DNA of 64,000 nucleotides from Alloascoidea africana. Taxonomy: Eukaryota > Ascomycota > Alloascoideomycetes > Alloascoideales > Alloascoideaceae. The stretch is from assembly GCA_030581615.1 (NCBI GenBank), contig JAKTTT010000005.1, positions 310,001 to 374,000 on the forward strand, in the 5' to 3' direction. The notes below the pieces were generated by a model. It was not told where the DNA came from and ran no database searches. It was given only the letters and a program-made list of their open reading frames with translations. Below, in pieces: positions 1 through 64,000 of this stretch. The position numbers were made by a program, and so were the translations under genes. Numbering within the stretch: position 1 is the first letter of the stretch; each line of letters starts with the position of its first letter.

Positions 1-252
1 ACGGTCGTGGTTGTTACAGTGACCACTGGGATCTTTCCAACGACATTTGAAAGCACTTTGGCAAATGGGGCCATAACCACCGTTGTTGAAGAAGCCAGCG
101 TCAGTGTGATAGGAACCGAGAGCAATATACTGACTTTGACGACAGGAGCCGGCAGTTCGTTAAAGGTTCCCCTGTCCACTGAGGGACTAATTTACAATTA
201 CAAAACCGGGGTTTTCTTTTTAACCTCAATTTTGATGATTTTTTTCTTGTAG
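1..252 (+). CDS. C-terminal end of a probable cell-surface (GPI-type) protein, partial
   Basis: The frame is open from the first base and ends with TAG at 250-252, so the gene runs in from the left. About 83 residues are seen. They are rich in Thr, Ser and Val (TVVEEASVSV, LTLTTGAGSS) and close with a hydrophobic tail (TGVFFLTSILMIFFL). A Ser/Thr-rich stalk followed by a terminal hydrophobic segment is typical of fungal GPI-anchored wall proteins and adhesins. No clear omega site of small residues directly precedes the tail, so an ordinary C-terminal membrane segment is also possible. The family cannot be named from this fragment. Confidence 0.6.
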   Translation, partial: TVVVVTVTTGIFPTTFESTLANGAITTVVEEASVSVIGTESNILTLTTGAGSSLKVPLSTEGLIYNYKTGVFFLTSILMIFFL

Positions 253-3200
253 CGATAATGATTGTTTTAAGTGTAATATTGTTTTTGTTTTTAAATACTC
301 TGGATTTTGCATTACATTTGTCCAAATTATAGATAATTTTCAAGAAATGAACAGATTTCTTTCACCTTAAAGGGAAGCCAGAACCAGAAAATTTAACTCC
401 GGTACTGTATAAAATAGTCTTTAGAAAGATTGTTGGCTAACAGCACTTTGATATAAAAGTGAGAATCCTAGCTCATTAATCGGATTTAGAGGTCGGTCTG
501 ATCAGAAGCTGGAGCAGACCCAACAACACTTGACCAATATGGTTCTCTTATGGCCTGTCGGAGGAATGTCAAGACACAATTGGTACAGAGTAAAGAGAAA
601 AAAAAATAATGGTGGGGAAAGGAATGTTTCTTATTTAGACTTACGTCAACTCTCAAATATCTCCGAGTTGTGTATACTCGAACAGCAAGAGTTACTGCAT
701 TTCCCCGGTGCTTTTTGGGACTTCTTAGCAGTTTCACCAAAGATTTCAAATAAAAATAATCTAATGTGCAAATATTTTTGTCTTTGTTAGAAAGCCCGAG
801 TAGTGTATGTTTTGTTAAAGTTAAAAGGTCTCAAAAAAAATGGACGTTCCGTATCTAACGGCGTTGTCTTCAATTGTCTTGAAAATATTTGGAACCCCAA
901 CCAAAAGCATGCAGAAATAACTCCGACCAGCAGGTTGAATCTCTGCCAGAATATAAAGCAAGGTCATCCCATACCTTGTTCGCTTAGACTAAAACTATTC
1001 AATGTTTAAATAAAGATGCCTTCTTTTGAAGCTCGACCTCAAATACTTGCAATATATAACTCTTGAAGCATGAGTGAACAACGACTTTGAGTGAAGGAGA
1101 TTGGAACGACAGAAACTCTATTTGTGATCAATATTTTACACATCAAGCGATTTTATGGCATTTATGTCAGCGCTTTCTTTTAGTTGACAGTATGTACGAA
1201 AAAAGCCAATGCTCTCGCGATAAATTCAAGCTTGATGGACAGAGTGCAGGGTCGACTGAAGAGTTTATTGGATCTTTTACAAATTTCTTCGACCTCATGC
1301 TTTGAACGATAAAAACGACGTCTGAAGCTCTCAACAGATTGTAACCTAGACGAGTGGGTCCCATAAGAGGTGGGTATAGTCATCGAGAGAACAATTTCAG
1401 TGAAAAAAAAAGCCCAACAAAATTGACCGTGCGGCCTTCATTCCAGGGAGAGGCTGATTGAAAAATGGAGGGATCAGGCAGACCCTTTCCATCAGGCCTT
1501 GCAAAACTTCGGCACGGATACATACAACAAGTCAACGCCTTGAACTTGCAAAATTGCACACCAACTCGTCTTGAGTCCTTGAAACTACTATTTGTGCTTA
1601 GTGAGGTTGCGTGATTCAAAGAGGTTGAATTCCTATTTCAGTGCTTTTTGGCATGTTCAGACCAAATCTCAAGGTGTAATTATTTTTCAAAAGATATCGA
1701 ACTACAAAATTTTGACGCAAGAGATTGTGCTCGTTTCAAAGTACATCTGCGAACAAGAAATAATTAAATTCAATTCTCTGCAAGCATTCTAAAATTGAAT
1801 TGAAGGGCTTCACAAAGGTCACGGATGAAGGCATTGACAAGAAAAAAAAACTGTCGATTCCGGGACTGTGTCCTAAAGTTAATCGGCATTCTGTCCCGTA
1901 TCATTTGGGCGGCCAAGTGTTGGCGAGGCCTTTTATTATTTTCTCGTAATGCCTTCCCCAATGATTTACCAAGACCGAATACACTTTTTCAAAGGCACTT
2001 ATACCCCAAAATGGCTCAATCTGTAACTGGTCAGGAATCATGTTTTATTGCCTGGTTTGGGTGGAACGCTTTGCAATGTTATTTACATGGCAAGCCAAAG
2101 AGATACGCACAATTGTTTTTGATAAAGCAATCACTAAAAGAGCGTTTTTGTAGGGTGTATACAATAAAGATAGACAAAATTGAGACCCAGATTGTCAGAG
2201 GTTTAATCAGAGTAGTGTGAAGTTGAGACTGGTGATGTAATGGGTTTTCAGCCAAAAAACACTATTTTGTCAGCTTCAGTGTCATCTATCAAAGCTCGAT
2301 ATCTTATTTTGGATTAGGATTTGTAATTGACAAATAAAGTTATGACATTTTCAAAGCTCTAAATGATTCATCGCAGAGTAGATTTCGGTAGAGCAATTAA
2401 GTAGATCCTAGGTTTCTCTCGCTTTTTCGCTATTCTCAGCTTCTAGCTTGCTTGAAATTTCAGTTCATATCTTTGAAAAGAAGTATCACTCACTTTTTTT
2501 TTACCCTATTATTTCTTTTACGGACATTCTGAGGTTCTTTGTAAATACCGTTGTTGGCATGTGGCTGCTCAAAAAGAGTATCAAGAAACCCCGGAAAAAT
2601 AAATGCGCCGCACTGCAGTTTCCCTGCCGTTCGGAAAAACCTTTAGTGAGTAGACTTGTTAGTACCAAGGAAATGTGATATTGAGGAGTTACAACATTTG
2701 TCTATTTTCTATCTCATTTTCAGCTCTGTATTACCCAGGTATTAAAGAACTCTATATATATTTAAAAAAAAATAATTCAAAAAAGATAAAATCCACATTC
2801 TCGAATCTAGCTTTAGATTGGAGTCTGGGAACCAAAAAGAGCTTATACATTGACACAACAAGATAGAACTTGGGTAACTATTAGTCACAGAGCTTGAGAT
2901 GAATATTTAGGTCAGAAATATATTCTTATATTTGTTGTAGTTGTTATTTACTTGTCAGACGTTGGAAACAGAATAATCCAAAGATATGACTCTTGATTTC
3001 TGTCTGTTCTTCATCGCCCTACTAATAAGAGCACTTTGCTAGACTTTGTTGTAAAAATGATACAAGCATAGATCAAGTAAGCCAGTTTATCGGTACAGAA
3101 AACCTGGTTAAAAGGCTTATTTGAACAGACTTATACCTTTCTTAAATCTCTTGACACCAACTTAAGAACTTACGAAGGGATTCAAAAACAACCTTCAAAA

Positions 3201-4651
3201 GGCAAGCAAAGCTAGCATATTGTCAACTTGGGAGTCGGTTGTTTAAAAAACCCCATACCAAAAGTTATACAAAAGCCATCCAACTGTATGTTGAATTATC
3301 CATTATTCTTGAAAGAATCATATTAGTGTCATGTTTTCAGAAATTATGGATCAGGAGATATCGGTATTATCACTGGATTGGCTCTTTTTTTCTAGTGTTT
3401 AAGCCTGTTTATACTCAATTGTCATGTTGCTGACACAAATTGCAATAACCTATCATTTTCCCTCCGTTCTAAACGTTCAAGTAGGCGTTTTATTCACTTT
3501 TGGTTTGCCGTATCCCAATTTTGACCACAACTTTCGCTTTAATCGGGTACTAGATCAATTTAACAACTTTTTAGCATTAAAAAGAGCATTACTTAGAAGG
3601 CAGTGATAAAATTCATCCTGATTGAAGAGTTCTTTGTAGTTTTTGCATTAAATGACTTATTAATGAGTATCATGCTTCATCTCATAATACAACCCCTGAG
3701 ATCAAATAGCCTTGCTTGAATTTATAAATCTTTTTGATCTATGGCCTTACAAGACTATACCCAAGAGCTTTACAAATAATGGCTGGAAAGAGTGCAAAAA
3801 TCTCAAAAAGAAAAATCGAGTTGACACATTTTCAATAGTTTTCTTCGTCAAAATACAACTAGGTTTTAACATCTCGTTGTTTGCTTTCAAATATTTACCC
3901 AGTAAAAGCCATGCTTAAATTGCTTTGTAATGGGTTGGAAGCAATTATGTTTCGCTCACGTTGACCTATCCTTTTTACGCCTTCGTTTAATGATCTATCG
4001 TTGCCGTGATGTCTGGAGAAAAGGTACCAAGGTTATACACATTATATTATTCGACATGTACTAAAAGTTAATATTGTGTGCCGACCGATTTGTGCTCACG
4101 GTGGTTGAAGTATCAATAATTATTCTTCGACTCGATGCACTTGGTGCCAGAGCAGTGTGGGCACTGCAGAAATAAAAGTTCACCCAACATTCTGAAAAAA
4201 TAATTTTATCATTCGTCTGAAATTCTCGAGAGCTGTCCTGAATTCCCCTGCAGTGCAGCATTCAATCGCCAGATTATATTCTAACGCTCAATTACGATAC
4301 GAGATTGAACAAAAAGAAAGTCTGGTCAACCGCCTACTAAATAGAAATCCACTTTAAGGATTCGTGTCTTTTTCCCCCATATGGAATCCATTTATTTCTT
4401 TATTCGGTAACCTGATCTTTTTCAAAACATGGTTGCAAGCCTTATTCTTTGATGAAAAATCAATCACGCATATTCTTATCCTCGAGGAGTATTTAACAAA
4501 TTCAACTGCCACATCTGCTTTTCTTCTTCCAGAAGATAATTCGACTCCATACCTCTCCCTCTCTTGTTGATAGATTGCCTTGTTCAATCATTTTTTGTAT
4601 TCATTTATTTTATCTTTTTTTTCATTTTACTGCTTTTATATTTTTAAACAT
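253..4651. other. 4.4-kb AT-rich stretch without a recognisable gene
   Basis: Many short open frames occur on both strands, the longest about 131 codons at 1825-2220 (+). None shows a family motif, a convincing start context or a partner exon, and homopolymer runs of A and T are frequent. No tRNA, tandem array or paired long repeat was seen. It may be degenerate sequence behind the surface-protein gene. Confidence 0.5.
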
Positions 4652-6463
4652 ATGAGAATACCAGGTCTTGAGACCCTGCCTGAGGTTGTTGAAAAACTGA
4701 GGGTTAAAAGCAGGTATGATTCACCGGATATTTGACACCAATGAATTTTATGCTAATTTGCTTATTCTTGATAGTGGCGATTATAAAACTACAAGCAAAC
4801 TTATAAACAGCGATGTGGTGCCGCTTCCTCCCAAACGACGGACTTGGAATGCTTTATCTTTTTTTGGATTTTGGAACGTGGATAAGTGAGTAGTCTCGAG
4901 ATCACACAATAATGTAAAGAGCTAACATGTATGTTTTACTTAGCTTTAATGTTGGGACATGGTCAATTGGATCTTCCTTGCTTTCTCTTGGATTAAATGT
5001 TAGTCAAACTATGGGAATAATCATTGTTGGACGACTCCTCACTGCTGTATTGTGCCTTTTCAACCAGCACTCAGGATCAAAATGGCATATTGGATACACA
5101 GTTACCCAACGACAAGTTTTTGGTGTTATAGGCTCAAACATAACAATATGTCTGAGAATTTTGCTTTCAGTTGTTTGGTATGGAGCTCAAGCTTGGCTGG
5201 GCGGACGCTTGATGACAACAATCTTTTCGTCTTGGAGTTACAGTTACCTGCATATGGAAAATACTCTGGAATCCAGTGTGCATATGTCAACAAGAGAATT
5301 GATTGGATTTCTAGCATTCCACATTTTGTCGTTTCCCCTGCTGGTAAGAAATTTAGAATGGCACGCGTAGCATATTGCATACTAACACCAACATATTCTA
5401 GTTAATGAAACCTGAAAAGGTCAGCAAGCTGTTATTATTCAGCAACTTGATTGGGTGTACTTCTATGGTCGCTATAGCGTCTTGGGCAGGATATGTTTCA
5501 GATGATACGGGGCCAATAATGAATAAATCCATGGACGAATTCTCGGCTTCTCAACTTGCTTGGACTTGGCTGTATGGAATCACTTCAGTTTACGGCAGCG
5601 CCTCTTCAGGATTGGTCAATGGTGTTGATTATACACGATATGCCCGAAAGCCTAGTGATCCATATTATGGGACCTTTGTATCTTATGTGATTCTTGGGTC
5701 AATTGTTCCATTTATGGGAATCATATCCACATCTTCTTTGCTTGGAAAGTACAATAAATCATTCTGGAATCCTGTTGATATTCTCGATTTCTGGTTAGAA
5801 TCAAGCTATAGTGCTGGAAACAGAGCTGCAGCTTTTTTCGTTGCTCTGGGGTTGCTTGGAGGCCAAATGGGGTTGAATGTTGCTGGCAATGGTTATGCTG
5901 GAGGCATAGATCTTGCTGGACTTCTTCCGAAATGGTTTAACTTACGAAGAGGGGCGGTTCTTATAGCGGTTTTATCTTGGTGCGTTCAACCTTGGAACTT
6001 TTACAATACCGACAGCATGTTTGTTACAGTTATGGGCTGCTTCTCCATTTTTATGTCGCCATTGATTGGAATTATGCTTTGTGACTTTTACATCATTCGC
6101 AAACGAATGCTCAAGCTTAGCGACCTTTATACATTTGATTCCAATGGTATTTACTATTATTACCATGGATTTAATCCAAGAGCAATTGTTGTGTGGTTCA
6201 GTGTTTGCTCACTAGCAATACCAGGGCTAATTCATAACGTTGAAGAAAGCATCTACATTACGAAGGGAATGGAAAACTATTATTGTGGCAATTCAATTTT
6301 TGGATTATCTATAACAATGATATTGTATTATGCTTGCCATCTGATTTGGCCAATTAAAGGAGTAGGGGAAATAGATGAAGTGGATGTTTTTGGAACTTTT
6401 ACAGAAAAGGAAGCAACAAAGCTTGGCATGGTTCCTCATGAGAGTCAAGTCTCCAGAGCTTGA
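4652..6463 (+). CDS. NCS1-family permease (uracil/allantoin/thiamine-type), four exons
   Basis: Exons 4652-4713, 4775-4885, 4944-5343 and 5402-6463 join to 544 residues. The introns (61, 58 and 58 nt) start GTATGA, GTGAGT and GTAAGA, carry GCTAAT, GCTAAC or ACTAAC branch sites and end in TAG. The joins keep frame through the family core: PPKRRTWNALSFFGFW is followed by VDNFNVGTWSIGSSLLSLG, and later come GAQAWLGG and NGVDYTRYARKP. The NCS1 (Fur4/Dal4/Thi7/Nrt1) family imports nucleobases, allantoin, thiamine or related compounds with protons through about 12 membrane helices of the plasma membrane. The substrate cannot be read from the sequence. The N-terminal cytosolic part is short (about 57 residues). 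The start is the first ATG in exon 1, 62 nt before the first donor. Confidence 0.9.
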
Positions 6464-7354
6464 AACAAACTACATCAGATGAATTTCGGTATTCTTCTGA
6501 GACTGAAGAAAAACTAATGAGATATCTATGCTTAGAGCATAAGATCAGGGAGAACCAAAGCACCCCTTAAAGTGCTTCTGCTAAAAGTGGATTTTTTTAA
6601 TGATTTTTTGCTTTAGATTTTGTTTTATGACTTCGTATATACAGGTACAAACACTTATACATAAAGCTGTGGGTTGTTAAATAACTGGGTTTTTTTTTAT
6701 GTTGACGATAGTATTAAACAAGAGAGGATAAAGATACATTAATTATGGTTGATTTTTAACTTTGCTCATTTGATGGCAATAACACGAATAGCTTCTTCTG
6801 GAAGGAAACTTTGGCAAATTTATTCCGCTTTTTACTCGAATGATGCGCTTTACTAATTGGTCAAAAGGCCAGCTAGTATTTTTCTCAATGCAGTAATAAC
6901 TCGAGTTTTTTAAATCTTAATTAGGAAAGCTTGGTTTCCGGGAACGGAAAGGAGATCTGAGTAAACCGAGCTCTGCGGAACTATGTTTAGCCGCACTATT
7001 GGTTAACCTGTCCATCGGCTTGAAGGGCCCATCAAAAAGTTTCTATTTTCCGGCCGTCGTATTTGCTTTTTACACATGGAAAAAGCCTGCATTAATGAAC
7101 AATCATATTTAAACAAATATTGCGTGGGCATGATGAATTTGAATGCCTTGTGTACAAGGAAACAAAAAGCGAATTGGATAAGATGGGAGTGTTTATCACA
7201 ATCATAATGATCTTGGAGTGGTATTGTAATTGATCATTTCAGACATCTTCATTTAAAATATAGAAAAAAATAAATACTTAGAAATCTACGTATCATTCAT
7301 CTGTCATTCAGTTGTTCTGTTCACATGCCGCAGATTCAAAATAATCTAACCATT
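6464..7354. other. Intergenic, convergent 3' ends
   Basis: Separates the permease from the alcohol dehydrogenase on the opposite strand. AT-rich, with T runs that may serve 3' end formation. No gene or repeat was seen. Confidence 0.5.
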
Positions 7355-8488
7355 TCACATAGCTTGGGCAAAAATTGCTTTAACTTGCTCTTTGGTTGGC
7401 TGTATTGGGTTTGTGACTCCACAAGCATCCTTCATTGCATTCTCTGCTAAGATATCGAAATCTTCTTCCTTGACTCCTAGTTCCTTGAGACCTGAAGGAA
7501 TACCAATAGACTTGCTGAGCACTGAGATAGCTTCAATAGCTGCTTCAGCGGTAGCTTCACGGGCTTTCAAGTGAGTTGCAATGGTCGCTAATCTCTCAGA
7601 AACAACTTGACTGTTGAATTTTTGGACATGGGGCAAGAGAATGGCGTTGCAAACTCCATGCGGCAAATGGTAAAACCCACCTAGCTGATGGGCCATCGCG
7701 TGAACATAGCCAAGAGACGCATTGTTAAAAGCCATACCAGCCAGATACTCAGCGTAACACATGGCTTCTCTGGCAGCATGATTTTGTCCATCATGAACGG
7801 CTGTATACAAGTTTTCAGTCAATAAATCAATGGCTTTCAATGCACATGTATCCGTAATGGGAGTTGCATTAGTTGAGACATACGCTTCAATCGAATGTGT
7901 AAGAGCGTCCATGCCGGTAGCAGCAGTCAAGCCCTTTGGCATTCCATACATAGTCTCAGGATCGTTCACTGCGATTGCTGGAGTGACGTTGCTATCGACT
8001 ATGGCCATCTTGACTTTTCGGGCAGTGTCGGTGATAATTGTAAATCTTGTGATCTCAGAAGCCGTTCCTGCAGTAGTGTTGATCGCAATAAGTGGAAGCT
8101 GGGGTTTGGCAGACTTGTCCACTCCTTCATAGTCTTGAATCTTACCGCCATTAGCAGCAACAAGAGCAATGCCTTTTGCACAATCGTGAGCTGAACCGCC
8201 TCCAATTGAAATAACACAGTCGCATTTTTTTTCGAGGAGGATTTTTATGCCCTTCTCAACGGTTTCAATTGAAGGATTAGGTTCAACATCTCCAAACAGC
8301 GACGAAGGAATGTCTCTCTCAGTCAAGTACTTTTCAACTTTATCTGCCAATCCAACCTTAACTATCCCTGGATCAGTAACGATCAATGGATGTTTGAATC
8401 CCTTTTTCTTGATGAGATCCATAGATTCTTCAACGGCGCCAACGCCGAATAGAGAAATAGGAGCGCTGTAAAATCCGGAAACAGGCAT
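7355..8488 (-). CDS. ADH4: Iron-type (group III) alcohol dehydrogenase, ADH4-like
   Basis: A single exon of 377 residues, close to the usual 380-odd of the family. The nucleotide-binding GGGS lies at 97-100 ([13 protein letters not shown]). The metal ligands expected for the family are all present: Asp194 and His198 in [13 protein letters not shown], His263 in [11 protein letters not shown], and His277 in HLPHGVC. The enzyme interconverts ethanol or similar primary alcohols and aldehydes with NAD(H). Fungal relatives are S. cerevisiae Adh4 and bacterial AdhB types. Location is uncertain: no clear signal or PTS1 is present, and the protein ends FAQAM. It could instead act on other short-chain or 1,3-diol substrates. 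Confidence 0.93.
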
Positions 8489-10545
8489 TGGAGGTGGTTA
8501 ATTCTTCTTTAGTAGTTTGTTTTATGTGTTTACAAGGAAGACCAAACCTTATGGGAATTTTACTCGCTTTATAAGCTTGGGAAGAGTGTCGATTGAAGTG
8601 TTTTGCCGACTCAAGAAACAGAACGTGTTATCGACAATGAGAGAATTAAATCATATAAATCAGATATCCTGCTTAATTTGATATCCATTATTGGTTAAAT
8701 GGGAATAAGCGATTATTCGGCTCAAAGGAATTCGTTTTGTTGAGATTCTGCGGAGCATAAACACAAAGCTGTTCTTGCCATGAGGTTGGCATGCCTTCTA
8801 TACGAGCGCTTGTTAATGCTTGATTATTATCGTCTATAGCTAGTAAGAAAGAACTTTTCTACTCACTTGGTAAACAAAAATTGAGCTTATATCTTCTTTG
8901 TGTTTGACTCCATGGCGAGTCGGTCGACCACCTTGGAGGTTACTTTACTTATTAAATCCTACAACTACATGATACAGAACTTGTTAGCAAGCTCTTTTAG
9001 ATGATCTAGGATATCTTTATGCTCCCTACAGGAGTGTTATTGCTGCCTCACAACCAGCGTCTCAGGCTTACTAACTTTAAGGTTCTAAATGTGCTCGGAT
9101 CAAGTTTCTCAAAACTCACTTTCCAGAATGCTTACCCATAAAAATGTTTCATCCAATGCTAAGCATGGGGTCTGGCACAATGAGTGAGAATAAGATATTC
9201 TGAATTCAAAAATTGTTCGCATGCGATATCAATCAATGTCTTCTTTTCAAGTAAGCTCCGATCTGAATAATATTGATGCTTTCACCACCTCCAGGTGCAT
9301 TTATTAAACCTGGGATAACACCTCTTGAAGGTTTTATATACCTAATTTGTACTTGCAATTTAACGAATTATTCTTGAGATTCCAATCAACCTATGAAACG
9401 AGATATATTACTATCAGAAACCATCCCAATCAGTAGCTTCAGAAACCCCTATTTTACTTTCCAGACCTTTGGAAAGCACCTCACATTTCAGAAAAACAGG
9501 ATTCTTCGACTTTCTCAGGCTTGAACACCACCTGGTCTTGATGTACCTTGGAGGTGATTTCTTTCTTACCCCATTTTTTACTTTCAGGATAGCAGCATAC
9601 TCATAAGCATGCCCAAGCACACCAATTATGCACCCCATGAAGCCCATACTTTCCATTTAAATTCTTGCCGAGTCGGCCTATCGGAGATCCTGGATCAATT
9701 TGGAAATTGAAGCTAGGAAAATGGGTTTGGGTAAGTATTTTTTATGAAAACATTTCTGCGCTTTTAAGAAGACAACGCTGCCAATCTAGAAGCTGGTTGT
9801 GTCCACCTTTTTTTAAGTAGTTTATTGGTTAACTGCCTTTTCAAACGTGTTAAGGAGAACCTCCTTGCAAGACGAAAGAAACATTCCTCTACTTAGGATA
9901 AAAAAAAGGACAAAAACTTTGAGCTAACATTCCACCGTGTTATAGAATGACCTAATCTACTATCTTTCGAAAGCTAATTTGCATACTAAATCAATCTTTC
10001 TTCTCAATATCAATCCAATTTATTCTAAAACTGCATTCGAACCCTCGACAAACCACAAGTGTGGACAATATGAATAAAGTATTTATTTCAATATGTTACC
10101 CATTGACCCGGCACGATAATCAGACAGCCGTATAGACTCTTTCTCATGTGCTCATCTAATAGTTAGTTCGGGGTGAGTATATCTCGTTCGCTTACAGCCT
10201 TGACAGATTCAGCCGCATGTTGTCTTACCCACGCCACTAGCCACATTCAGAGGCACGGCAACCAGAGCTTATAGAATCAATGAGAGCATCCATGCAGTGA
10301 ACTATTTCCATGCATTCAGTCCATCTCAAACCCCTCCCCCACCTTCCTTGACTGACTCTTAGATTAATACCCAAAGTTTACAAGCTTGAACTGGTAAATT
10401 TTAAAGAAATTCGAAAATTGTATCAATTATTCGAGGCCATTACCATTAGGTTCAAAACTCAGGGATAGTAACCAGTCTCGTGCGGGTACATTTTGCTCTT
10501 TGTGATGAAACCTAAACATGGGAATTATAAGCTATTAAAACTATT
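8489..10545. other. 2.1-kb AT-rich region without a recognisable gene
   Basis: Holds the promoter of the dehydrogenase and the 3' flank of the thiolase. Only short frames lacking motifs occur, such as 9414-9656 (-). No repeat or RNA gene was identified. Confidence 0.45.
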
Positions 10546-11822
10546 CTATTGTCCAAATCGAACATTTTCTATGACAACAGCGCTTGCCCCACCTCCTCCA
10601 TTGCACACAGCAGCCACTCCTATTTTGCCTTCCTCTTGAAGCAGTACACTGGTCAACGTAACAAGAATCCTCGACCCAGAACAGCCCAAAGGGTGCCCTA
10701 ATGCCACAGCACCACCATAGACATTTAGACTTTTTTCTGGGATATCTAAAAGCTCCTGGTTAGCTATCCCAACAACACTGAATGCCTCGTTAAACTCAAA
10801 GAAATCAACATCTTTAATGCCATAAGGTATACCAGCAAGGGCCTTGGGAACAGCTTTGCTTATAGTTGTTGTAAAATGCATTGGATCTTGTTCAGCTTCC
10901 CCCCAACTAAGAATTTTTGCAATTGGTTGAAGACCCTCTTCTTCTACCTTCTCTCCTGAAACTAGGATAAGAGCAGAAGCGCCATCGTTCAGTGGCGCCG
11001 CATTTGCAGCAGTGATCGTTCCTCCTGCCTTATCAAAGGAAGGTTTGATAGATCTTAATTTCTCAATATTCAGTCTGTTGGACTCTTCATCAATGGATAC
11101 GCTTTTAATGTTTCCTTTTTTATCTCGGATTTCAATTGGCTCGATCTCCCGTTGATACTTTCTATTTGAATGAGCAACTTGTGCTTTCAAGTAGCTGGAA
11201 ATTGCAAAGTCATCTTGTTTTTTTCTTGAGATCTTTTGCTCTTTAGAACAAATCTCGCCCGCAATTCCCATAGCACTGTCGTTGAACGCATCAGTAAGCC
11301 CGTCTAGCTCCAGGCCATCAATCAAAGCAGAGCTGCCAAATCTTATCCCAGATCTTGCACTATTGAGATAAAAAGGAACGTTGGTCATAGACTCAGTCCC
11401 ACCAACAACAACTACATCATTTGAACCCGAAAGTATTGATTGTGCTCCTAAAATGACTGCTTTCAAGCCAGATGCACAAACCTTGTTCACTGTCGTTGCA
11501 ACAGTATCATAACCAAGACCTGCTTTCAAAGCAATTTGCCGAGCAGGATTTTGCCCAGCATTGGCTTGAAGGGCATTGCCAAAGAACACTTCTTGGGTAT
11601 CAGATGGTAACAGTTGAGGAGCTCTCTTAAAAGCAGCTTTTCGATGTCATGATAGTTAGTTTCAATGCTTGATCTCATCTCAGCGCTTCTCTTTTCAATA
11701 CCTTTAACAGCGTGTACGCCAAGCTCCACACTCCCAAGCGAAGCCAGAGAACCTTGGAAGGAACCAATTGGTGTCCGGGCAGCTGCAACGATGAACACTT
11801 CTTTTCTCAAATGTGCCATCAT
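10546..11822 (-). CDS. ERG10: Acetyl-CoA C-acetyltransferase (acetoacetyl-CoA thiolase), two exons
   Basis: Exon 1 is 11822-11702 and exon 2 is 11636-10546, giving 403 residues. The 65-nt intron (GTATTG, ACTAAC, AAG) must be removed to join GVHAVK to AAFKRAPQ; unspliced, the frame drifts off the family sequence. N-terminal ARTPIGSFQGSL, active-site Cys94 in NKVCASGLKA, then EFNEAF, ALGHPLGCSG and CNGGGGASA mark a biosynthetic thiolase. It condenses two acetyl-CoA to acetoacetyl-CoA, the first step of the mevalonate and ergosterol pathway. The N-terminus (MMAHLRKEVF) is short with no obvious mitochondrial presequence, and no PTS1 is seen (ends RFGQ), so a cytosolic role is favoured. Start: either of two adjacent ATGs. 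Function links it to the SCAP gene further right, but there is no local cluster. Confidence 0.93.
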
Positions 11823-12948
11823 TGGTTATTAGTACTTTGCTTTCTTTGTTTCAAGAGAAATGGTGATTTCAAGCTTGGAGGCTAATGCGATTTATAGTGC
11901 GATGAAGCAGCTATCGGAGACTGTGATTACACCATGATCGTTATATCAACTAAAAAATCTTAATAAGCAAATACCAGAGCTCACAGTTATTTTGAACCAT
12001 AAAAACAGTTGATAATTAACCTTTTCAATTTCTAAGCAGAGATTTTGTTGACTACGACTAAAGGCGAGGCTACGAATTTTTTGGTATCAAGACTTTTCCA
12101 TGCATATCGTACGTTCTCATCCTCAACCTTTTATGCTACCAGATCAAAATCTCATTTTTGGCACACATTACATTATTATCAAAGAACTGGACCATGCCAT
12201 TCTCGTAAATCAACTTTATCTGAAAAATATACTAACGCTGAGTTGAACTTTGCGGTGGGTTCATTTCTCAGGTCATTGGAGAAATGAATAAGCTTTCCGC
12301 TTGATTATGCTGATTCTCGGATTTTCTCAACAAAAACCTAGTCGTTTTTCTATCGTAATTAAACATCATTTAAAAAATCCAATCACACTTGAAAGAGTAT
12401 GCACTTTGTTCAGCGAAAGAGCAACAAGAAGAAGACAATTCTTTCTGCGAGCTATTGAGATCCTCTCGTGTTTTTCCCAACAGGAAGAATTTAAAATATA
12501 CCGGGGAAATATTATTGAGCACACCAATACCCGTTCAGGCAATGATTAATACCTATTCGCGAGATGGCCTCCTCGATGTGAACCATGAACCCACTTGACA
12601 GAAATGGCTCTAGCAATTCCACAAATGTTAACCCGCCAAAATACGCTCATTCTTTAGTTCCTGGTACAAGAACATGACACACTCCTTTGTTCATCATTAC
12701 GTATTTTATATTCCCTTGCTGATTATTCCGGGGATATGACCCTAGGGCTGTGTCCTATTTTAGTCCCGCTTCTTGGGTGCCGGCCCATTTCCAAAAAAGG
12801 CGGAAGGGGGTGGGATGCAGGGTAAGACAAGACATCTTTTAATACTGTATATAAGGGAAGGCACGTTTAAACTCGATCATCCACCATCTCTGTAGTCACT
12901 TGCCCTGGGACTTTATCCACATTGCTCACTCTGACATTCCTTTAGAGG
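11823..12948. other. Intergenic between divergent genes
   Basis: Carries the promoters of the thiolase (-) and the small membrane-protein gene (+). G-rich tracts (GAAGGGGG) sit near 12805, resembling the AGGGG stress-element core. Short frames near 12045-12550 lack good starts or motifs. Confidence 0.45.
12848..12855 (+). promoter_or_regulatory. TATA box of the 107-residue membrane-protein gene
   Basis: TATATAAG lies 94 bp before the ATG at 12949, a normal yeast spacing, and supports this short frame as a real gene. Confidence 0.55.
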
Positions 12949-13272
12949 ATGACGGTTATGGCCTCTACGTCTTCGATACTCTATCAGAGCGACTATCGAC
13001 TTCCAGAACCCAACACAGTTTTCAGTTATCCCACCGTGCCACATATTCCAGCACAAGGCGATGATATTGACGAAGAAGACGAGTATGAGCTTGAAGGACT
13101 TGGAGTGAAGGCAAATGGGTCAGCACTTCATCGCGAGTTTCTATACATTGTGGTCTGTCTACTGCTGGGCCTATTTTGTTTAGTTCTACTATTTGGCATC
13201 TTCACATACTTGTTTATCAATTACCAACAATCGATTGCGATAACAGACACAACGGTCAAGCGGATACGTTAA
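12949..13272 (+). CDS. Small single-pass membrane protein, unknown function
   Basis: 107 residues, not recognised. The first 60 are soluble with an acidic patch (DDIDEEDEYELEG, about 38-50). A strong hydrophobic segment of about 25 residues (roughly 65-90, YIVVCLLLGLFCLVLLFGIFT) follows, then a short polar, basic tail (VKRIR). There is no N-terminal signal peptide, so it looks like a type II or tail-anchored-like protein. A TATA box 94 bp upstream and G-rich promoter elements argue for real expression. A second ATG three codons in could also start it. The endomembrane system or plasma membrane is likely; nothing more can be said. Confidence 0.6.
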   Translation: MTVMASTSSILYQSDYRLPEPNTVFSYPTVPHIPAQGDDIDEEDEYELEGLGVKANGSALHREFLYIVVCLLLGLFCLVLLFGIFTYLFINYQQSIAITDTTVKRIR

Positions 13273-15206
13273 AGACATCGATTATGATGCTATGAATGTT
13301 GTTTTTATCGCCTCATAGCGGTTGAACATGGTGGTGAAAGTTCTGCCACGAGTTCAGCCAGTTTGTAAACTGTTGGGTGGCTAATCGTGATAACCAATCA
13401 ACATTACTACACAATAATACACGATTACCCCGGGGGTTTCTCATCTAATTTACAACTTTGCACAAGTCGTCAATGTTGAAGCTCATGTTGTATTTGCGAC
13501 TAATTGTGAATGAGGGGGCTTCTTTGGACGTTTTCATTTTGCCCACGCCTGGAGTGCAAACCTGATATTTTCAGAGGAATCTTAGAGCATCCTTTCCAGT
13601 TTGCTCTTGCATTTTCTTTTCTGTTTATTGATATTTGAAAGTATACTACGACATTTGATTTACCTGCTTTTCTCCGGTTGCTATTTTTTTTATTAATTTT
13701 TCAAGAATGAAGGTTGCCTGGGGATTTGCGCGATGCCCCCCTATCGCCGGGTTTCACCCATCCTCTCAAGCCCAAAGGCATCTTTGATCTCTTGCTTTCT
13801 ATTGCTATTTTTGAAACCAAAAGATCCAAAAGTGTTTCTTTCATATACCCCCTCTTTATTTTTTTGCCTTATGATTCTTTGCTGCGTTTGTTAACTGTTT
13901 AATTGGCCAACATGTTCTGGTGTTGCATCTCGCTTTCCCTTGTTAATCTGCTGTGACCGTATATTTAATTTACTGTGTTCTTCTCTCGGATTACATTTTG
14001 CGCACGTTTTATTCCTATTATTATCTTGAGATTGTTATTGTTTTTGTTTGAAATGACAAGAGAAGAGCACAGTGAAAAGGTACAGCACCCATTTGTTTTT
14101 GTTGGGTCATTATTATCCATAAATATTAATCAATTGCATTTGATGTCTTCCATTTAAACAATTGGTGGTTTTTAGTCAGCTTTACAAGTCAACTAATTGT
14201 AGGCGCATTTGATTGATACTGTAGACTTGATCTATCGATTCTCATCTGTTAGAGCTCATCCTATCACTTTAGATGCTGACACACCCCTTTAGATCGACTA
14301 GGCAGGTATTAAACATGTGGGGGTCTTGAATTTACATACAATACAACAAAATAAACAAAAAAGTACATGATACTTGCATCCTTCTGTTTATCCATGTGAA
14401 ATAACCAGTTTCAGTCCTACTGACCTCTTGATAGTTGAAATTTAACTGCGGAGAACCAGAACCAACTTGGATTAGCGTATGGAGCACACGGGTTGTGGGG
14501 AAACTATAAGAAAACAGCTGTATACACTTTATCTACTTGTTTCTATTCTACTGGATTTGCTTTTTTTGGAATATACCTGAATTCGAAAAGATGGATGATT
14601 TTGATGCGCTTTCTTGCTCCGCCTATTCTTCCCATATCATGTCACGGATACCAACAAATCTTGGGTTTCTTATCAGGCACATCAGAAATCAGAACTTTCC
14701 TAGTCTGTAGCTAGAATTTCATTTTTGCCTAGGAGCGTTGTACATATAGCGATTAAGGGTGGCCGTTTTGATTTGAGAACAGGTTTACCGGTCATTCCCA
14801 AGGATCATATTAGCTAGATCTTTGTAAGTCCTCGATTGTTCGTTTTATTCTTGTAGAACTCAGCCGTATTCAACTTTTTGCACTACTTTTGAAACCAGAA
14901 TAAGAGCATCATTGTTTAGGAAACCATACATTCTTCTCAAGCTTCACCAAATGCTTCTTCTCAAGCCATCTACAACTGATAATAACGACTTGAAGGCTCA
15001 TAATTATGAACCCCGGACAAAGATCCATACTTCTTCTTTGTATCTTTTCTTAACCTCAATCCCGACCGCAGAGGACAAACGAAGCAACGGTTTCTCTTCT
15101 TCCATGTTTCCTTTCTTATCACAATCACGTGCGTTCATTCTCTACCACCTTTTGTGCTGGCAGGTTAGCTTTCACCCAGGCACGCTTATCCGCAAGGAAC
15201 AACTGA
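13273..15206. other. 1.9-kb AT-rich region without a recognisable gene
   Basis: T-rich tracts and short frames only. It includes the SAC1 promoter at its right end. No RNA gene or repeat was recognised. Confidence 0.45.
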
Positions 15207-17168
15207 ATGACTTCTCCTTTGCTCTACTCCAAGTCGGGGGATTCTTTTTACTTTAGGGTTCGTACAGAATCCAAGGTATCCGACAAAGATACGGTTTTGG
15301 AAATAAACCCAGATACTGGAGTTGGACTAGTTTCTGCAGAGTCCTTTCCCACCCGAAACATAAATAGCATAGCAGGCATTCTAGGAACCATCAATCTGAA
15401 ATATGGTAAGAGATTCGTTTCCCTTAAAGACAAATGACAAACCTAACACACATTTAAAGGGAAATACCTTGTGTTGGCAACAAAGAGTGAAAAAATCGGA
15501 GAACTGCTAAACCATTCACTACATAGCGTTGTGGAGTACCAAGTCTTGACTATTCAACAACCCCCAGTTGGCGCAGACACGTACAATGAAGAGAAATCGT
15601 ACCTGGATCTTTTGAAAAAACACTTGGACTCTGCTCCGTTAGTATTTTCTTATACACTGGATATCACAAACAGCTTTCAACGACATAATGGCACTGCTAG
15701 GAAATCCCTAACTACGGTATGTTTTGTGAAACTGGTATCGTGGCCAAATAGAACGCTAATTGAAACATAGATTGATGACAGGTTTTTCTGGAACAAGTTC
15801 TTAAGCTTGGAACTGCTTGCACTGTCAGACTCATCCACTCGAGCATTTGACTTTGTATTACCCGTAGTCTATGGGTTTGCTGGTATTAACACGCTAGAGC
15901 TAAACGGTGCAAAACTAGTGTTTGCTCTAGTTACGAGACGAAGCAGGTTTAGGGCAGGCACCCGTTACTTTAGACGAGGAATCGATAAAGACGGGAATGT
16001 GGCCAATTACAATGAAACTGAACAGATTTTGATTGTCAACAATAGAGATGTTTATAGCTTGGTGCAGACAAGAGGGAGTGTGCCGGTCTATTGGGCAGAA
16101 ATCAATAATCTTAAATACAAGCCATTGATTCGAGTAGGCAAAGAATCTGCTGCCGCGCCTGCAGCAAAACATTTTGATCAGCAAGTTAAACTCTACGGAA
16201 AGAATTATCTGGTGAACTTGGTTAACCAGAGCGGTCACGAATTACCCATTAAACGATCCTATGAGGAGATCGTGAGGGAGGTAGGGAACAGCAACATTAA
16301 ATATGTTTATTTTGATTTTCATCACGAATGCCGCAAAATGCAATGGCATCGCGTTTTCGTTTTGATTGATACACTCGAGAAACTAGGGTTATCAATGAAA
16401 GATTATTTCCATCTGCAAGTGGACCGTTCGACAAACACCAGTAAGATCATCAAAACACAATCGAGCGTTGTTAGAACCAACTGCATGGACTGCCTGGATC
16501 GAACGAATGTGGTTCAAAGCACCATCGGGAGGGTGGCACTGGCGCAGCAGCTCTTGGAGGCTGGCATATTCAAAAATACAACAGATAAACTTGAAGATGC
16601 TCAAGATTTTGAGCTGATATTTAGACGTGAATGGGCTGACAATGCTGACAATGTGAGTTGCTCATACTCTGGAACGGGAGCTCTGAAAACCGATTTTACT
16701 AGAACAGGGAAGAGGACAAAGCAGGGCGCTCTACAAGACTTGAACAATTCAATTACCAGATATCTAAAGAATAATTTTTGGGATGATCAAAGGCAGGATG
16801 GATATGACCTATTTCTTGGCAATTTTATCCCTTCTAGATCAACTTTTGCTAGATTTGTCGATTACAGGCCTTTGAAAGTTCAGGCCATTCCCTATATTGC
16901 GCTGGGTTCACTGCTTATGCTATTTTTGCTCACTTGGTTTTCAAACAAACAGGCGCCAGCATTTATCCGTATCCTACTGTTCCTATTTAGTTTTGTCTCA
17001 CTGAGCTACTCGTTGTACTTCATGTTTGATAATGGTTTCCAGTATGTCTCATGGCCCAAACTATGCGATATGGACTTTCTAAAAGTTGCGCAGGTTATTA
17101 TAGATGGCGAAATCAAAGGGTTAGAGTTTGAGGAGAATGGGAAGTATGAAAAATATCGAAGCATTTGA
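15207..17168 (+). CDS. SAC1: Phosphoinositide phosphatase Sac1, three exons
   Basis: Exons 15207-15405, 15460-15716 and 15771-17168 give 617 residues (S. cerevisiae Sac1 has 623). Both introns are 54 nt, with GTAAGA/CCTAAC and GTATGT/GCTAAT signals. The Sac domain fills most of the protein. The catalytic CX5R is at Cys390-Arg396 (RTNCMDCLDRTN), which removes phosphate from PI4P and other phosphoinositides. Two membrane segments near the C-terminus (IALGSLLMLFLLTWF and IRILLFLFSFVSLSY) anchor it in ER/Golgi membranes in the family's usual layout. PI4P control by Sac1 supports secretion and wall building, in line with other surface genes in the window. It converges on TRP3 with about 70 bp between the stops. 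Confidence 0.95.
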
Positions 17169-17238
17169 GCTTTCAATATGTCTTTTGGTTATACTATGCC
17201 TTACTATAAGCTGAATTATACAAAGTATGTTTCTGAAG

Positions 17239-18815
17239 TTAAGTAGTCAATAGATCGTTTATAAATTGTTTTGTATCTGAAGCTCTCATCAAGGCTTCCC
17301 CAACTAAGAATCCATCAACCCCTTCTTTGACGTATTTTCTTACGTCTCCGTTACCTGTAATACCACTCAGGGCTATTAACAATGATCCACTAGGGGTCAT
17401 ATCCAATAAGCTTGTTGTGGTGTCCAGATCGACGTTGAAAGAGTGTAAATCACGGTTATTAACACCAATAACCTTTGCACCGAGCTTCACGGCAATTTCC
17501 ATTTCCTGCTTTGAACTGACCTCGACTAACGGTTCCATTCCCAACGATTGCGAATACTTGTATAGTCCCTTTAACTTTTGTTCCTCCAGCATTTTCACGA
17601 TCAAAAGAACAGAATCTGCACCAGCGATTCTGGCTTCCAGAATTTGATACTCGGAAAAGATAAACTCCTTCCGCAGCACTGCAGGCCTGTTGGGAATTTT
17701 GTCTATTGCCAATCGAACGTGCTTCAGATCGTCGATATGACCTTTGAACCAATGTGGCTCTGTGAGAACGGAAATGGCCGCTGCTCCCGCTCCAGCATAC
17801 TTGAGAGCTTGCTCGGGTGCGACAGCTTGGAGATCTATAGGCCCTTTGGAAGGAGAAGCTCTTTTGATTTCTGCGAGGAGGCAAGGCGTTTTGGACTTTA
17901 GCCTCTCGTAAAAATCGATCGGCTCTGGCGAAAACTTTAAGCTCAGCATCTTTTCGTAATCTGCCGTTGTGAATCCTGGAGTTGCTTGTTGTGCTTTAAC
18001 ATCTTCCTTTCTCTGTGCATAAATTTTGTCCAATATCGATGTCTTTGGTTTAGTAGTTTGGGAAAATTGGTCCGCAGCATTGACCTTATCTTTGTTCCAG
18101 TACCCACCTTTCACGTTAAGGATGTTGCGAATCATCAAGTGACCTTCTTCAGTAAGAATACTTTCTGGATGGAACTGAACTCCTTCAATTGTATACTCCT
18201 TGTGCCTTACACCCATAATCACACCTGATTCAGTTCTTGCTGTTACTTCAAGGGAATCTGGCAAAGTAGGAATAGACCCAGCTAACGAGTGATACCGCGT
18301 TACAGCTATTCCTTGAGGAACATTCTTGAACATGCCTTTTCCGTCATGTGTTATTGTAGACGTCTTGCCATGAACAATTTCACCCGCAAACGAAACATCG
18401 CCACCAAATACCGAGAAAATGCATTGTCTAAGGTGAAAAAACGTTTAGCTCATACTCCTGTTCATTTTAAATTCACAAATCACCTACTCTCCCATGCAAA
18501 TACCAAAGATAGGCTTCTTCCCTTTAAAATGCTCGATAGTATCTCTTGAAATTCCTGAATCTGTGAGTGGGTGTCCAGGACCTGGAGAAATGACAATCGA
18601 GTCGGGATCAATAGCCTCTATTTCTTTAACCGATATCTTGTCGTTCCGATAGACATCAACCTGGGCACCTTCCTGGCACAGATACTCGTATAGATTCCTT
18701 TTAAGGCCACAGTTAGAAAATCAGTGAGTTAGAAAAATTTGCTTCAGCAACCTCCATACCAGGTGAATGAATCATAATTGTCAATCATGACAATTTTAGG
18801 CCTTGAAACTGTCAT
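17239..18815 (-). CDS. TRP3: Anthranilate synthase glutamine amidotransferase / indole-3-glycerol-phosphate synthase, three exons
   Basis: Exons 18815-18760, 18697-18488 and 18427-17239 encode 484 residues, the same length as S. cerevisiae Trp3. Introns of 62 and 60 nt (GTATGG, GTAGGT) restore [15 protein letters not shown] and [15 protein letters not shown]. Domain 1 is a class I glutamine amidotransferase with nucleophile Cys86, later TRYHSLAG and the His/Glu site VQFHPES; it feeds ammonia to the Trp2 subunit. Domain 2 (about 230-484) is indole-glycerol-phosphate synthase ([29 protein letters not shown]). No phosphoribosylanthranilate isomerase domain follows, so this is the bifunctional budding-yeast arrangement. 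It shares a 147-bp divergent promoter with the RPA small-subunit gene, where a Gcn4-type site lies close to the TRP3 start. Confidence 0.96.
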
Positions 18816-18859
18816 GTTTGGTGGTGTACAAACTTGAAAAGCTGATTAAGGAAATGGAA

Positions 18860-18865
18860 GAGTCA
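18860..18865 (-). promoter_or_regulatory. Gcn4-type element (TGACTC)
   Basis: The plus strand reads GAGTCA, so TGACTC is present 45-50 bp before the TRP3 start on the minus strand. TGACTC is the general amino-acid-control core bound by Gcn4/Cpc1. Use by this gene is inferred from position and function. Confidence 0.45.
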
Positions 18866-18962
18866 CATTTTGGTATCCGGGTAACTCTAGTCTATGCTGA
18901 CTGTAGACCAACCAAGCAACATAGTCTTGTACCCATTTCAAGCCTAAAAAGAAGATACAAAA

Positions 18963-19354
18963 ATGGATAGATCATCTTCGCATCCTCGAGTGAACGCATC
19001 TCTTTTGGAATCTCACAAAGCGTCGCATGCTGTTATCCTTCTGGGTAAGGCTGTTTCTGTGGATCACAATTTGCGAACAGCAGTTCTCGACGCGTCGGGA
19101 CGTGTAACTATCAAATGGCACGACGAAGAGATTGGCGATTTCAAGGAGGGACGATGGTACGAAGTTATTGGACGCATATCTGACAATCTTGTCCTGACGG
19201 TTTACAGTGTGGTTGATTTTGGAGACAACATAAGTCAGTATTCTATTTGCTTTTGAAATTATTACTAGACTAACAATTTTGCCCTAAAGATGAGAAAGCT
19301 GCGGAAGCACTTGTCCAGTTTAGCCATCACCCAGCATTGCAGGCTATATTTTAG
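18963..19354 (+). CDS. RFA3: Replication protein A small (14-kDa) subunit, two exons
   Basis: Exon 1 is 18963-19233 and exon 2 is 19290-19354, giving 111 residues. The 56-nt intron begins GTCAGT, an uncommon donor, has a CTAAC branch site and ends AAG. The sequence is one small OB fold: an N-terminal stretch rich in Ser and His (MDRSSSHPRVNASLLESHKASHAVILLGK), strands around RVTIKWHD and GRWYEVIG, and the closing helix ending FSHHPALQAIF. In RPA the 14-kDa subunit holds the heterotrimer together at single-stranded DNA during replication and repair. Without splicing the frame ends early and loses the trimer-core helix. It is divergent from TRP3. The match rests on overall pattern and length, since this subunit is weakly conserved. 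Confidence 0.8.
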
Positions 19355-19915
19355 TTGTCACAATTTTTCAGTTATATATTTCTAATGTTTATGGGCGGCA
19401 AATGAGTAAAGCAAGACTACAACGTGTAATACTTTCGCGTCGAACCGTTTCCAATTTTGCATACAGGCCTTTAATTGGTATTAATTGGCTTGGATAGATA
19501 AAATTATACTGTTTATTACTATAAGTACCAGAGATCCAAGCAGTTGGACAAAATATCTCTTTAAAAGGTGTTAAATTCATTAGAAGGGCATTGCCATCAT
19601 TCGGAACTGTAAGCATAATGCGTACTCTGTGTTTGCTTAGCCACTGAACTTTAGTTGACAGCTTGCATAGCAATCACATCACAAAGAGCTCAAAATCTAC
19701 ACACCTATAACATGTCAAAAATAAGGGCCAACTGTTTTTGAAAATGAGATTTGAGTGATAGATTCGGCCTACCATTAGAGATTTCACAAATAGGTGTTCT
19801 GAAATTTACGCCGAAAAAGGTTTCATATGCGTATATTTTGTATCAACCCACACTGCTCATTTTCACTGTTTTCACCTAGTAGCAAAACGGAGGTCCAAAG
19901 GTCCGAGTGCCAAAG
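19355..19915. other. Intergenic
   Basis: About 560 bp between two plus-strand genes. AT-rich, with no recognised element. Confidence 0.45.
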
Positions 19916-20373
19916 ATGTTGATCCTGAAATCCATGCTCCGATGTATTGACAACTCGGTATGATGCTTACGCTGGTTTCATTGTGTGTGTCTATTTCATC
20001 ACTAACAGTCTGGGGATATTAGGGTGCCCAAATGGTCGAGTGTATCAATGTACTACGAAAGGGTAACAAAACGGCTGGAAGAGTTGGTGACAAGATTGTC
20101 GTTGTTGTACAAAAAGCAAGACCTCTAGCAGCCTCGACGACTACAAATGTAAATAAAGTGCGAAGAGGCGATATATGTCATGCCGTGATTGTTAGGACGA
20201 AACAGAAGACCCAACGACCAAATGGAACAGTGATCCAGTTTGACGATAATGCCTGCGTTTTGGTGAACAAGAGCGGCGAACCATTGGGGACCAGAATCTC
20301 TGGTGTTGTGTCAAAGGAGTTGAGAGAGAAAAACTTCAACAAGGTTGTTAGTTTGGCACCGGCTGTTTTGTAA
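19916..20373 (+). CDS. MRPL38: Mitochondrial large-subunit ribosomal protein uL14m, two exons
   Basis: Exon 1 (19916-19957, 14 codons) and exon 2 (20023-20373) give 130 residues. The 65-nt intron starts GTATGA, has an ACTAAC branch site and ends TAG. The join restores the uL14 hallmark LKSMLRCIDNSGAQMVECI, followed by GRVGDKIVV, KVRRGDICHAVIVRTK, GTVIQFDDNACVLVN and GTRISGVVSKELR. The bacterial-type pattern points to the mitochondrial ribosome rather than the cytosolic uL14. CTG encodes the Leu of the conserved LKSM motif, evidence that CTG is read as leucine. The reading frame alone would start at an internal Met and miss 17 residues. Confidence 0.93.
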
Positions 20374-20581
20374 ATCGAGATTATATCACCTTCAATTGTA
20401 CATAGCACAACAGGAACTTTTTTTATAGAGTAGGAATACATGAGCGTCCTTTGGGAGTCTTTATGAATATAAAACTAAATCGGGTCTAAGAATTTGAATT
20501 CAGCCGAACTTGTTATTGTAGAAAATGCATCATATACTATACAGCGACTCACTATGCTTCGGATTGGGATGTCACGTAAGG

Positions 20582-22870
20582 TCATAGCTCGTCTATTAAA
20601 GTGTTTAAATCTTCTTGAACCAGATGTAACCTCTCTATTATTTGCTGATTCCCTTTCTTTATCTCTTCTAATACCACCGGGGAATTCAGAAAAGTAAAAT
20701 GGCTTTCCAAGATACTGTTCAAGTCAGCACCTTGCCTTGATAATATCTCTCGTTTGCTTTCTCCATCACTATCGTCGTAAGTGTCCATATTTTTCTTCAA
20801 GTTTAGTGTTTCATCGTCAAAGTTATCGTTGTATTGATGATCAGAGCCGTTGATAGATTGAGGTTGATTCGTTTGTGTAGTCGCTGGTAGCTCTGAGAAA
20901 GAAAACTGGTTCTGGTTGTTTAATCCTGATCCAGACAGACGAGCTAGCTTCAATGCTAACTTTTCTTTGATAGCATCACGATCTTGTCTAAGTTTAAATA
21001 ATATGGCTTCATTTGTATTCACAGAAACGTTAATTCCACGCTTCGCTTCTATTCCCATAAGTCTTGCTTTGCTATATTCTCTCTGATTAATTAGAGTCCG
21101 CCCTTTGGACAAGAATGATTGAGAATAACTTTGCGATTCAGTGTTATTACCATTTGGTAACTGCTTTTGGTATTCTAATTTGCTTCTTTTAATGTTTGTG
21201 GATAGGGAGAGATTCCCTCCTCCAATCATCGGAGAGGTTCTAGTAGAGCTTAGAGAAGGTGAAGATATGCCATACAAAGGAAAGTTCTCATCAGAAGCGG
21301 TTGCAACCTCGTCTCTAAAGACATTGATATCGTTGTAAGGATATGCTTGCGAAGGTGACAAGTGCCCAATCCCATTTATATCATCGCCATGCATTTGAAG
21401 ATCTGGCCTATAATCAAATTTTGTACTGCTCAGTGAATTTGATCTATTAGAGTATTCTTGCTTTAGAATTTGATCTTTTCGGCTCCCTCTGTTGCGAGTG
21501 GGGCTTTGAGTTCCAAGAAACTGATGGGAGGAAGAAAGAGAGTCCACAGACAAATGGATATTTCCGCTCGGGTATATGCCTCTTTTGGTAGAATCTGTTA
21601 CTAAACTGTGAGAGCTACCAGAGTGAGCATAGTTGGTAGGATGAAACAAAAACATGCGATGCTCCTCTCGTAATGGAGAAGGTTTCTTTGGTGCTTGTGC
21701 AGTTGAAAAATGATCTAATGATGCTTTGGTTGTGATGTCTCTGTTTTCACGCCTGCGAGCTTCTTCATGAAGTATGCTTGAGTAGCGCGTAGTATGATTT
21801 GGGGCACTATGATGGTCAATTATAGAACTCAGTTTCTTTGGTATTCTGGTGTATCCATCGATGCGATGCTCGTTGTAATTCATCGGCACCTTTGATTCCA
21901 CGGTCGTTTTTTTGCTAGATAAGCGTGCTTTAAACTCGCCAAGTAAATCCAGCATCTCATTTATTGCTTTTTGATTTGATTTATTTGAAATTAGTAAATC
22001 ATCTACCGAGCGCTTCAGTCTATTCATGCTATCCATATGATCAGACAATGTTGTATCCGATATTTCCTCTATTGTTACTGAAGGTTTGTTAGGAGAAACA
22101 AAAGGATTGCCACTTTCATGAGCATCTACTTGGTCGTTGTTTTTAGGCGAATCTGTGGTGGCGTAAGTTTTAACATCTCCTTCGGGTGAATTTTCATCGG
22201 TCATTTCAGCAGTATCGTCATTCTTTAAAGGTATAGACATCACAGGTGATGAAGATATAGGCTCTGGTAATGGAAAGGTCAAAGGTAAACTTATGGATGG
22301 TGCTGAAGACTTGATTGAGTTAACTTCTTTAACACTCGGAGAAGACCTTTGCGGAGGGGTTCTAATACCCTGTATCAATTTGCTAGGGCTGCTGGCGGCT
22401 GTTTCTGCGTCTCGGACATTGTTGCTTTCAGAAGGGGAATCAGCACTATCATCATATACTTCTTTCGCAAGCTTCCTCTCGGGACTCAGATCAAGTAGCT
22501 CGACTCCATTGTGCACTGGGGAGCCTTCAAGTTCATGTTGAGCATCCTCATTCTCTAGACTTACAACGTTTTGGTGCATCCACGTTTTCAATGATCTAAT
22601 GCCTACTCCGAATCTCATTGGGTCAGACCTGGTGCTATTGGGCTGAGCTCCGATGTTTCTAACAAGAAATCCCAGCGTGCTATCTTCAGTAGAAATCCGT
22701 GTCTGTGGCGTTCGAGCATCGTTTACATCGTCGGGCTGCTGCTCATTGTCGTGATTAAGCAGTTTACTTTCTTCGCTTTTCTCGGGTTCAGCACTATTTG
22801 GTGTCTTGTTGGTGAAACCAAGGGCGTTCAGAGAAGCCCCCAAATTTTGGAAGGAGTGTATTAATGACAT
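20582..22870 (-). CDS. Ser-rich, largely disordered protein with C-terminal helical region, unknown
   Basis: A single exon of 762 residues, not recognised. Most of it is polar and low in hydrophobic residues, with many SP/TP sites (PSPSK, RTPPQRSSPS, SPMIGG) typical of a cyclin-dependent or MAP kinase target. A predicted helix sits near 280-310 (SDHMDSMNRLKRSVDDLLISNKSNQKAINEMLDLL, quoted in two parts in the protein) and another at the end (VVLEEIKKGNQQIIERLHLV). Such a layout fits a cytoskeletal, spindle-pole or polarity scaffold, but no family signature supports a name. It converges on uL14m with about 200 bp between. Start: first ATG of the open frame. Confidence 0.75.
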   Translation of the reverse strand: MSLIHSFQNLGASLNALGFTNKTPNSAEPEKSEESKLLNHDNEQQPDDVNDARTPQTRISTEDSTLGFLVRNIGAQPNSTRSDPMRFGVGIRSLKTWMHQNVVSLENEDAQHELEGSPVHNGVELLDLSPERKLAKEVYDDSADSPSESNNVRDAETAASSPSKLIQGIRTPPQRSSPSVKEVNSIKSSAPSISLPLTFPLPEPISSSPVMSIPLKNDDTAEMTDENSPEGDVKTYATTDSPKNNDQVDAHESGNPFVSPNKPSVTIEEISDTTLSDHMDSMNRLKRSVDDLLISNKSNQKAINEMLDLLGEFKARLSSKKTTVESKVPMNYNEHRIDGYTRIPKKLSSIIDHHSAPNHTTRYSSILHEEARRRENRDITTKASLDHFSTAQAPKKPSPLREEHRMFLFHPTNYAHSGSSHSLVTDSTKRGIYPSGNIHLSVDSLSSSHQFLGTQSPTRNRGSRKDQILKQEYSNRSNSLSSTKFDYRPDLQMHGDDINGIGHLSPSQAYPYNDINVFRDEVATASDENFPLYGISSPSLSSTRTSPMIGGGNLSLSTNIKRSKLEYQKQLPNGNNTESQSYSQSFLSKGRTLINQREYSKARLMGIEAKRGINVSVNTNEAILFKLRQDRDAIKEKLALKLARLSGSGLNNQNQFSFSELPATTQTNQPQSINGSDHQYNDNFDDETLNLKKNMDTYDDSDGESKREILSRQGADLNSILESHFTFLNSPVVLEEIKKGNQQIIERLHLVQEDLNTLIDEL

Positions 22871-23922
22871 TAGGGAAATATATGTATGGGAAAACTCATC
22901 ATTTCAGATGGATAAACATGGAAATGCGAGTAGATGTTGGCGCGACGATAAAGCCCAGCCCCAATCGTAGCATCGGTTACCCGGGATTAGCTAGTCCCAT
23001 CTTGCTCTGGACAATCTCTATACGCTTTGATTGAGACCACTCAGAACTTAAAATGAGATTCTACCATGCTGAAGGCTTTTACCCCAGAAAGTGTGGCCTT
23101 GCGGAACGACGCATCTTTCGGGAATCCCAGTATGCAATACTACTGGCGAAAAACATGCTCTTTGATAACCTAATGTAGAGGGTGTTCTAATGCAGACGGC
23201 ACATAATTCTCTGAGGTCAAATATCGGAGCTTTTCGATTCTCTTAGATATCTTTGTGGCTTTGCCGTTGATAGAATACTTCTCTACAAGCAATTCCTCAA
23301 ATCCATCCAGTGATTATCTCATATTTGACAACTGCAAATCACTTTTGGCCCAATGCCTTTAAAGTTGTAATAACCATGTTTCAGACATCACTTGAATATA
23401 TCCTTCTGATTATAGGAAGTCCCCTTATCCGACTCTTTGATAGCGTCTGTGAAGCCCAAATCAATTGAAGCTGATTATCACAAAAATATAATCTAAATGG
23501 CTTTTACGGATGTTTTCCGCACTGTTTGAATTGGGAGTTTGACCAGGCAGAACAAATAGCACCTCCCTCCCCAAGACTCAAAAATTCATTATATCATTAA
23601 GCTGTCAGTTAAAATAAGACTGTACTAGTAAGAAGCGACATATATCCCTTTAATATCACCACAAATAGTGTTGACTATTGTTCTAAATCTGTGCTTAGCA
23701 GAGTTTTGATATTCCTATTGTTATCAAAGTCCTGAAGCCAAAAAGCAAACACTTTCGTGGCAATTACAAGCCCATCTTCACTTTATAACTTTGAAAGCCT
23801 AGATCATGTTCCAAAAAAAAAAGTATAGGAAAGACTCCATCTTTAAAGCAAGCTTTGAACATCTCAAACCAATAAAAATGAGATCTAGTGACCTGTTCTG
23901 GACTAGGTAATCAACCTCATCC
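22871..23922. other. Intergenic, about 1 kb
   Basis: Promoter of the Ser-rich gene and 3' flank of the kinase gene. No repeat or RNA gene seen. Confidence 0.45.
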
Positions 23923-25119
23923 TTAAAAATCAACAAACAACGAAGCATACGGATCTTGGCCTTGAATCCCATAATCCCACCTCTCCTCGGGATATCGATC
24001 AAACAAACTGGAGTCACCGACACCAGATTGAATAGGTGGTTCATAAGGAGTTTCTATATCCTTGTTAAATAGTCGCTCCCAAACAACCTCCCTGAACCAA
24101 GGATGATTCTTGATATCTCGAGGTCCGTTTTGTAAGTTTCCTAGACGACGGGTCAAATCCTTTGTAATCAGTCTTTGTAGCAAATCTACTGCATCTGAGT
24201 GCAAAAAGGAAGGATATTTGACATGGCAAATGATGATATTCTCATAGGTTTTCATCGGCGTTGGATCGTAAAACGGGGTGTAACCAGTCAGCATCTCAAA
24301 GATCAATATACCCAAAGACCACCAGTCAACAGACTTGTTATAAGGCTTGGTTGTTACAACCTCTGGTGCAATATAATCCGGGGTGCCACATAGCGTCCAA
24401 GTGACGTCAGCAACTTCCTTAGCAAAGCCAAAATCAGTAATCTTTATATGTCCATTGCGATCCAAGAGGATGTTTTCCGGTTTTAAGTCACGGTAAATGA
24501 TATTGTGCGAGTGCAAATACTCCAATGCCAAAGTAACCTCTGCCGCGTAAAACTTTGCAACTGGATTAGGAAAACGATGAGATTTACGAAGCAGAGAGAA
24601 TAGCTCGCCTCCTTCAATATAATCCATCACCATAAACAAATTCTTGGCGTCTTGGAAAGTACCCCACATCCTAATTAGAAAAGGATGCTCAACAAGCTTC
24701 AACATTCGGCGTTCATCATTGGTGTGTTCGACCTGTTTCATTTTAACAACCTGGGCCTTCTTTAACACTTTAATTGCATAAAACCGGCCATTGTGTACTG
24801 ATTGTACAAGGTGAACTCGTCCAAAGGAGCCGGTACCTAAAGTTCGTTGGAATCTAAAATCGGTCAACGAGTACTTGCCTTTTGAAATGGCAGACTTTTG
24901 AGGGAGTTTAGAACGGTTAATGACTTGGGACGGGAGTTGAACTTGCGCCTGCGCTAGAGTTTGAACAGGGACTTGTTGAGGTGTAGCATTTTGACCGGTC
25001 GGAGTGTTGGGCTGTCGTTGCTGGAGATGTGCCGCTGGCTGGGGGATCTGCTGGGCCGATTGCGTCCAGTTCCCCTGTCCGGGAATATTTGAGACAACTT
25101 GTGGGCTATAGTCGGCCAT
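23923..25119 (-). CDS. TPK: cAMP-dependent protein kinase catalytic subunit
   Basis: 398 residues in one exon. Residues 1-80 are Gln/Pro-rich, as in fungal PKA subunits. The AGC kinase domain shows the Gly loop [11 protein letters not shown] (95-105), Lys117 in AIKVLKK, catalytic YRDLKPEN (Asp211), DFG at 229-231, activation-loop Thr242 in [14 protein letters not shown], and the C-terminal hydrophobic end FVDF, which the family uses to dock on its own core. Together with a regulatory subunit (Bcy1, not in this window) it relays glucose/cAMP signals that control growth, stress and morphology. The length matches S. cerevisiae Tpk1-3 (380-398). Confidence 0.95.
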
Positions 25120-26237
25120 TTCCCAAATCCAAAGAATAGAATGCTAGAGAAAGAAGAGTACTGGGCAATATAATATGGTAGCTTCAATCCTAACCGACCA
25201 GAGAGCAATACAAATGTAGGGGCTTCAATCGTCTTTATCGGTCAAAAAAGATGGTTAAATAGCAGATTGCGCGAATGGTGAGCAACAGTATAAGAAAGGG
25301 TGAGTGTCTCAAAACAGTTCAGAAACACCACTTCTTGGACCACTCTGCAATTGAAATCCGAAACTTTCTTCAAGAAAACTGAGAGATCTGAGAGAAAAGC
25401 GATGTGAATAATAGAAGCAAGCCATTGTTCATCCAAACACCCAATCTACTGCATTGCTTTTCAGCTTTGTCCACAGTGCTTACAAAAGGAAGTGCCTTGG
25501 TTTTACGCTTAGTGGTTTTGGTTTGAATGGGAAAATTTGAACAGGGCTGTTTCTACGTCCGAAATTACTTGGAAGCTTTACCAATTAATTACAGACAGGA
25601 ATGCGGGCTTTGTAGAATGTTGGTAAACACTACAACGGACATTTTTTTGAGGCCATCACTGAACTTGGATATGGAACTAGCTTTTATTGATACTATTCTA
25701 ATCCAACTGTTTTCCCCAACCGGTTTATGCTTCAAATTTTCGTTCGTGGTGAACAAGAGAAGAAAGATTTTATACCATGTACAGGAATGTTGATGGTCAA
25801 AATTTAATCTTCCAGAAACTTCTCATTCCTAAGCCTGTACTGAGATGAAGAGAAATGTGAAACCTTTATGGTCCATGATTTCTATTTGACTAAAAGCTTA
25901 TATTGCGCCTGCCAAAATTGGCCGTCGAGAAAGCGCAAAGATAAAACAACAGTAATTGATTTTGAGATGACAACGTCATTGATTAAATAACACATATTAA
26001 GATCTGCCACCACATCCAATTACCCCATTCTTTCCAATATCAGAAAACAAGGCTAGTAGCAGTATCAAAAAGACAAACTAAAAATATCAAACCAAAAACA
26101 TAAGACGAACGGCAATAAAAAAAGCGTATCATAAACTAGTAAGTTCGTATCACAAGTGTTCCCAAACGGAGTAAAAGAGGTATAGCAGAGAACCTTTAAA
26201 GTAGAGTTATGGATAGAACATATAAAAATGCAAGGAA
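25120..26237. other. Intergenic, about 1.1 kb
   Basis: Contains an 88-codon ATG-started frame at 25527-25793 (+) with no motif or clear promoter. Otherwise AT-rich and featureless. Confidence 0.4.
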
Positions 26238-27263
26238 CTAATGAAGTTGTCTATCCCTTGTGATTCTGGTATTATGAATCACGAGTTCCTCTTCTTCATC
26301 AGAGCTTAGAGGATGTGGGCTTTCGACCCCGCTGATTGTAAAAACGCCAGCACTTGAGCAGCTTTCACCACTGTTTCGGGGTATTGAGGAACCAGAAACT
26401 CCTGAAAAACTTGGAGGAGCATCTGTGCTACCAACTTCTCTAATTATGAAACTGTCACAATCTGAGCCCGAGGAGTCTTCATCAGAGGCGAAAAAATTAT
26501 GTCTGGATCTTGGTAAGTACATCGCCGAGTGAATGTCGTCCGTCGAGCTAACATCACTGTCTCTAAAGGTTCGTGGGCTGGGCCATGTCGGACAGCTACT
26601 TTCAAAGCCATCAGTTGTTGATCCTGAGGGCTCCAGACCAGGCGCAGTTTTAGAGTTTAGAGATTCTCCGTAAGTGATAACAGATCCAATTTCGTCGCCG
26701 TTATGACAGTAATGGCAATTGCTTGTGTCGGTTTCAAATATACTACTCCCAGTTTCAGAGGTTATGGTACTGGGATGATGGTAGTACTCTGATGATTGCG
26801 AAGACTTGCTTCTCCCCTCACTGCTGCTTCCACCACTACCACTAGGGGCATGTGTATCATCAGATGACAGGTCTGCATTCCAAGGAAGATCAACACGAAG
26901 ATCGTCCAGCTCCGTATTGGAAATTATAGGCTCGCCGTCCCTAGTAATTCCATCTCCATCGCTGGCTCGAGTCGTCGAACTCCTGTTGACTCTGACGCTA
27001 TTTGCACGAATTACTTTCTGCTTTCGGCGATTAGCCAATCTAGTTGCGATCGCAAAGGCCTGCACTTCGATAAGCCGTTCTATATCCTCAATTATTCGGC
27101 CTGACAGTCGTCGTATGTCATCTTTGAAAACAAGACCAAATGATGCACCAAGAATAAGTACGACTTTCGCGTACAGTGGAATAACTATTGATAACACAGC
27201 TAGGTTAGCTGTGTTCCCTCAAAACTAAACGAATGAGAACCGGGGGCACTTACGCAGAGGCAT
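26238..27263 (-). CDS. Acidic, Ser-rich protein with N-terminal hydrophobic segment, two exons, unknown
   Basis: The long frame has no in-frame ATG at its start. A 10-nt coding exon (27263-27254, ATG CCT CTG C) joined by a 69-nt intron (GTAAGT, GCTAAC, ATAG) to 27184-26238 supplies one and gives 318 residues. The protein begins MPLLIPLYAKVVLILGAS, a membrane or signal-anchor segment, continues with a basic, helical part (about 25-65, RRLSGRIIEDIERLIEVQAF and ANRRKQKVIRA) and then about 250 acidic residues rich in Ser, Asp and Gly. It is not recognised. An organelle or ER membrane protein with a long disordered cytosolic tail is the simplest reading. Splice signals are canonical for this genome. 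Confidence 0.65.
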
Positions 27264-29202
27264 ATTCTAAGATTAGAATTTTTGCAAAAATTTTCTATTA
27301 CAATCCTCTTGTTCTACCTTGATGAGCGGTTTAAACCAGAGAATGGCAAGGAGTTGGCGTTTGTGGGAAATGAGTGAAATGAGAAGTGAGAAGAATAGTG
27401 CTCATTATATCACGTGATACTCTTGCATACATAAGTCTAACCAACAGCCCAGAAACAGTTGTACGACTGACCAATGCAACTTCTCTTTCGCTAAGGATGG
27501 TTCCCGGAACCCAAAGAATAAGGGATTGTGAAGACTAAAGCGAGGGGTTATGCTATATCAGCACAGAGGAGGAGGGTTCTCAAGAGTTACGAGTTGAAGC
27601 CTGGCAAGGAGATGCCGTAAGTGGGTGATGTGAAACCACCCAACCGAACACTAGGAGCCATACAGTGGTCTTGACTTGTTGGCGATCAGTTACTGTTGGT
27701 TACTATTATCCCAATTGTGTATAGGTTAGTCTTCCCTCTTGGATGCCACTTTTACGCTCTAATAGTGAGTAAAATCTTAACGCCAATTGAAGCGTTGCAC
27801 TGCTGATGGTTCCCAGCCCCTGCTGGTTTGGATAGCGCTAGGGTTTGCTAATTATGGTTTGGTCCATCCTTGTGGCTAAGCTTCAAGATTGCCAGCATAC
27901 CATGATCCTGTTGATGCTAGTAGGCGTGTGGCATTGCGCTGTCACATTGTCAGCTGTGGTTTGATTGTAGCAAGATTTCAGATCTGTATCTTCTAGACTA
28001 GATAGTGATACATTGTACTAAGCCTTCTCCTAGGAGTGACGACTTATCTCAAAATCAGTGCCGTGCCTTCAAAGTTGTGTCTCCTTGGAGAACCAGACTC
28101 CTATAAATTTTATGAAAACAGCATCGTATTTGTCGGTTCTATTTATACTACTGGCATTCGAATGTTTCACTTGATATAGAGTGGCCTGGTACCAGGCCAC
28201 TCTATATAGAAGAAATCTTTTTTCTATCGCAATTCAGCCTTTATACCGGCGAATGAGCAAGCCCATGGTTCCCCCTTAACTCTCGAGTCTCCAAAAGTTT
28301 TTATTCAGAATATGGGTGACAGACTCTATGCACGGGGTTCTTTCCTGTAGTACATGATCTTTCATTGCCCAATTAATTGCTGTTTTTCCCAGGCAATATT
28401 GCTTCCAAAACCCAGATAAAAATAGTGGCTATAAAAGTCAAGAAAGCTGAAAAAAATGATGTATTTTCTATTTTTGGAGATAGATATCTATCATTTTTTT
28501 TTTACCTGATTATTGTTCTTCTCTTGATTACGCACACGTGCATGCTTGAAAATGCTTATACATACTTTGAATGATTACTAGGCCATTTTTGCTTTATTTC
28601 TGTGGGAAAGGAGAGCTCTATTTCTTCTGAGAGCATTTCTTTTGTATTAGCTCGTTTGCGGTTCTTGCGTTTAAAGAAATACCCTCCTCTAAAGAGTAGC
28701 ACCTATACTGAATGTGACTCTCTGTAAATACCTGTTCTCTTTCTTTTCTAAATTTTCTAAGAATTATCAATACTGGTGTACTCTGTGGCTTACTAGAGTC
28801 ACATTACATCAACATTTATTCACTTAAGTCTACCATTTAATAAGTTCTTGAACTACACAAAAGATCCAGAATATTTGACATTTGACAATCCTTTACAACT
28901 GATTTTGCTCCCGTTTTGAGTGAATGGGCTTCTATAAGTCGAATGTAAATTCACTTTCCGAGGAATTGTAGTTTGTTGGCGTAGGATTTGAGGGATTGCA
29001 AAAAACATCGAAAAGATTTTAGTGAATTCGGTTCTCTATGCCTGATAGGCACCTTTCATGATTTGAAATAGCCACCAATGATCATGTCTAGCGATTACTA
29101 GACTCCAACCTCCATATAACACCTTGGAGCCTCTTTGAATCTAGTTTATATAAACATACCTTCTCTTTTCTCTACTGTAGGAAGTCAAGCTCTAATAGAT
29201 TA
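27264..29202. other. Gene-poor region left of the LTR fossils
   Basis: No convincing coding frame. Contains a perfect palindrome (28174-28207). A TATA-like, CT-rich stretch at about 29145-29200 resembles the middle part of the LTR that follows and may be an older fragment of a similar element. Confidence 0.4.
28174..28207. repeat. Perfect 34-bp palindrome
   Basis: The left half is ATATAGAGTGGCCTGGT and the right half is its exact reverse complement, with no spacer. The centre is GGTACC. Confidence 0.9.
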
Positions 29203-29439
29203 TGTTACAATGAGATGGCTTATCACACACAAGGACTGTCTAACTACTTTTGGTATGTAAGCCAGCCACTCTCTGAGATCAAGCCAACCTCTTACTAACC
29301 ACCTTAATTGTCAACTACATAGTTCCCTCTATATAAGAGGAGTTCTTCTCTCATTTTCTAATAGATCAAGCTTTATACAGACTACTTTTACGGGCAAAAC
29401 TCCTAACAAACTAGATTCTGTCATCTAGCAAGTATAACG
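29203..29439 (+). mobile_element. Solo LTR fossil, copy 1 (LTR retrotransposon)
   Basis: About 237 bp beginning TGTTA. It contains a TATA-type core (CTATATAAGAGGAG) as LTR promoters do. It is closely matched in reverse orientation by 29664-29878. No open gag/pol frame lies beside it and no clear flanking duplication was seen, so it is treated as a solo remnant. The position within 1.1 kb of a tRNA gene fits Ty1/copia- or Ty3-type target preference. The family is not resolved. Confidence 0.6.
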
Positions 29440-29663
29440 CACCTACAGCCAATTAAATCATTCATTAGCCCATACCTTACCATAATCACTAACCGTTTTT
29501 GGGGTCTTACTTTGTCATCCAAAGCCATGTAAAACGTATTCATGGCGTACAATTTCCAATATTTCTCTTATTTCCTGTTTCATGCCCAACATCAAGTCAG
29601 TCTCTTTCAAGGGTTCTGACTTGGTCGTGGATATGAATAAAATAAAGAGAGAAAACTTGAAAA

Positions 29664-29878
29664 TGTTATCCTTGCTAGATGACAGAATCTAGTTTGTTAG
29701 GAGTTTTGTCCGTAAAAGTAGTCTGTATAAAGCTTGATCTATTAGAAAATGAGAGAAGAACTCCTCTTATATAGACAGAACTATGTAGTTAACAATTAAG
29801 GTGGTTGGTAAGAGGCTGGCTTGCATACCAAAAGTAGTGAGACAATCTAGATGTGTGATAAGTCATCTCATTTTAACA
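29664..29878 (-). mobile_element. Solo LTR fossil, copy 2, opposite orientation
   Basis: About 215 bp. Read on the minus strand it starts TGTTA and ends TAACA, the inverted TG...CA ends expected of an LTR. High similarity to copy 1 over nearly all its length suggests moderately recent common origin. The 224 bp between the two copies shows no recognisable element coding. Confidence 0.65.
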
Positions 29879-29995
29879 AAGTGGAAGTTTTCACAACTAG
29901 CAGTATAATAGGGCCTTCGTTATTTGAGCGTTTTCTGTAAGAAAGAGTTCAAAAATTAAAAATCATATAAGAACACTAGTCCAGTCTAGCTGTTC

Positions 29996-30177
29996 TCACC
30001 TTTCTTTGATTTTCTTCTTTTTCTTGTCTTTGTCCCCTTTGCCTTTAGGGAGACCAGGCTCTTTAATGATATCTAAATCAACTATACATCATGCTAATTG
30101 CACTTAAAACAATCAATATTCTTCTTACCAAATATTAAGGTCTTTCTAATGAAGATGCTACCAATGTGCAGGTTCAT
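29996..30177 (-). CDS. Candidate small spliced Lys-rich frame (speculative)
   Basis: Exon 30177-30129, a possible 56-nt intron (GTAAGA...TTTAG) and exon 30072-29996 would give 41 residues ending in a strongly basic stretch (KGKGDKDKKKKK). No good CTAAC branch site is present in the intron. A further donor-like GTGAGA and an acceptor near 29930 could extend it towards the LTR. It may be the truncated end of a gene or chance. Confidence 0.2.
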
Positions 30178-30274
30178 TTTCAAACAAACACTTCGTGCCA
30201 CATGTTTACATACTCTGAAGAAGCATCACATCCAGCAGATCAGATAAAGTATGTATTTTCACAAATAAAGAACT

Positions 30275-30357
30275 GGCAATCTGGCCGAGTTGGTCTAAGG
30301 CGTCAGGTTAAGGTCCTGATCTCTTCGGAGGCCTGGGTTCGAATCCCAGGGTTGTCA
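30275..30357 (+). tRNA. tRNA-Leu (anticodon AAG)
   Basis: 83 nt with all class II parts. The acceptor stem is GGCAATC (30275-30281) with GGTTGTC (30350-30356). The D arm is GCCGAGTTGGTCTAAGGC. The anticodon stem TCAGG/CCTGA encloses loop TTAAGGT, so the anticodon is AAG. There is a long variable arm (CTCTTCGGAG), T arm CTGGGTTCGAATCCCAG and discriminator A. No intron. AAG reads CUU/CUC leucine codons after wobble modification; S. cerevisiae uses other leucine isoacceptors. Confidence 0.95.
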
Positions 30358-30360
30358 TTA

Positions 30361-30365
30361 TTTTT
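30361..30365 (+). terminator. RNA polymerase III terminator
   Basis: A run of five T residues starts 4 nt after the tRNA 3' end, the usual Pol III stop. Confidence 0.75.
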
Positions 30366-30858
30366 CGTTATCTATCTTTTTTGAAGATCTTGAATCAACG
30401 TTAAACTCGTTTTAAAACAGAGACTTTATACAAAATCTTATCCGCACCCAACGCTGGTTCTTTTTCCATAAATGAGTAGTTTCGATCCAAGACAACCAGA
30501 CTATTTCCTCTATGTTTATCATTTAAAAAGACCAAGCAACTTTTAGTTGTTCATACATCTGAACAAAAATCCATTAAGTTATTTACTATAAAAACTGTTT
30601 TGTTCCTCGGCCGTTCATTAAACGCTTCAAATCGTTCCCCGCATTCAATTGTCAATAAAGCTTATATCCCGGATGCAGCTACTTTCCGGGTACCGGAACA
30701 GCTATGCGTTTGCACAGCAGACGACAGATCAGATCAGATAACTAAACAAGTGGTACAAAATACTGGCGGGATGCAAAAAATTCTAGTGATGGAAGCAAGA
30801 GATGTATTTGAACTAGCAAAAAGAAATACTTACTGCAAATCTACTAAACACTAATTCT
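30366..30858. other. Intergenic
   Basis: About 490 bp between the tRNA and the 3' end of the acyl-CoA ligase gene. No ATG-started gene or repeat recognised. Confidence 0.45.
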
Positions 30859-32493
30859 CTATAGCCGGGGCTTAAATGCGTATCCATAAATCTTATCACC
30901 TTTTCTATCTTTCAACTCTCTTCGCAGCAGTTTGCCATAAGTGTTTCTAGGGAGCTTGTCGATGACAATTATGCCTCCCCAAAGTCTCTTGAATTTTGCA
31001 ACTTTAGAGTCAAACCACTTCTTAATCTCCAATGGGTCTCCTTTACCATTCTTGAGGACAATGAAAGCAGTAGGTAATTCTGTGCCTTCATCAATCATAG
31101 ACACGCCAATAACACCAGCATCTGCAACATCTGGATGATCCAAAAGAATTCCTTCCAATTCAGCAGGTGCAACTTGATTGCCATAGGACTTGATAAGTTC
31201 CTTTGCTCTATCGACAATGTACCACCATCCGTTCTCATCAACCCTAGCAATATCTCCCGTAATGAAAAAGCCATCATCGGTAAATGCCTCTTTGTTGGCT
31301 TGAGGGTTATTAAGGTATCCCTTCATAACATGAGGTCCACGAAGACAGAGATTGCCGTTGACGCCCGCTGGCAATTCATTCCCATTCTCATCTATCATTT
31401 TTGCTTCTTCATTAGAAACCATCTCGCCGATACTGGCAGGGTCAAAGCTCTTCGCTGTTGGATTCGGAACATGGGTTGTTGGGGACGTTTCTGTAAGCCC
31501 ATATCCTTGAACTATAGTGAGGTCCAACTTTAGTCTCTCCTTGACCTTGTTAATCAAGTTTATCGACAATGGGCCACTTCCAGATGAAAGGAAAGTCAGA
31601 GTTTTTGTAATGTCCATATACTTGTCAACTAGAGGATGCTTGGCCAATTGCACAATCATAGCGGGGACCATTGCAGAGTGCGTAATCTTGTACTTGATAG
31701 TCCATTTGAGAAAATCTTCGAGAATGAACTTTTCGAATATAACACCTGGAGTTCCCGAATAAATACCTTGAAACACATGAGAACTAAGACCGTAAATATG
31801 TGTTATTGGTAAAACGATAGCCTTAACTGGCGGTTGCTTTGGAGGAAGAGTCTTGAAGGTCTGAACCTTTTGTTGAATGTTGCAGCCAATGTTCGCATGG
31901 GTTAACATGACTCCTTTTGGAGTTCCACTTGTCCCCGATGAAAAACAAATGTAGGCGACCTTGTGAATAGCCTCATCCTTGGACAGCTTGACGGCTTCCA
32001 ATCTTTCTTTGGGACCCAAAAGACGGACATCATCAGCCAATTGCTCGATAGTCAAAATTCGTGAATCAGGCACATCCCTTTGAATTTGTTGCGATTCCAA
32101 GATTTGTTTAGACATTTTTTCTCTTGTAATGACAAACTTGGCCTTGGACACATGAATTTGGTGGCTCAATTCCGTCGCAGCATAGTTCACATTTGACGGG
32201 GAGATGGTTGCTCCTATCGAGAGCAGTGCATAATGTAGAGGAACAGAAAAAAGATGCGTAGTCGTGCTAAACACGACTACATCGTCGTCCTCAACGCCGT
32301 ATTTTTTGTTCAAGACCCACGCAAATTTGGCAGCAAACTCGTAAATTTGACTGAAAGTCAGAGAATCTCCCGTTGGTCCATCAATCATCAATTCCTTGTC
32401 GGGGGAATTGGCTCCAGGGCCAGTTTTCATCACATTGACCAGATTTCCATAGATGAAGTCGATATCAGGGTATGGAGACTTGTAGATGACCAT
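30859..32493 (-). CDS. 4-coumarate-CoA-ligase-like acyl/aryl-CoA synthetase
   Basis: 544 residues in one exon, the normal length of the ANL superfamily 4CL branch. The AMP/ATP loop is SSGTSGTPKG (185-194). Later come GYGLTETSPTTH, the hinge YIVDRAKELIKSYG and the catalytic Lys in LPRNTYGKLLRREL. It activates a carboxylic acid to an acyl-adenylate and then a CoA thioester. The protein ends KPRL; PRL is a weak PTS1-like tripeptide, so peroxisomal location is possible. Oleaginous early yeasts such as Yarrowia carry families of such peroxisomal ligases for fatty or aromatic acids (known). The substrate here is unknown. A TATA box lies 90 bp upstream and a sterol-element-like site about 315 bp upstream. 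Confidence 0.9.
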   Translation of the reverse strand: MVIYKSPYPDIDFIYGNLVNVMKTGPGANSPDKELMIDGPTGDSLTFSQIYEFAAKFAWVLNKKYGVEDDDVVVFSTTTHLFSVPLHYALLSIGATISPSNVNYAATELSHQIHVSKAKFVITREKMSKQILESQQIQRDVPDSRILTIEQLADDVRLLGPKERLEAVKLSKDEAIHKVAYICFSSGTSGTPKGVMLTHANIGCNIQQKVQTFKTLPPKQPPVKAIVLPITHIYGLSSHVFQGIYSGTPGVIFEKFILEDFLKWTIKYKITHSAMVPAMIVQLAKHPLVDKYMDITKTLTFLSSGSGPLSINLINKVKERLKLDLTIVQGYGLTETSPTTHVPNPTAKSFDPASIGEMVSNEEAKMIDENGNELPAGVNGNLCLRGPHVMKGYLNNPQANKEAFTDDGFFITGDIARVDENGWWYIVDRAKELIKSYGNQVAPAELEGILLDHPDVADAGVIGVSMIDEGTELPTAFIVLKNGKGDPLEIKKWFDSKVAKFKRLWGGIIVIDKLPRNTYGKLLRRELKDRKGDKIYGYAFKPRL

Positions 32494-32581
32494 TGCGGAA
32501 AATCCGGTTGATTGAAGAAGCGCAAAAGCAGAAGTGAGAAAAGAAGAAGAGGCCTCGAGGTGCGAAAACCACCACTGTCTT

Positions 32582-32589
32582 TTTATATA
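32582..32589 (-). promoter_or_regulatory. TATA box of the acyl-CoA ligase gene
   Basis: TATATAAA on the minus strand, about 90 bp before the ATG at 32493. Confidence 0.6.
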
Positions 32590-32806
32590 GGAGGATGGAT
32601 AGAGTCGCAGTGGGGTACTAAACCCCGCCGCCGAGCTTTACGTTCGGAGAAGGCTCTTCTGGTAAAGCAACCTTCTCTAGAAGTGCCTCAAAATCATCCC
32701 TACCTTTATTCCAGGCTCCAGGGTGGGTTCGTGGAAAATTCAGGACTTGACCGGGAGGGAATTTCAACACCGATGTTCAAGCAAGTCATCTTTCACGCAA
32801 CCGCAA

Positions 32807-32816
32807 ATCACCCCAG
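32807..32816. promoter_or_regulatory. Sterol-regulatory-element-like site
   Basis: ATCACCCCAG matches the mammalian SRE-1 decamer ATCACCCCAC at nine of ten bases. It lies upstream of the acyl-CoA ligase. A SCAP gene in the same window shows the organism probably has an SREBP. Binding is not shown. Confidence 0.3.
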
Positions 32817-32954
32817 CATGGATATATGGGGCCTGTCCTGGAGAACAAGATCTCGTGGAATCGATATTGAAGCGATTGAAAAAGGCATACCCCGCAGTCG
32901 AGAGGTTGCAAGAAGTTTATTAGCTATCTGTTTAATTTCTGTTCCACTAACAGC

Positions 32955-32995
32955 GGCTGTTGGCTGTTGGCTGTTGGCTGTTGGCTGTTGGCTGT
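32955..32995. repeat. Heptanucleotide tandem repeat GGCTGTT, about 6 copies
   Basis: Five exact units and a partial sixth. Related in period and GGCT core to the array at 48391-48446. Confidence 0.9.
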
Positions 32996-35404
32996 CCCGG
33001 AACAAGCTTTAATGTGTATCAACTGCTCAGTCTGTTGAGTCTTGAGTGGCTAACCTTCCACGAGGCTTGAATACTATTCCAATTGATTCAACGTGTGGTT
33101 CATTTTTCACAGCACTACAAAGATAAACAATTGTACCTTCCTCCTAGGCAAAATTTCCTTCTATTCTGTCCCCGCCGTGGAGCAAAAGTAAAGAGAAATG
33201 TTTAAAGTTAGTCAGAAGAAATCCAAGCGATGTTTCCGTGTTCTCATATTCTAGTGAAAATCTTAATAGACCTATAGAATAGTAGGGAGGGTAATCTTTG
33301 ACGCCCTTCACTGTTAACTAGGTAGATGAACACTGAACCATCAACATGGACTTGACTGTGGGGTGAATAGAAAGCACGTTGCTCTCACAAGAGTGTATAG
33401 AATGCAACCGCTTCGACAGAAAGCATGATTAGGATTGCACATTTATCTTCCTACCTCTTCAGCAGTCTGATGGTAAAAGATGTGTACCATTTTTTGTCAA
33501 AAACCGTAACCACGCCTCTGCCATTTATTCTTCTTGCTTTTTAGTATGTAATGGCATTTCGAACAGGTGAAAAAGCAAGCCTATTTAGAACGGTTGAAAT
33601 CAGGAATTCAAATCTTATCTGTCTGGCACTAAGTGACACTTTAGATCCTATTTAAGCCAATAGAATCATTCATGCTTTCTCCAAGTAGAACAAGAGAAAT
33701 TTCAAGGAAAGAAAATTTCGGGTAAATGTTTAAAGTCATTATATTAAAATGAACTTGGTTGATAGACTACTCTCTTTCTGTCTTTTCGGCAAACCAATGC
33801 TGTAATATTTTCTTTTGTTCTTAGTCCCTTGAATAGGAGAAAAAAACAAAAATCTGTTGGATGTGGTGTTATTAAATAACAATTTGCTCATGTCCAGTAA
33901 AAGGACTATAAAGCAGATCAGTAAACACTTCCATCAGTACTTTACAATTTCATATTTTGTTGACTCCTCCCCAGACAAGCAAGGGTCCGAAGCCAGTCCC
34001 TTTAGTTGAACACCCTGAACGAAACGAGTAGCATTAACTTGTTGTATCAAACGATTTGCATTTGTTAAACCAGAAATATTGGCGGTGTTTAAAAGAATAT
34101 TTAATATCAGACGTCTACGGTGTCAAGAAAAGAAAGTTTCTACTTTGAAGATGAAAAATCGGAAGAACAAAAGCTTCATTGTGTCGTTTCCATCTTTTCT
34201 AGAATTTGATGTATAACACTCCATTAATACAGAAAATTGATCCAAACCATCACAGAAAATATGTTGGGAAGCATCAGTCCTAACCCTCATCAAGTTTTGG
34301 TTAGTTCTTCAAGGTCTTTTTCGAGCATGGATACTTCTTGACTTTCCGATTCAGTTTTGCAAGGTAACCCGATTTGGTAAATATTTTATTATTATTTCAT
34401 AGATTTCTAAAACATGCCTTCCAGCAGTGATGAATCTTTATTTTTCTGGTAGTCGGTAAATTTGCTCAAGGAATGCAAACTAGCCACCTTGAGGCATTCT
34501 GGTGGCTAACTGTTCTTCCGAAAAGGCTTCGTCATTGTCAAGTACTTTCATAGTATTTACCCTGCAATAGAAGTAGTCTCGCGTAGTTTGGCCAAACTGG
34601 TAGCTAATCTGGACCAAAATACAGCTCAAAGTATGAGAACCAAAATCAAATATTTTTCATTCTGGGGTAGGGCTGTCTACTATTGTGACATCTTAAAGAA
34701 CACCCGATGTAATGCAGACTTGCTCTTGTCAAAACTGCCTAAAAGGCCTTTCTGCATGTAAGCATTACCTGCAGGATATCTGAAAGCTGAAAGGAAATTA
34801 AGGGATTACATTTAGAGTCAGGTATTTTCATTGCACAGATTTCTAGAAGATTTGGACCCAACTCTTGTTTAATAAAACAGAACTTTGGTTCTGATGCATA
34901 CTTTTCCCCCAAACTCGGCACATCTTTTCTTTTTTATTCTTGTCATTAGACAAGTGCCGCTCACGCTATTGTAAAAAAACAGAAAAGAAATAAATGCTCA
35001 TTCAAAGCTGTTTTCTATTGACAAGTCTTTGATGATCCAGTCGGGCGTTGCGCTTCAAGTATAGATTCTTCTCTAATTTGCTCGTTTATCCCTTCTCTGT
35101 CACAATGGACCATCTTACGATACAAACACGGCTCTGTATAATGTGACAATCAAGTAGGAGCATTTATTTTGATAGAATGTTTTTTTGGGAAATTGATTCC
35201 TTTGTAATTTCTCACCTTGGTCAAATCATATTCTTACCGCTGGGTTTCTGTAGCTTTGGAAAATCACAAGACATCAATATAAAAATGATGATTTCCCTAT
35301 CTATTTATGAAACTATTCACTGCTCTTAATCAATATAGCAATTAATACTTAACTTCTTTCTTTAACGCCAAGCTTATTTGTTTACTCTTTTGCTAACAAA
35401 CATC

Positions 35405-36340
35405 ATGATTTGCCAATTCGCTGCCCCTCTCGCTCTTCTTGCCCTAGGAAAACTAATTGCGGCAGAAGAAACCACTACATGTCCTGAAGGCCAATACTGG
35501 ATGACCATGCCAAACGGAATGGCACATTGTATGGATAAGCCAACCAGTGAAGCTGGGAAGGCAACCACTACCTGCCCGGATGGCCAGTATTGGATGACAA
35601 TGCCAAATGGTATGGCTCATTGTATGAACAAACCAACAACTTCGGAATCCTCTACAGCGGAGGAGGCAACCACTACCTGTCCTGAAGGTCAATATTGGAT
35701 GACCATGCCAAACGGAATGGCACATTGTATGAATAAGCCAACCAGTTCAGAATCTTCCACTACTGAGGTTGAGGATGCTACCACTACCTGCCCGGATGGC
35801 CAGTATTGGATGACAATGCCAAATGGTATGGCTCATTGTATGAACAAACCAACAACTTCGGAATCCTCTACAGCGGAGGAGGCAACCACTACCTGTCCCG
35901 AAGGTCAATACTGGATGACAATGCCAAATGGAATGGCCCACTGTATGAACAAGCCCTCTAGTTCAGCTGTTTCTTCTGCTACAAGTGAAGCTGCTACGAG
36001 TTCTTGTCCAGAAGGCCAGTACTGGATGACAATGAAAAATGGAATGGCACATTGTATGAATAAGCCAACGAGTTCGGCCGCCTCTAGTGAAGCTGCAACC
36101 AGTTCCTGTCCTGAAGGTCAATACTGGATGACCATGAAAAATGGAATGGCCCACTGTATGAACAAGCCAACTAGTTCTGAAACTCTCGCTACATCTACTA
36201 AATCTGGAGAACAATCTGCATCAGCCTCTGAGTCGGCTCCCACTTCAGTAGAAGTGTCAAATAGCTTGAGCAAGCTATCTTTTGAGAATTCTTTGTTTTC
36301 TCTCGTTGCTATTGCTCTGGCTATTGGATCCCTGATCTAA
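35405..36340 (+). CDS. Secreted GPI-type wall protein with seven Cys/Met/His repeats
   Basis: 311 residues from the ATG at 35405 (upstream codons of the frame have no ATG). A signal peptide is at 1 to about 19 (MICQFAAPLALLALGKLIAA). Seven tandem units follow, each with a nearly invariant core CPxGQYWMTM then xNGMAHCMNKP, separated by Ser/Thr/Glu linkers. Each core has 2 Cys, 4 Met, 1 His, 1 Trp and 1 Tyr. After the repeats comes a Ser-rich stalk and a C-terminal hydrophobic segment (SLFSLVAIALAIGSLI) typical of GPI attachment. The family is not recognised. The spacing M-x-M...M-x-H-C-M is reminiscent of copper-binding motifs, but pairwise disulfides in a small wall module are equally possible. 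Linkers would be O-mannosylated, linking it to the PMT gene nearby. Confidence 0.85.
   Translation: MICQFAAPLALLALGKLIAAEETTTCPEGQYWMTMPNGMAHCMDKPTSEAGKATTTCPDGQYWMTMPNGMAHCMNKPTTSESSTAEEATTTCPEGQYWMTMPNGMAHCMNKPTSSESSTTEVEDATTTCPDGQYWMTMPNGMAHCMNKPTTSESSTAEEATTTCPEGQYWMTMPNGMAHCMNKPSSSAVSSATSEAATSSCPEGQYWMTMKNGMAHCMNKPTSSAASSEAATSSCPEGQYWMTMKNGMAHCMNKPTSSETLATSTKSGEQSASASESAPTSVEVSNSLSKLSFENSLFSLVAIALAIGSLI
35471..36180 (+). repeat. Seven-unit in-frame tandem array of about 100-111 bp
   Basis: Units of about 31-37 codons. Units 5-7 differ most; units 6 and 7 have Lys in place of Pro in the core (MTMKNG). Positions 35564-35682 and 35780-35898 are identical over 119 bp at a 216-bp spacing, evidence of recent two-unit duplication or gene conversion. 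Confidence 0.9.
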
Positions 36341-37734
36341 ATTAGATCTAAATCCTCAAAGTTTTTCTTTTTCTATTTTTATAGAATTCTCATTACGCTA
36401 ACAACTTCATTCTCGAACATGCCCAGCATGAAACTTGATAGAAACTTTGGTACTTGTCTTTGTATTTGAAGCTGTTTATTCTGCAGTCACAGCTACGATG
36501 ATATGAAACTTTCCATCAAACTCAACTTTGAATAATTTATAGATACCTTTTCATTATAGTAATAAGAGCTGTTTATATATTCTAAACTTGGTATTGTCCT
36601 AAAAATCCATGATTTAAGCAGGAATCCATGCCTGCTTATTTTCAATTTACGAAACCACAATCCAAGACTCAGTAAGACCAATTGCTGATTGGTTTTGGGA
36701 AGGCTTGAAACTCTTAAATATAAAACTAAACTATCATTTTGCAAACAGTAAAGAACTTTCTTAAATGTTTTGACAATCATGACGCTGATGCTAGGGTTCT
36801 ACCTTTTCATGACATGATTTTAATAAGAGTGTCTTAAAAGAGTTGACTCATAGTATCAATTATGAAATCTGGGGTAAAATAGACATTGTACTGATTGATT
36901 TGACAGTCCCCATTATTTAGTTGGTCGGAAAACTTCATACCTAGAAGATAGTATTTTTCCTTTCAGCATTTCACATACTGAATCTGTTTCATGTTTAGGA
37001 CCACTGATTTTGAAGAACAAAGATAAGACTATTTGATTCTTTTCTCCCGACCCTTTCAGTATTAGAAAGATATGGAGTGGCATAAAGATTAAAAATGTTC
37101 TTTTTTTTAATAAAATGACATGATTCAAATCCACTTTTACTTTTTGTATTTACTATTGGTACTCAATATAGGGTATCTCGGTGCTTTAGCTACGACGGAT
37201 GAGTTGGCGAACACTTATCAGCCACCGCCACGCGGGGATGCAAGCCACCCCCGAAGGATTTGTACCCAAACTTTAATTCTACAAAAGATCCGATCCGTCC
37301 GCCAAGTGATTCTCCCATGAGACATCTCCCACTCTTCAATTCTATTAATGATGCCCTTAAACAGGGTCTTTTAGCCAGTACATGTAATTATTTACGAAAA
37401 TTACAGCGGTAAAAGTAATGTAGCAAAAAAGACGCCAGGAGTGGTATATGGCAAGAGAATGCGTGATTGAGGCAGATATGACGAACCTGGTCGATTACTA
37501 ACGCTTTTTTCTGCTTCTCAAAAACATATCGAACAGATCAGTAGGAAGCCCACCTACAATACTTTCTATATTGACCACAATATGCCACCAATGGAGGGTG
37601 TTTTAAAGTAACAATCAAAGCGGGAACGGCCGAAAGAAGCTGTAGGTAAGGATGAGATCTCACTAGCCGCACGTAGGAGATAAGAGATAGGCCATGAGGT
37701 GAACCGAATTGAAATGCGAAAACTTTAGTCAAAT
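36341..37734. other. 1.4-kb intergenic region
   Basis: AT-rich 3' flank of the repeat-protein gene. Contains the signal-peptide-like frame at 37120 described separately. Confidence 0.45.
37120..37412 (+). pseudogene. Candidate short secreted-protein gene, apparently frameshifted (speculative)
   Basis: An ATG-started frame opens with a convincing signal peptide (IHFYFLYLLLVLNIGYLGALA) and runs Pro-rich (TYQPPPRGDAS) to a stop at 37320. Another forward frame takes over at the C5 run near 37248-37252 and continues in protein-like sequence (PKDLYPNFNSTKDPIRPPSD) to TAA at 37410. A length change in the C run, real or from sequencing, could explain the break. No family recognised. Confidence 0.3.
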
Positions 37735-37742
37735 TATAAAAG
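37735..37742 (+). promoter_or_regulatory. TATA box of the aminotransferase gene; decides its start
   Basis: TATAAAAG lies only 8 bp before the first in-frame ATG (37750), too close for that ATG to be in the mRNA, so the next ATG at 37786 is the likely start. Confidence 0.6.
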
Positions 37743-37785
37743 GGCCCGGATGGCCCTTCTATTTTCTTCTTCCCTCTCTTCAGCA

Positions 37786-39360
37786 ATGACAGTGACCGAA
37801 TTCTCTCCAAACAGTTACATCTCCAAGAGGTCTCTTGGTAGAGTAACCTCTCATTTCACTTCGACCAAGCCTCTTCCAAAAGGTGTGACTCCTCACCCAG
37901 AGCCCATATACTTTTCCGCAGGGGCACCGAACCCTATATTTTTTCCAATCAACAAGATATCAGTCACAGTCTCCGAAGGCCCGGATGTTCCATTTGGAAA
38001 GAAGAGTACTGAGGCTGCTCCTGTATTCTTGGGAGATGGTGCAGATCCTGCAGATGAAGACGAGGAAGAGCCAACTGGGCCAACAGAGACGGACTCGACA
38101 GAAAGCGAGGGCCTGCCTCAAGCTCAAATTGTGAAGTACAAAAATAGGTCTCAGAAGACAGTGGATATTGCCGAGTCTTTCCAATACGCGTCAACAGCCG
38201 GTCTCCCTTCTCTTTTGAACTTTGTAACTCGATTCGTTGCTAAGATCCATACCCCAGCTTTTGAGAACTGGGACGTCCACCTTACAAGCGGTGCAGGAGA
38301 TGCAATTTTCAAAGTAATAGACCTATTGATCGATGAGGGAGACATTGTGCTCACTGAAGAGCTTAGTTTTAGTCCTGTTTTTAACATCATCAGGTCAATC
38401 GGCGGTGCCCCTTATCCTGTGCCTATCGACTTTGAAGAGGGCCTCATACCAGAAGCACTCGATGATCTTCTAACCAATTGGGGAAGCCAAGAAGACCAAC
38501 CCAAAGACCGAAAACCCAAAGCATTGTATACGATCCCCAGTGGCCAAAACCCAACAGGAGTAAGTCAGTCTGCGGAAAGACGGAAGAAGATCTACGACAT
38601 CTGCGAAAAGCACGACGTGATTATAATCGAGGATGACCCATATGGGTACCTCGTTCATCCAACTTTTGAGAAGGGAAAGCCTTTTACGCCAACTACAGAC
38701 GTTGAACATTTCTTAACCAAAGAATTAGCACCCTCTTATCTCACAATTGATACAAAGGGCCGAGTAATAAGAATGGAGACATTCTCCAAGGTTTTTGCGC
38801 CTGGGATTCGTGTTGGATTCGTTGTTGCACACGAAGACTTTATAAAGAGAATAGGCATTCACTGCATGGTCACAAATAAAGGTACAAGCGGAGTTTCCCA
38901 AGCCCTTTTGGATAACGTTATCAACGGTTTATGGGGAGGCATAGACGGATGGCTTGAATGGATTTTGAAGGTGAAAACGACTTATAATCGACGGGCTCAT
39001 GCATTTCTTGATGCCCTGTATGACTCTCCGGGTTACAAGAAAGGTTTTTTCGAAGTTGTTGAACCACGCGCTGGAATGTTTGGTGGAATCAACATTAACT
39101 TTGAAAAGCTTCTACCTGAAGGCATTGAACCTGGATCTATTGACTATAGAGATTTGCAGGAAGAGTTCCAAGTCCAGACAGCAGTTACTGGCGTTTCTAC
39201 TGTTCTTGGCTACAAGATGACGTCTCACGAAAGGGTGGCTAAGAAAACCAAGTTTATTAGGTTGACCTATGCGTTTGCAAACGATGAGGAGCAAATAAGA
39301 GAGGGTTGTAGGAGAACTGCGCAGGCCGTTGAGAATTTGTTTAGCTCTCATGGAAAATAA
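37786..39360 (+). CDS. ARO8: Aromatic / 2-aminoadipate aminotransferase, ARO8-type
   Basis: 524 residues from the second in-frame Met, chosen because of the TATA box. A class I/II PLP aminotransferase: GLPSLLNFVTRF, LTSGAGDAIFKVIDLL, TIPSGQNPTGVS (PLP ring and substrate region), EDDPYGYL, and the Schiff-base Lys335 in METFSKVFAPGIRVGF. Aro8 family enzymes transfer amino groups between glutamate and aromatic 2-oxo acids or 2-oxoadipate, in Phe/Tyr synthesis and lysine synthesis. An acidic insert (ADPADEDEEEPTG, about residues 84-97) after the N-terminal arm is not a usual feature. Family length is about 500. Cytosolic by default. ARO9- or LYS-specific roles cannot be excluded. Confidence 0.85.
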   Translation: MTVTEFSPNSYISKRSLGRVTSHFTSTKPLPKGVTPHPEPIYFSAGAPNPIFFPINKISVTVSEGPDVPFGKKSTEAAPVFLGDGADPADEDEEEPTGPTETDSTESEGLPQAQIVKYKNRSQKTVDIAESFQYASTAGLPSLLNFVTRFVAKIHTPAFENWDVHLTSGAGDAIFKVIDLLIDEGDIVLTEELSFSPVFNIIRSIGGAPYPVPIDFEEGLIPEALDDLLTNWGSQEDQPKDRKPKALYTIPSGQNPTGVSQSAERRKKIYDICEKHDVIIIEDDPYGYLVHPTFEKGKPFTPTTDVEHFLTKELAPSYLTIDTKGRVIRMETFSKVFAPGIRVGFVVAHEDFIKRIGIHCMVTNKGTSGVSQALLDNVINGLWGGIDGWLEWILKVKTTYNRRAHAFLDALYDSPGYKKGFFEVVEPRAGMFGGININFEKLLPEGIEPGSIDYRDLQEEFQVQTAVTGVSTVLGYKMTSHERVAKKTKFIRLTYAFANDEEQIREGCRRTAQAVENLFSSHGK

Positions 39361-40464
39361 TTCTAATGGTTCTCGGGAAGCCAATAACTCATCAGCATAA
39401 CTGCTAAAGCACTCTAGAACGATCAAGTGGCCAGCTCGGGGCAAGTGAAAGCCGAACCCGAACTGGGATGAAATTGCTAACAGTAGTGACAAGAATGAAA
39501 TAAAAAAATAGCTTTAAAATAGAAAATTTTGACTTTTAAGAGGCATTACCAAGTGTAGATGCTCGGAAATGAAGACATGACACTAACAGAGAAGCATTAC
39601 AAGTGCTCTTTTGATGCCAAAGAATGAGCGTATTGAGCGGTATGTGTTTTTTAAATGTTATGCTAGCTTATTGGTTCAATTTTGATAGACAAATAAGGGA
39701 ATATCGAGTCACCCTAAGGGAAATTTGACCGACTAATAGCAAGCTCCATTCAATATTTGTTTCAACTCAAAGAAATGAATACTAGAGCCTACCAAGAAAC
39801 AAACATAAAGAGTAGGAATATACCGTTTCTCTGCTTTCAGGAACACATCAGCAAAGTGGTCTTGAGCAACATCAACCTGCACACTCTAGAGTCAAACAAT
39901 GGAAGTTTACGAAACATAATTGAGGTATCTCCAAGTTATATAGCATTGCTAATATGACACTTCATCTCACTACTAATGCGCGTTTATCAAGCACAAATCC
40001 AACATAACGCCCTCCCCTGATGATATTGACATACGAACCTTGACATCCTAGAAAGGATCCAGGTGAAAAATCATGCGTTTTTCTTCTCTCCATTTTTTTA
40101 AGAGTTCACAATGAGCATCACTTTTGTACCCATAGTCGCGTCAAAACACGATTTCACTACTAAAAATAATCAATTTAAATAGCGCTAACCGTAGTTAGGA
40201 AGACCCCCTTTTTAGCGGGAAATTCTTAGCTCTGCGGGACAAACCATTGTGCGAAACCTCGTATCTCGAGCCCGCATACAGGGGTATGGGTGTATATGCG
40301 GCTGAGGCTGCTTGAGCAGGGATTTTGAGACCTGTCTGCCCCGTAAAGAAGGTTCATTTTTGCTTTAAGCTACTGATGTGTCTCCCATATTCCACCACCT
40401 TGCTTCTTCCTTCTTCTCCCTCTTTTCTCAAAGGTGTGCGTACGCGCAACGTGTTCAAATTCTA
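39361..40464. other. Intergenic, about 1.1 kb
   Basis: Contains the PMT promoter near its right end. A CT-rich tract precedes the PMT start. No gene recognised. Confidence 0.45.
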
Positions 40465-43400
40465 ATGTCGTTCGCTTCCAAATCTTCCAATAGGAATGAT
40501 AACGACCAGATTCGAAGTCAGAATCAAGATCACACAGACAAGGTCTCCTCCAACACGTTAAAGTCCTCTGAAAAAACAGACAACGACGTCGGTAGCAACA
40601 GCATAAAGGGTGAAAAGCAGGTTGGCCCAGACGGATTTGACGACCCAATCCAAAATCACTTTGGAAAAGGAGTGCTTCGCCACTTTTATATTACAACTCC
40701 ACCAAAATATCTCAACTTGACACGGTCTGCAACCTCAAGCCGGAAAGATGTGTTGTATCTTGGTGTCATTGTCACTGTCGCGATCCTAATGCGGACTTAC
40801 AAAATCTGGCACCCGGATAGCGTGGTGTTTGACGAGGTGCACTTTGGCAAGTTTGCACAAAAGTACATTCGTGGGGAATTTTTTATGGATGTCCATCCAC
40901 CTCTGGCCAAACTGTTGTTTGCCGCAGTGGCTTCCGCGGCTGGTTTCACACCAGACAAGGCCACGTTCGATTGGAGCAAGATTGGAAATAAGTATACTGC
41001 TGAAGTTCCCTATATTGTAATGAGACTTTATCCAGCACTGCTTGGAACTCTTTCAAGTGCACTTGTATTTGCAAGTTTAAAAGCCACTGCTGTTTCTTCC
41101 GAAGTCGCTTTTGTTACTGGATTTCTCTTTGCGATTGAAAACGCGAATGTGACTGTCTCGAGATATATTCTACTGGACTCACCTTTGGTCTGCTTCATTG
41201 CACTTGTGATATTTGCCTTTAATCGGTTTGAAAATCAACGTGCTTTTTCAGTACAATGGTTTCGATATCTTATTGTGACTGGATTAAGTTTGGGTCTGGC
41301 AATGAGTTCAAAATGGGTGGGCTTTTTCACAGTCGCTTGGATAGGCCTTCTCACACTGAACCATCTATGGCTACTGCTTGGAGATTTGACTGTCAAGCCA
41401 TGCCAGTGGCTTGCGCATTTTTTCCTACGTGCTGTTTTCTTAATTTGTTTACCCCTAACGGTTTATTTCTACACCTTTCAGGTTCATTTTGAGACTTTGA
41501 CTGCACACTCTGCAGCGGCAGACGCATTCACACCTCCGTTCCGAGCCTCGCTTTCAGGCTCTGGTCTGGTTCGTGACATTCCGGCCGAGGTAGGCATGTC
41601 TAGCACAGTGTCGATAAGACATTTTAACACAAACGGAGGCTACCTGCACTCGCATCCCTATGCTTATCCAATCGGCTCGAAACAGCAACAGATTACAGTA
41701 TACCCTTACGTGGATACAAACAACGACTGGATTATTGAATACTTTAATTCTAGTTCCTCGGATGTTGAAGCACTACAAGAATTCAGGCCAGTGAATACTT
41801 CCGTTGCGGTGACTTTCAGACATAGCCTAACAAATAAAAGGCTTCACTCACACTCTGACCACAAGCCTCCAGTAACATCCCAAGATTACGTCCAAGAGGT
41901 GACAGGATACGGATTTGATGAGTTTCCAGGTGATCTAAACGACAAATGGATGATTGAAATTGACAAAGATCTGAGTACTCCAGGAATAGCACAGGAACAA
42001 GTTATTGCAATAGACACCAAGTTTCGACTTGTTCATTCTCTTTCTCGTTGTCGTTTGTACTCAAACAACGTGAAACTTCCCGAGTGGGGGTTTGGCCATT
42101 TGGAAGTCGTATGTGGAAGACAGACAAAGCCAGCAGGCGAGATTTGGTATATTGAATCAAACTCACACCCTCTTCTGGATCCTGCCTCTCCCTCGGTCAA
42201 AAAATCAAACTACCACCCACTAGGCTTTTGGGCCAAGTTGAAAGAACTCCATTTGTTCATGTGGAAGGCGAACAAGGGGCTCAAGGCATCGCATGCTTAC
42301 GAATCAAGACCTTTGGACTGGCCAATTTTGAAACGGGGGATAAACTACTGGAATAGAAATTCTCGACAGGCTTATCTTTTTGGAAACTTTCCCGTATGGT
42401 GGTGCTCTTTCGCTGCAATTATTACTTTTATAAATGTTCAGCTTGTGAGATTGGTATTGTGGCAGAAGAATCACGGCAATAAACCAGAAACGGAGGGGGA
42501 AAAAGATGAGGTAGCTGAAGTGAATACTGGAAAGGATCTGGATGCCAAACTTGAGCTGGATTCAAGATTTACAAACTTTGAGTATCAATTTTCCAAATAT
42601 TTGCTTGGGTGGGCACTCCACTATTTGCCCTCGTTCCTCATGGAGAGACAACTATTCCTACACCATTATCTCCCCGCACTCTATTTTGGAGTTTTGGCAT
42701 TAGGGCAGGCAATTGACTATTTGACATTTAGATTCACCTCTCCTTGTTCTGGAGCAAGTTTTAGAGGAATCAGGATGTGGTTGTGGAAAATATTGTTAGT
42801 AGGCTTTTTGGCATCTTCAGTTTATGCGTTTGTTTCCTACTCACCCTTGATTTATGCAGACAAGTGGACAAAACCAGAATGTGAAAACAGCAAATTGTTG
42901 AAAAGCTGGGATTATAATTGTAATGGGTTTCCAATGGAATTGAGTCAGTATCCTTTCTTGGATACCAAAGAAAAGTTGAATAATCAGAAGAAAGAGCTGG
43001 AAAATCTGGTCGCGTCACAGGCAAAACCTTCTGCAAAGCCAGAGGAAAAGGCAAAGGAGAAACTGAACGAGAAGGATGGCGTTGCACAAAGTGATGGACC
43101 ACAACCCACTTCAGCAAGCTTTGATCCCGAGTTTGTAAGCAAGATGGAGAGCGTGTTATCTCAATTGAAGAGTTTCCAAAAGGAAGGACTGCTCCCTGGT
43201 GGGACTGATGATATCCCTGGAAAGGATTACGATTTGAAAGATGCTTTGGAGGCGCTGGCAAAGCAAGTGGATGTGAATGAAAAAGAGGCCGAGGCGGAAG
43301 CGGAAGTAGAAGCGGAAGACGAGGACGAAGATGAAAATGAAAATGAAAATGAAGTAAAAGACGAACCCGAACTCCAAGACTCTAACGAAGATCAAGATTC

Positions 43401-43716
43401 ATCTGTTGATTCAGAAAATTCAGAACCCAAAGCAGACGGACAACCCCCACAATCTTTAACTTCTTCTGCTAATCCGTCCCCAACATTTTCCCGCGATGAA
43501 GAATCATACAGCCTTCGGAAGAAACAAGAAGGAGTAACAGAAAGGAAACCTCAACCAATGAAATTCAAAAAAACAGTGACAAAGATCATTAGTGATCCGA
43601 AGGTTTTGGACCAGTTCATAGAGGCTGGAGCATTTCCTTATATGAAAAAGGAAGAGGTGGATGAGTACAAGCGTTCTTTTAGTGAACAAGCTGAAAAAGA
43701 AAAGAAATGGTGGTAG
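40465..43716 (+). CDS. PMT1: Protein O-mannosyltransferase, PMT1 subfamily, with long acidic C-terminal extension
   Basis: 1083 residues from the first ATG of the frame. Transfers mannose from dolichol-phosphate mannose to Ser/Thr of secreted proteins in the ER. The catalytic loop VFDEVHFGKF ... FFMDVHPPLAKLLF has the PMT1-type wording. A MIR domain lies in the middle (VSIRHFNTNGGYLHSHP, GFDEFPGDLNDKWMIE, FRLVHSLSRCRLYS), and LFLHHYLPALYFG marks a late membrane region. The family normally ends near residue 820, just after SWDYNCNGF. Here about 260 further residues follow: a Lys/Glu helix, an acidic Asp/Glu/Asn tract (about 940-975), Ser-rich linker, then a basic-acidic helical end closing KEKKWW. 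Usually Pmt1 pairs with a Pmt2 partner. Confidence 0.92.
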   Translation: MSFASKSSNRNDNDQIRSQNQDHTDKVSSNTLKSSEKTDNDVGSNSIKGEKQVGPDGFDDPIQNHFGKGVLRHFYITTPPKYLNLTRSATSSRKDVLYLGVIVTVAILMRTYKIWHPDSVVFDEVHFGKFAQKYIRGEFFMDVHPPLAKLLFAAVASAAGFTPDKATFDWSKIGNKYTAEVPYIVMRLYPALLGTLSSALVFASLKATAVSSEVAFVTGFLFAIENANVTVSRYILLDSPLVCFIALVIFAFNRFENQRAFSVQWFRYLIVTGLSLGLAMSSKWVGFFTVAWIGLLTLNHLWLLLGDLTVKPCQWLAHFFLRAVFLICLPLTVYFYTFQVHFETLTAHSAAADAFTPPFRASLSGSGLVRDIPAEVGMSSTVSIRHFNTNGGYLHSHPYAYPIGSKQQQITVYPYVDTNNDWIIEYFNSSSSDVEALQEFRPVNTSVAVTFRHSLTNKRLHSHSDHKPPVTSQDYVQEVTGYGFDEFPGDLNDKWMIEIDKDLSTPGIAQEQVIAIDTKFRLVHSLSRCRLYSNNVKLPEWGFGHLEVVCGRQTKPAGEIWYIESNSHPLLDPASPSVKKSNYHPLGFWAKLKELHLFMWKANKGLKASHAYESRPLDWPILKRGINYWNRNSRQAYLFGNFPVWWCSFAAIITFINVQLVRLVLWQKNHGNKPETEGEKDEVAEVNTGKDLDAKLELDSRFTNFEYQFSKYLLGWALHYLPSFLMERQLFLHHYLPALYFGVLALGQAIDYLTFRFTSPCSGASFRGIRMWLWKILLVGFLASSVYAFVSYSPLIYADKWTKPECENSKLLKSWDYNCNGFPMELSQYPFLDTKEKLNNQKKELENLVASQAKPSAKPEEKAKEKLNEKDGVAQSDGPQPTSASFDPEFVSKMESVLSQLKSFQKEGLLPGGTDDIPGKDYDLKDALEALAKQVDVNEKEAEAEAEVEAEDEDEDENENENEVKDEPELQDSNEDQDSSVDSENSEPKADGQPPQSLTSSANPSPTFSRDEESYSLRKKQEGVTERKPQPMKFKKTVTKIISDPKVLDQFIEAGAFPYMKKEEVDEYKRSFSEQAEKEKKWW

Positions 43717-44002
43717 GATCCAAAAAAAATGACGCATTTGTTAAGCATGTAACATAATTAGTTGCAGTCGTTTTTCTTGTTCCTGTATAAGTTAATGTTT
43801 ATGATTCAAACGCGATGAGTTGATCTACGTTTCCGTGAAGCTTTTTTTTTTTTCCTTATCTGTTGCCCCATATGACCAAGGCATAACTTTAAAACTGTCC
43901 AAAACAATCGAGCATTTACCCCTTTAGCCTTACTTTTTCTTTATTTTTTTATTTTTTTATTTTTTTATTTACTGTTTATTTACTTTGATTGCCTACGCTC
44001 TT
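43717..44002. other. Convergent 3' region with AT octamer repeats
   Basis: Between the PMT and GFA1 stops. Contains a T11 run near 43842 and about three units of ATTTTTTT at about 43940-43970. Confidence 0.6.
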
Positions 44003-46359
<2,357 letters not shown>

Positions 46360-47020
46360 TGCTAGAGAATGGTGAGTATTTGAGCAGATTGGGAAGCGCT
46401 ACAGCAAGCCTTGGAGAGCGATACGAGAAGGAACAGAGAGGAGGGAGATGGAGAGTGCAAGGAGAGAAAGGCAGCAGAAGAAGGAGGGCTTTTTATTTTT
46501 GTTTTATTTTTGGATTCGCTGTCCCGCCGCCATTTCGGGCCCGGAGAGAATCGAGAGACTCGCGAGAATCGAGAGAAGCGGCAGCGGGCTGGGCTCTGGC
46601 TTCATTTCGGAGGCCTGGCACGGGCTTGGAGGCACTACGAAGGGGCCCAGGAGAGCCACAGCCCGTGCGGAAGGGCCTGGCGTTGGAGTTCCATAGGGTG
46701 AATGCCGGGGTTGGCGGCTCTCGGGTTCAGCCATTTAGTGCTCTCAGCCAGGCTGGTCCAGTCGTCGGTCGGGCTGGGGGCCGACGGCAGAGAGCTGGCG
46801 ATCTCGATCTAGCGATCTAGAAATGTAGAGGTCTAGGAATGTAGAGATCTAGAGATCGTGCGATCTAGAGATCGTCACAGATTAGTCTTGCTGGGATTGC
46901 ATAGGATCGGGCTAAGCGTGAAATGAGAAAAAGGCAAGCTCTAATTGAATAAGCGGCCCGCAGCACTATGGAATAAAAAGCATACAAATCATTGATCTTT
47001 GGAACATCTATAAAAAAAAG
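46360..47020. other. GC-rich GFA1 leader/promoter region
   Basis: Unlike its AT-rich surroundings, 46440-46800 is GC-rich and open in several frames on both strands, with no motifs. Such multi-frame openness follows from composition. It ends in a cluster of GATCTAG units. Confidence 0.5.
46802..46874. repeat. Short-repeat cluster built on GATCTAG / AGAGATC
   Basis: Four GATCTAG units within about 70 bp (46806, 46814, 46846, 46862), two of them followed directly by AGATC, plus two close variants (GTCTAGGAATGTAGAG). Confidence 0.8.
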
Positions 47021-47743
47021 TCAAACATGGTTGGCATCAGCCTCTGCTTGACCATCAGCTTCAGCTTCGGCGTCAGATATGGGATCATCGATCACCTCTT
47101 TCACCTTCTTGATGACTCGGCAGGGGTTCCCGACGGCGACTGAAAACGGAGGAATGTCCCTGGTGACGACAGAACCTGCTCCTATAGTGCACCCATTGCC
47201 AATCGTGACGCCTGGACACACGGTGACATTGCCTGCGAGCCAGCAGTCGCTGCCAATCTTTATAGGAAGACCGAACTCTGCTTCTCTTCTCAAAAGAACG
47301 TCTGTGTCGTGTGTGGCGGTATAAAGCGAGCAGTTGGGTCCCAGCATCGTTCTGCTCCCGATCTCGATGATGCTGACATCGAGAAGGGTCAGACTATAGT
47401 TTGCATAGATGTTGTCTCCCAGTATGACGTTTTTGCCGTAGTCGACAAACAATGGCGGCTCCAGATACGGAGTCTTTCCGACTTTGCCAAACAGCTTTCG
47501 TACCGTCTGCTCCCGGAGGCTCCAAACCTCCTCGAAAGAGTTGTCCAGCGTCGGCTGGATCTGGTTGAATTGGGTAGCGTAAACTTTGCCAAGATGCCTC
47601 GCTTTCATCAGCCCTTTGTCCAAATCATTATAGTACTCGCCCGTAATCATGTTATAGTATTCCTCGGACTTTTCACCCCAGAACTCCAAGTCCTTTGTGA
47701 CTTTTAGAATCTCATCTTTCCTCTCCTGGGTCACTCCTGGCAT
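47021..47743 (-). CDS. Maltose/galactoside acetyltransferase-type (CoA-dependent) enzyme
   Basis: 240 residues, one exon. The N-terminal cap matches the maltose-acetyltransferase domain (GEYYNDLDKGLMKARH). A left-handed beta-helix of hexapeptide repeats follows (ILGDNIYANYSLTLLD, VTIGNGCTIGAGSVVT), with the catalytic His145 in TATHDTD and the closing VAVGNPCRVIKK. It transfers acetyl from CoA to a sugar or similar hydroxyl; the physiological acceptor in fungi is unknown. The last 25 residues are acidic and Ala-rich (AEAEADGQAEADA), beyond the family core. A TATA box lies 93 bp upstream. Fungal genes of this type often look bacterial in origin, but nothing here dates a transfer. Confidence 0.9.
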   Translation of the reverse strand: MPGVTQERKDEILKVTKDLEFWGEKSEEYYNMITGEYYNDLDKGLMKARHLGKVYATQFNQIQPTLDNSFEEVWSLREQTVRKLFGKVGKTPYLEPPLFVDYGKNVILGDNIYANYSLTLLDVSIIEIGSRTMLGPNCSLYTATHDTDVLLRREAEFGLPIKIGSDCWLAGNVTVCPGVTIGNGCTIGAGSVVTRDIPPFSVAVGNPCRVIKKVKEVIDDPISDAEAEADGQAEADANHV

Positions 47744-47835
47744 TTTTGCGATTAAAAACTGGCTAGATGAGATTGGAGAAGCTTATTCGGAGAAAAACAC
47801 ACGCTGGAAAATCCAAAAAAAGTTAGATATTCATG

Positions 47836-47843
47836 TATATATA
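47836..47843 (-). promoter_or_regulatory. TATA box of the acetyltransferase gene
   Basis: TATATATA, 93 bp before the ATG at 47743. Confidence 0.55.
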
Positions 47844-48390
47844 GCCTTTTGCACGTGGCCTTCAAAGCAGAGTTTTTCCAACCCTTGCCTTTGAAGCCCG
47901 TCCTCTTTTTTTCTTGGCCGTAATGGGGCCTAGAAGCAATGAGGTTCGGCAGCCATGTCTTAGCTGGCCGATCCTTTTACTCTTATTCTTGGGTTCACAT
48001 CAGCCATCGCAAGCTGTGGTGGGAATGGGTTGCTGCCGAAAACTCAATTTTCACCAAGGGAACAAGAAAGAGACTCAGTAAGAGAGAGCGACACGGCGGA
48101 AACCAGCGTCGACCCGAGTGAGACTAGCTTTATGAGGACATGTCGGGCCCTGCCAGAAGTTAGAATCCTTTATCTCTTTTTTTTTTTTTTTTTCAGTTCT
48201 ACGTCATTGATTTCCAGGCCGCTCACTATGTGAATGCCTCGTAGCACCCGACCTTGGGTTTGACCCTGGCCACCGACCTAGAACTTCTTAAGTCCAAGAT
48301 CCTGCAGAGTACAAACCTATTTTTGCAGTTGCAAATGTATTTACGTATAGCAAAAAGGCCCAGGAGATATTTCATGCTGTGGCCAACGCT

Positions 48391-48446
48391 CTTGGCTGTC
48401 GGCTCTTGGCTCTCAGCTCTCAGCTCTCAGCTCTTAGATCTCAGTC
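48391..48446. repeat. Degenerate heptamer array (CTTGGCT / CTCAGCT)
   Basis: Eight units of 7 bp: CTTGGCT, GTCGGCT, CTTGGCT, three CTCAGCT, CTTAGAT, CTCAGTC. It shares the 7-bp period and GGCT core with 32955-32995. Confidence 0.85.
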
Positions 48447-48569
48447 CTCCATCGCCAACCACACGCTCTGCCACCGCGCGAACGACAGCAGCAGAGGATC
48501 CCACACCATCTATCAGTCCCAGACTTTCTCTGGACTCGCCCTAGGCTCGTCCTAGACTCGCCTCTGCCC

Positions 48570-48609
48570 GCGCTGGGCCGCTCGACTCGCTTCGCTCGCG
48601 GCCCAGCGC
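48570..48609. repeat. GC-rich hairpin, 12-bp perfect stem, 16-nt loop
   Basis: GCGCTGGGCCGC (48570-48581) and its exact reverse complement (48598-48609), about 280 bp before the SCAP start codon. Eleven of the 12 stem pairs are G-C. Confidence 0.85.
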
Positions 48610-48889
48610 CAGCGCTCCGTGGGTTACCCTGTCTTCTCCGCTAAAAAAGGCGACTCTCACCGCCAGGCTCTGGTCCAAAAGGCCTTCGTTCCGGCTCTGT
48701 CGTCTGTTAGCACTGCTCTTTGCCGTTCCATTGGCCTGTTCCTCTCGGTATTTGCTGCTCGTGGCACTTGCAACCGGTTCCCCCTTCGTCTGGCCCACCC
48801 CAGTTCTTTCAAGAACCAAGCTACCTTAGCCGACCCTTCCATATGAACATTCATACTAGTGATCGAGCACCTTACTCTCTCGTCTAACA

Positions 48890-51800
48890 ATGGTACGAAC
48901 TTTTATGCTTCCCTTTTTGTGTCTGAAAAAAATGCAAACAAACAAAAAACGACTAACTTGCCTTTTCCCCTTCCCACTTCCGGGGGTTTTCACTTACAGT
49001 TCCAACTATGGGATATATTCATATCCGCGCTACGGTCTCAGAATCTCCCACGGACACAGGGCAATCCAATAACGCTTTTTTACTCCCAGCTTGCCATTCA
49101 GATAGCAAAATTCCCACGAGCTTTCATTTTATGGCCGGCCTCAATAGCCTTCATCCTTTCCTATCCTTCTTTATACTCCCTGTTCACATACTCGTCTGCG
49201 TCCCCATCCTCATGTGTCACAGGCCCGACCACTGCCTCATATAGTTGGGTCTGCGATCTCTCCAGCCTGGTGGTCACCACCAGCTCCAGTATGGCCCCCG
49301 AGCCCACAGACCTGGACCCAGACCCCCCAGAATCCCTCAACTCCACAGACCTGGTGTTTAAACAGCTCTGGGTCCAGAGCTCCCCCACGCAGACCGCCAA
49401 TGTCCTGTCTCCGGGCGCTCTCGAAAAGGCCTTTCTGGTCCAGGTGTGGCACTTCCAGCACCAGTTGCTGGAGGGCATACCGCCGTGTTCCGATCTAAAC
49501 GAGCACCTCCCGAAATCTTCTCCATGCGGCTACTTGCATTCACCTTTGCTCTACTGGAACAACTCTCTCGACGCTCTCGTGGCCGATGACAGGATCTTGA
49601 AGACCGTGAACGTGAATGCCAGCCTCAAGAGCTCGGCCGCAAACCTGACCTTGTCCCATGGCACCGTCATGGCGGGCATCGGAATCGTCAGCGGTAAAAT
49701 CAGATCGGCAGAAGCCTTGCAAATCTCCCTCTTCTACAAACCAAACCCAAATGCAGAGGATGCTGGAGACATTTGGGACGCAAATATGGCTAAAGCAATG
49801 AAATCCATAAACGATGACTCTACAGACTTTGTCATTTTTTCAAAACCTCCCTCCCTGCGCAAATCAGTCAAATACGTGTACCGCGTAAACCCTCTCACAT
49901 GCTCCGACCATATTGTTCTAATTGTGTCCTACGTGCTAATCGTCCTTTACTTTGTCATCTCTTTATCAAATATCCATTCCGTCAAATCAAGATTCGGTTT
50001 ACTCATCACTTTCATCGTCGAAATGATTCTGGCAGTTATGTCCGCTTCAACTCTCACATCCTTCATCTTCAGAGATGATGATCTCGTGAACATACCTTGG
50101 CAAGTGCTCCCGTTTGTCGTCATCGTCGTTGGTATTGAAAACATGTTTCGGCTCGTGAATGCCGTCTCCTCGACCCCCGGTGAACAGTCAATCGCTTACC
50201 GCTTGTCACTGGCTTTTTCAAGAACAGGCTTTAAATCAACCGTCGTCGTGCTCACGGACCTTGTGATCCTCTTATTACTGTATCCATTTGCAAATACGTC
50301 CACCCGACAGTTTTGTGTGTTTGCAACTGTTGCTCTGATTGTCGACCATGTTCTGCACATTACCTATTTTTCCGCAGTGCTTTCGGTTGATATCCGCCGT
50401 CTGGAACTGGAAGACCTGTTACGGTCCTCAGAATTTGGAAATAACCATCAACCAGGAACAAGGAAACTGCTATACACAAATAATTTAACAGGAAGGACAA
50501 ACTCGGCGCCTGGCGCTCTGTTTTGGAGTCGTTTGCTAGGTTCCGGATCAACCACGCATGGGTCCATTGCTCATGTTTTGGGCCAGTTGCTATTGAAAAT
50601 ACGAATGCCTTTTACAACCAGTATTCTCGGATCCATTACGATAATCGCATTTCTGATACTGATCAATTTTAGATATTTTCAAACGAGTCAACCTGGTCTG
50701 GAAGGGTTGGGATCTCGCCTCAACCAAACAGCGGCAAATAACAATTCTGGAGTGTTGGAAGGTATTTTGAAAATTTCAGGAGACAAATCGATCGATGAAG
50801 AGGATGTATTCAACTATTACTCATTATTGGAGAACAGGTCTACGAATAATGATGATAATGCAAATGCACCAGGTCCATTTACTTTTTTCCTAGATGGCAG
50901 ACCACTACCTCCCGAAATAAGCTCGCAGTTCCGATCCGAAAGTGAAGATGACCTGAAAATTACTGCCTTGGTGGAGGAGCCAGTGATTGCTATCCGAAAA
51001 TCAGCATTCCTACAGCATAAACCTATTGGTGGCAGTACCACCACAAATACTTCGTTCAACCCTGCTAAAATCAGTTTCAAGCTTCGCACAACATATCGCT
51101 TCGACCTGTTCTACATTCTAGAGTTTTTTGCAAGTCTCATGTTTATCCTATCTTTGACAAGCGTTGTTCTCAAATGCATTCTGCCGGCCACGACCGAAGA
51201 AGAAGAAGATGACAATTCTTCCATCAGCAGAAAACTGAACCCGAATGAAAAGATGCATGATTCTTTTTTCGCAAAAGAGTTGTGTTCTTATCACAAACTT
51301 GACGTGGTGAAAATTGTCACGTCCAATTGCCCCTTTGTCATCTCGATTGGAATGGATCACAGAGTGCTGATTTGGAGTCCAATGGGGAAAAGAGACGACA
51401 TGATCCCACCGCCTGTAAGTCTCACTCTCACAAATCAATTTTGGCCCGTGTCCCATATCGTATTGGGCAACCAAGGAAACTATATAGCCGTTTTCAGTCG
51501 GAGCGGCGCCATCAAATGTTGGAGTCGGCGCCTTATGCAATTTATCTGGACAATTTCAGATGAACAGCTGATAAACACAATTCCATTAGAGGCATTTTTC
51601 AGAAAGAAAACGGTGTCTGCATTCATGAGACGACAACAGATGGCAAGCGCAAAGCCAAAATCAGTCTCTAGAAGAAATAGTTTACGACAGATGAATGGAA
51701 GTGTTACAAGTTCGCCGAGATTGAGTGCAGTCGATTTTGCCGATTATAGTAATTGGGACCAGAGTTCGCCAATAGAGTCTGATCAAAACTTTGAACTCAT

Positions 51801-53274
51801 TGTGGTTCTCAGGAACGGAACCCTAATGACATTAAACTGTGAGGATGGAAGTATGCACCAGGAAAAGATTTTGTCCAGAACCTCTCCAATCACCGGTTCT
51901 GCTGCTCTAAGACCCCTGGTTTGGGTGAAAAGGCTACAAACGCCTCGAGTTAATGAAAGAATTGTGGCATCGAATGATGTAGGCGATCTAATTGTGAGCA
52001 CTGCAGTTAACAACAAATGGAAAAGTAGGCTGTTACAATTGCACGACTCCTATAACCAGCCGATTAAGTACAGCTTGGATAGCGCCGGTGGTTTAACTGC
52101 TTCCTCCAGTTTCGTCAACTCAAATGGAAGCAAGTTTGGAGGCAGCATGGGAATGGCTGCATCTCTATCAAAGAAAGTTGATCTAAGCGGAGGACGAGGT
52201 ATTGGCGCCGCTAGCGGCTCACATCTCTCTCCTACAAAAGCCAAACAAATTGGTGAGCAGCCAGAAACGACAAAACCAACGGGCGAGTACAGGCACTCTT
52301 ACGTGGCACTGGTTTCGTACGTTGGAATGCTCGTCAGGACAAAAGACCTTGTCGCGGAGCTCGTTGACGTTCAAACGGGTACTGTTCTCAAGAGATTCCA
52401 GGTCGGACAGATAAAACCAGGAACCTTTAGGATATTCCACCCACAACCAACACATTGCCGGTTCTGCGGTTGCGCCGCGGTAACCTCGTTTTCAATCGCA
52501 TACACAGAACTGGAGTCCAACATGGTCATCATGCACACCTACACGATAGACAACAGAGCAAAGACTAATATATGTCTCCGTGTTGAGCGTGACCCGCGTG
52601 AAAAGCGGTGTCTTGGATTTGAAGCGGTTACAGAACACCAGCATTGGCTTTCAGACGTTGATTGCTGGAGCACCACAGGAATGAACATGATTATGGGCGT
52701 TCGAAAGAAAAATGTCCATGATGACAGTGACTTGAAATCTGGTTCAAACAGACCTTCGAGAAATCTAATCTCAAATGCATCTTCTTATACATATCTAAAG
52801 AGTTACGATCAGGGAATCGTGGGCACAACTGGTATATCTGCCACAGATGGTGGAGGCCAAACCAGCTCGGACTCGGGCCTACGATCTCGATCTCGAAAAA
52901 GAATAAAGTCAAGATCCCCTGTGAATGATTTCGAGCCCTCGCCGCAAATCGGTGTTTTGTGGGAAGGCTGGACTATGACGGCAAAGGGCAAGATCACATT
53001 CTATGACATTCCCAGCGGAGCTTCTGGTAGCAATGGTCTTTTGATAAAGAAAATAGGCCCCATCGCTTCGTTCGGACACAAGAGCATAATTGTTGCATTT
53101 GGGAATATCATGAAGGTTCTCTACTTGGGAAACGAGGACCTGATGGACCAGGAAGATCAAGAATATGATGGCGATGAGGCCAATAAAGCATTGGTCTTTG
53201 CTGTAAATAGGAGGAAAAAGGTTACGAGTAGTCAACGGCGGAGCGATATCGGGATCGACTATCTGGCCTTGTAA
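48890..53274 (+). CDS. SCP1: SREBP cleavage-activating protein (SCAP/Scp1), proposed two exons
   Basis: The long frame has no ATG before its first membrane segment. I propose exon 1 of just ATG (48890-48892) spliced over a 107-nt intron (GTACGA, GACTAAC at 48951, TTACAG) to 49000-53274, giving 1425 residues beginning MFQLWDIFISALRS. TM1 is AFILWPASIAFILSYPSLYS. A luminal loop follows, then the sterol-sensing domain (VLIVLYFVISLSNIHSVKSR to VGIENMFRLVNAVSSTP) and the conserved SVDIRRLELEDL end of that region. The C-terminal half has weak WD40 repeats (ITSNCPFVISIGMDHRVLIW-type, then about six more) that would hold the SREBP. In fission yeast Scp1 carries Sre1 from ER to Golgi when sterol or oxygen is low. 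Longer than S. pombe Scp1 (1086) through Ser-rich inserts. No SREBP gene is in this window. Confidence 0.88.
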
Positions 53275-53859
53275 TATTTGTTTTGATGGTTTCTTTCTCT
53301 TTTTCTTTTCCTTTCCTCCCCCTTCCGCCTTTTCTCACTTTTCAGTTTTTCTTACCTTTTTTATTCTTTGTGTGTTGTTAAACCAATAATGGCCCTGATT
53401 ATTATGTTTTGCTTTTATTGAAACAATTGTTGTTCCGGGCAAAATCTCGAATAGCAATAGCAGCTACTATTACTACTACTATTATTATTACCCTCCGCTG
53501 TCCGTATCCTTGAAAAGATTGTATTCACTAACATTTAACTTTATACTATATACGTGTGTATTGGGAAGACAGATCGCATAATGCTGTTTTTGTTTTTTTC
53601 TATTTTTTTTCGGCTTGCTTAATTCTTGAAAAATTAAACTAGTTAACAATTAAAGAAACCTGGACTTTTATTATCATGTCGCTTCAGCATTGCAAATGGG
53701 CACCATTTCACAAGGAGTAAATTAAAGTTTCTATCAAGTTTTGAAAACATTTATCGATAGCTTTGGGTGAATGGATGGCGCACAGAGTTTATCAGCAGTC
53801 CCACAAGCTAACGTCCTCAAGATCTCCCGCACTGATATCGGCCAACGTCGACTTTCGAA
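53275..53859. other. Intergenic and leader of the OPT gene
   Basis: Pyrimidine-rich 3' flank of SCAP, an ACT/ATT triplet run near 53464-53492, then the OPT leader with upstream ATGs. Confidence 0.55.
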
Positions 53860-53863
53860 ATGA
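53771..53863 (+). promoter_or_regulatory. Upstream ORF overlapping the OPT start (ATGA)
   Basis: A 30-codon frame beginning MDGAQSLS stops with TGA at 53861-53863, overlapping the proposed OPT ATG (53860-53862) as ATGA. A second upstream ATG at 53775 opens a 60-codon frame that overlaps the OPT start to 53957. If present in the mRNA these would limit OPT translation or allow reinitiation. Confidence 0.4.
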
Positions 53864-56250
53864 GGAGGAAGAAACTCACTCGCGGCTTAGAAAGAATGAT
53901 ACCACTTTCTATCCTACGCAACCGGTCGCATGCCAGAGATGGTCAGGAACGCAATGAAGAGGAGGAGGCTACCCAGGCCGCAGGATCCAACAGAGGAGGG
54001 AGAAAAGACTTTGATCCTCAAAGTCCCATTTCTCCACATACCCTGGACTATGATCCAAATCTGCCTCTGAATGATGACAGTACAGAGTACAAATACACAC
54101 AATTGAACGATGATTCCCCTTATCCTGAAGTGAGAGCAGCGGTCCCCAACATTGACGATCCAAGCCTGCCCACAAACACCGTCAGAGCATGGGTAATTGG
54201 GCTCTTCCTAGTCACTGTTTTCTCAGCGCTAAACATTCTTTTCTCGCTTCATACGCCACCATTTGTGATTTCCATGTTTGTCGGAAGTCTCGTCACCTGG
54301 CCTTTGGGCAGGCTGTGGGAGAATTACGTGCCAAATTACAAGCTGTTTGGGGTGGTGGAGCTGAACCCTGGACCCTTTAATATCAAAGAACACACACTGA
54401 TAACAATCATGGGGAACATTTCGTTCGCGGATGGTCCAATTTACGCAGCTCAAATTGCACTCTCAATGCGAAAATTTTACCATGTTTCGTTCGGCTTGCT
54501 TTTTGAGATTTGTACTGCTATTTCGGTCCAATCAACAGGATACGCAATGGCTGGGCTGATGAGGCAGCTCTTGGTCTACCCAGCCTCAATGATCTGGCCT
54601 TCAAACCTCGTAACGTCGACTTTCTTAACAAGCATTCATATGAACGTAAACCATGTCGCTAATGGATGGGCAGTATCGAGGTTGAGCTTTTTCATTACGG
54701 TTGCGCTAGTTTCATTTTTTTACTATTGGCTACCTGGCTATTTGGCTGGGTTTCTCTCATATTCAGCGTTTCCAACCTGGTTTGCACCAAACAATGTTAT
54801 CATAAATCAGCTCTTTGGAGCTTCTACAGGACTGGGGATGGTACCTCTGACCTTGGACTGGAATCAAATATCGGGCTATATAGGCTCTCCCCTTATACCG
54901 CCGGCCTATGCCATCGGGAACATTCTGCTATCAATGGTACTCATATTCTGGATCTTGACTCCCATAGTGCACTATTCCAACGTTTTTTACGGAAAGTATT
55001 TGCCAATCTCTGATTCGGGATCTTATGACCGGTTTCAAAAGCCGTACGATGTCCAGACTATCTTGAGTAAAATGACATTCAATGCTGAAAAGTATAAAGA
55101 GTACTCTCCTATTTACTTATCTACATCATTTGTTGTCGCATATGGGATGTCCTTTGCTGCAATCACGTCTACTGTCGTCCATACAATTCTGTTTCACGGA
55201 AGAGACATTGTCTTTTACCTTAGGAGCACTAGGAGAGAACCTGAGGACATACACATGAGACTGATGAAAAAATACAAAGAGTGTCCTGCTTGGTGGTATA
55301 TGGTTTTATTTGCTTTCTGCTTTGCGCTTTGTGTTTTAACCATCAGGATGTGGGATACTGATCTGCCAATATGGGCATTAATAATGGCATTAGTACTGTC
55401 CTTTCTTTTTCTCATTCCCTGTGGCATGATCTTTGCAATCACAAATATTAGCATTGGTCTAAATGTGATTTCAGAGTTAATAATTGGTTACTTGCTTCCT
55501 GGAAAGCCCCTGGCAATGATGTTTTTCAAGTCATACACATACATCACAAATTCAATGGCAGTCTCCTTCTTACAGGACATGAAGCTGGGCCACTACATGA
55601 AAATCCCACCCCGGACCTTGTTCATTGCGCAGATTATATCATCCACTTGGGGGTCCGTAGTTCAAATGATATCTTTGAGCATAGCCGATTTGGTAATTGA
55701 TGATCTTTGTCTTGAAAACCAGAAAACTCACTTTACCTGCCAAGTCACCCGTGTCTTTTACAATGCCTCCATCATATGGGGTGTAATTGGCCCACAAAAG
55801 CAATTTTCAGAGGGTCTTTACTCCTCGCTCTACTGGTGGTTTCTCCTAGGTGCGATTCTCCCCGTTTTCAACTGGTTCGTGATTCGCAGGAAACCCAAAA
55901 CTTTACTCAGATATATCCACTGGCCAGTATTTTTCAATGGCACGGGGTTGATTCCACCTGCTACGCCGTTTAATTTCGGCTCTTACTGCATTGTTGGCTA
56001 CATATTTGGCTATTTGATCAAGAGACAGTATTTTTCGTGGTGGGCCAAGTACAATTATGCCCTGTCTGCGGGACTAGATATTGGGCTTGCAATGGGGAGC
56101 TTGCTCATCTTCTTAACAATGTCCTTGGGATCAGTTAGACCACCCCATTGGTGGGGAAACAGCGTGGTCTGGTCCACACTAGATTCACGAGGCCAGGCTA
56201 TCCAACATTTTTTGCAAGCCGGTCAGTCGTTTGGACCAGACACTTGGTAG
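53860..56250 (+). CDS. Oligopeptide transporter, OPT family
   Basis: 796 residues, one exon. A polar N-terminus of about 100 residues precedes the family signature SPYPEVRAAV (about 86-95) and DDPSLPTNTVRAWVIG. The first membrane helices carry SLHTPPFVISMFVGSLVTWPLG and NPGPFNIKEHTLITIM. Later motifs include LTLDWNQISGYIGSPL, PGKPLAMMFFKSYTYITN and IPPRTLFIAQIISSTWG. Twelve or more membrane segments are visible. Members import tetra/pentapeptides or glutathione with protons at the plasma membrane (S. cerevisiae Opt1, S. pombe Isp4/Pgt1). The start is uncertain because two upstream ATGs in other frames precede it. It converges on the ABC-transporter gene. Confidence 0.92.
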   Translation: MRRKKLTRGLERMIPLSILRNRSHARDGQERNEEEEATQAAGSNRGGRKDFDPQSPISPHTLDYDPNLPLNDDSTEYKYTQLNDDSPYPEVRAAVPNIDDPSLPTNTVRAWVIGLFLVTVFSALNILFSLHTPPFVISMFVGSLVTWPLGRLWENYVPNYKLFGVVELNPGPFNIKEHTLITIMGNISFADGPIYAAQIALSMRKFYHVSFGLLFEICTAISVQSTGYAMAGLMRQLLVYPASMIWPSNLVTSTFLTSIHMNVNHVANGWAVSRLSFFITVALVSFFYYWLPGYLAGFLSYSAFPTWFAPNNVIINQLFGASTGLGMVPLTLDWNQISGYIGSPLIPPAYAIGNILLSMVLIFWILTPIVHYSNVFYGKYLPISDSGSYDRFQKPYDVQTILSKMTFNAEKYKEYSPIYLSTSFVVAYGMSFAAITSTVVHTILFHGRDIVFYLRSTRREPEDIHMRLMKKYKECPAWWYMVLFAFCFALCVLTIRMWDTDLPIWALIMALVLSFLFLIPCGMIFAITNISIGLNVISELIIGYLLPGKPLAMMFFKSYTYITNSMAVSFLQDMKLGHYMKIPPRTLFIAQIISSTWGSVVQMISLSIADLVIDDLCLENQKTHFTCQVTRVFYNASIIWGVIGPQKQFSEGLYSSLYWWFLLGAILPVFNWFVIRRKPKTLLRYIHWPVFFNGTGLIPPATPFNFGSYCIVGYIFGYLIKRQYFSWWAKYNYALSAGLDIGLAMGSLLIFLTMSLGSVRPPHWWGNSVVWSTLDSRGQAIQHFLQAGQSFGPDTW

Positions 56251-56758
56251 GCTTGAGATGTTTGTACACTGATTTTCTTTGTTTTTGTTTTTGTGTTTTT
56301 TGAGGTGTTATTAGCACATGGATAGAGGAGGAATAGGGAATGGTCTTGAATACTCGGGTTTGACATTCTCGCGATCTGTGAATTATTGTGCATTATCTAA
56401 ACGAACTTAATAGGAGGCGGGAGTATTGTATAATTTAAAAACATTTCATGTTTGATTTTATAATGGTAATGGAAATGATTAATACATGTTTCTTCTGGTT
56501 TGTTAGCCATAGTTTTGTAGTGGAAACGAATACGCGGCCTGAAAATACAAGTTGTATCAAATTTCGAATCCATAATCTCGATCAATAGAGGAGAATAAAA
56601 AATATGATAGACAAATCAATTCTAAGGGATTACATATGCATTACTCATTTCAGTAGCAACATAGTAGGACCCAAAGTACACTATTGTACACAAGAGAAAC
56701 AACCAAAAAAGGTCTGCTTCTTCTCTTTTCATAAATACTATTCAACATCTCTTCAAAT
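56251..56758. other. Convergent 3' region
   Basis: About 500 bp, AT-rich, between OPT and ADP1 stops. No feature recognised. Confidence 0.5.
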
Positions 56759-59700
56759 TTACCTCCTTTCCTTCAAGAGGAAATGCAAAGAAATATACCC
56801 AGAGGTTATAAATATGCAAAAGATAACTGCTAATCCATAAATATCCTTCCAAAACGCACCAACATTAAAGCCAAATGTGCTCAGTATGACAGAACCAGGA
56901 ATCTCTATAGACAAGCCATACTTGTATTCTGTTAGAGTCAGCCACCGTACCTCATTGATGATTAGAGCTTCATAGGCGTAATGAAAAACAGAAAGATAAT
57001 GAAGCCATTTTGCATAGACAGGAACAGAGTCTTTGTTCAGAAACAATCCTGCAAACAGGAGGCTGAAAAGCATGACAAGCACGCCAATTAAATTTGAAAC
57101 AGATGTATCTTTAATCGTTATTCCAATGATCAAGCATATGGCCGCGGAAGTCAGATTGAAAAGAATAAGGATGAGGAGAAACTTGAAGAATGCATTCTCC
57201 TCTAATGATAGTCCAACCATTGGATAGATGATGACACCAAGAACTAACGGCGGAACAACGCGAAGCGGGAACATGTCAAAAAGGATCTTGGAAACGTAGT
57301 ATGCAAACGGATGGTAATAACCATTTGCACGCTCCCTCATGAAAATGATTCGTTCGTTTGCAAAAAGATTCAAACTGGTCAAAGTTGAGAATCCAAAAAG
57401 AGCAAGAAGAAAAAAGAAAAGTCCGAGTCGATTTTGGAACCCGGGAATGTCATTTGAAATGCTATAGTAAAGAGATCCGCAGAAAAATGCAAGAAGAAAC
57501 CCAATAATGTAATGTGTTAACAACAGTTGGGGATTTCGATACAAGTTTTTAAACGTCCGACTTGATAAAATAAAGATTTGCCCAACAATGCCTACCCTTT
57601 CATGGCCACTGAGTTTATCTCTTGTATACAGGTCGTCATCATTTACCTCCTCGCTTGTATTAGCACTATGGAAGCTTGAGGCCGAGTCCGTTCTTTCGCA
57701 CTGAATCTCTTTTTTAATATCAGCTGCCAAAAGAGATGCGTCAAAACGGTTAATAAGTTTCTCCAATGATATCCCTTCGCTTTCCACGGAGAAAGACCGA
57801 TGAGCTCGGCGGAAATGTAGTTGGTTTTCAGGCAACAATTCAAATTCATCTCTGTTCTCTTCCGGCTGAGTTTCGCCACTTTCACTCTGTGAATGAGAGT
57901 ATTCTACATTTTCAGGGGGATTGTCAATGTCCTCCTCATCATTACCAATACCAGAAGAGTAATCACTGAGACTCCAAGAAGAGGCTTGAACTGTCAAGTC
58001 AATCAAAAAATCTGCAATATTGAAACCTTCTGGACATGGGAAACCAATTGAGTTAAAATATTCAAATGTTTTATTGTTCAGCCCTGAATAAATGAGTTTT
58101 CCTTCGGCCAGTAGAACCAATCTATCGAATAGGGAAACAATATTCGACCGTGGCTGGTGTATGGTGAACACAATTGTTCTCTTGTATTTTTTGGCCAAGT
58201 GAACCAAACTTTCAACAACATTAAAAGCATTATAGGAGTCAAGCCCCGAAGTAGGTTCGTCCAAGAATAAAATTGAGGGACTGGTAACTAGTTCACATGC
58301 AATTGCAACTCTTCGTTTCTCTCCACCTGAGATGCCTCTATTTTCTTCGCTCCCAATTATCCTATCTTTGATGCCTTCAATTCTTAGCTCAGACAGTGTT
58401 TCTAACACACGAAATTTCTTGGCTTGCAAGGACATGCTTTTGGGTAATCTCAGAAGAGCCGAATTCAAAACCGTCTCATAAACGCTCAAGGTGGGAAACA
58501 AATAGTCTTCTTGGTCAACAAACCCTATAATTTTCTTAAACTCCGCCCTATGGTATCTCTTTCCATTCACATAGATATGGCCCTCAGTTCTACCACGTTT
58601 GTGCTTGTGAGCCAGAATATCAAGCAAGGTGGATTTACCTGCCCCAGAGCCGCCCATAATCGCCATTACCTCGCCAGGCTTTACAATTCCAAAGACATTT
58701 GCCAAAATATCTTTCCCAGCATGATGATACCCTAGATCTTTAAACGACAACACCATAGGGGTATGTCCTTTCATCAGCTTGGCATCATCATTCTCATCGG
58801 GTAATTGAATATAGTTCCCTCCAAAGAGGGGAGACTTTTTGACAAAGCATGCATACAAGCAAGCGCATATTGCGCCCAAGAACAGAAATACAGCACTGAC
58901 AATTATCAAGGATTTCCAAGCTTCCAGCTTTCTTTTAGCTGGAGGCAAGTATCCTGGTATCTCCGTGTAATGAAGGCATTCGCTAGACTGGCAGTTCAGC
59001 GAAATAGAGGGATCACCAAAAACGCTTAATATTAGATTATTCATGGCGGGTTCCGAGAATTTGCAATCGTTAGTTGCCAAATCGCAGGTAAAGTCGCCTG
59101 GGCCCTTGATCTCATGTGTTAGAAAGTCGTCGAGGTTTATTGACCCTGCCTCTCCGCAGAGCATTCGTCCAGGGATACATTCACAACTGATCGAATCGCA
59201 ATGGTACTTTGTAGTGTTTTTTGAAGAAGCCGAGTCCGAATCAAAAGTGCACTCGCTTAGATGGCAGTAAAAGCTCTCCATCTCCGCAACCCACAGTTGA
59301 AAGTTGCAGGTTGCATCTGTCGAGTTGCAACCAAAAGTGACCTGCGGACGTCTAGGGTCAAGAATATCGATTATCTTGCGATTCGTGACATCACACATTT
59401 GGTTGTTTGCATGGACCAAAATGCCCCCTTTGTAGCATTCCCCTTTTATGTCCTCGGGGAAGAAAGCATTACAAGCGTCATCTTTGCCGCACACTATAAT
59501 TGAAAGGAATTGATTAGAGGACGAAAGGGCAAAATATTCCCAATCTTCATATACTCACTATTGCAGTGAATGCCAGTCCATCCATCCTCACAGTCGCAAT
59601 GGTTTCCTTCTCTTACTGGACGATTTGGTCCATCTGACAAGGCACCACAAACTGGTTCTGAACAGTCATTGGTGCCGAAGCCTGGTGGACATTCACAGAG

Positions 59701-60031
59701 CCCATTGTATTCATTGCATGTAGCGCCTTGATAGCAGCCGAATATCGGTAACATACAGTTGAAACTAAACCTAATGTTAGAATAAGGCAACGAATGAAGC
59801 ATTATAACTTTTGAAAACGCACCAAGGTGGACACTCATCTGAATCCAATGGAAAGGTATGTTGTGTATCCACGATCAGATCTGAGTCCGGCTCGAAAGTA
59901 AGCTCGAAAGTATCGAGGAAGTTTGCATCAAGTTTTTGGTCAAATTTGTTCAAACTATCTGTGGCACTTTTTCCCACGAACAAGCATACTAAAATACCCA
60001 GAGACAGGACCCCTAGACTCCTTCGTACCAT
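56759..60031 (-). CDS. ADP1: ABC transporter of the Adp1 type (ABCG-like half transporter with EGF-like lumenal domain), three exons
   Basis: Exons 60031-59823, 59770-59559 and 59493-56759 give 1051 residues (S. cerevisiae Adp1 has 1049). The introns are 52 nt (GTGCGT, TCTAAC only a few nt before ATTAG) and 65 nt (GTGAGT...TTATAG). A signal peptide (LGVLSLGILVCLFVG) is followed by Cys-rich EGF-like repeats (CNEYNGLCECPPGFG, CDCEDGWTGIHCN), a first membrane segment, then a nucleotide-binding domain with Walker A GGSGAGKST, signature ISGGEKRRVAIA and Walker B ILFLDEPTSGLDS. A linker rich in Ser/Glu and an ABCG-type membrane domain follow (NPQLLLTHYIIGFLLAFFCG; six segments). The substrate is unknown even in S. 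cerevisiae. Confidence 0.93.
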
Positions 60032-61068
60032 GATCAATACCAGACAAAAATATCTGTCTTGGGATGTTCCTGATTACTAGACATTGCCCCGATATACCCC
60101 CACGCTGAGGTGAATGGGTGTCAGATAGTAATCACGTGCATGTGTCAAAGGGAGTAACTTTGAGCCCAGCTTTGAGGCTGATTTGGTTGCCCTTGGTTTT
60201 GTGGCAAAGCTGGCTATCTCGGGTTTCTTTCAAGTCGGCATCGGTGAGCAGGTCTAGATCTGAACAGGTGACGGCAGGCTTGTAGAGAGTGTGCCAAAAA
60301 AGGGCACATCCTAGGGGTAAGTTACTACTTTTATATGTGGACACAAAACGGCTAATGTTGTTTTTAGTCTTGAACGGCAGGTCTAATTTAGTTCTATTTA
60401 AGGTTTCAGGATTGAAATATAGACAACCGATGATTTTTGCACCATCACACTCCTAAATGCGTTCATCGTTTAAGCAGATGTTGAATTTCATTCGCCTCAT
60501 GCTTTTCTAAAGTGCTGCAGTTGATGTCCATTTTATTATTGTGCCAGCACTGTGCTACTGGGATGTGCGGTAATTCCAGACTTGAGCTCGGAACTTGCCA
60601 ACAAAGCCCCAGAAATCTGGCCCTGTATTGTGTAAAATGAAGTCGGCCTGTCTTCTTCACGAAAACATTTGGGCGGATTGGCGAGAGCAGAGTCCTGCGC
60701 GGTGGGCCGAAACGGTTAATCGATTCGATCTGGCCAAAAGGGGGTTATCGATTCCATCTCGCGTGCTGCGGGAGTAAGCGTGCGCCCCGGGACAATTTCC
60801 GAACGGTGTGGGCGTCTAAGCTCTGTTAAGCTCTCTTCTCCAGTGCCAGCGCCCCAGGCCATATTCCGCGTCGGGAAACTCTGTATATAACACTCCGCCG
60901 TTAGCTGGGATTTTTCATCTCGTTCCTGCCCTCTTCTGCCTTCTTCACCTCCCGTCCCCGTCTCCTTCCTGCCCTTTTGTGCCCGCCTCATTCCATATCT
61001 TATCATATCATTCCACTTTATTCCCCCAAACCCCTTTTTTTATCTAACTACTTCCTCTCCAGCACCAG
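60032..61068. other. Divergent promoter region, about 1 kb
   Basis: Between ADP1 (-) and the F-box gene (+). The right half is GC-richer; a CT-rich tract (60920-60990) lies downstream of the TATA box. No gene recognised. Confidence 0.5.
60884..60890 (+). promoter_or_regulatory. TATA box of the F-box gene
   Basis: TATATAA about 185 bp before the ATG at 61069, followed by a CT-rich block as in highly expressed yeast promoters. Confidence 0.45.
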
Positions 61069-63204
61069 ATGCTCTCTCAACCACACGCTTTCATGCAGTG
61101 CCATATCCGCTACGACCCTTATTCACAAAGTCCTCATCTGAGCAGAGGCGGAGATATGCCCTCTCATATATTCTCCACGTCGCCGTCTTCTCCTTATAAC
61201 AAATGGCCCCGATCGAGGCTATCGCCTGCTCCTATTGGAAGATCATGTAATTTCTCAACAGATGACCCAAGACATCCCCAAGACACCACCATCCTCACAC
61301 ACAAAAGAGAGGGCAACGACAGAGACTACGACGAGAACAGACTGGGACTGGGTTCTTTACCTTTTGAACTCCGACAGAAGATTGCAAACTTTTGCAGTCA
61401 AGGAGATACCTTTCACCTTTGTCTGACCTCCAAAGCATTGTATGCATCCAGCATAGAAAGTCTCTATCGATGTATCGTACTAGACGAATCTCCACGCGTC
61501 TATTGCAACACAGAAGTCCCCAAAACAAGAAAGATCTACAGATCCAACACAGCAGAGTGTGTAGATCTGACCAACAAAAGCGGACAAAGACAGGAGTTCG
61601 AATACGCAGAAATAACCCGCGCAAGAACGGTATGGGGGATAAAAGATTGTCTTCGATCGCTAGCCGAACCTAGTTTCTCAAAAGCACATCTTATCAAAAG
61701 ATTTGAAGTGCACTCATGTAAAAACATCCCCGAGCAGGAGATTCAAACCCTTGTGGGAAAAGCTTTCCGCAAGATGGGCAACTTACAGTGCCTGATTTGG
61801 AGATGCCCAAAAGTCAGCTTAACCCCATCTATGCTCGCAGGCCTCAAAGGCGACAGTCAAATCAATACTCTTTGTGTGGATCTAGGAACCGGGAGCACTG
61901 GAACCGGACTAGACCTTGGAGGGCTGCCAACGCTCAACTCTACTGGGCATGAACTGTTCCAAGAGTTTGGGCGGATCCAACTAAGGCAAATTCAAAATCT
62001 GACAATAGGCCCTTACAACGATGCACAAAATCTCGAATCTCTAGCAGATTCCCTTGTTGACTCAGGAGCACTGGGTGGATTAAAGTCTCTATATCTTGCA
62101 AAAGGACAGTATGAGTCGGGATCTCAGGAGACCAAAACGACTAGAAACACCATGGCTGTTTCGGCCATTATGGGGCAAACGCATGGGTTTTTAGATAATG
62201 CAAATGGCAGAAACAGGAGGGGTTTGAACTCCAGCATTCTTGAGCTCAACTCATGCCGTGCCTTTTTTGGACGCATAGCAAAGCAGTTGAATAAGGTGCA
62301 AAAAGAAGGACTCGAGCTTGGAAGTGATGAGAATAAAGAGGAAAATGATTACAATATTACGAGTGATCCTGAAAACGGACGAGTTGGAAGTCTACACAAA
62401 CTTGGAATCCAGGGGGCTCTTGTACAGCCAAACGATGCTGTTCTGATAAGGAAAGCAGTCGACCTCAAACGACTAACGCATCTGTCGCTTGTTGACATTA
62501 GTGAGATTCCTGTTAGCCAAGGGCAAGCTGGCTTCCTCTCACTCTTATCATATAAAACTCCTAACGTGAGACATTTGACAGTGGATTTCTGCGAGGCATT
62601 CCAGGATACAACACCTCAATTTATTTCTTCCTTTTCAGAGCTCAAATCTATCACAGTGACAATAAGATGGAATCTTACAAAGTCGACTCTTGGGACTATG
62701 AACTGGGAATCATTGTGCGAAAAATACATTGACGCCATAATACGCCATTCAGAGACTTTGGAGTATCTCACTATAGAAACTATCAATGAAACCCCATACT
62801 CAAAGCCGTGCAAGAAAATCGCGTCTCGCCTGCTACAAAATCTCCAGGCTTGTACTAGACTGAAGGGACTCAAAATGGACATTCAATCTCTTGATTTCCA
62901 TACATGTGAGCATCTAATTTCCGGACTGCATAATCTCAAATATCTCGAGTTGGCAGCAGATGAAACGGGGCCTACGTACCTGGGACAAACCCAGTCTGGC
63001 CTCTCGTACATGCTTGTTGAATGGACTCGGTTTACTTCTGTAGCCCAAAAGCTAAAGACGATCCAACCCACACTGGAATACGTCAAAATTGAAGATCATC
63101 TTCTTGACCTCAGAAATTGTCCTTTAAAGCCTCCTGTTGTCCGACAAGGGATGAATGATTGGCTTACAAATCGTATTAAAAAACAATGGCACTGGAGCCA
63201 TTAG
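61069..63204 (+). CDS. F-box protein with leucine-rich-like repeats
   Basis: 711 residues, one exon. After about 90 disordered residues comes an F-box at about 92-135 (LGSLPFELRQKIANFCSQGD, then FHLCLTSKALYASSIESLYR). The rest alternates helix and strand in a leucine-rich-repeat-like way (LKSLYLAKGQ, LTHLSLVDISEIP, NVRHLTVDFC, LEYLTIETI, LKGLKMDIQSL, LKYLELAAD). It would bind Skp1 and present targets to an SCF ubiquitin ligase. It resembles the poorly studied F-box/LRR class that includes S. cerevisiae Ydr306c, but one-to-one orthology is not claimed. A TATA box and CT-rich leader precede it. The targets are unknown. Confidence 0.8.
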   Translation: MLSQPHAFMQCHIRYDPYSQSPHLSRGGDMPSHIFSTSPSSPYNKWPRSRLSPAPIGRSCNFSTDDPRHPQDTTILTHKREGNDRDYDENRLGLGSLPFELRQKIANFCSQGDTFHLCLTSKALYASSIESLYRCIVLDESPRVYCNTEVPKTRKIYRSNTAECVDLTNKSGQRQEFEYAEITRARTVWGIKDCLRSLAEPSFSKAHLIKRFEVHSCKNIPEQEIQTLVGKAFRKMGNLQCLIWRCPKVSLTPSMLAGLKGDSQINTLCVDLGTGSTGTGLDLGGLPTLNSTGHELFQEFGRIQLRQIQNLTIGPYNDAQNLESLADSLVDSGALGGLKSLYLAKGQYESGSQETKTTRNTMAVSAIMGQTHGFLDNANGRNRRGLNSSILELNSCRAFFGRIAKQLNKVQKEGLELGSDENKEENDYNITSDPENGRVGSLHKLGIQGALVQPNDAVLIRKAVDLKRLTHLSLVDISEIPVSQGQAGFLSLLSYKTPNVRHLTVDFCEAFQDTTPQFISSFSELKSITVTIRWNLTKSTLGTMNWESLCEKYIDAIIRHSETLEYLTIETINETPYSKPCKKIASRLLQNLQACTRLKGLKMDIQSLDFHTCEHLISGLHNLKYLELAADETGPTYLGQTQSGLSYMLVEWTRFTSVAQKLKTIQPTLEYVKIEDHLLDLRNCPLKPPVVRQGMNDWLTNRIKKQWHWSH

Positions 63205-63469
63205 AAATCAAAATTTGGAATGATAGACTTTTTTTTTTACCAGCTAATTGCTTTATGTTTTAGTGATTACACAAACGTTATTTTTGCTGATTTCCCAGTA
63301 ACTTTAGTTAGACATTACTGCTAATTTGATGATACTGATGCTGATGTTTCAAGCTTTGTAGTCTCTTCCATATCACTTCCTTGGTGCAGACACCCATACA
63401 CTCACCAACTATTGAAATCTGCAACAATCAAAATGAAAGCTACTCAAATCAACTAATTCCAAAGCTGTA
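63205..63469. other. Short intergenic region
   Basis: 265 bp in a same-strand pair. A T9-10 run at about 63230-63238 may belong to the F-box gene's 3' end. Confidence 0.5.
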
Positions 63470-64000
63470 ATGGTTATAGGACCTACACTTCCTCCAGGAT
63501 ACAAAGCACCGAGTGATACCAGTAGCGATGAGGATGATGCATTTGTAGGGCCCACTACTGTGACGTCAGTTGCAAACAACGGCAACGACTCATCAAGCGA
63601 CGAAGATGACTTTATAGGTCCCAAAGTCCCGAAATCAATACCAGGAAAATCAGTAGCGCAGGAGGAAAAAGAGGCTTTGCAACGCTTGCATGCTAATTCA
63701 ACTGGCGGAGACCCTCTATCTATAGGAGAATCCAATGGGAGCCGTAGCGAATGGATGGTTCAACCACCGCCAAACTGGTCCATGTCAGAACGACAACAGA
63801 AGCAGGGAGTTGATCTCACGCGAATGAGACATAGGGGTTTTATGAGTTCTAAAGATGCCGCGCGTTTGCAGCAACAACGAAACCGACCTGGTGGCGGAGT
63901 TTCTAATGCTTGGACTGAATCCGAAAGGGATCGTAAGAAGAGAAGGGCTGAGGAAATGATGGGATTAAGGGACCAAGACGATACTAATACGGATGCATCA
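63470..64000 (+). CDS. GPALPP-motif / DUF3752 protein, N-terminal part
   Basis: The window ends inside this gene after 177 codons without a stop. It starts MVIGPTLPPGY, the first GPxLPP motif; further motifs are AFVGP and FIGPKVP, each after an acidic Ser/Asp patch (SSDEDDAFVGP, SSDEDDFIGP). Then come EWMVQPPPNWSM and a basic DUF3752-type stretch (GGVSNAWTESERDRKKRR). The family (human GPALPP1) is nuclear-type, widely conserved and of unclear function, with suggested links to RNA processing. The ATG at 63470 fits the family's usual immediate start at the GP motif. Confidence 0.85.
   Translation, partial: MVIGPTLPPGYKAPSDTSSDEDDAFVGPTTVTSVANNGNDSSSDEDDFIGPKVPKSIPGKSVAQEEKEALQRLHANSTGGDPLSIGESNGSRSEWMVQPPPNWSMSERQQKQGVDLTRMRHRGFMSSKDAARLQQQRNRPGGGVSNAWTESERDRKKRRAEEMMGLRDQDDTNTDAS

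Follow-up and report, generated by a model that had tools for sequence, protein, structure and literature searches.

The passage of reduced copper through a copper-binding polysaccharide wall to the Ctr transporters is an unsettled question. Ctr proteins carry extracellular Mets motifs, in which MxM with a nearby His has a Cu(I) role, the mature N-terminus of Cbi1/Bim1, a protein of Cryptococcus and other fungi, begins with a His (the His brace), and CusF is a single beta-barrel domain that reads M-T-M and has W44 as its cation-pi partner. According to excerpts of PMC9258870, the GPI-anchored Cbi1/Bim1 of Cryptococcus binds and releases copper; it is highly induced in copper limitation, interacts with Ctr1 and works through it, by a mechanism that is called unknown there. 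The metal ligands of CusF, a bacterial periplasmic Cu(I)/Ag(I) chaperone, include M47, M49 and H36 according to an excerpt of PMC6235853, together with a cation-pi contact.

We compared with these systems a repeat protein encoded in a 64-kb window, the whole stretch of DNA that was analysed (contig C5, positions 310001-374000), of a genome of 23.18 Mb in 138 contigs. Its gene content suggests a yeast-like fungus, with fungal-type domains in window genes, among them PMT with MIR and the sterol-sensing domain, and with Ctr, copper-fist and BIM1-like families outside the window. The coding features are as follows, in window coordinates.

35405..36340, + strand: gene of the putative seven-unit wall protein (311 aa), an uninterrupted ORF
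35405..35464, + strand: signal-peptide-like N-terminus, aa 1-20, recognised by eye
35480..35533, + strand: core of unit 1, CPEGQYWMTMPNGMAHCM
35573..35626, + strand: core of unit 2
35678..35731, + strand: core of unit 3, modelled as a beta-hairpin
35789..35842, + strand: core of unit 4, codons as in unit 2, part of the two-unit model
35894..35947, + strand: core of unit 5, part of the two-unit model
36005..36058, + strand: core of unit 6, K at position 11
36107..36160, + strand: core of unit 7, K at position 11
36293..36337, + strand: hydrophobic GPI-type C-terminal tail LFSLVAIALAIGSLI, ending GSLI, recognised by eye

A putatively secreted protein with seven near-invariant units

The units begin at residues 26, 57, 92, 129, 164, 201 and 235, with a spacing of 31-37 residues, and Tandem Repeats Finder reported periods of 102-111 and 216 for the array in the gene. 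Each unit contains an 18-residue core, C1-P-[ED]-G-Q-Y6-W7-M8-T-M10-[PK]-N-G-M14-A-H16-C17-M18, with two Cys, four Met and one each of His, Trp and Tyr, in which only positions 3 (E/D) and 11 (P/K) vary among the seven. Inside the cores lie 28 Met, the only other one being the initiator, all seven His, all seven Trp, all seven Tyr and 14 Cys, with one further Cys in the signal-peptide-like start. Ser and Thr make up 50% of the 115 linker residues counted, and after unit 7 come a stretch rich in Ser, Thr and Glu and then the hydrophobic tail. The ORF and the unit alignment agree with the initial annotation, which had described a seven-repeat protein with a near-invariant core of two Cys, four Met, one His and aromatic residues, and the signal peptide and GPI-type tail that it had named are matched by ends of these kinds. 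The protein would presumably be located in the wall, and for brevity we speak of wall genes and wall promoters.

Over 22 codons, the 21 unit pairs show 0-11 synonymous codon differences and 0-2 amino-acid differences per pair. Since silent changes between units outnumber replacements, the array is not a mere recent copy-paste product; some copying between units is nevertheless recent, because units 2 and 4 have no difference over the 22 codons compared. The other units have had time for silent sites to diverge, with their residues retained.

A paralogue of 120 aa on contig C65 (L007:1423-1785, equal to L022:4423-4785) has a signal-like start and a single unit, CPSGQYWMTMDGGMEHCM, after which a stem rich in Ser and Ala leads to a tail that likewise ends in GSLI, the ends being assigned by eye. 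Its unit is identical to the seven-unit core at 14 of 18 positions: all nine Cys, Tyr, Trp, Met and His positions are kept, and among the remaining nine, five are the same and four changed. When a DNA pattern for GMxHCM was run over the whole genome, the eight exact matches were the seven units and the C65 unit, and no third family member was obtained either by that pattern or by genome-wide protein searches at the sensitivity used.

Comparison with described copper proteins and databases

Like Cbi1/Bim1, the wall protein is Ser-rich and has a copper-starvation-type promoter element (see below); from its signal- and GPI-like ends, recognised by eye in both family members, it would also be secreted and of GPI type, and it would likewise catch copper for Ctr transporters. 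It differs in having no BIM1/LPMO-like domain (PF20238) and in being built of many small Met/His hairpins, where Cbi1/Bim1 has one domain. PF20238 was absent from the Pfam matches of the whole protein, of its seven units and of the C65 paralogue, and the protein would read EETTTC after the likely signal cleavage (placed by eye), with no N-terminal His; we therefore reject membership of the Cbi1/Bim1 family on both counts. The core shares with Ctr N-termini an MxM with a nearby His, and its gene shares a promoter element with four of seven Ctr genes; its Met, however, would sit in a Cys-closed hairpin and not in a flexible tail, and the Ctr domain (PF04145) was absent from the Pfam matches of the seven-unit protein, the seven Ctr loci of the genome lying on other contigs. 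By sequence, every core holds a CusF-type set of MxM, His and Trp (W7-M8-T9-M10 and H16). CusF showed no relation in a profile search of PDB sequences, and the likeness would be one of ligand chemistry rather than of kinship, convergent at best. The units also resemble metallothioneins in being small, repeated and rich in soft-metal ligands; in this comparison the wall protein would be secreted, its two Cys per unit, 16 apart, are probably disulfide-bonded, and metal would be bound by Met and His.

The whole protein gave four Pfam matches over cut-off, Hyd_WA, TPR_WDR11, Tlde1_dom and IL8, with best stretches of 11-61 residues. We read these as repeat build-up, because the seven single units stayed below cut-off (at most 15.2 bits for MVL and 14.1 for Hyd_WA) and the C65 paralogue had no Pfam match up to E 1; membership of the four families, supported by neither, was rejected. 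The mannan-binding lectin repeat MVL (PF12151) was also rejected, its scores of 13.2-15.2 bits (E 0.02-0.09) in five of the seven units and 12.2 bits in the whole protein all being under the Pfam cut-off of 25. PDB sequences yielded no meaningful chain match, the profile search giving one match, a proteasome subunit, and no credible relative was found in the viral and prokaryote collections. A literature search by the repeat's peptide words returned no paper, topic searches listed none on such a protein, and in passages of PMC9040751 it was not found under the terms used. The family had been called unfamiliar, and in these searches no over-cut-off Pfam match stands in a single unit. Provisionally, we regard the Cys-flanked Met/His/Trp hairpin repeat as new relative to Pfam, the PDB, the viral and prokaryote collections and this literature; wall-anchored copper capture as a job is already known, and it is the repeat module itself that was not found in the searched sources.

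By Pfam, the genes next to the wall gene encode an AMP-binding enzyme, an aminotransferase, a PMT O-mannosyltransferase with MIR (two genes downstream), a SIS-domain protein, an acetyltransferase, an OPT transporter, an ABC transporter and a protein kinase. Farther off in the window are a purine/uracil-type permease, an iron-type alcohol dehydrogenase, a thiolase, a tryptophan-pathway enzyme and a sterol-sensing-domain protein. The C65 paralogue has RRN3 and sugar transporter genes beside it, and none of the 15 neighbouring ORFs scanned beside the two wall genes is a copper gene.

The unit is predicted to form a beta-hairpin

With the six other units as alignment, AlphaFold2 modelled unit 3 as a beta-hairpin whose strands span core positions 5-9 and 15-19 (mean pLDDT 75, 89 over model residues 11-20, pTM 0.32). 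Units 4-5, modelled together with six rows, gave this hairpin in both units (mean pLDDT 67, pTM 0.28) and a linker partly below pLDDT 50, with a beads-on-a-string look. Confidence is middling in these models, whose alignments of 6-7 near-identical rows offer the predictor little. The two strands would pair most simply with i+j=24. In this register, one face would hold Y6, M8, M10, M14, H16 and M18, the opposite one W7, T9, A15 and C17, the faces being derived from the strand ranges and not from side-chain coordinates. The ligand clustering that the initial annotation had hoped to find in a model is borne out to the extent that this register would bring Met8, Met10, Met14, His16 and Met18 together. 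Its alternative of a disulfide-stapled module may well hold too and would then describe the scaffold without competing with metal binding, the two Cys probably being bonded.

Foldseek returned nothing significant among the best 50 of 96 matches (best E 1.6), the top weak ones being small disulfide-rich hairpins from granulin, the HER2 extracellular region and follistatin, and VIA-align gave generic small hairpins only, none of them significant. Unlike granulin and EGF-like hairpins, which it does not match significantly, the wall unit has one Cys pair only. Such weak matches suit a metal-free structural, adhesive or sugar-binding wall protein, whose stapled hairpins with a hydrophobic Met/Tyr/Trp face would build stalks, self-associate or contact sugars, and so do the sub-threshold MVL matches and the nearby PMT gene, of a family that serves secreted proteins in general. 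We consider this unlikely, as it leaves unexplained both the fixation of Met and His rather than Leu, Ile or Val in all eight units and the copper-type elements in both promoters, and the C65 paralogue shows no MVL match up to E 1.

Mac1-type elements lie upstream of both wall genes

TTTGCKCR is a degenerate form of the Mac1 element. Its variant TTTGCTCR was recognised by reading the upstream DNA first, and was then tested. Upstream of the seven-unit gene the following sites are found, with distances from the ATG.

35077..35084, + strand: Mac1-type element TTTGCTCG at -328, in the context CTAATTTGCTCG
34992..35000, + strand: AAATGCTCA at -413, which fits the F. oxysporum Mac1 ChIP consensus
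34461..34468, + strand: Mac1-type element TTTGCTCA at -944, in the context TAAATTTGCTCA
33883..33890, + strand: Mac1-type element TTTGCTCA at -1522

In an excerpt of PMC11563359, TTTGCTCA is described as the Mac1 copper element for S. cerevisiae and C. albicans. The C65 paralogue has TTTGCTCR at -183, the sole full element of its promoter, so that both wall genes carry this form less than 350 bp from the ATG. In the window as a whole TTTGCKCR occurs at chance frequency (10 sites found, 10.35 expected), and three of the ten sites lie upstream of the wall gene, all on its strand.

Taken together, the 1-kb promoters of the two wall genes contain three TTTGCTCR sites where 0.197 were expected (Poisson P 0.0011), a modest excess for the core alone. 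For the extended form WWATTTGCTCR, three were found against 0.0114 expected, and the resulting P of 2.4e-7 is optimistic because the extension had been defined from the pooled sites, those of the wall genes among them. Dinucleotide shuffles gave an expectation of 0.015 and 0.004 extended sites in the two promoters; taken alone, the C65 promoter had its one TTTGCKCR site matched by shuffles in 20% of cases. Genome-wide, TTTGCTCR occurs 2284 times and WWATTTGCTCR 132 times, against 105 for a reversed control, and most single WWATTTGCTCR occurrences are therefore attributable to chance.

The Mac1 ChIP consensus of F. oxysporum, used as [AGT][ACT]NTGCTCA within 500 bp after an excerpt of PMC11563359, was found in 2/2 wall promoters, 6/7 Ctr promoters and 2/35 background promoters (Fisher P 0.009 for wall and 3.6e-5 for Ctr versus background). 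Bare TGCTCA was less sharp, with 5/35 background promoters and a wall P of 0.032. As background served the 500 bp before ORFs of at least 200 aa, some of which are possibly exon and not gene starts, with the Ctr genes, the wall genes, the C18 ferric reductase and two stretches fetched for their sites left out. A weight matrix built from eight sites of Ctr, copper-fist and BIM1 genes, the wall genes being left out, scored the wall promoters at 15.18 and 12.86 and the best of the 35 background promoters at 11.32. Over 127 pieces of 500 bp from the window, the top two were both upstream of the wall gene; six reached 12.86, the score of the C65 promoter, and four of these six lie elsewhere than upstream of the wall gene.

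Ace1 (the motif type used for copper-excess sites), Aft, GATA, PacC, Yap1, Crz1, Rlm1, STRE and Zap1 motifs showed no excess in the two wall promoters, and a Yap1-type site was absent from both 1-kb stretches. This last result bears on a Met redox buffer in the wall, in which Met would absorb oxidants and be recycled. Four Met per 18 residues and a presumed surface location would suit it; an invariant His, an invariant Trp and a fixed spacing are not called for, and, the Yap1-type site being missing too, we find it scarcely credible.

The element also precedes some copper uptake genes

Elsewhere in the genome we located seven loci for Ctr proteins, 15 for ferric reductases, four for multicopper oxidases and six for copper-fist proteins, a copper/iron uptake set that we take to be large for a 23-Mb fungal genome. 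TTTGCTCR occurs within 500 bp upstream of 4/7 Ctr genes versus 1/35 background promoters, or 3/37 when the C18 reductase and the two site-chosen stretches are included. In the tandem Ctr pair of C59 it lies at -163 of one gene and at -383, -151 and -125 of the other, in C18 at -269, together with TTTGCGCA at -290, and in C33 at -173; no TTTGCKCR was found in the stretch examined upstream of the C16, C49 and C77 Ctr genes. For C33 and C16, the start codon used possibly begins an exon and is not the true start. The C59 pair (C59:95000-104900, ORFs 4651-5325 and 5968-6654) has a Trp/Cys-rich first transmembrane region and is presumably Ctr3-like; it is adjoined by an ORF with a long poly-Ser stem, which looks to us like an aspartyl protease.

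On C18 (about 367-369 kb), a Ctr gene with a Met/His-rich start and a ferric-reductase gene diverge from a common promoter with two inverted copper elements. This arrangement is like that of F. oxysporum ctr3/fre9, a divergent pair with a shared promoter (excerpt of PMC11563359). With 0.6-1.7 kb examined, TTTGCKCR was found upstream of three of the 15 ferric-reductase loci (C18, C43 and C82) and not of the other 12, and upstream of none of the four multicopper oxidases. On C22 (288500-291900), the stretch between genes for a multicopper oxidase and an elongation-factor-like protein contains two WWATTTGCTCR sites 38 bp apart.

Copper-fist loci carry the element at -100 on C15 and about 1 kb upstream on C8, that is, in one of six within 500 bp. 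The C15 gene (131455-131571), which starts MILVDGEKYSCIQCIRGHRSSSC and has an RGRP motif, we take to be Mac1/Cuf1-like, and the Mac1-type element at -100 suggests that it is autoregulated.

A genome search for BIM1-like proteins (PF20238) gave a single match, on C30 (88600-91900; gene 89750-88998, - strand, 250 aa). The protein reads ...FAHFS, with a likely mature N-terminal His, and has a Ser-rich stem, an HHHHDEG stretch and a GPI-like tail. Its gene carries an extended Mac1-type element at -131 on the same strand; as a prospective check, this site was already in the earlier list of WWATTTGCTCR occurrences (100 of the 132 listed).

These associations bear on a shield against copper excess or silver, which would sequester surplus Cu(I) and so protect the cell without feeding it, a role that the ligand anatomy suits equally well. 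The element alone leaves the sign of the response, uptake or excess, unfixed, because Cryptococcus Cuf1 is one factor for both copper excess and starvation responses (excerpt of PMC9258870). The genes that share the element (Ctr, one divergent ferric reductase and the BIM1-like gene) all belong to uptake, and Ace1-type sites do not exceed chance in either wall promoter, so that we regard a shield as quite improbable. Among a store, a relay and a shield, the promoter evidence on the seven-unit protein favours uptake.

A candidate Cu(I)-capturing protein of the wall

It is quite likely that both wall genes belong to the copper regulon and, if they do, Cu(I) binding by their products is itself likely. 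On balance, and without strong conviction, we favour the reading that the seven-unit protein is a GPI-anchored, Cu(I)-capturing wall protein of the copper-acquisition regulon. The metal binding proposed by the initial annotation gains from the copper-type elements in both promoters and from the one-face register, with binding itself staying putative; copper is preferred to a generic metal or a redox buffer because of these same two lines of evidence. The co-occurrence with copper/iron uptake genes proposed there took the form of a shared promoter element, and physical clustering was not seen among the scanned neighbours.

Each unit would fold into a small beta-hairpin that a disulfide between Cys1 and Cys17 probably closes, with Met8, Met10, Met14, His16 and Met18 forming a Cu(I) site on one face. 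Under copper scarcity, surface ferric/cupric reductases would make Cu(I), which the seven sites on flexible Ser/Thr linkers could catch and keep reduced near the membrane, to be handed to Ctr-type transporters. More tentatively, and with doubt outweighing belief, the protein may represent an undescribed class of wall Cu(I) relay, in which strings of Cys-stapled Met/His/Trp hairpins act beside the BIM1-like protein, the reductases and Ctr as a multivalent copper-catching layer whose hairpin number could be adjusted by repeat expansion.

The copper evidence here is regulatory, and would also fit a wall protein that is induced by copper starvation and binds no copper, for example one altering the wall so that chitin holds less of it; a link between copper homeostasis and the wall is known in Cryptococcus (excerpt of PMC9258870). 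We think this very unlikely, since the soft-metal ligands were kept in the diverged paralogue while four of the nine other core positions changed. If Cu(I) capture is the correct reading, a second, unrelated wall protein with the same element would suggest that a copper-capture layer in the wall is a wider strategy, and the unit would offer a compact tag for Cu(I)/Ag(I) binding that can be genetically encoded. With 18 residues, it is small enough for direct synthesis and titration.

Two other short tandem arrays were observed in the window, a perfect heptamer array, GGCTGTT x 5.9, at 32955-32995, in the intergenic stretch that separates the wall-protein gene from that of the AMP-binding enzyme, and a degenerate octamer array, GATCTAGA, at 46806-46873.
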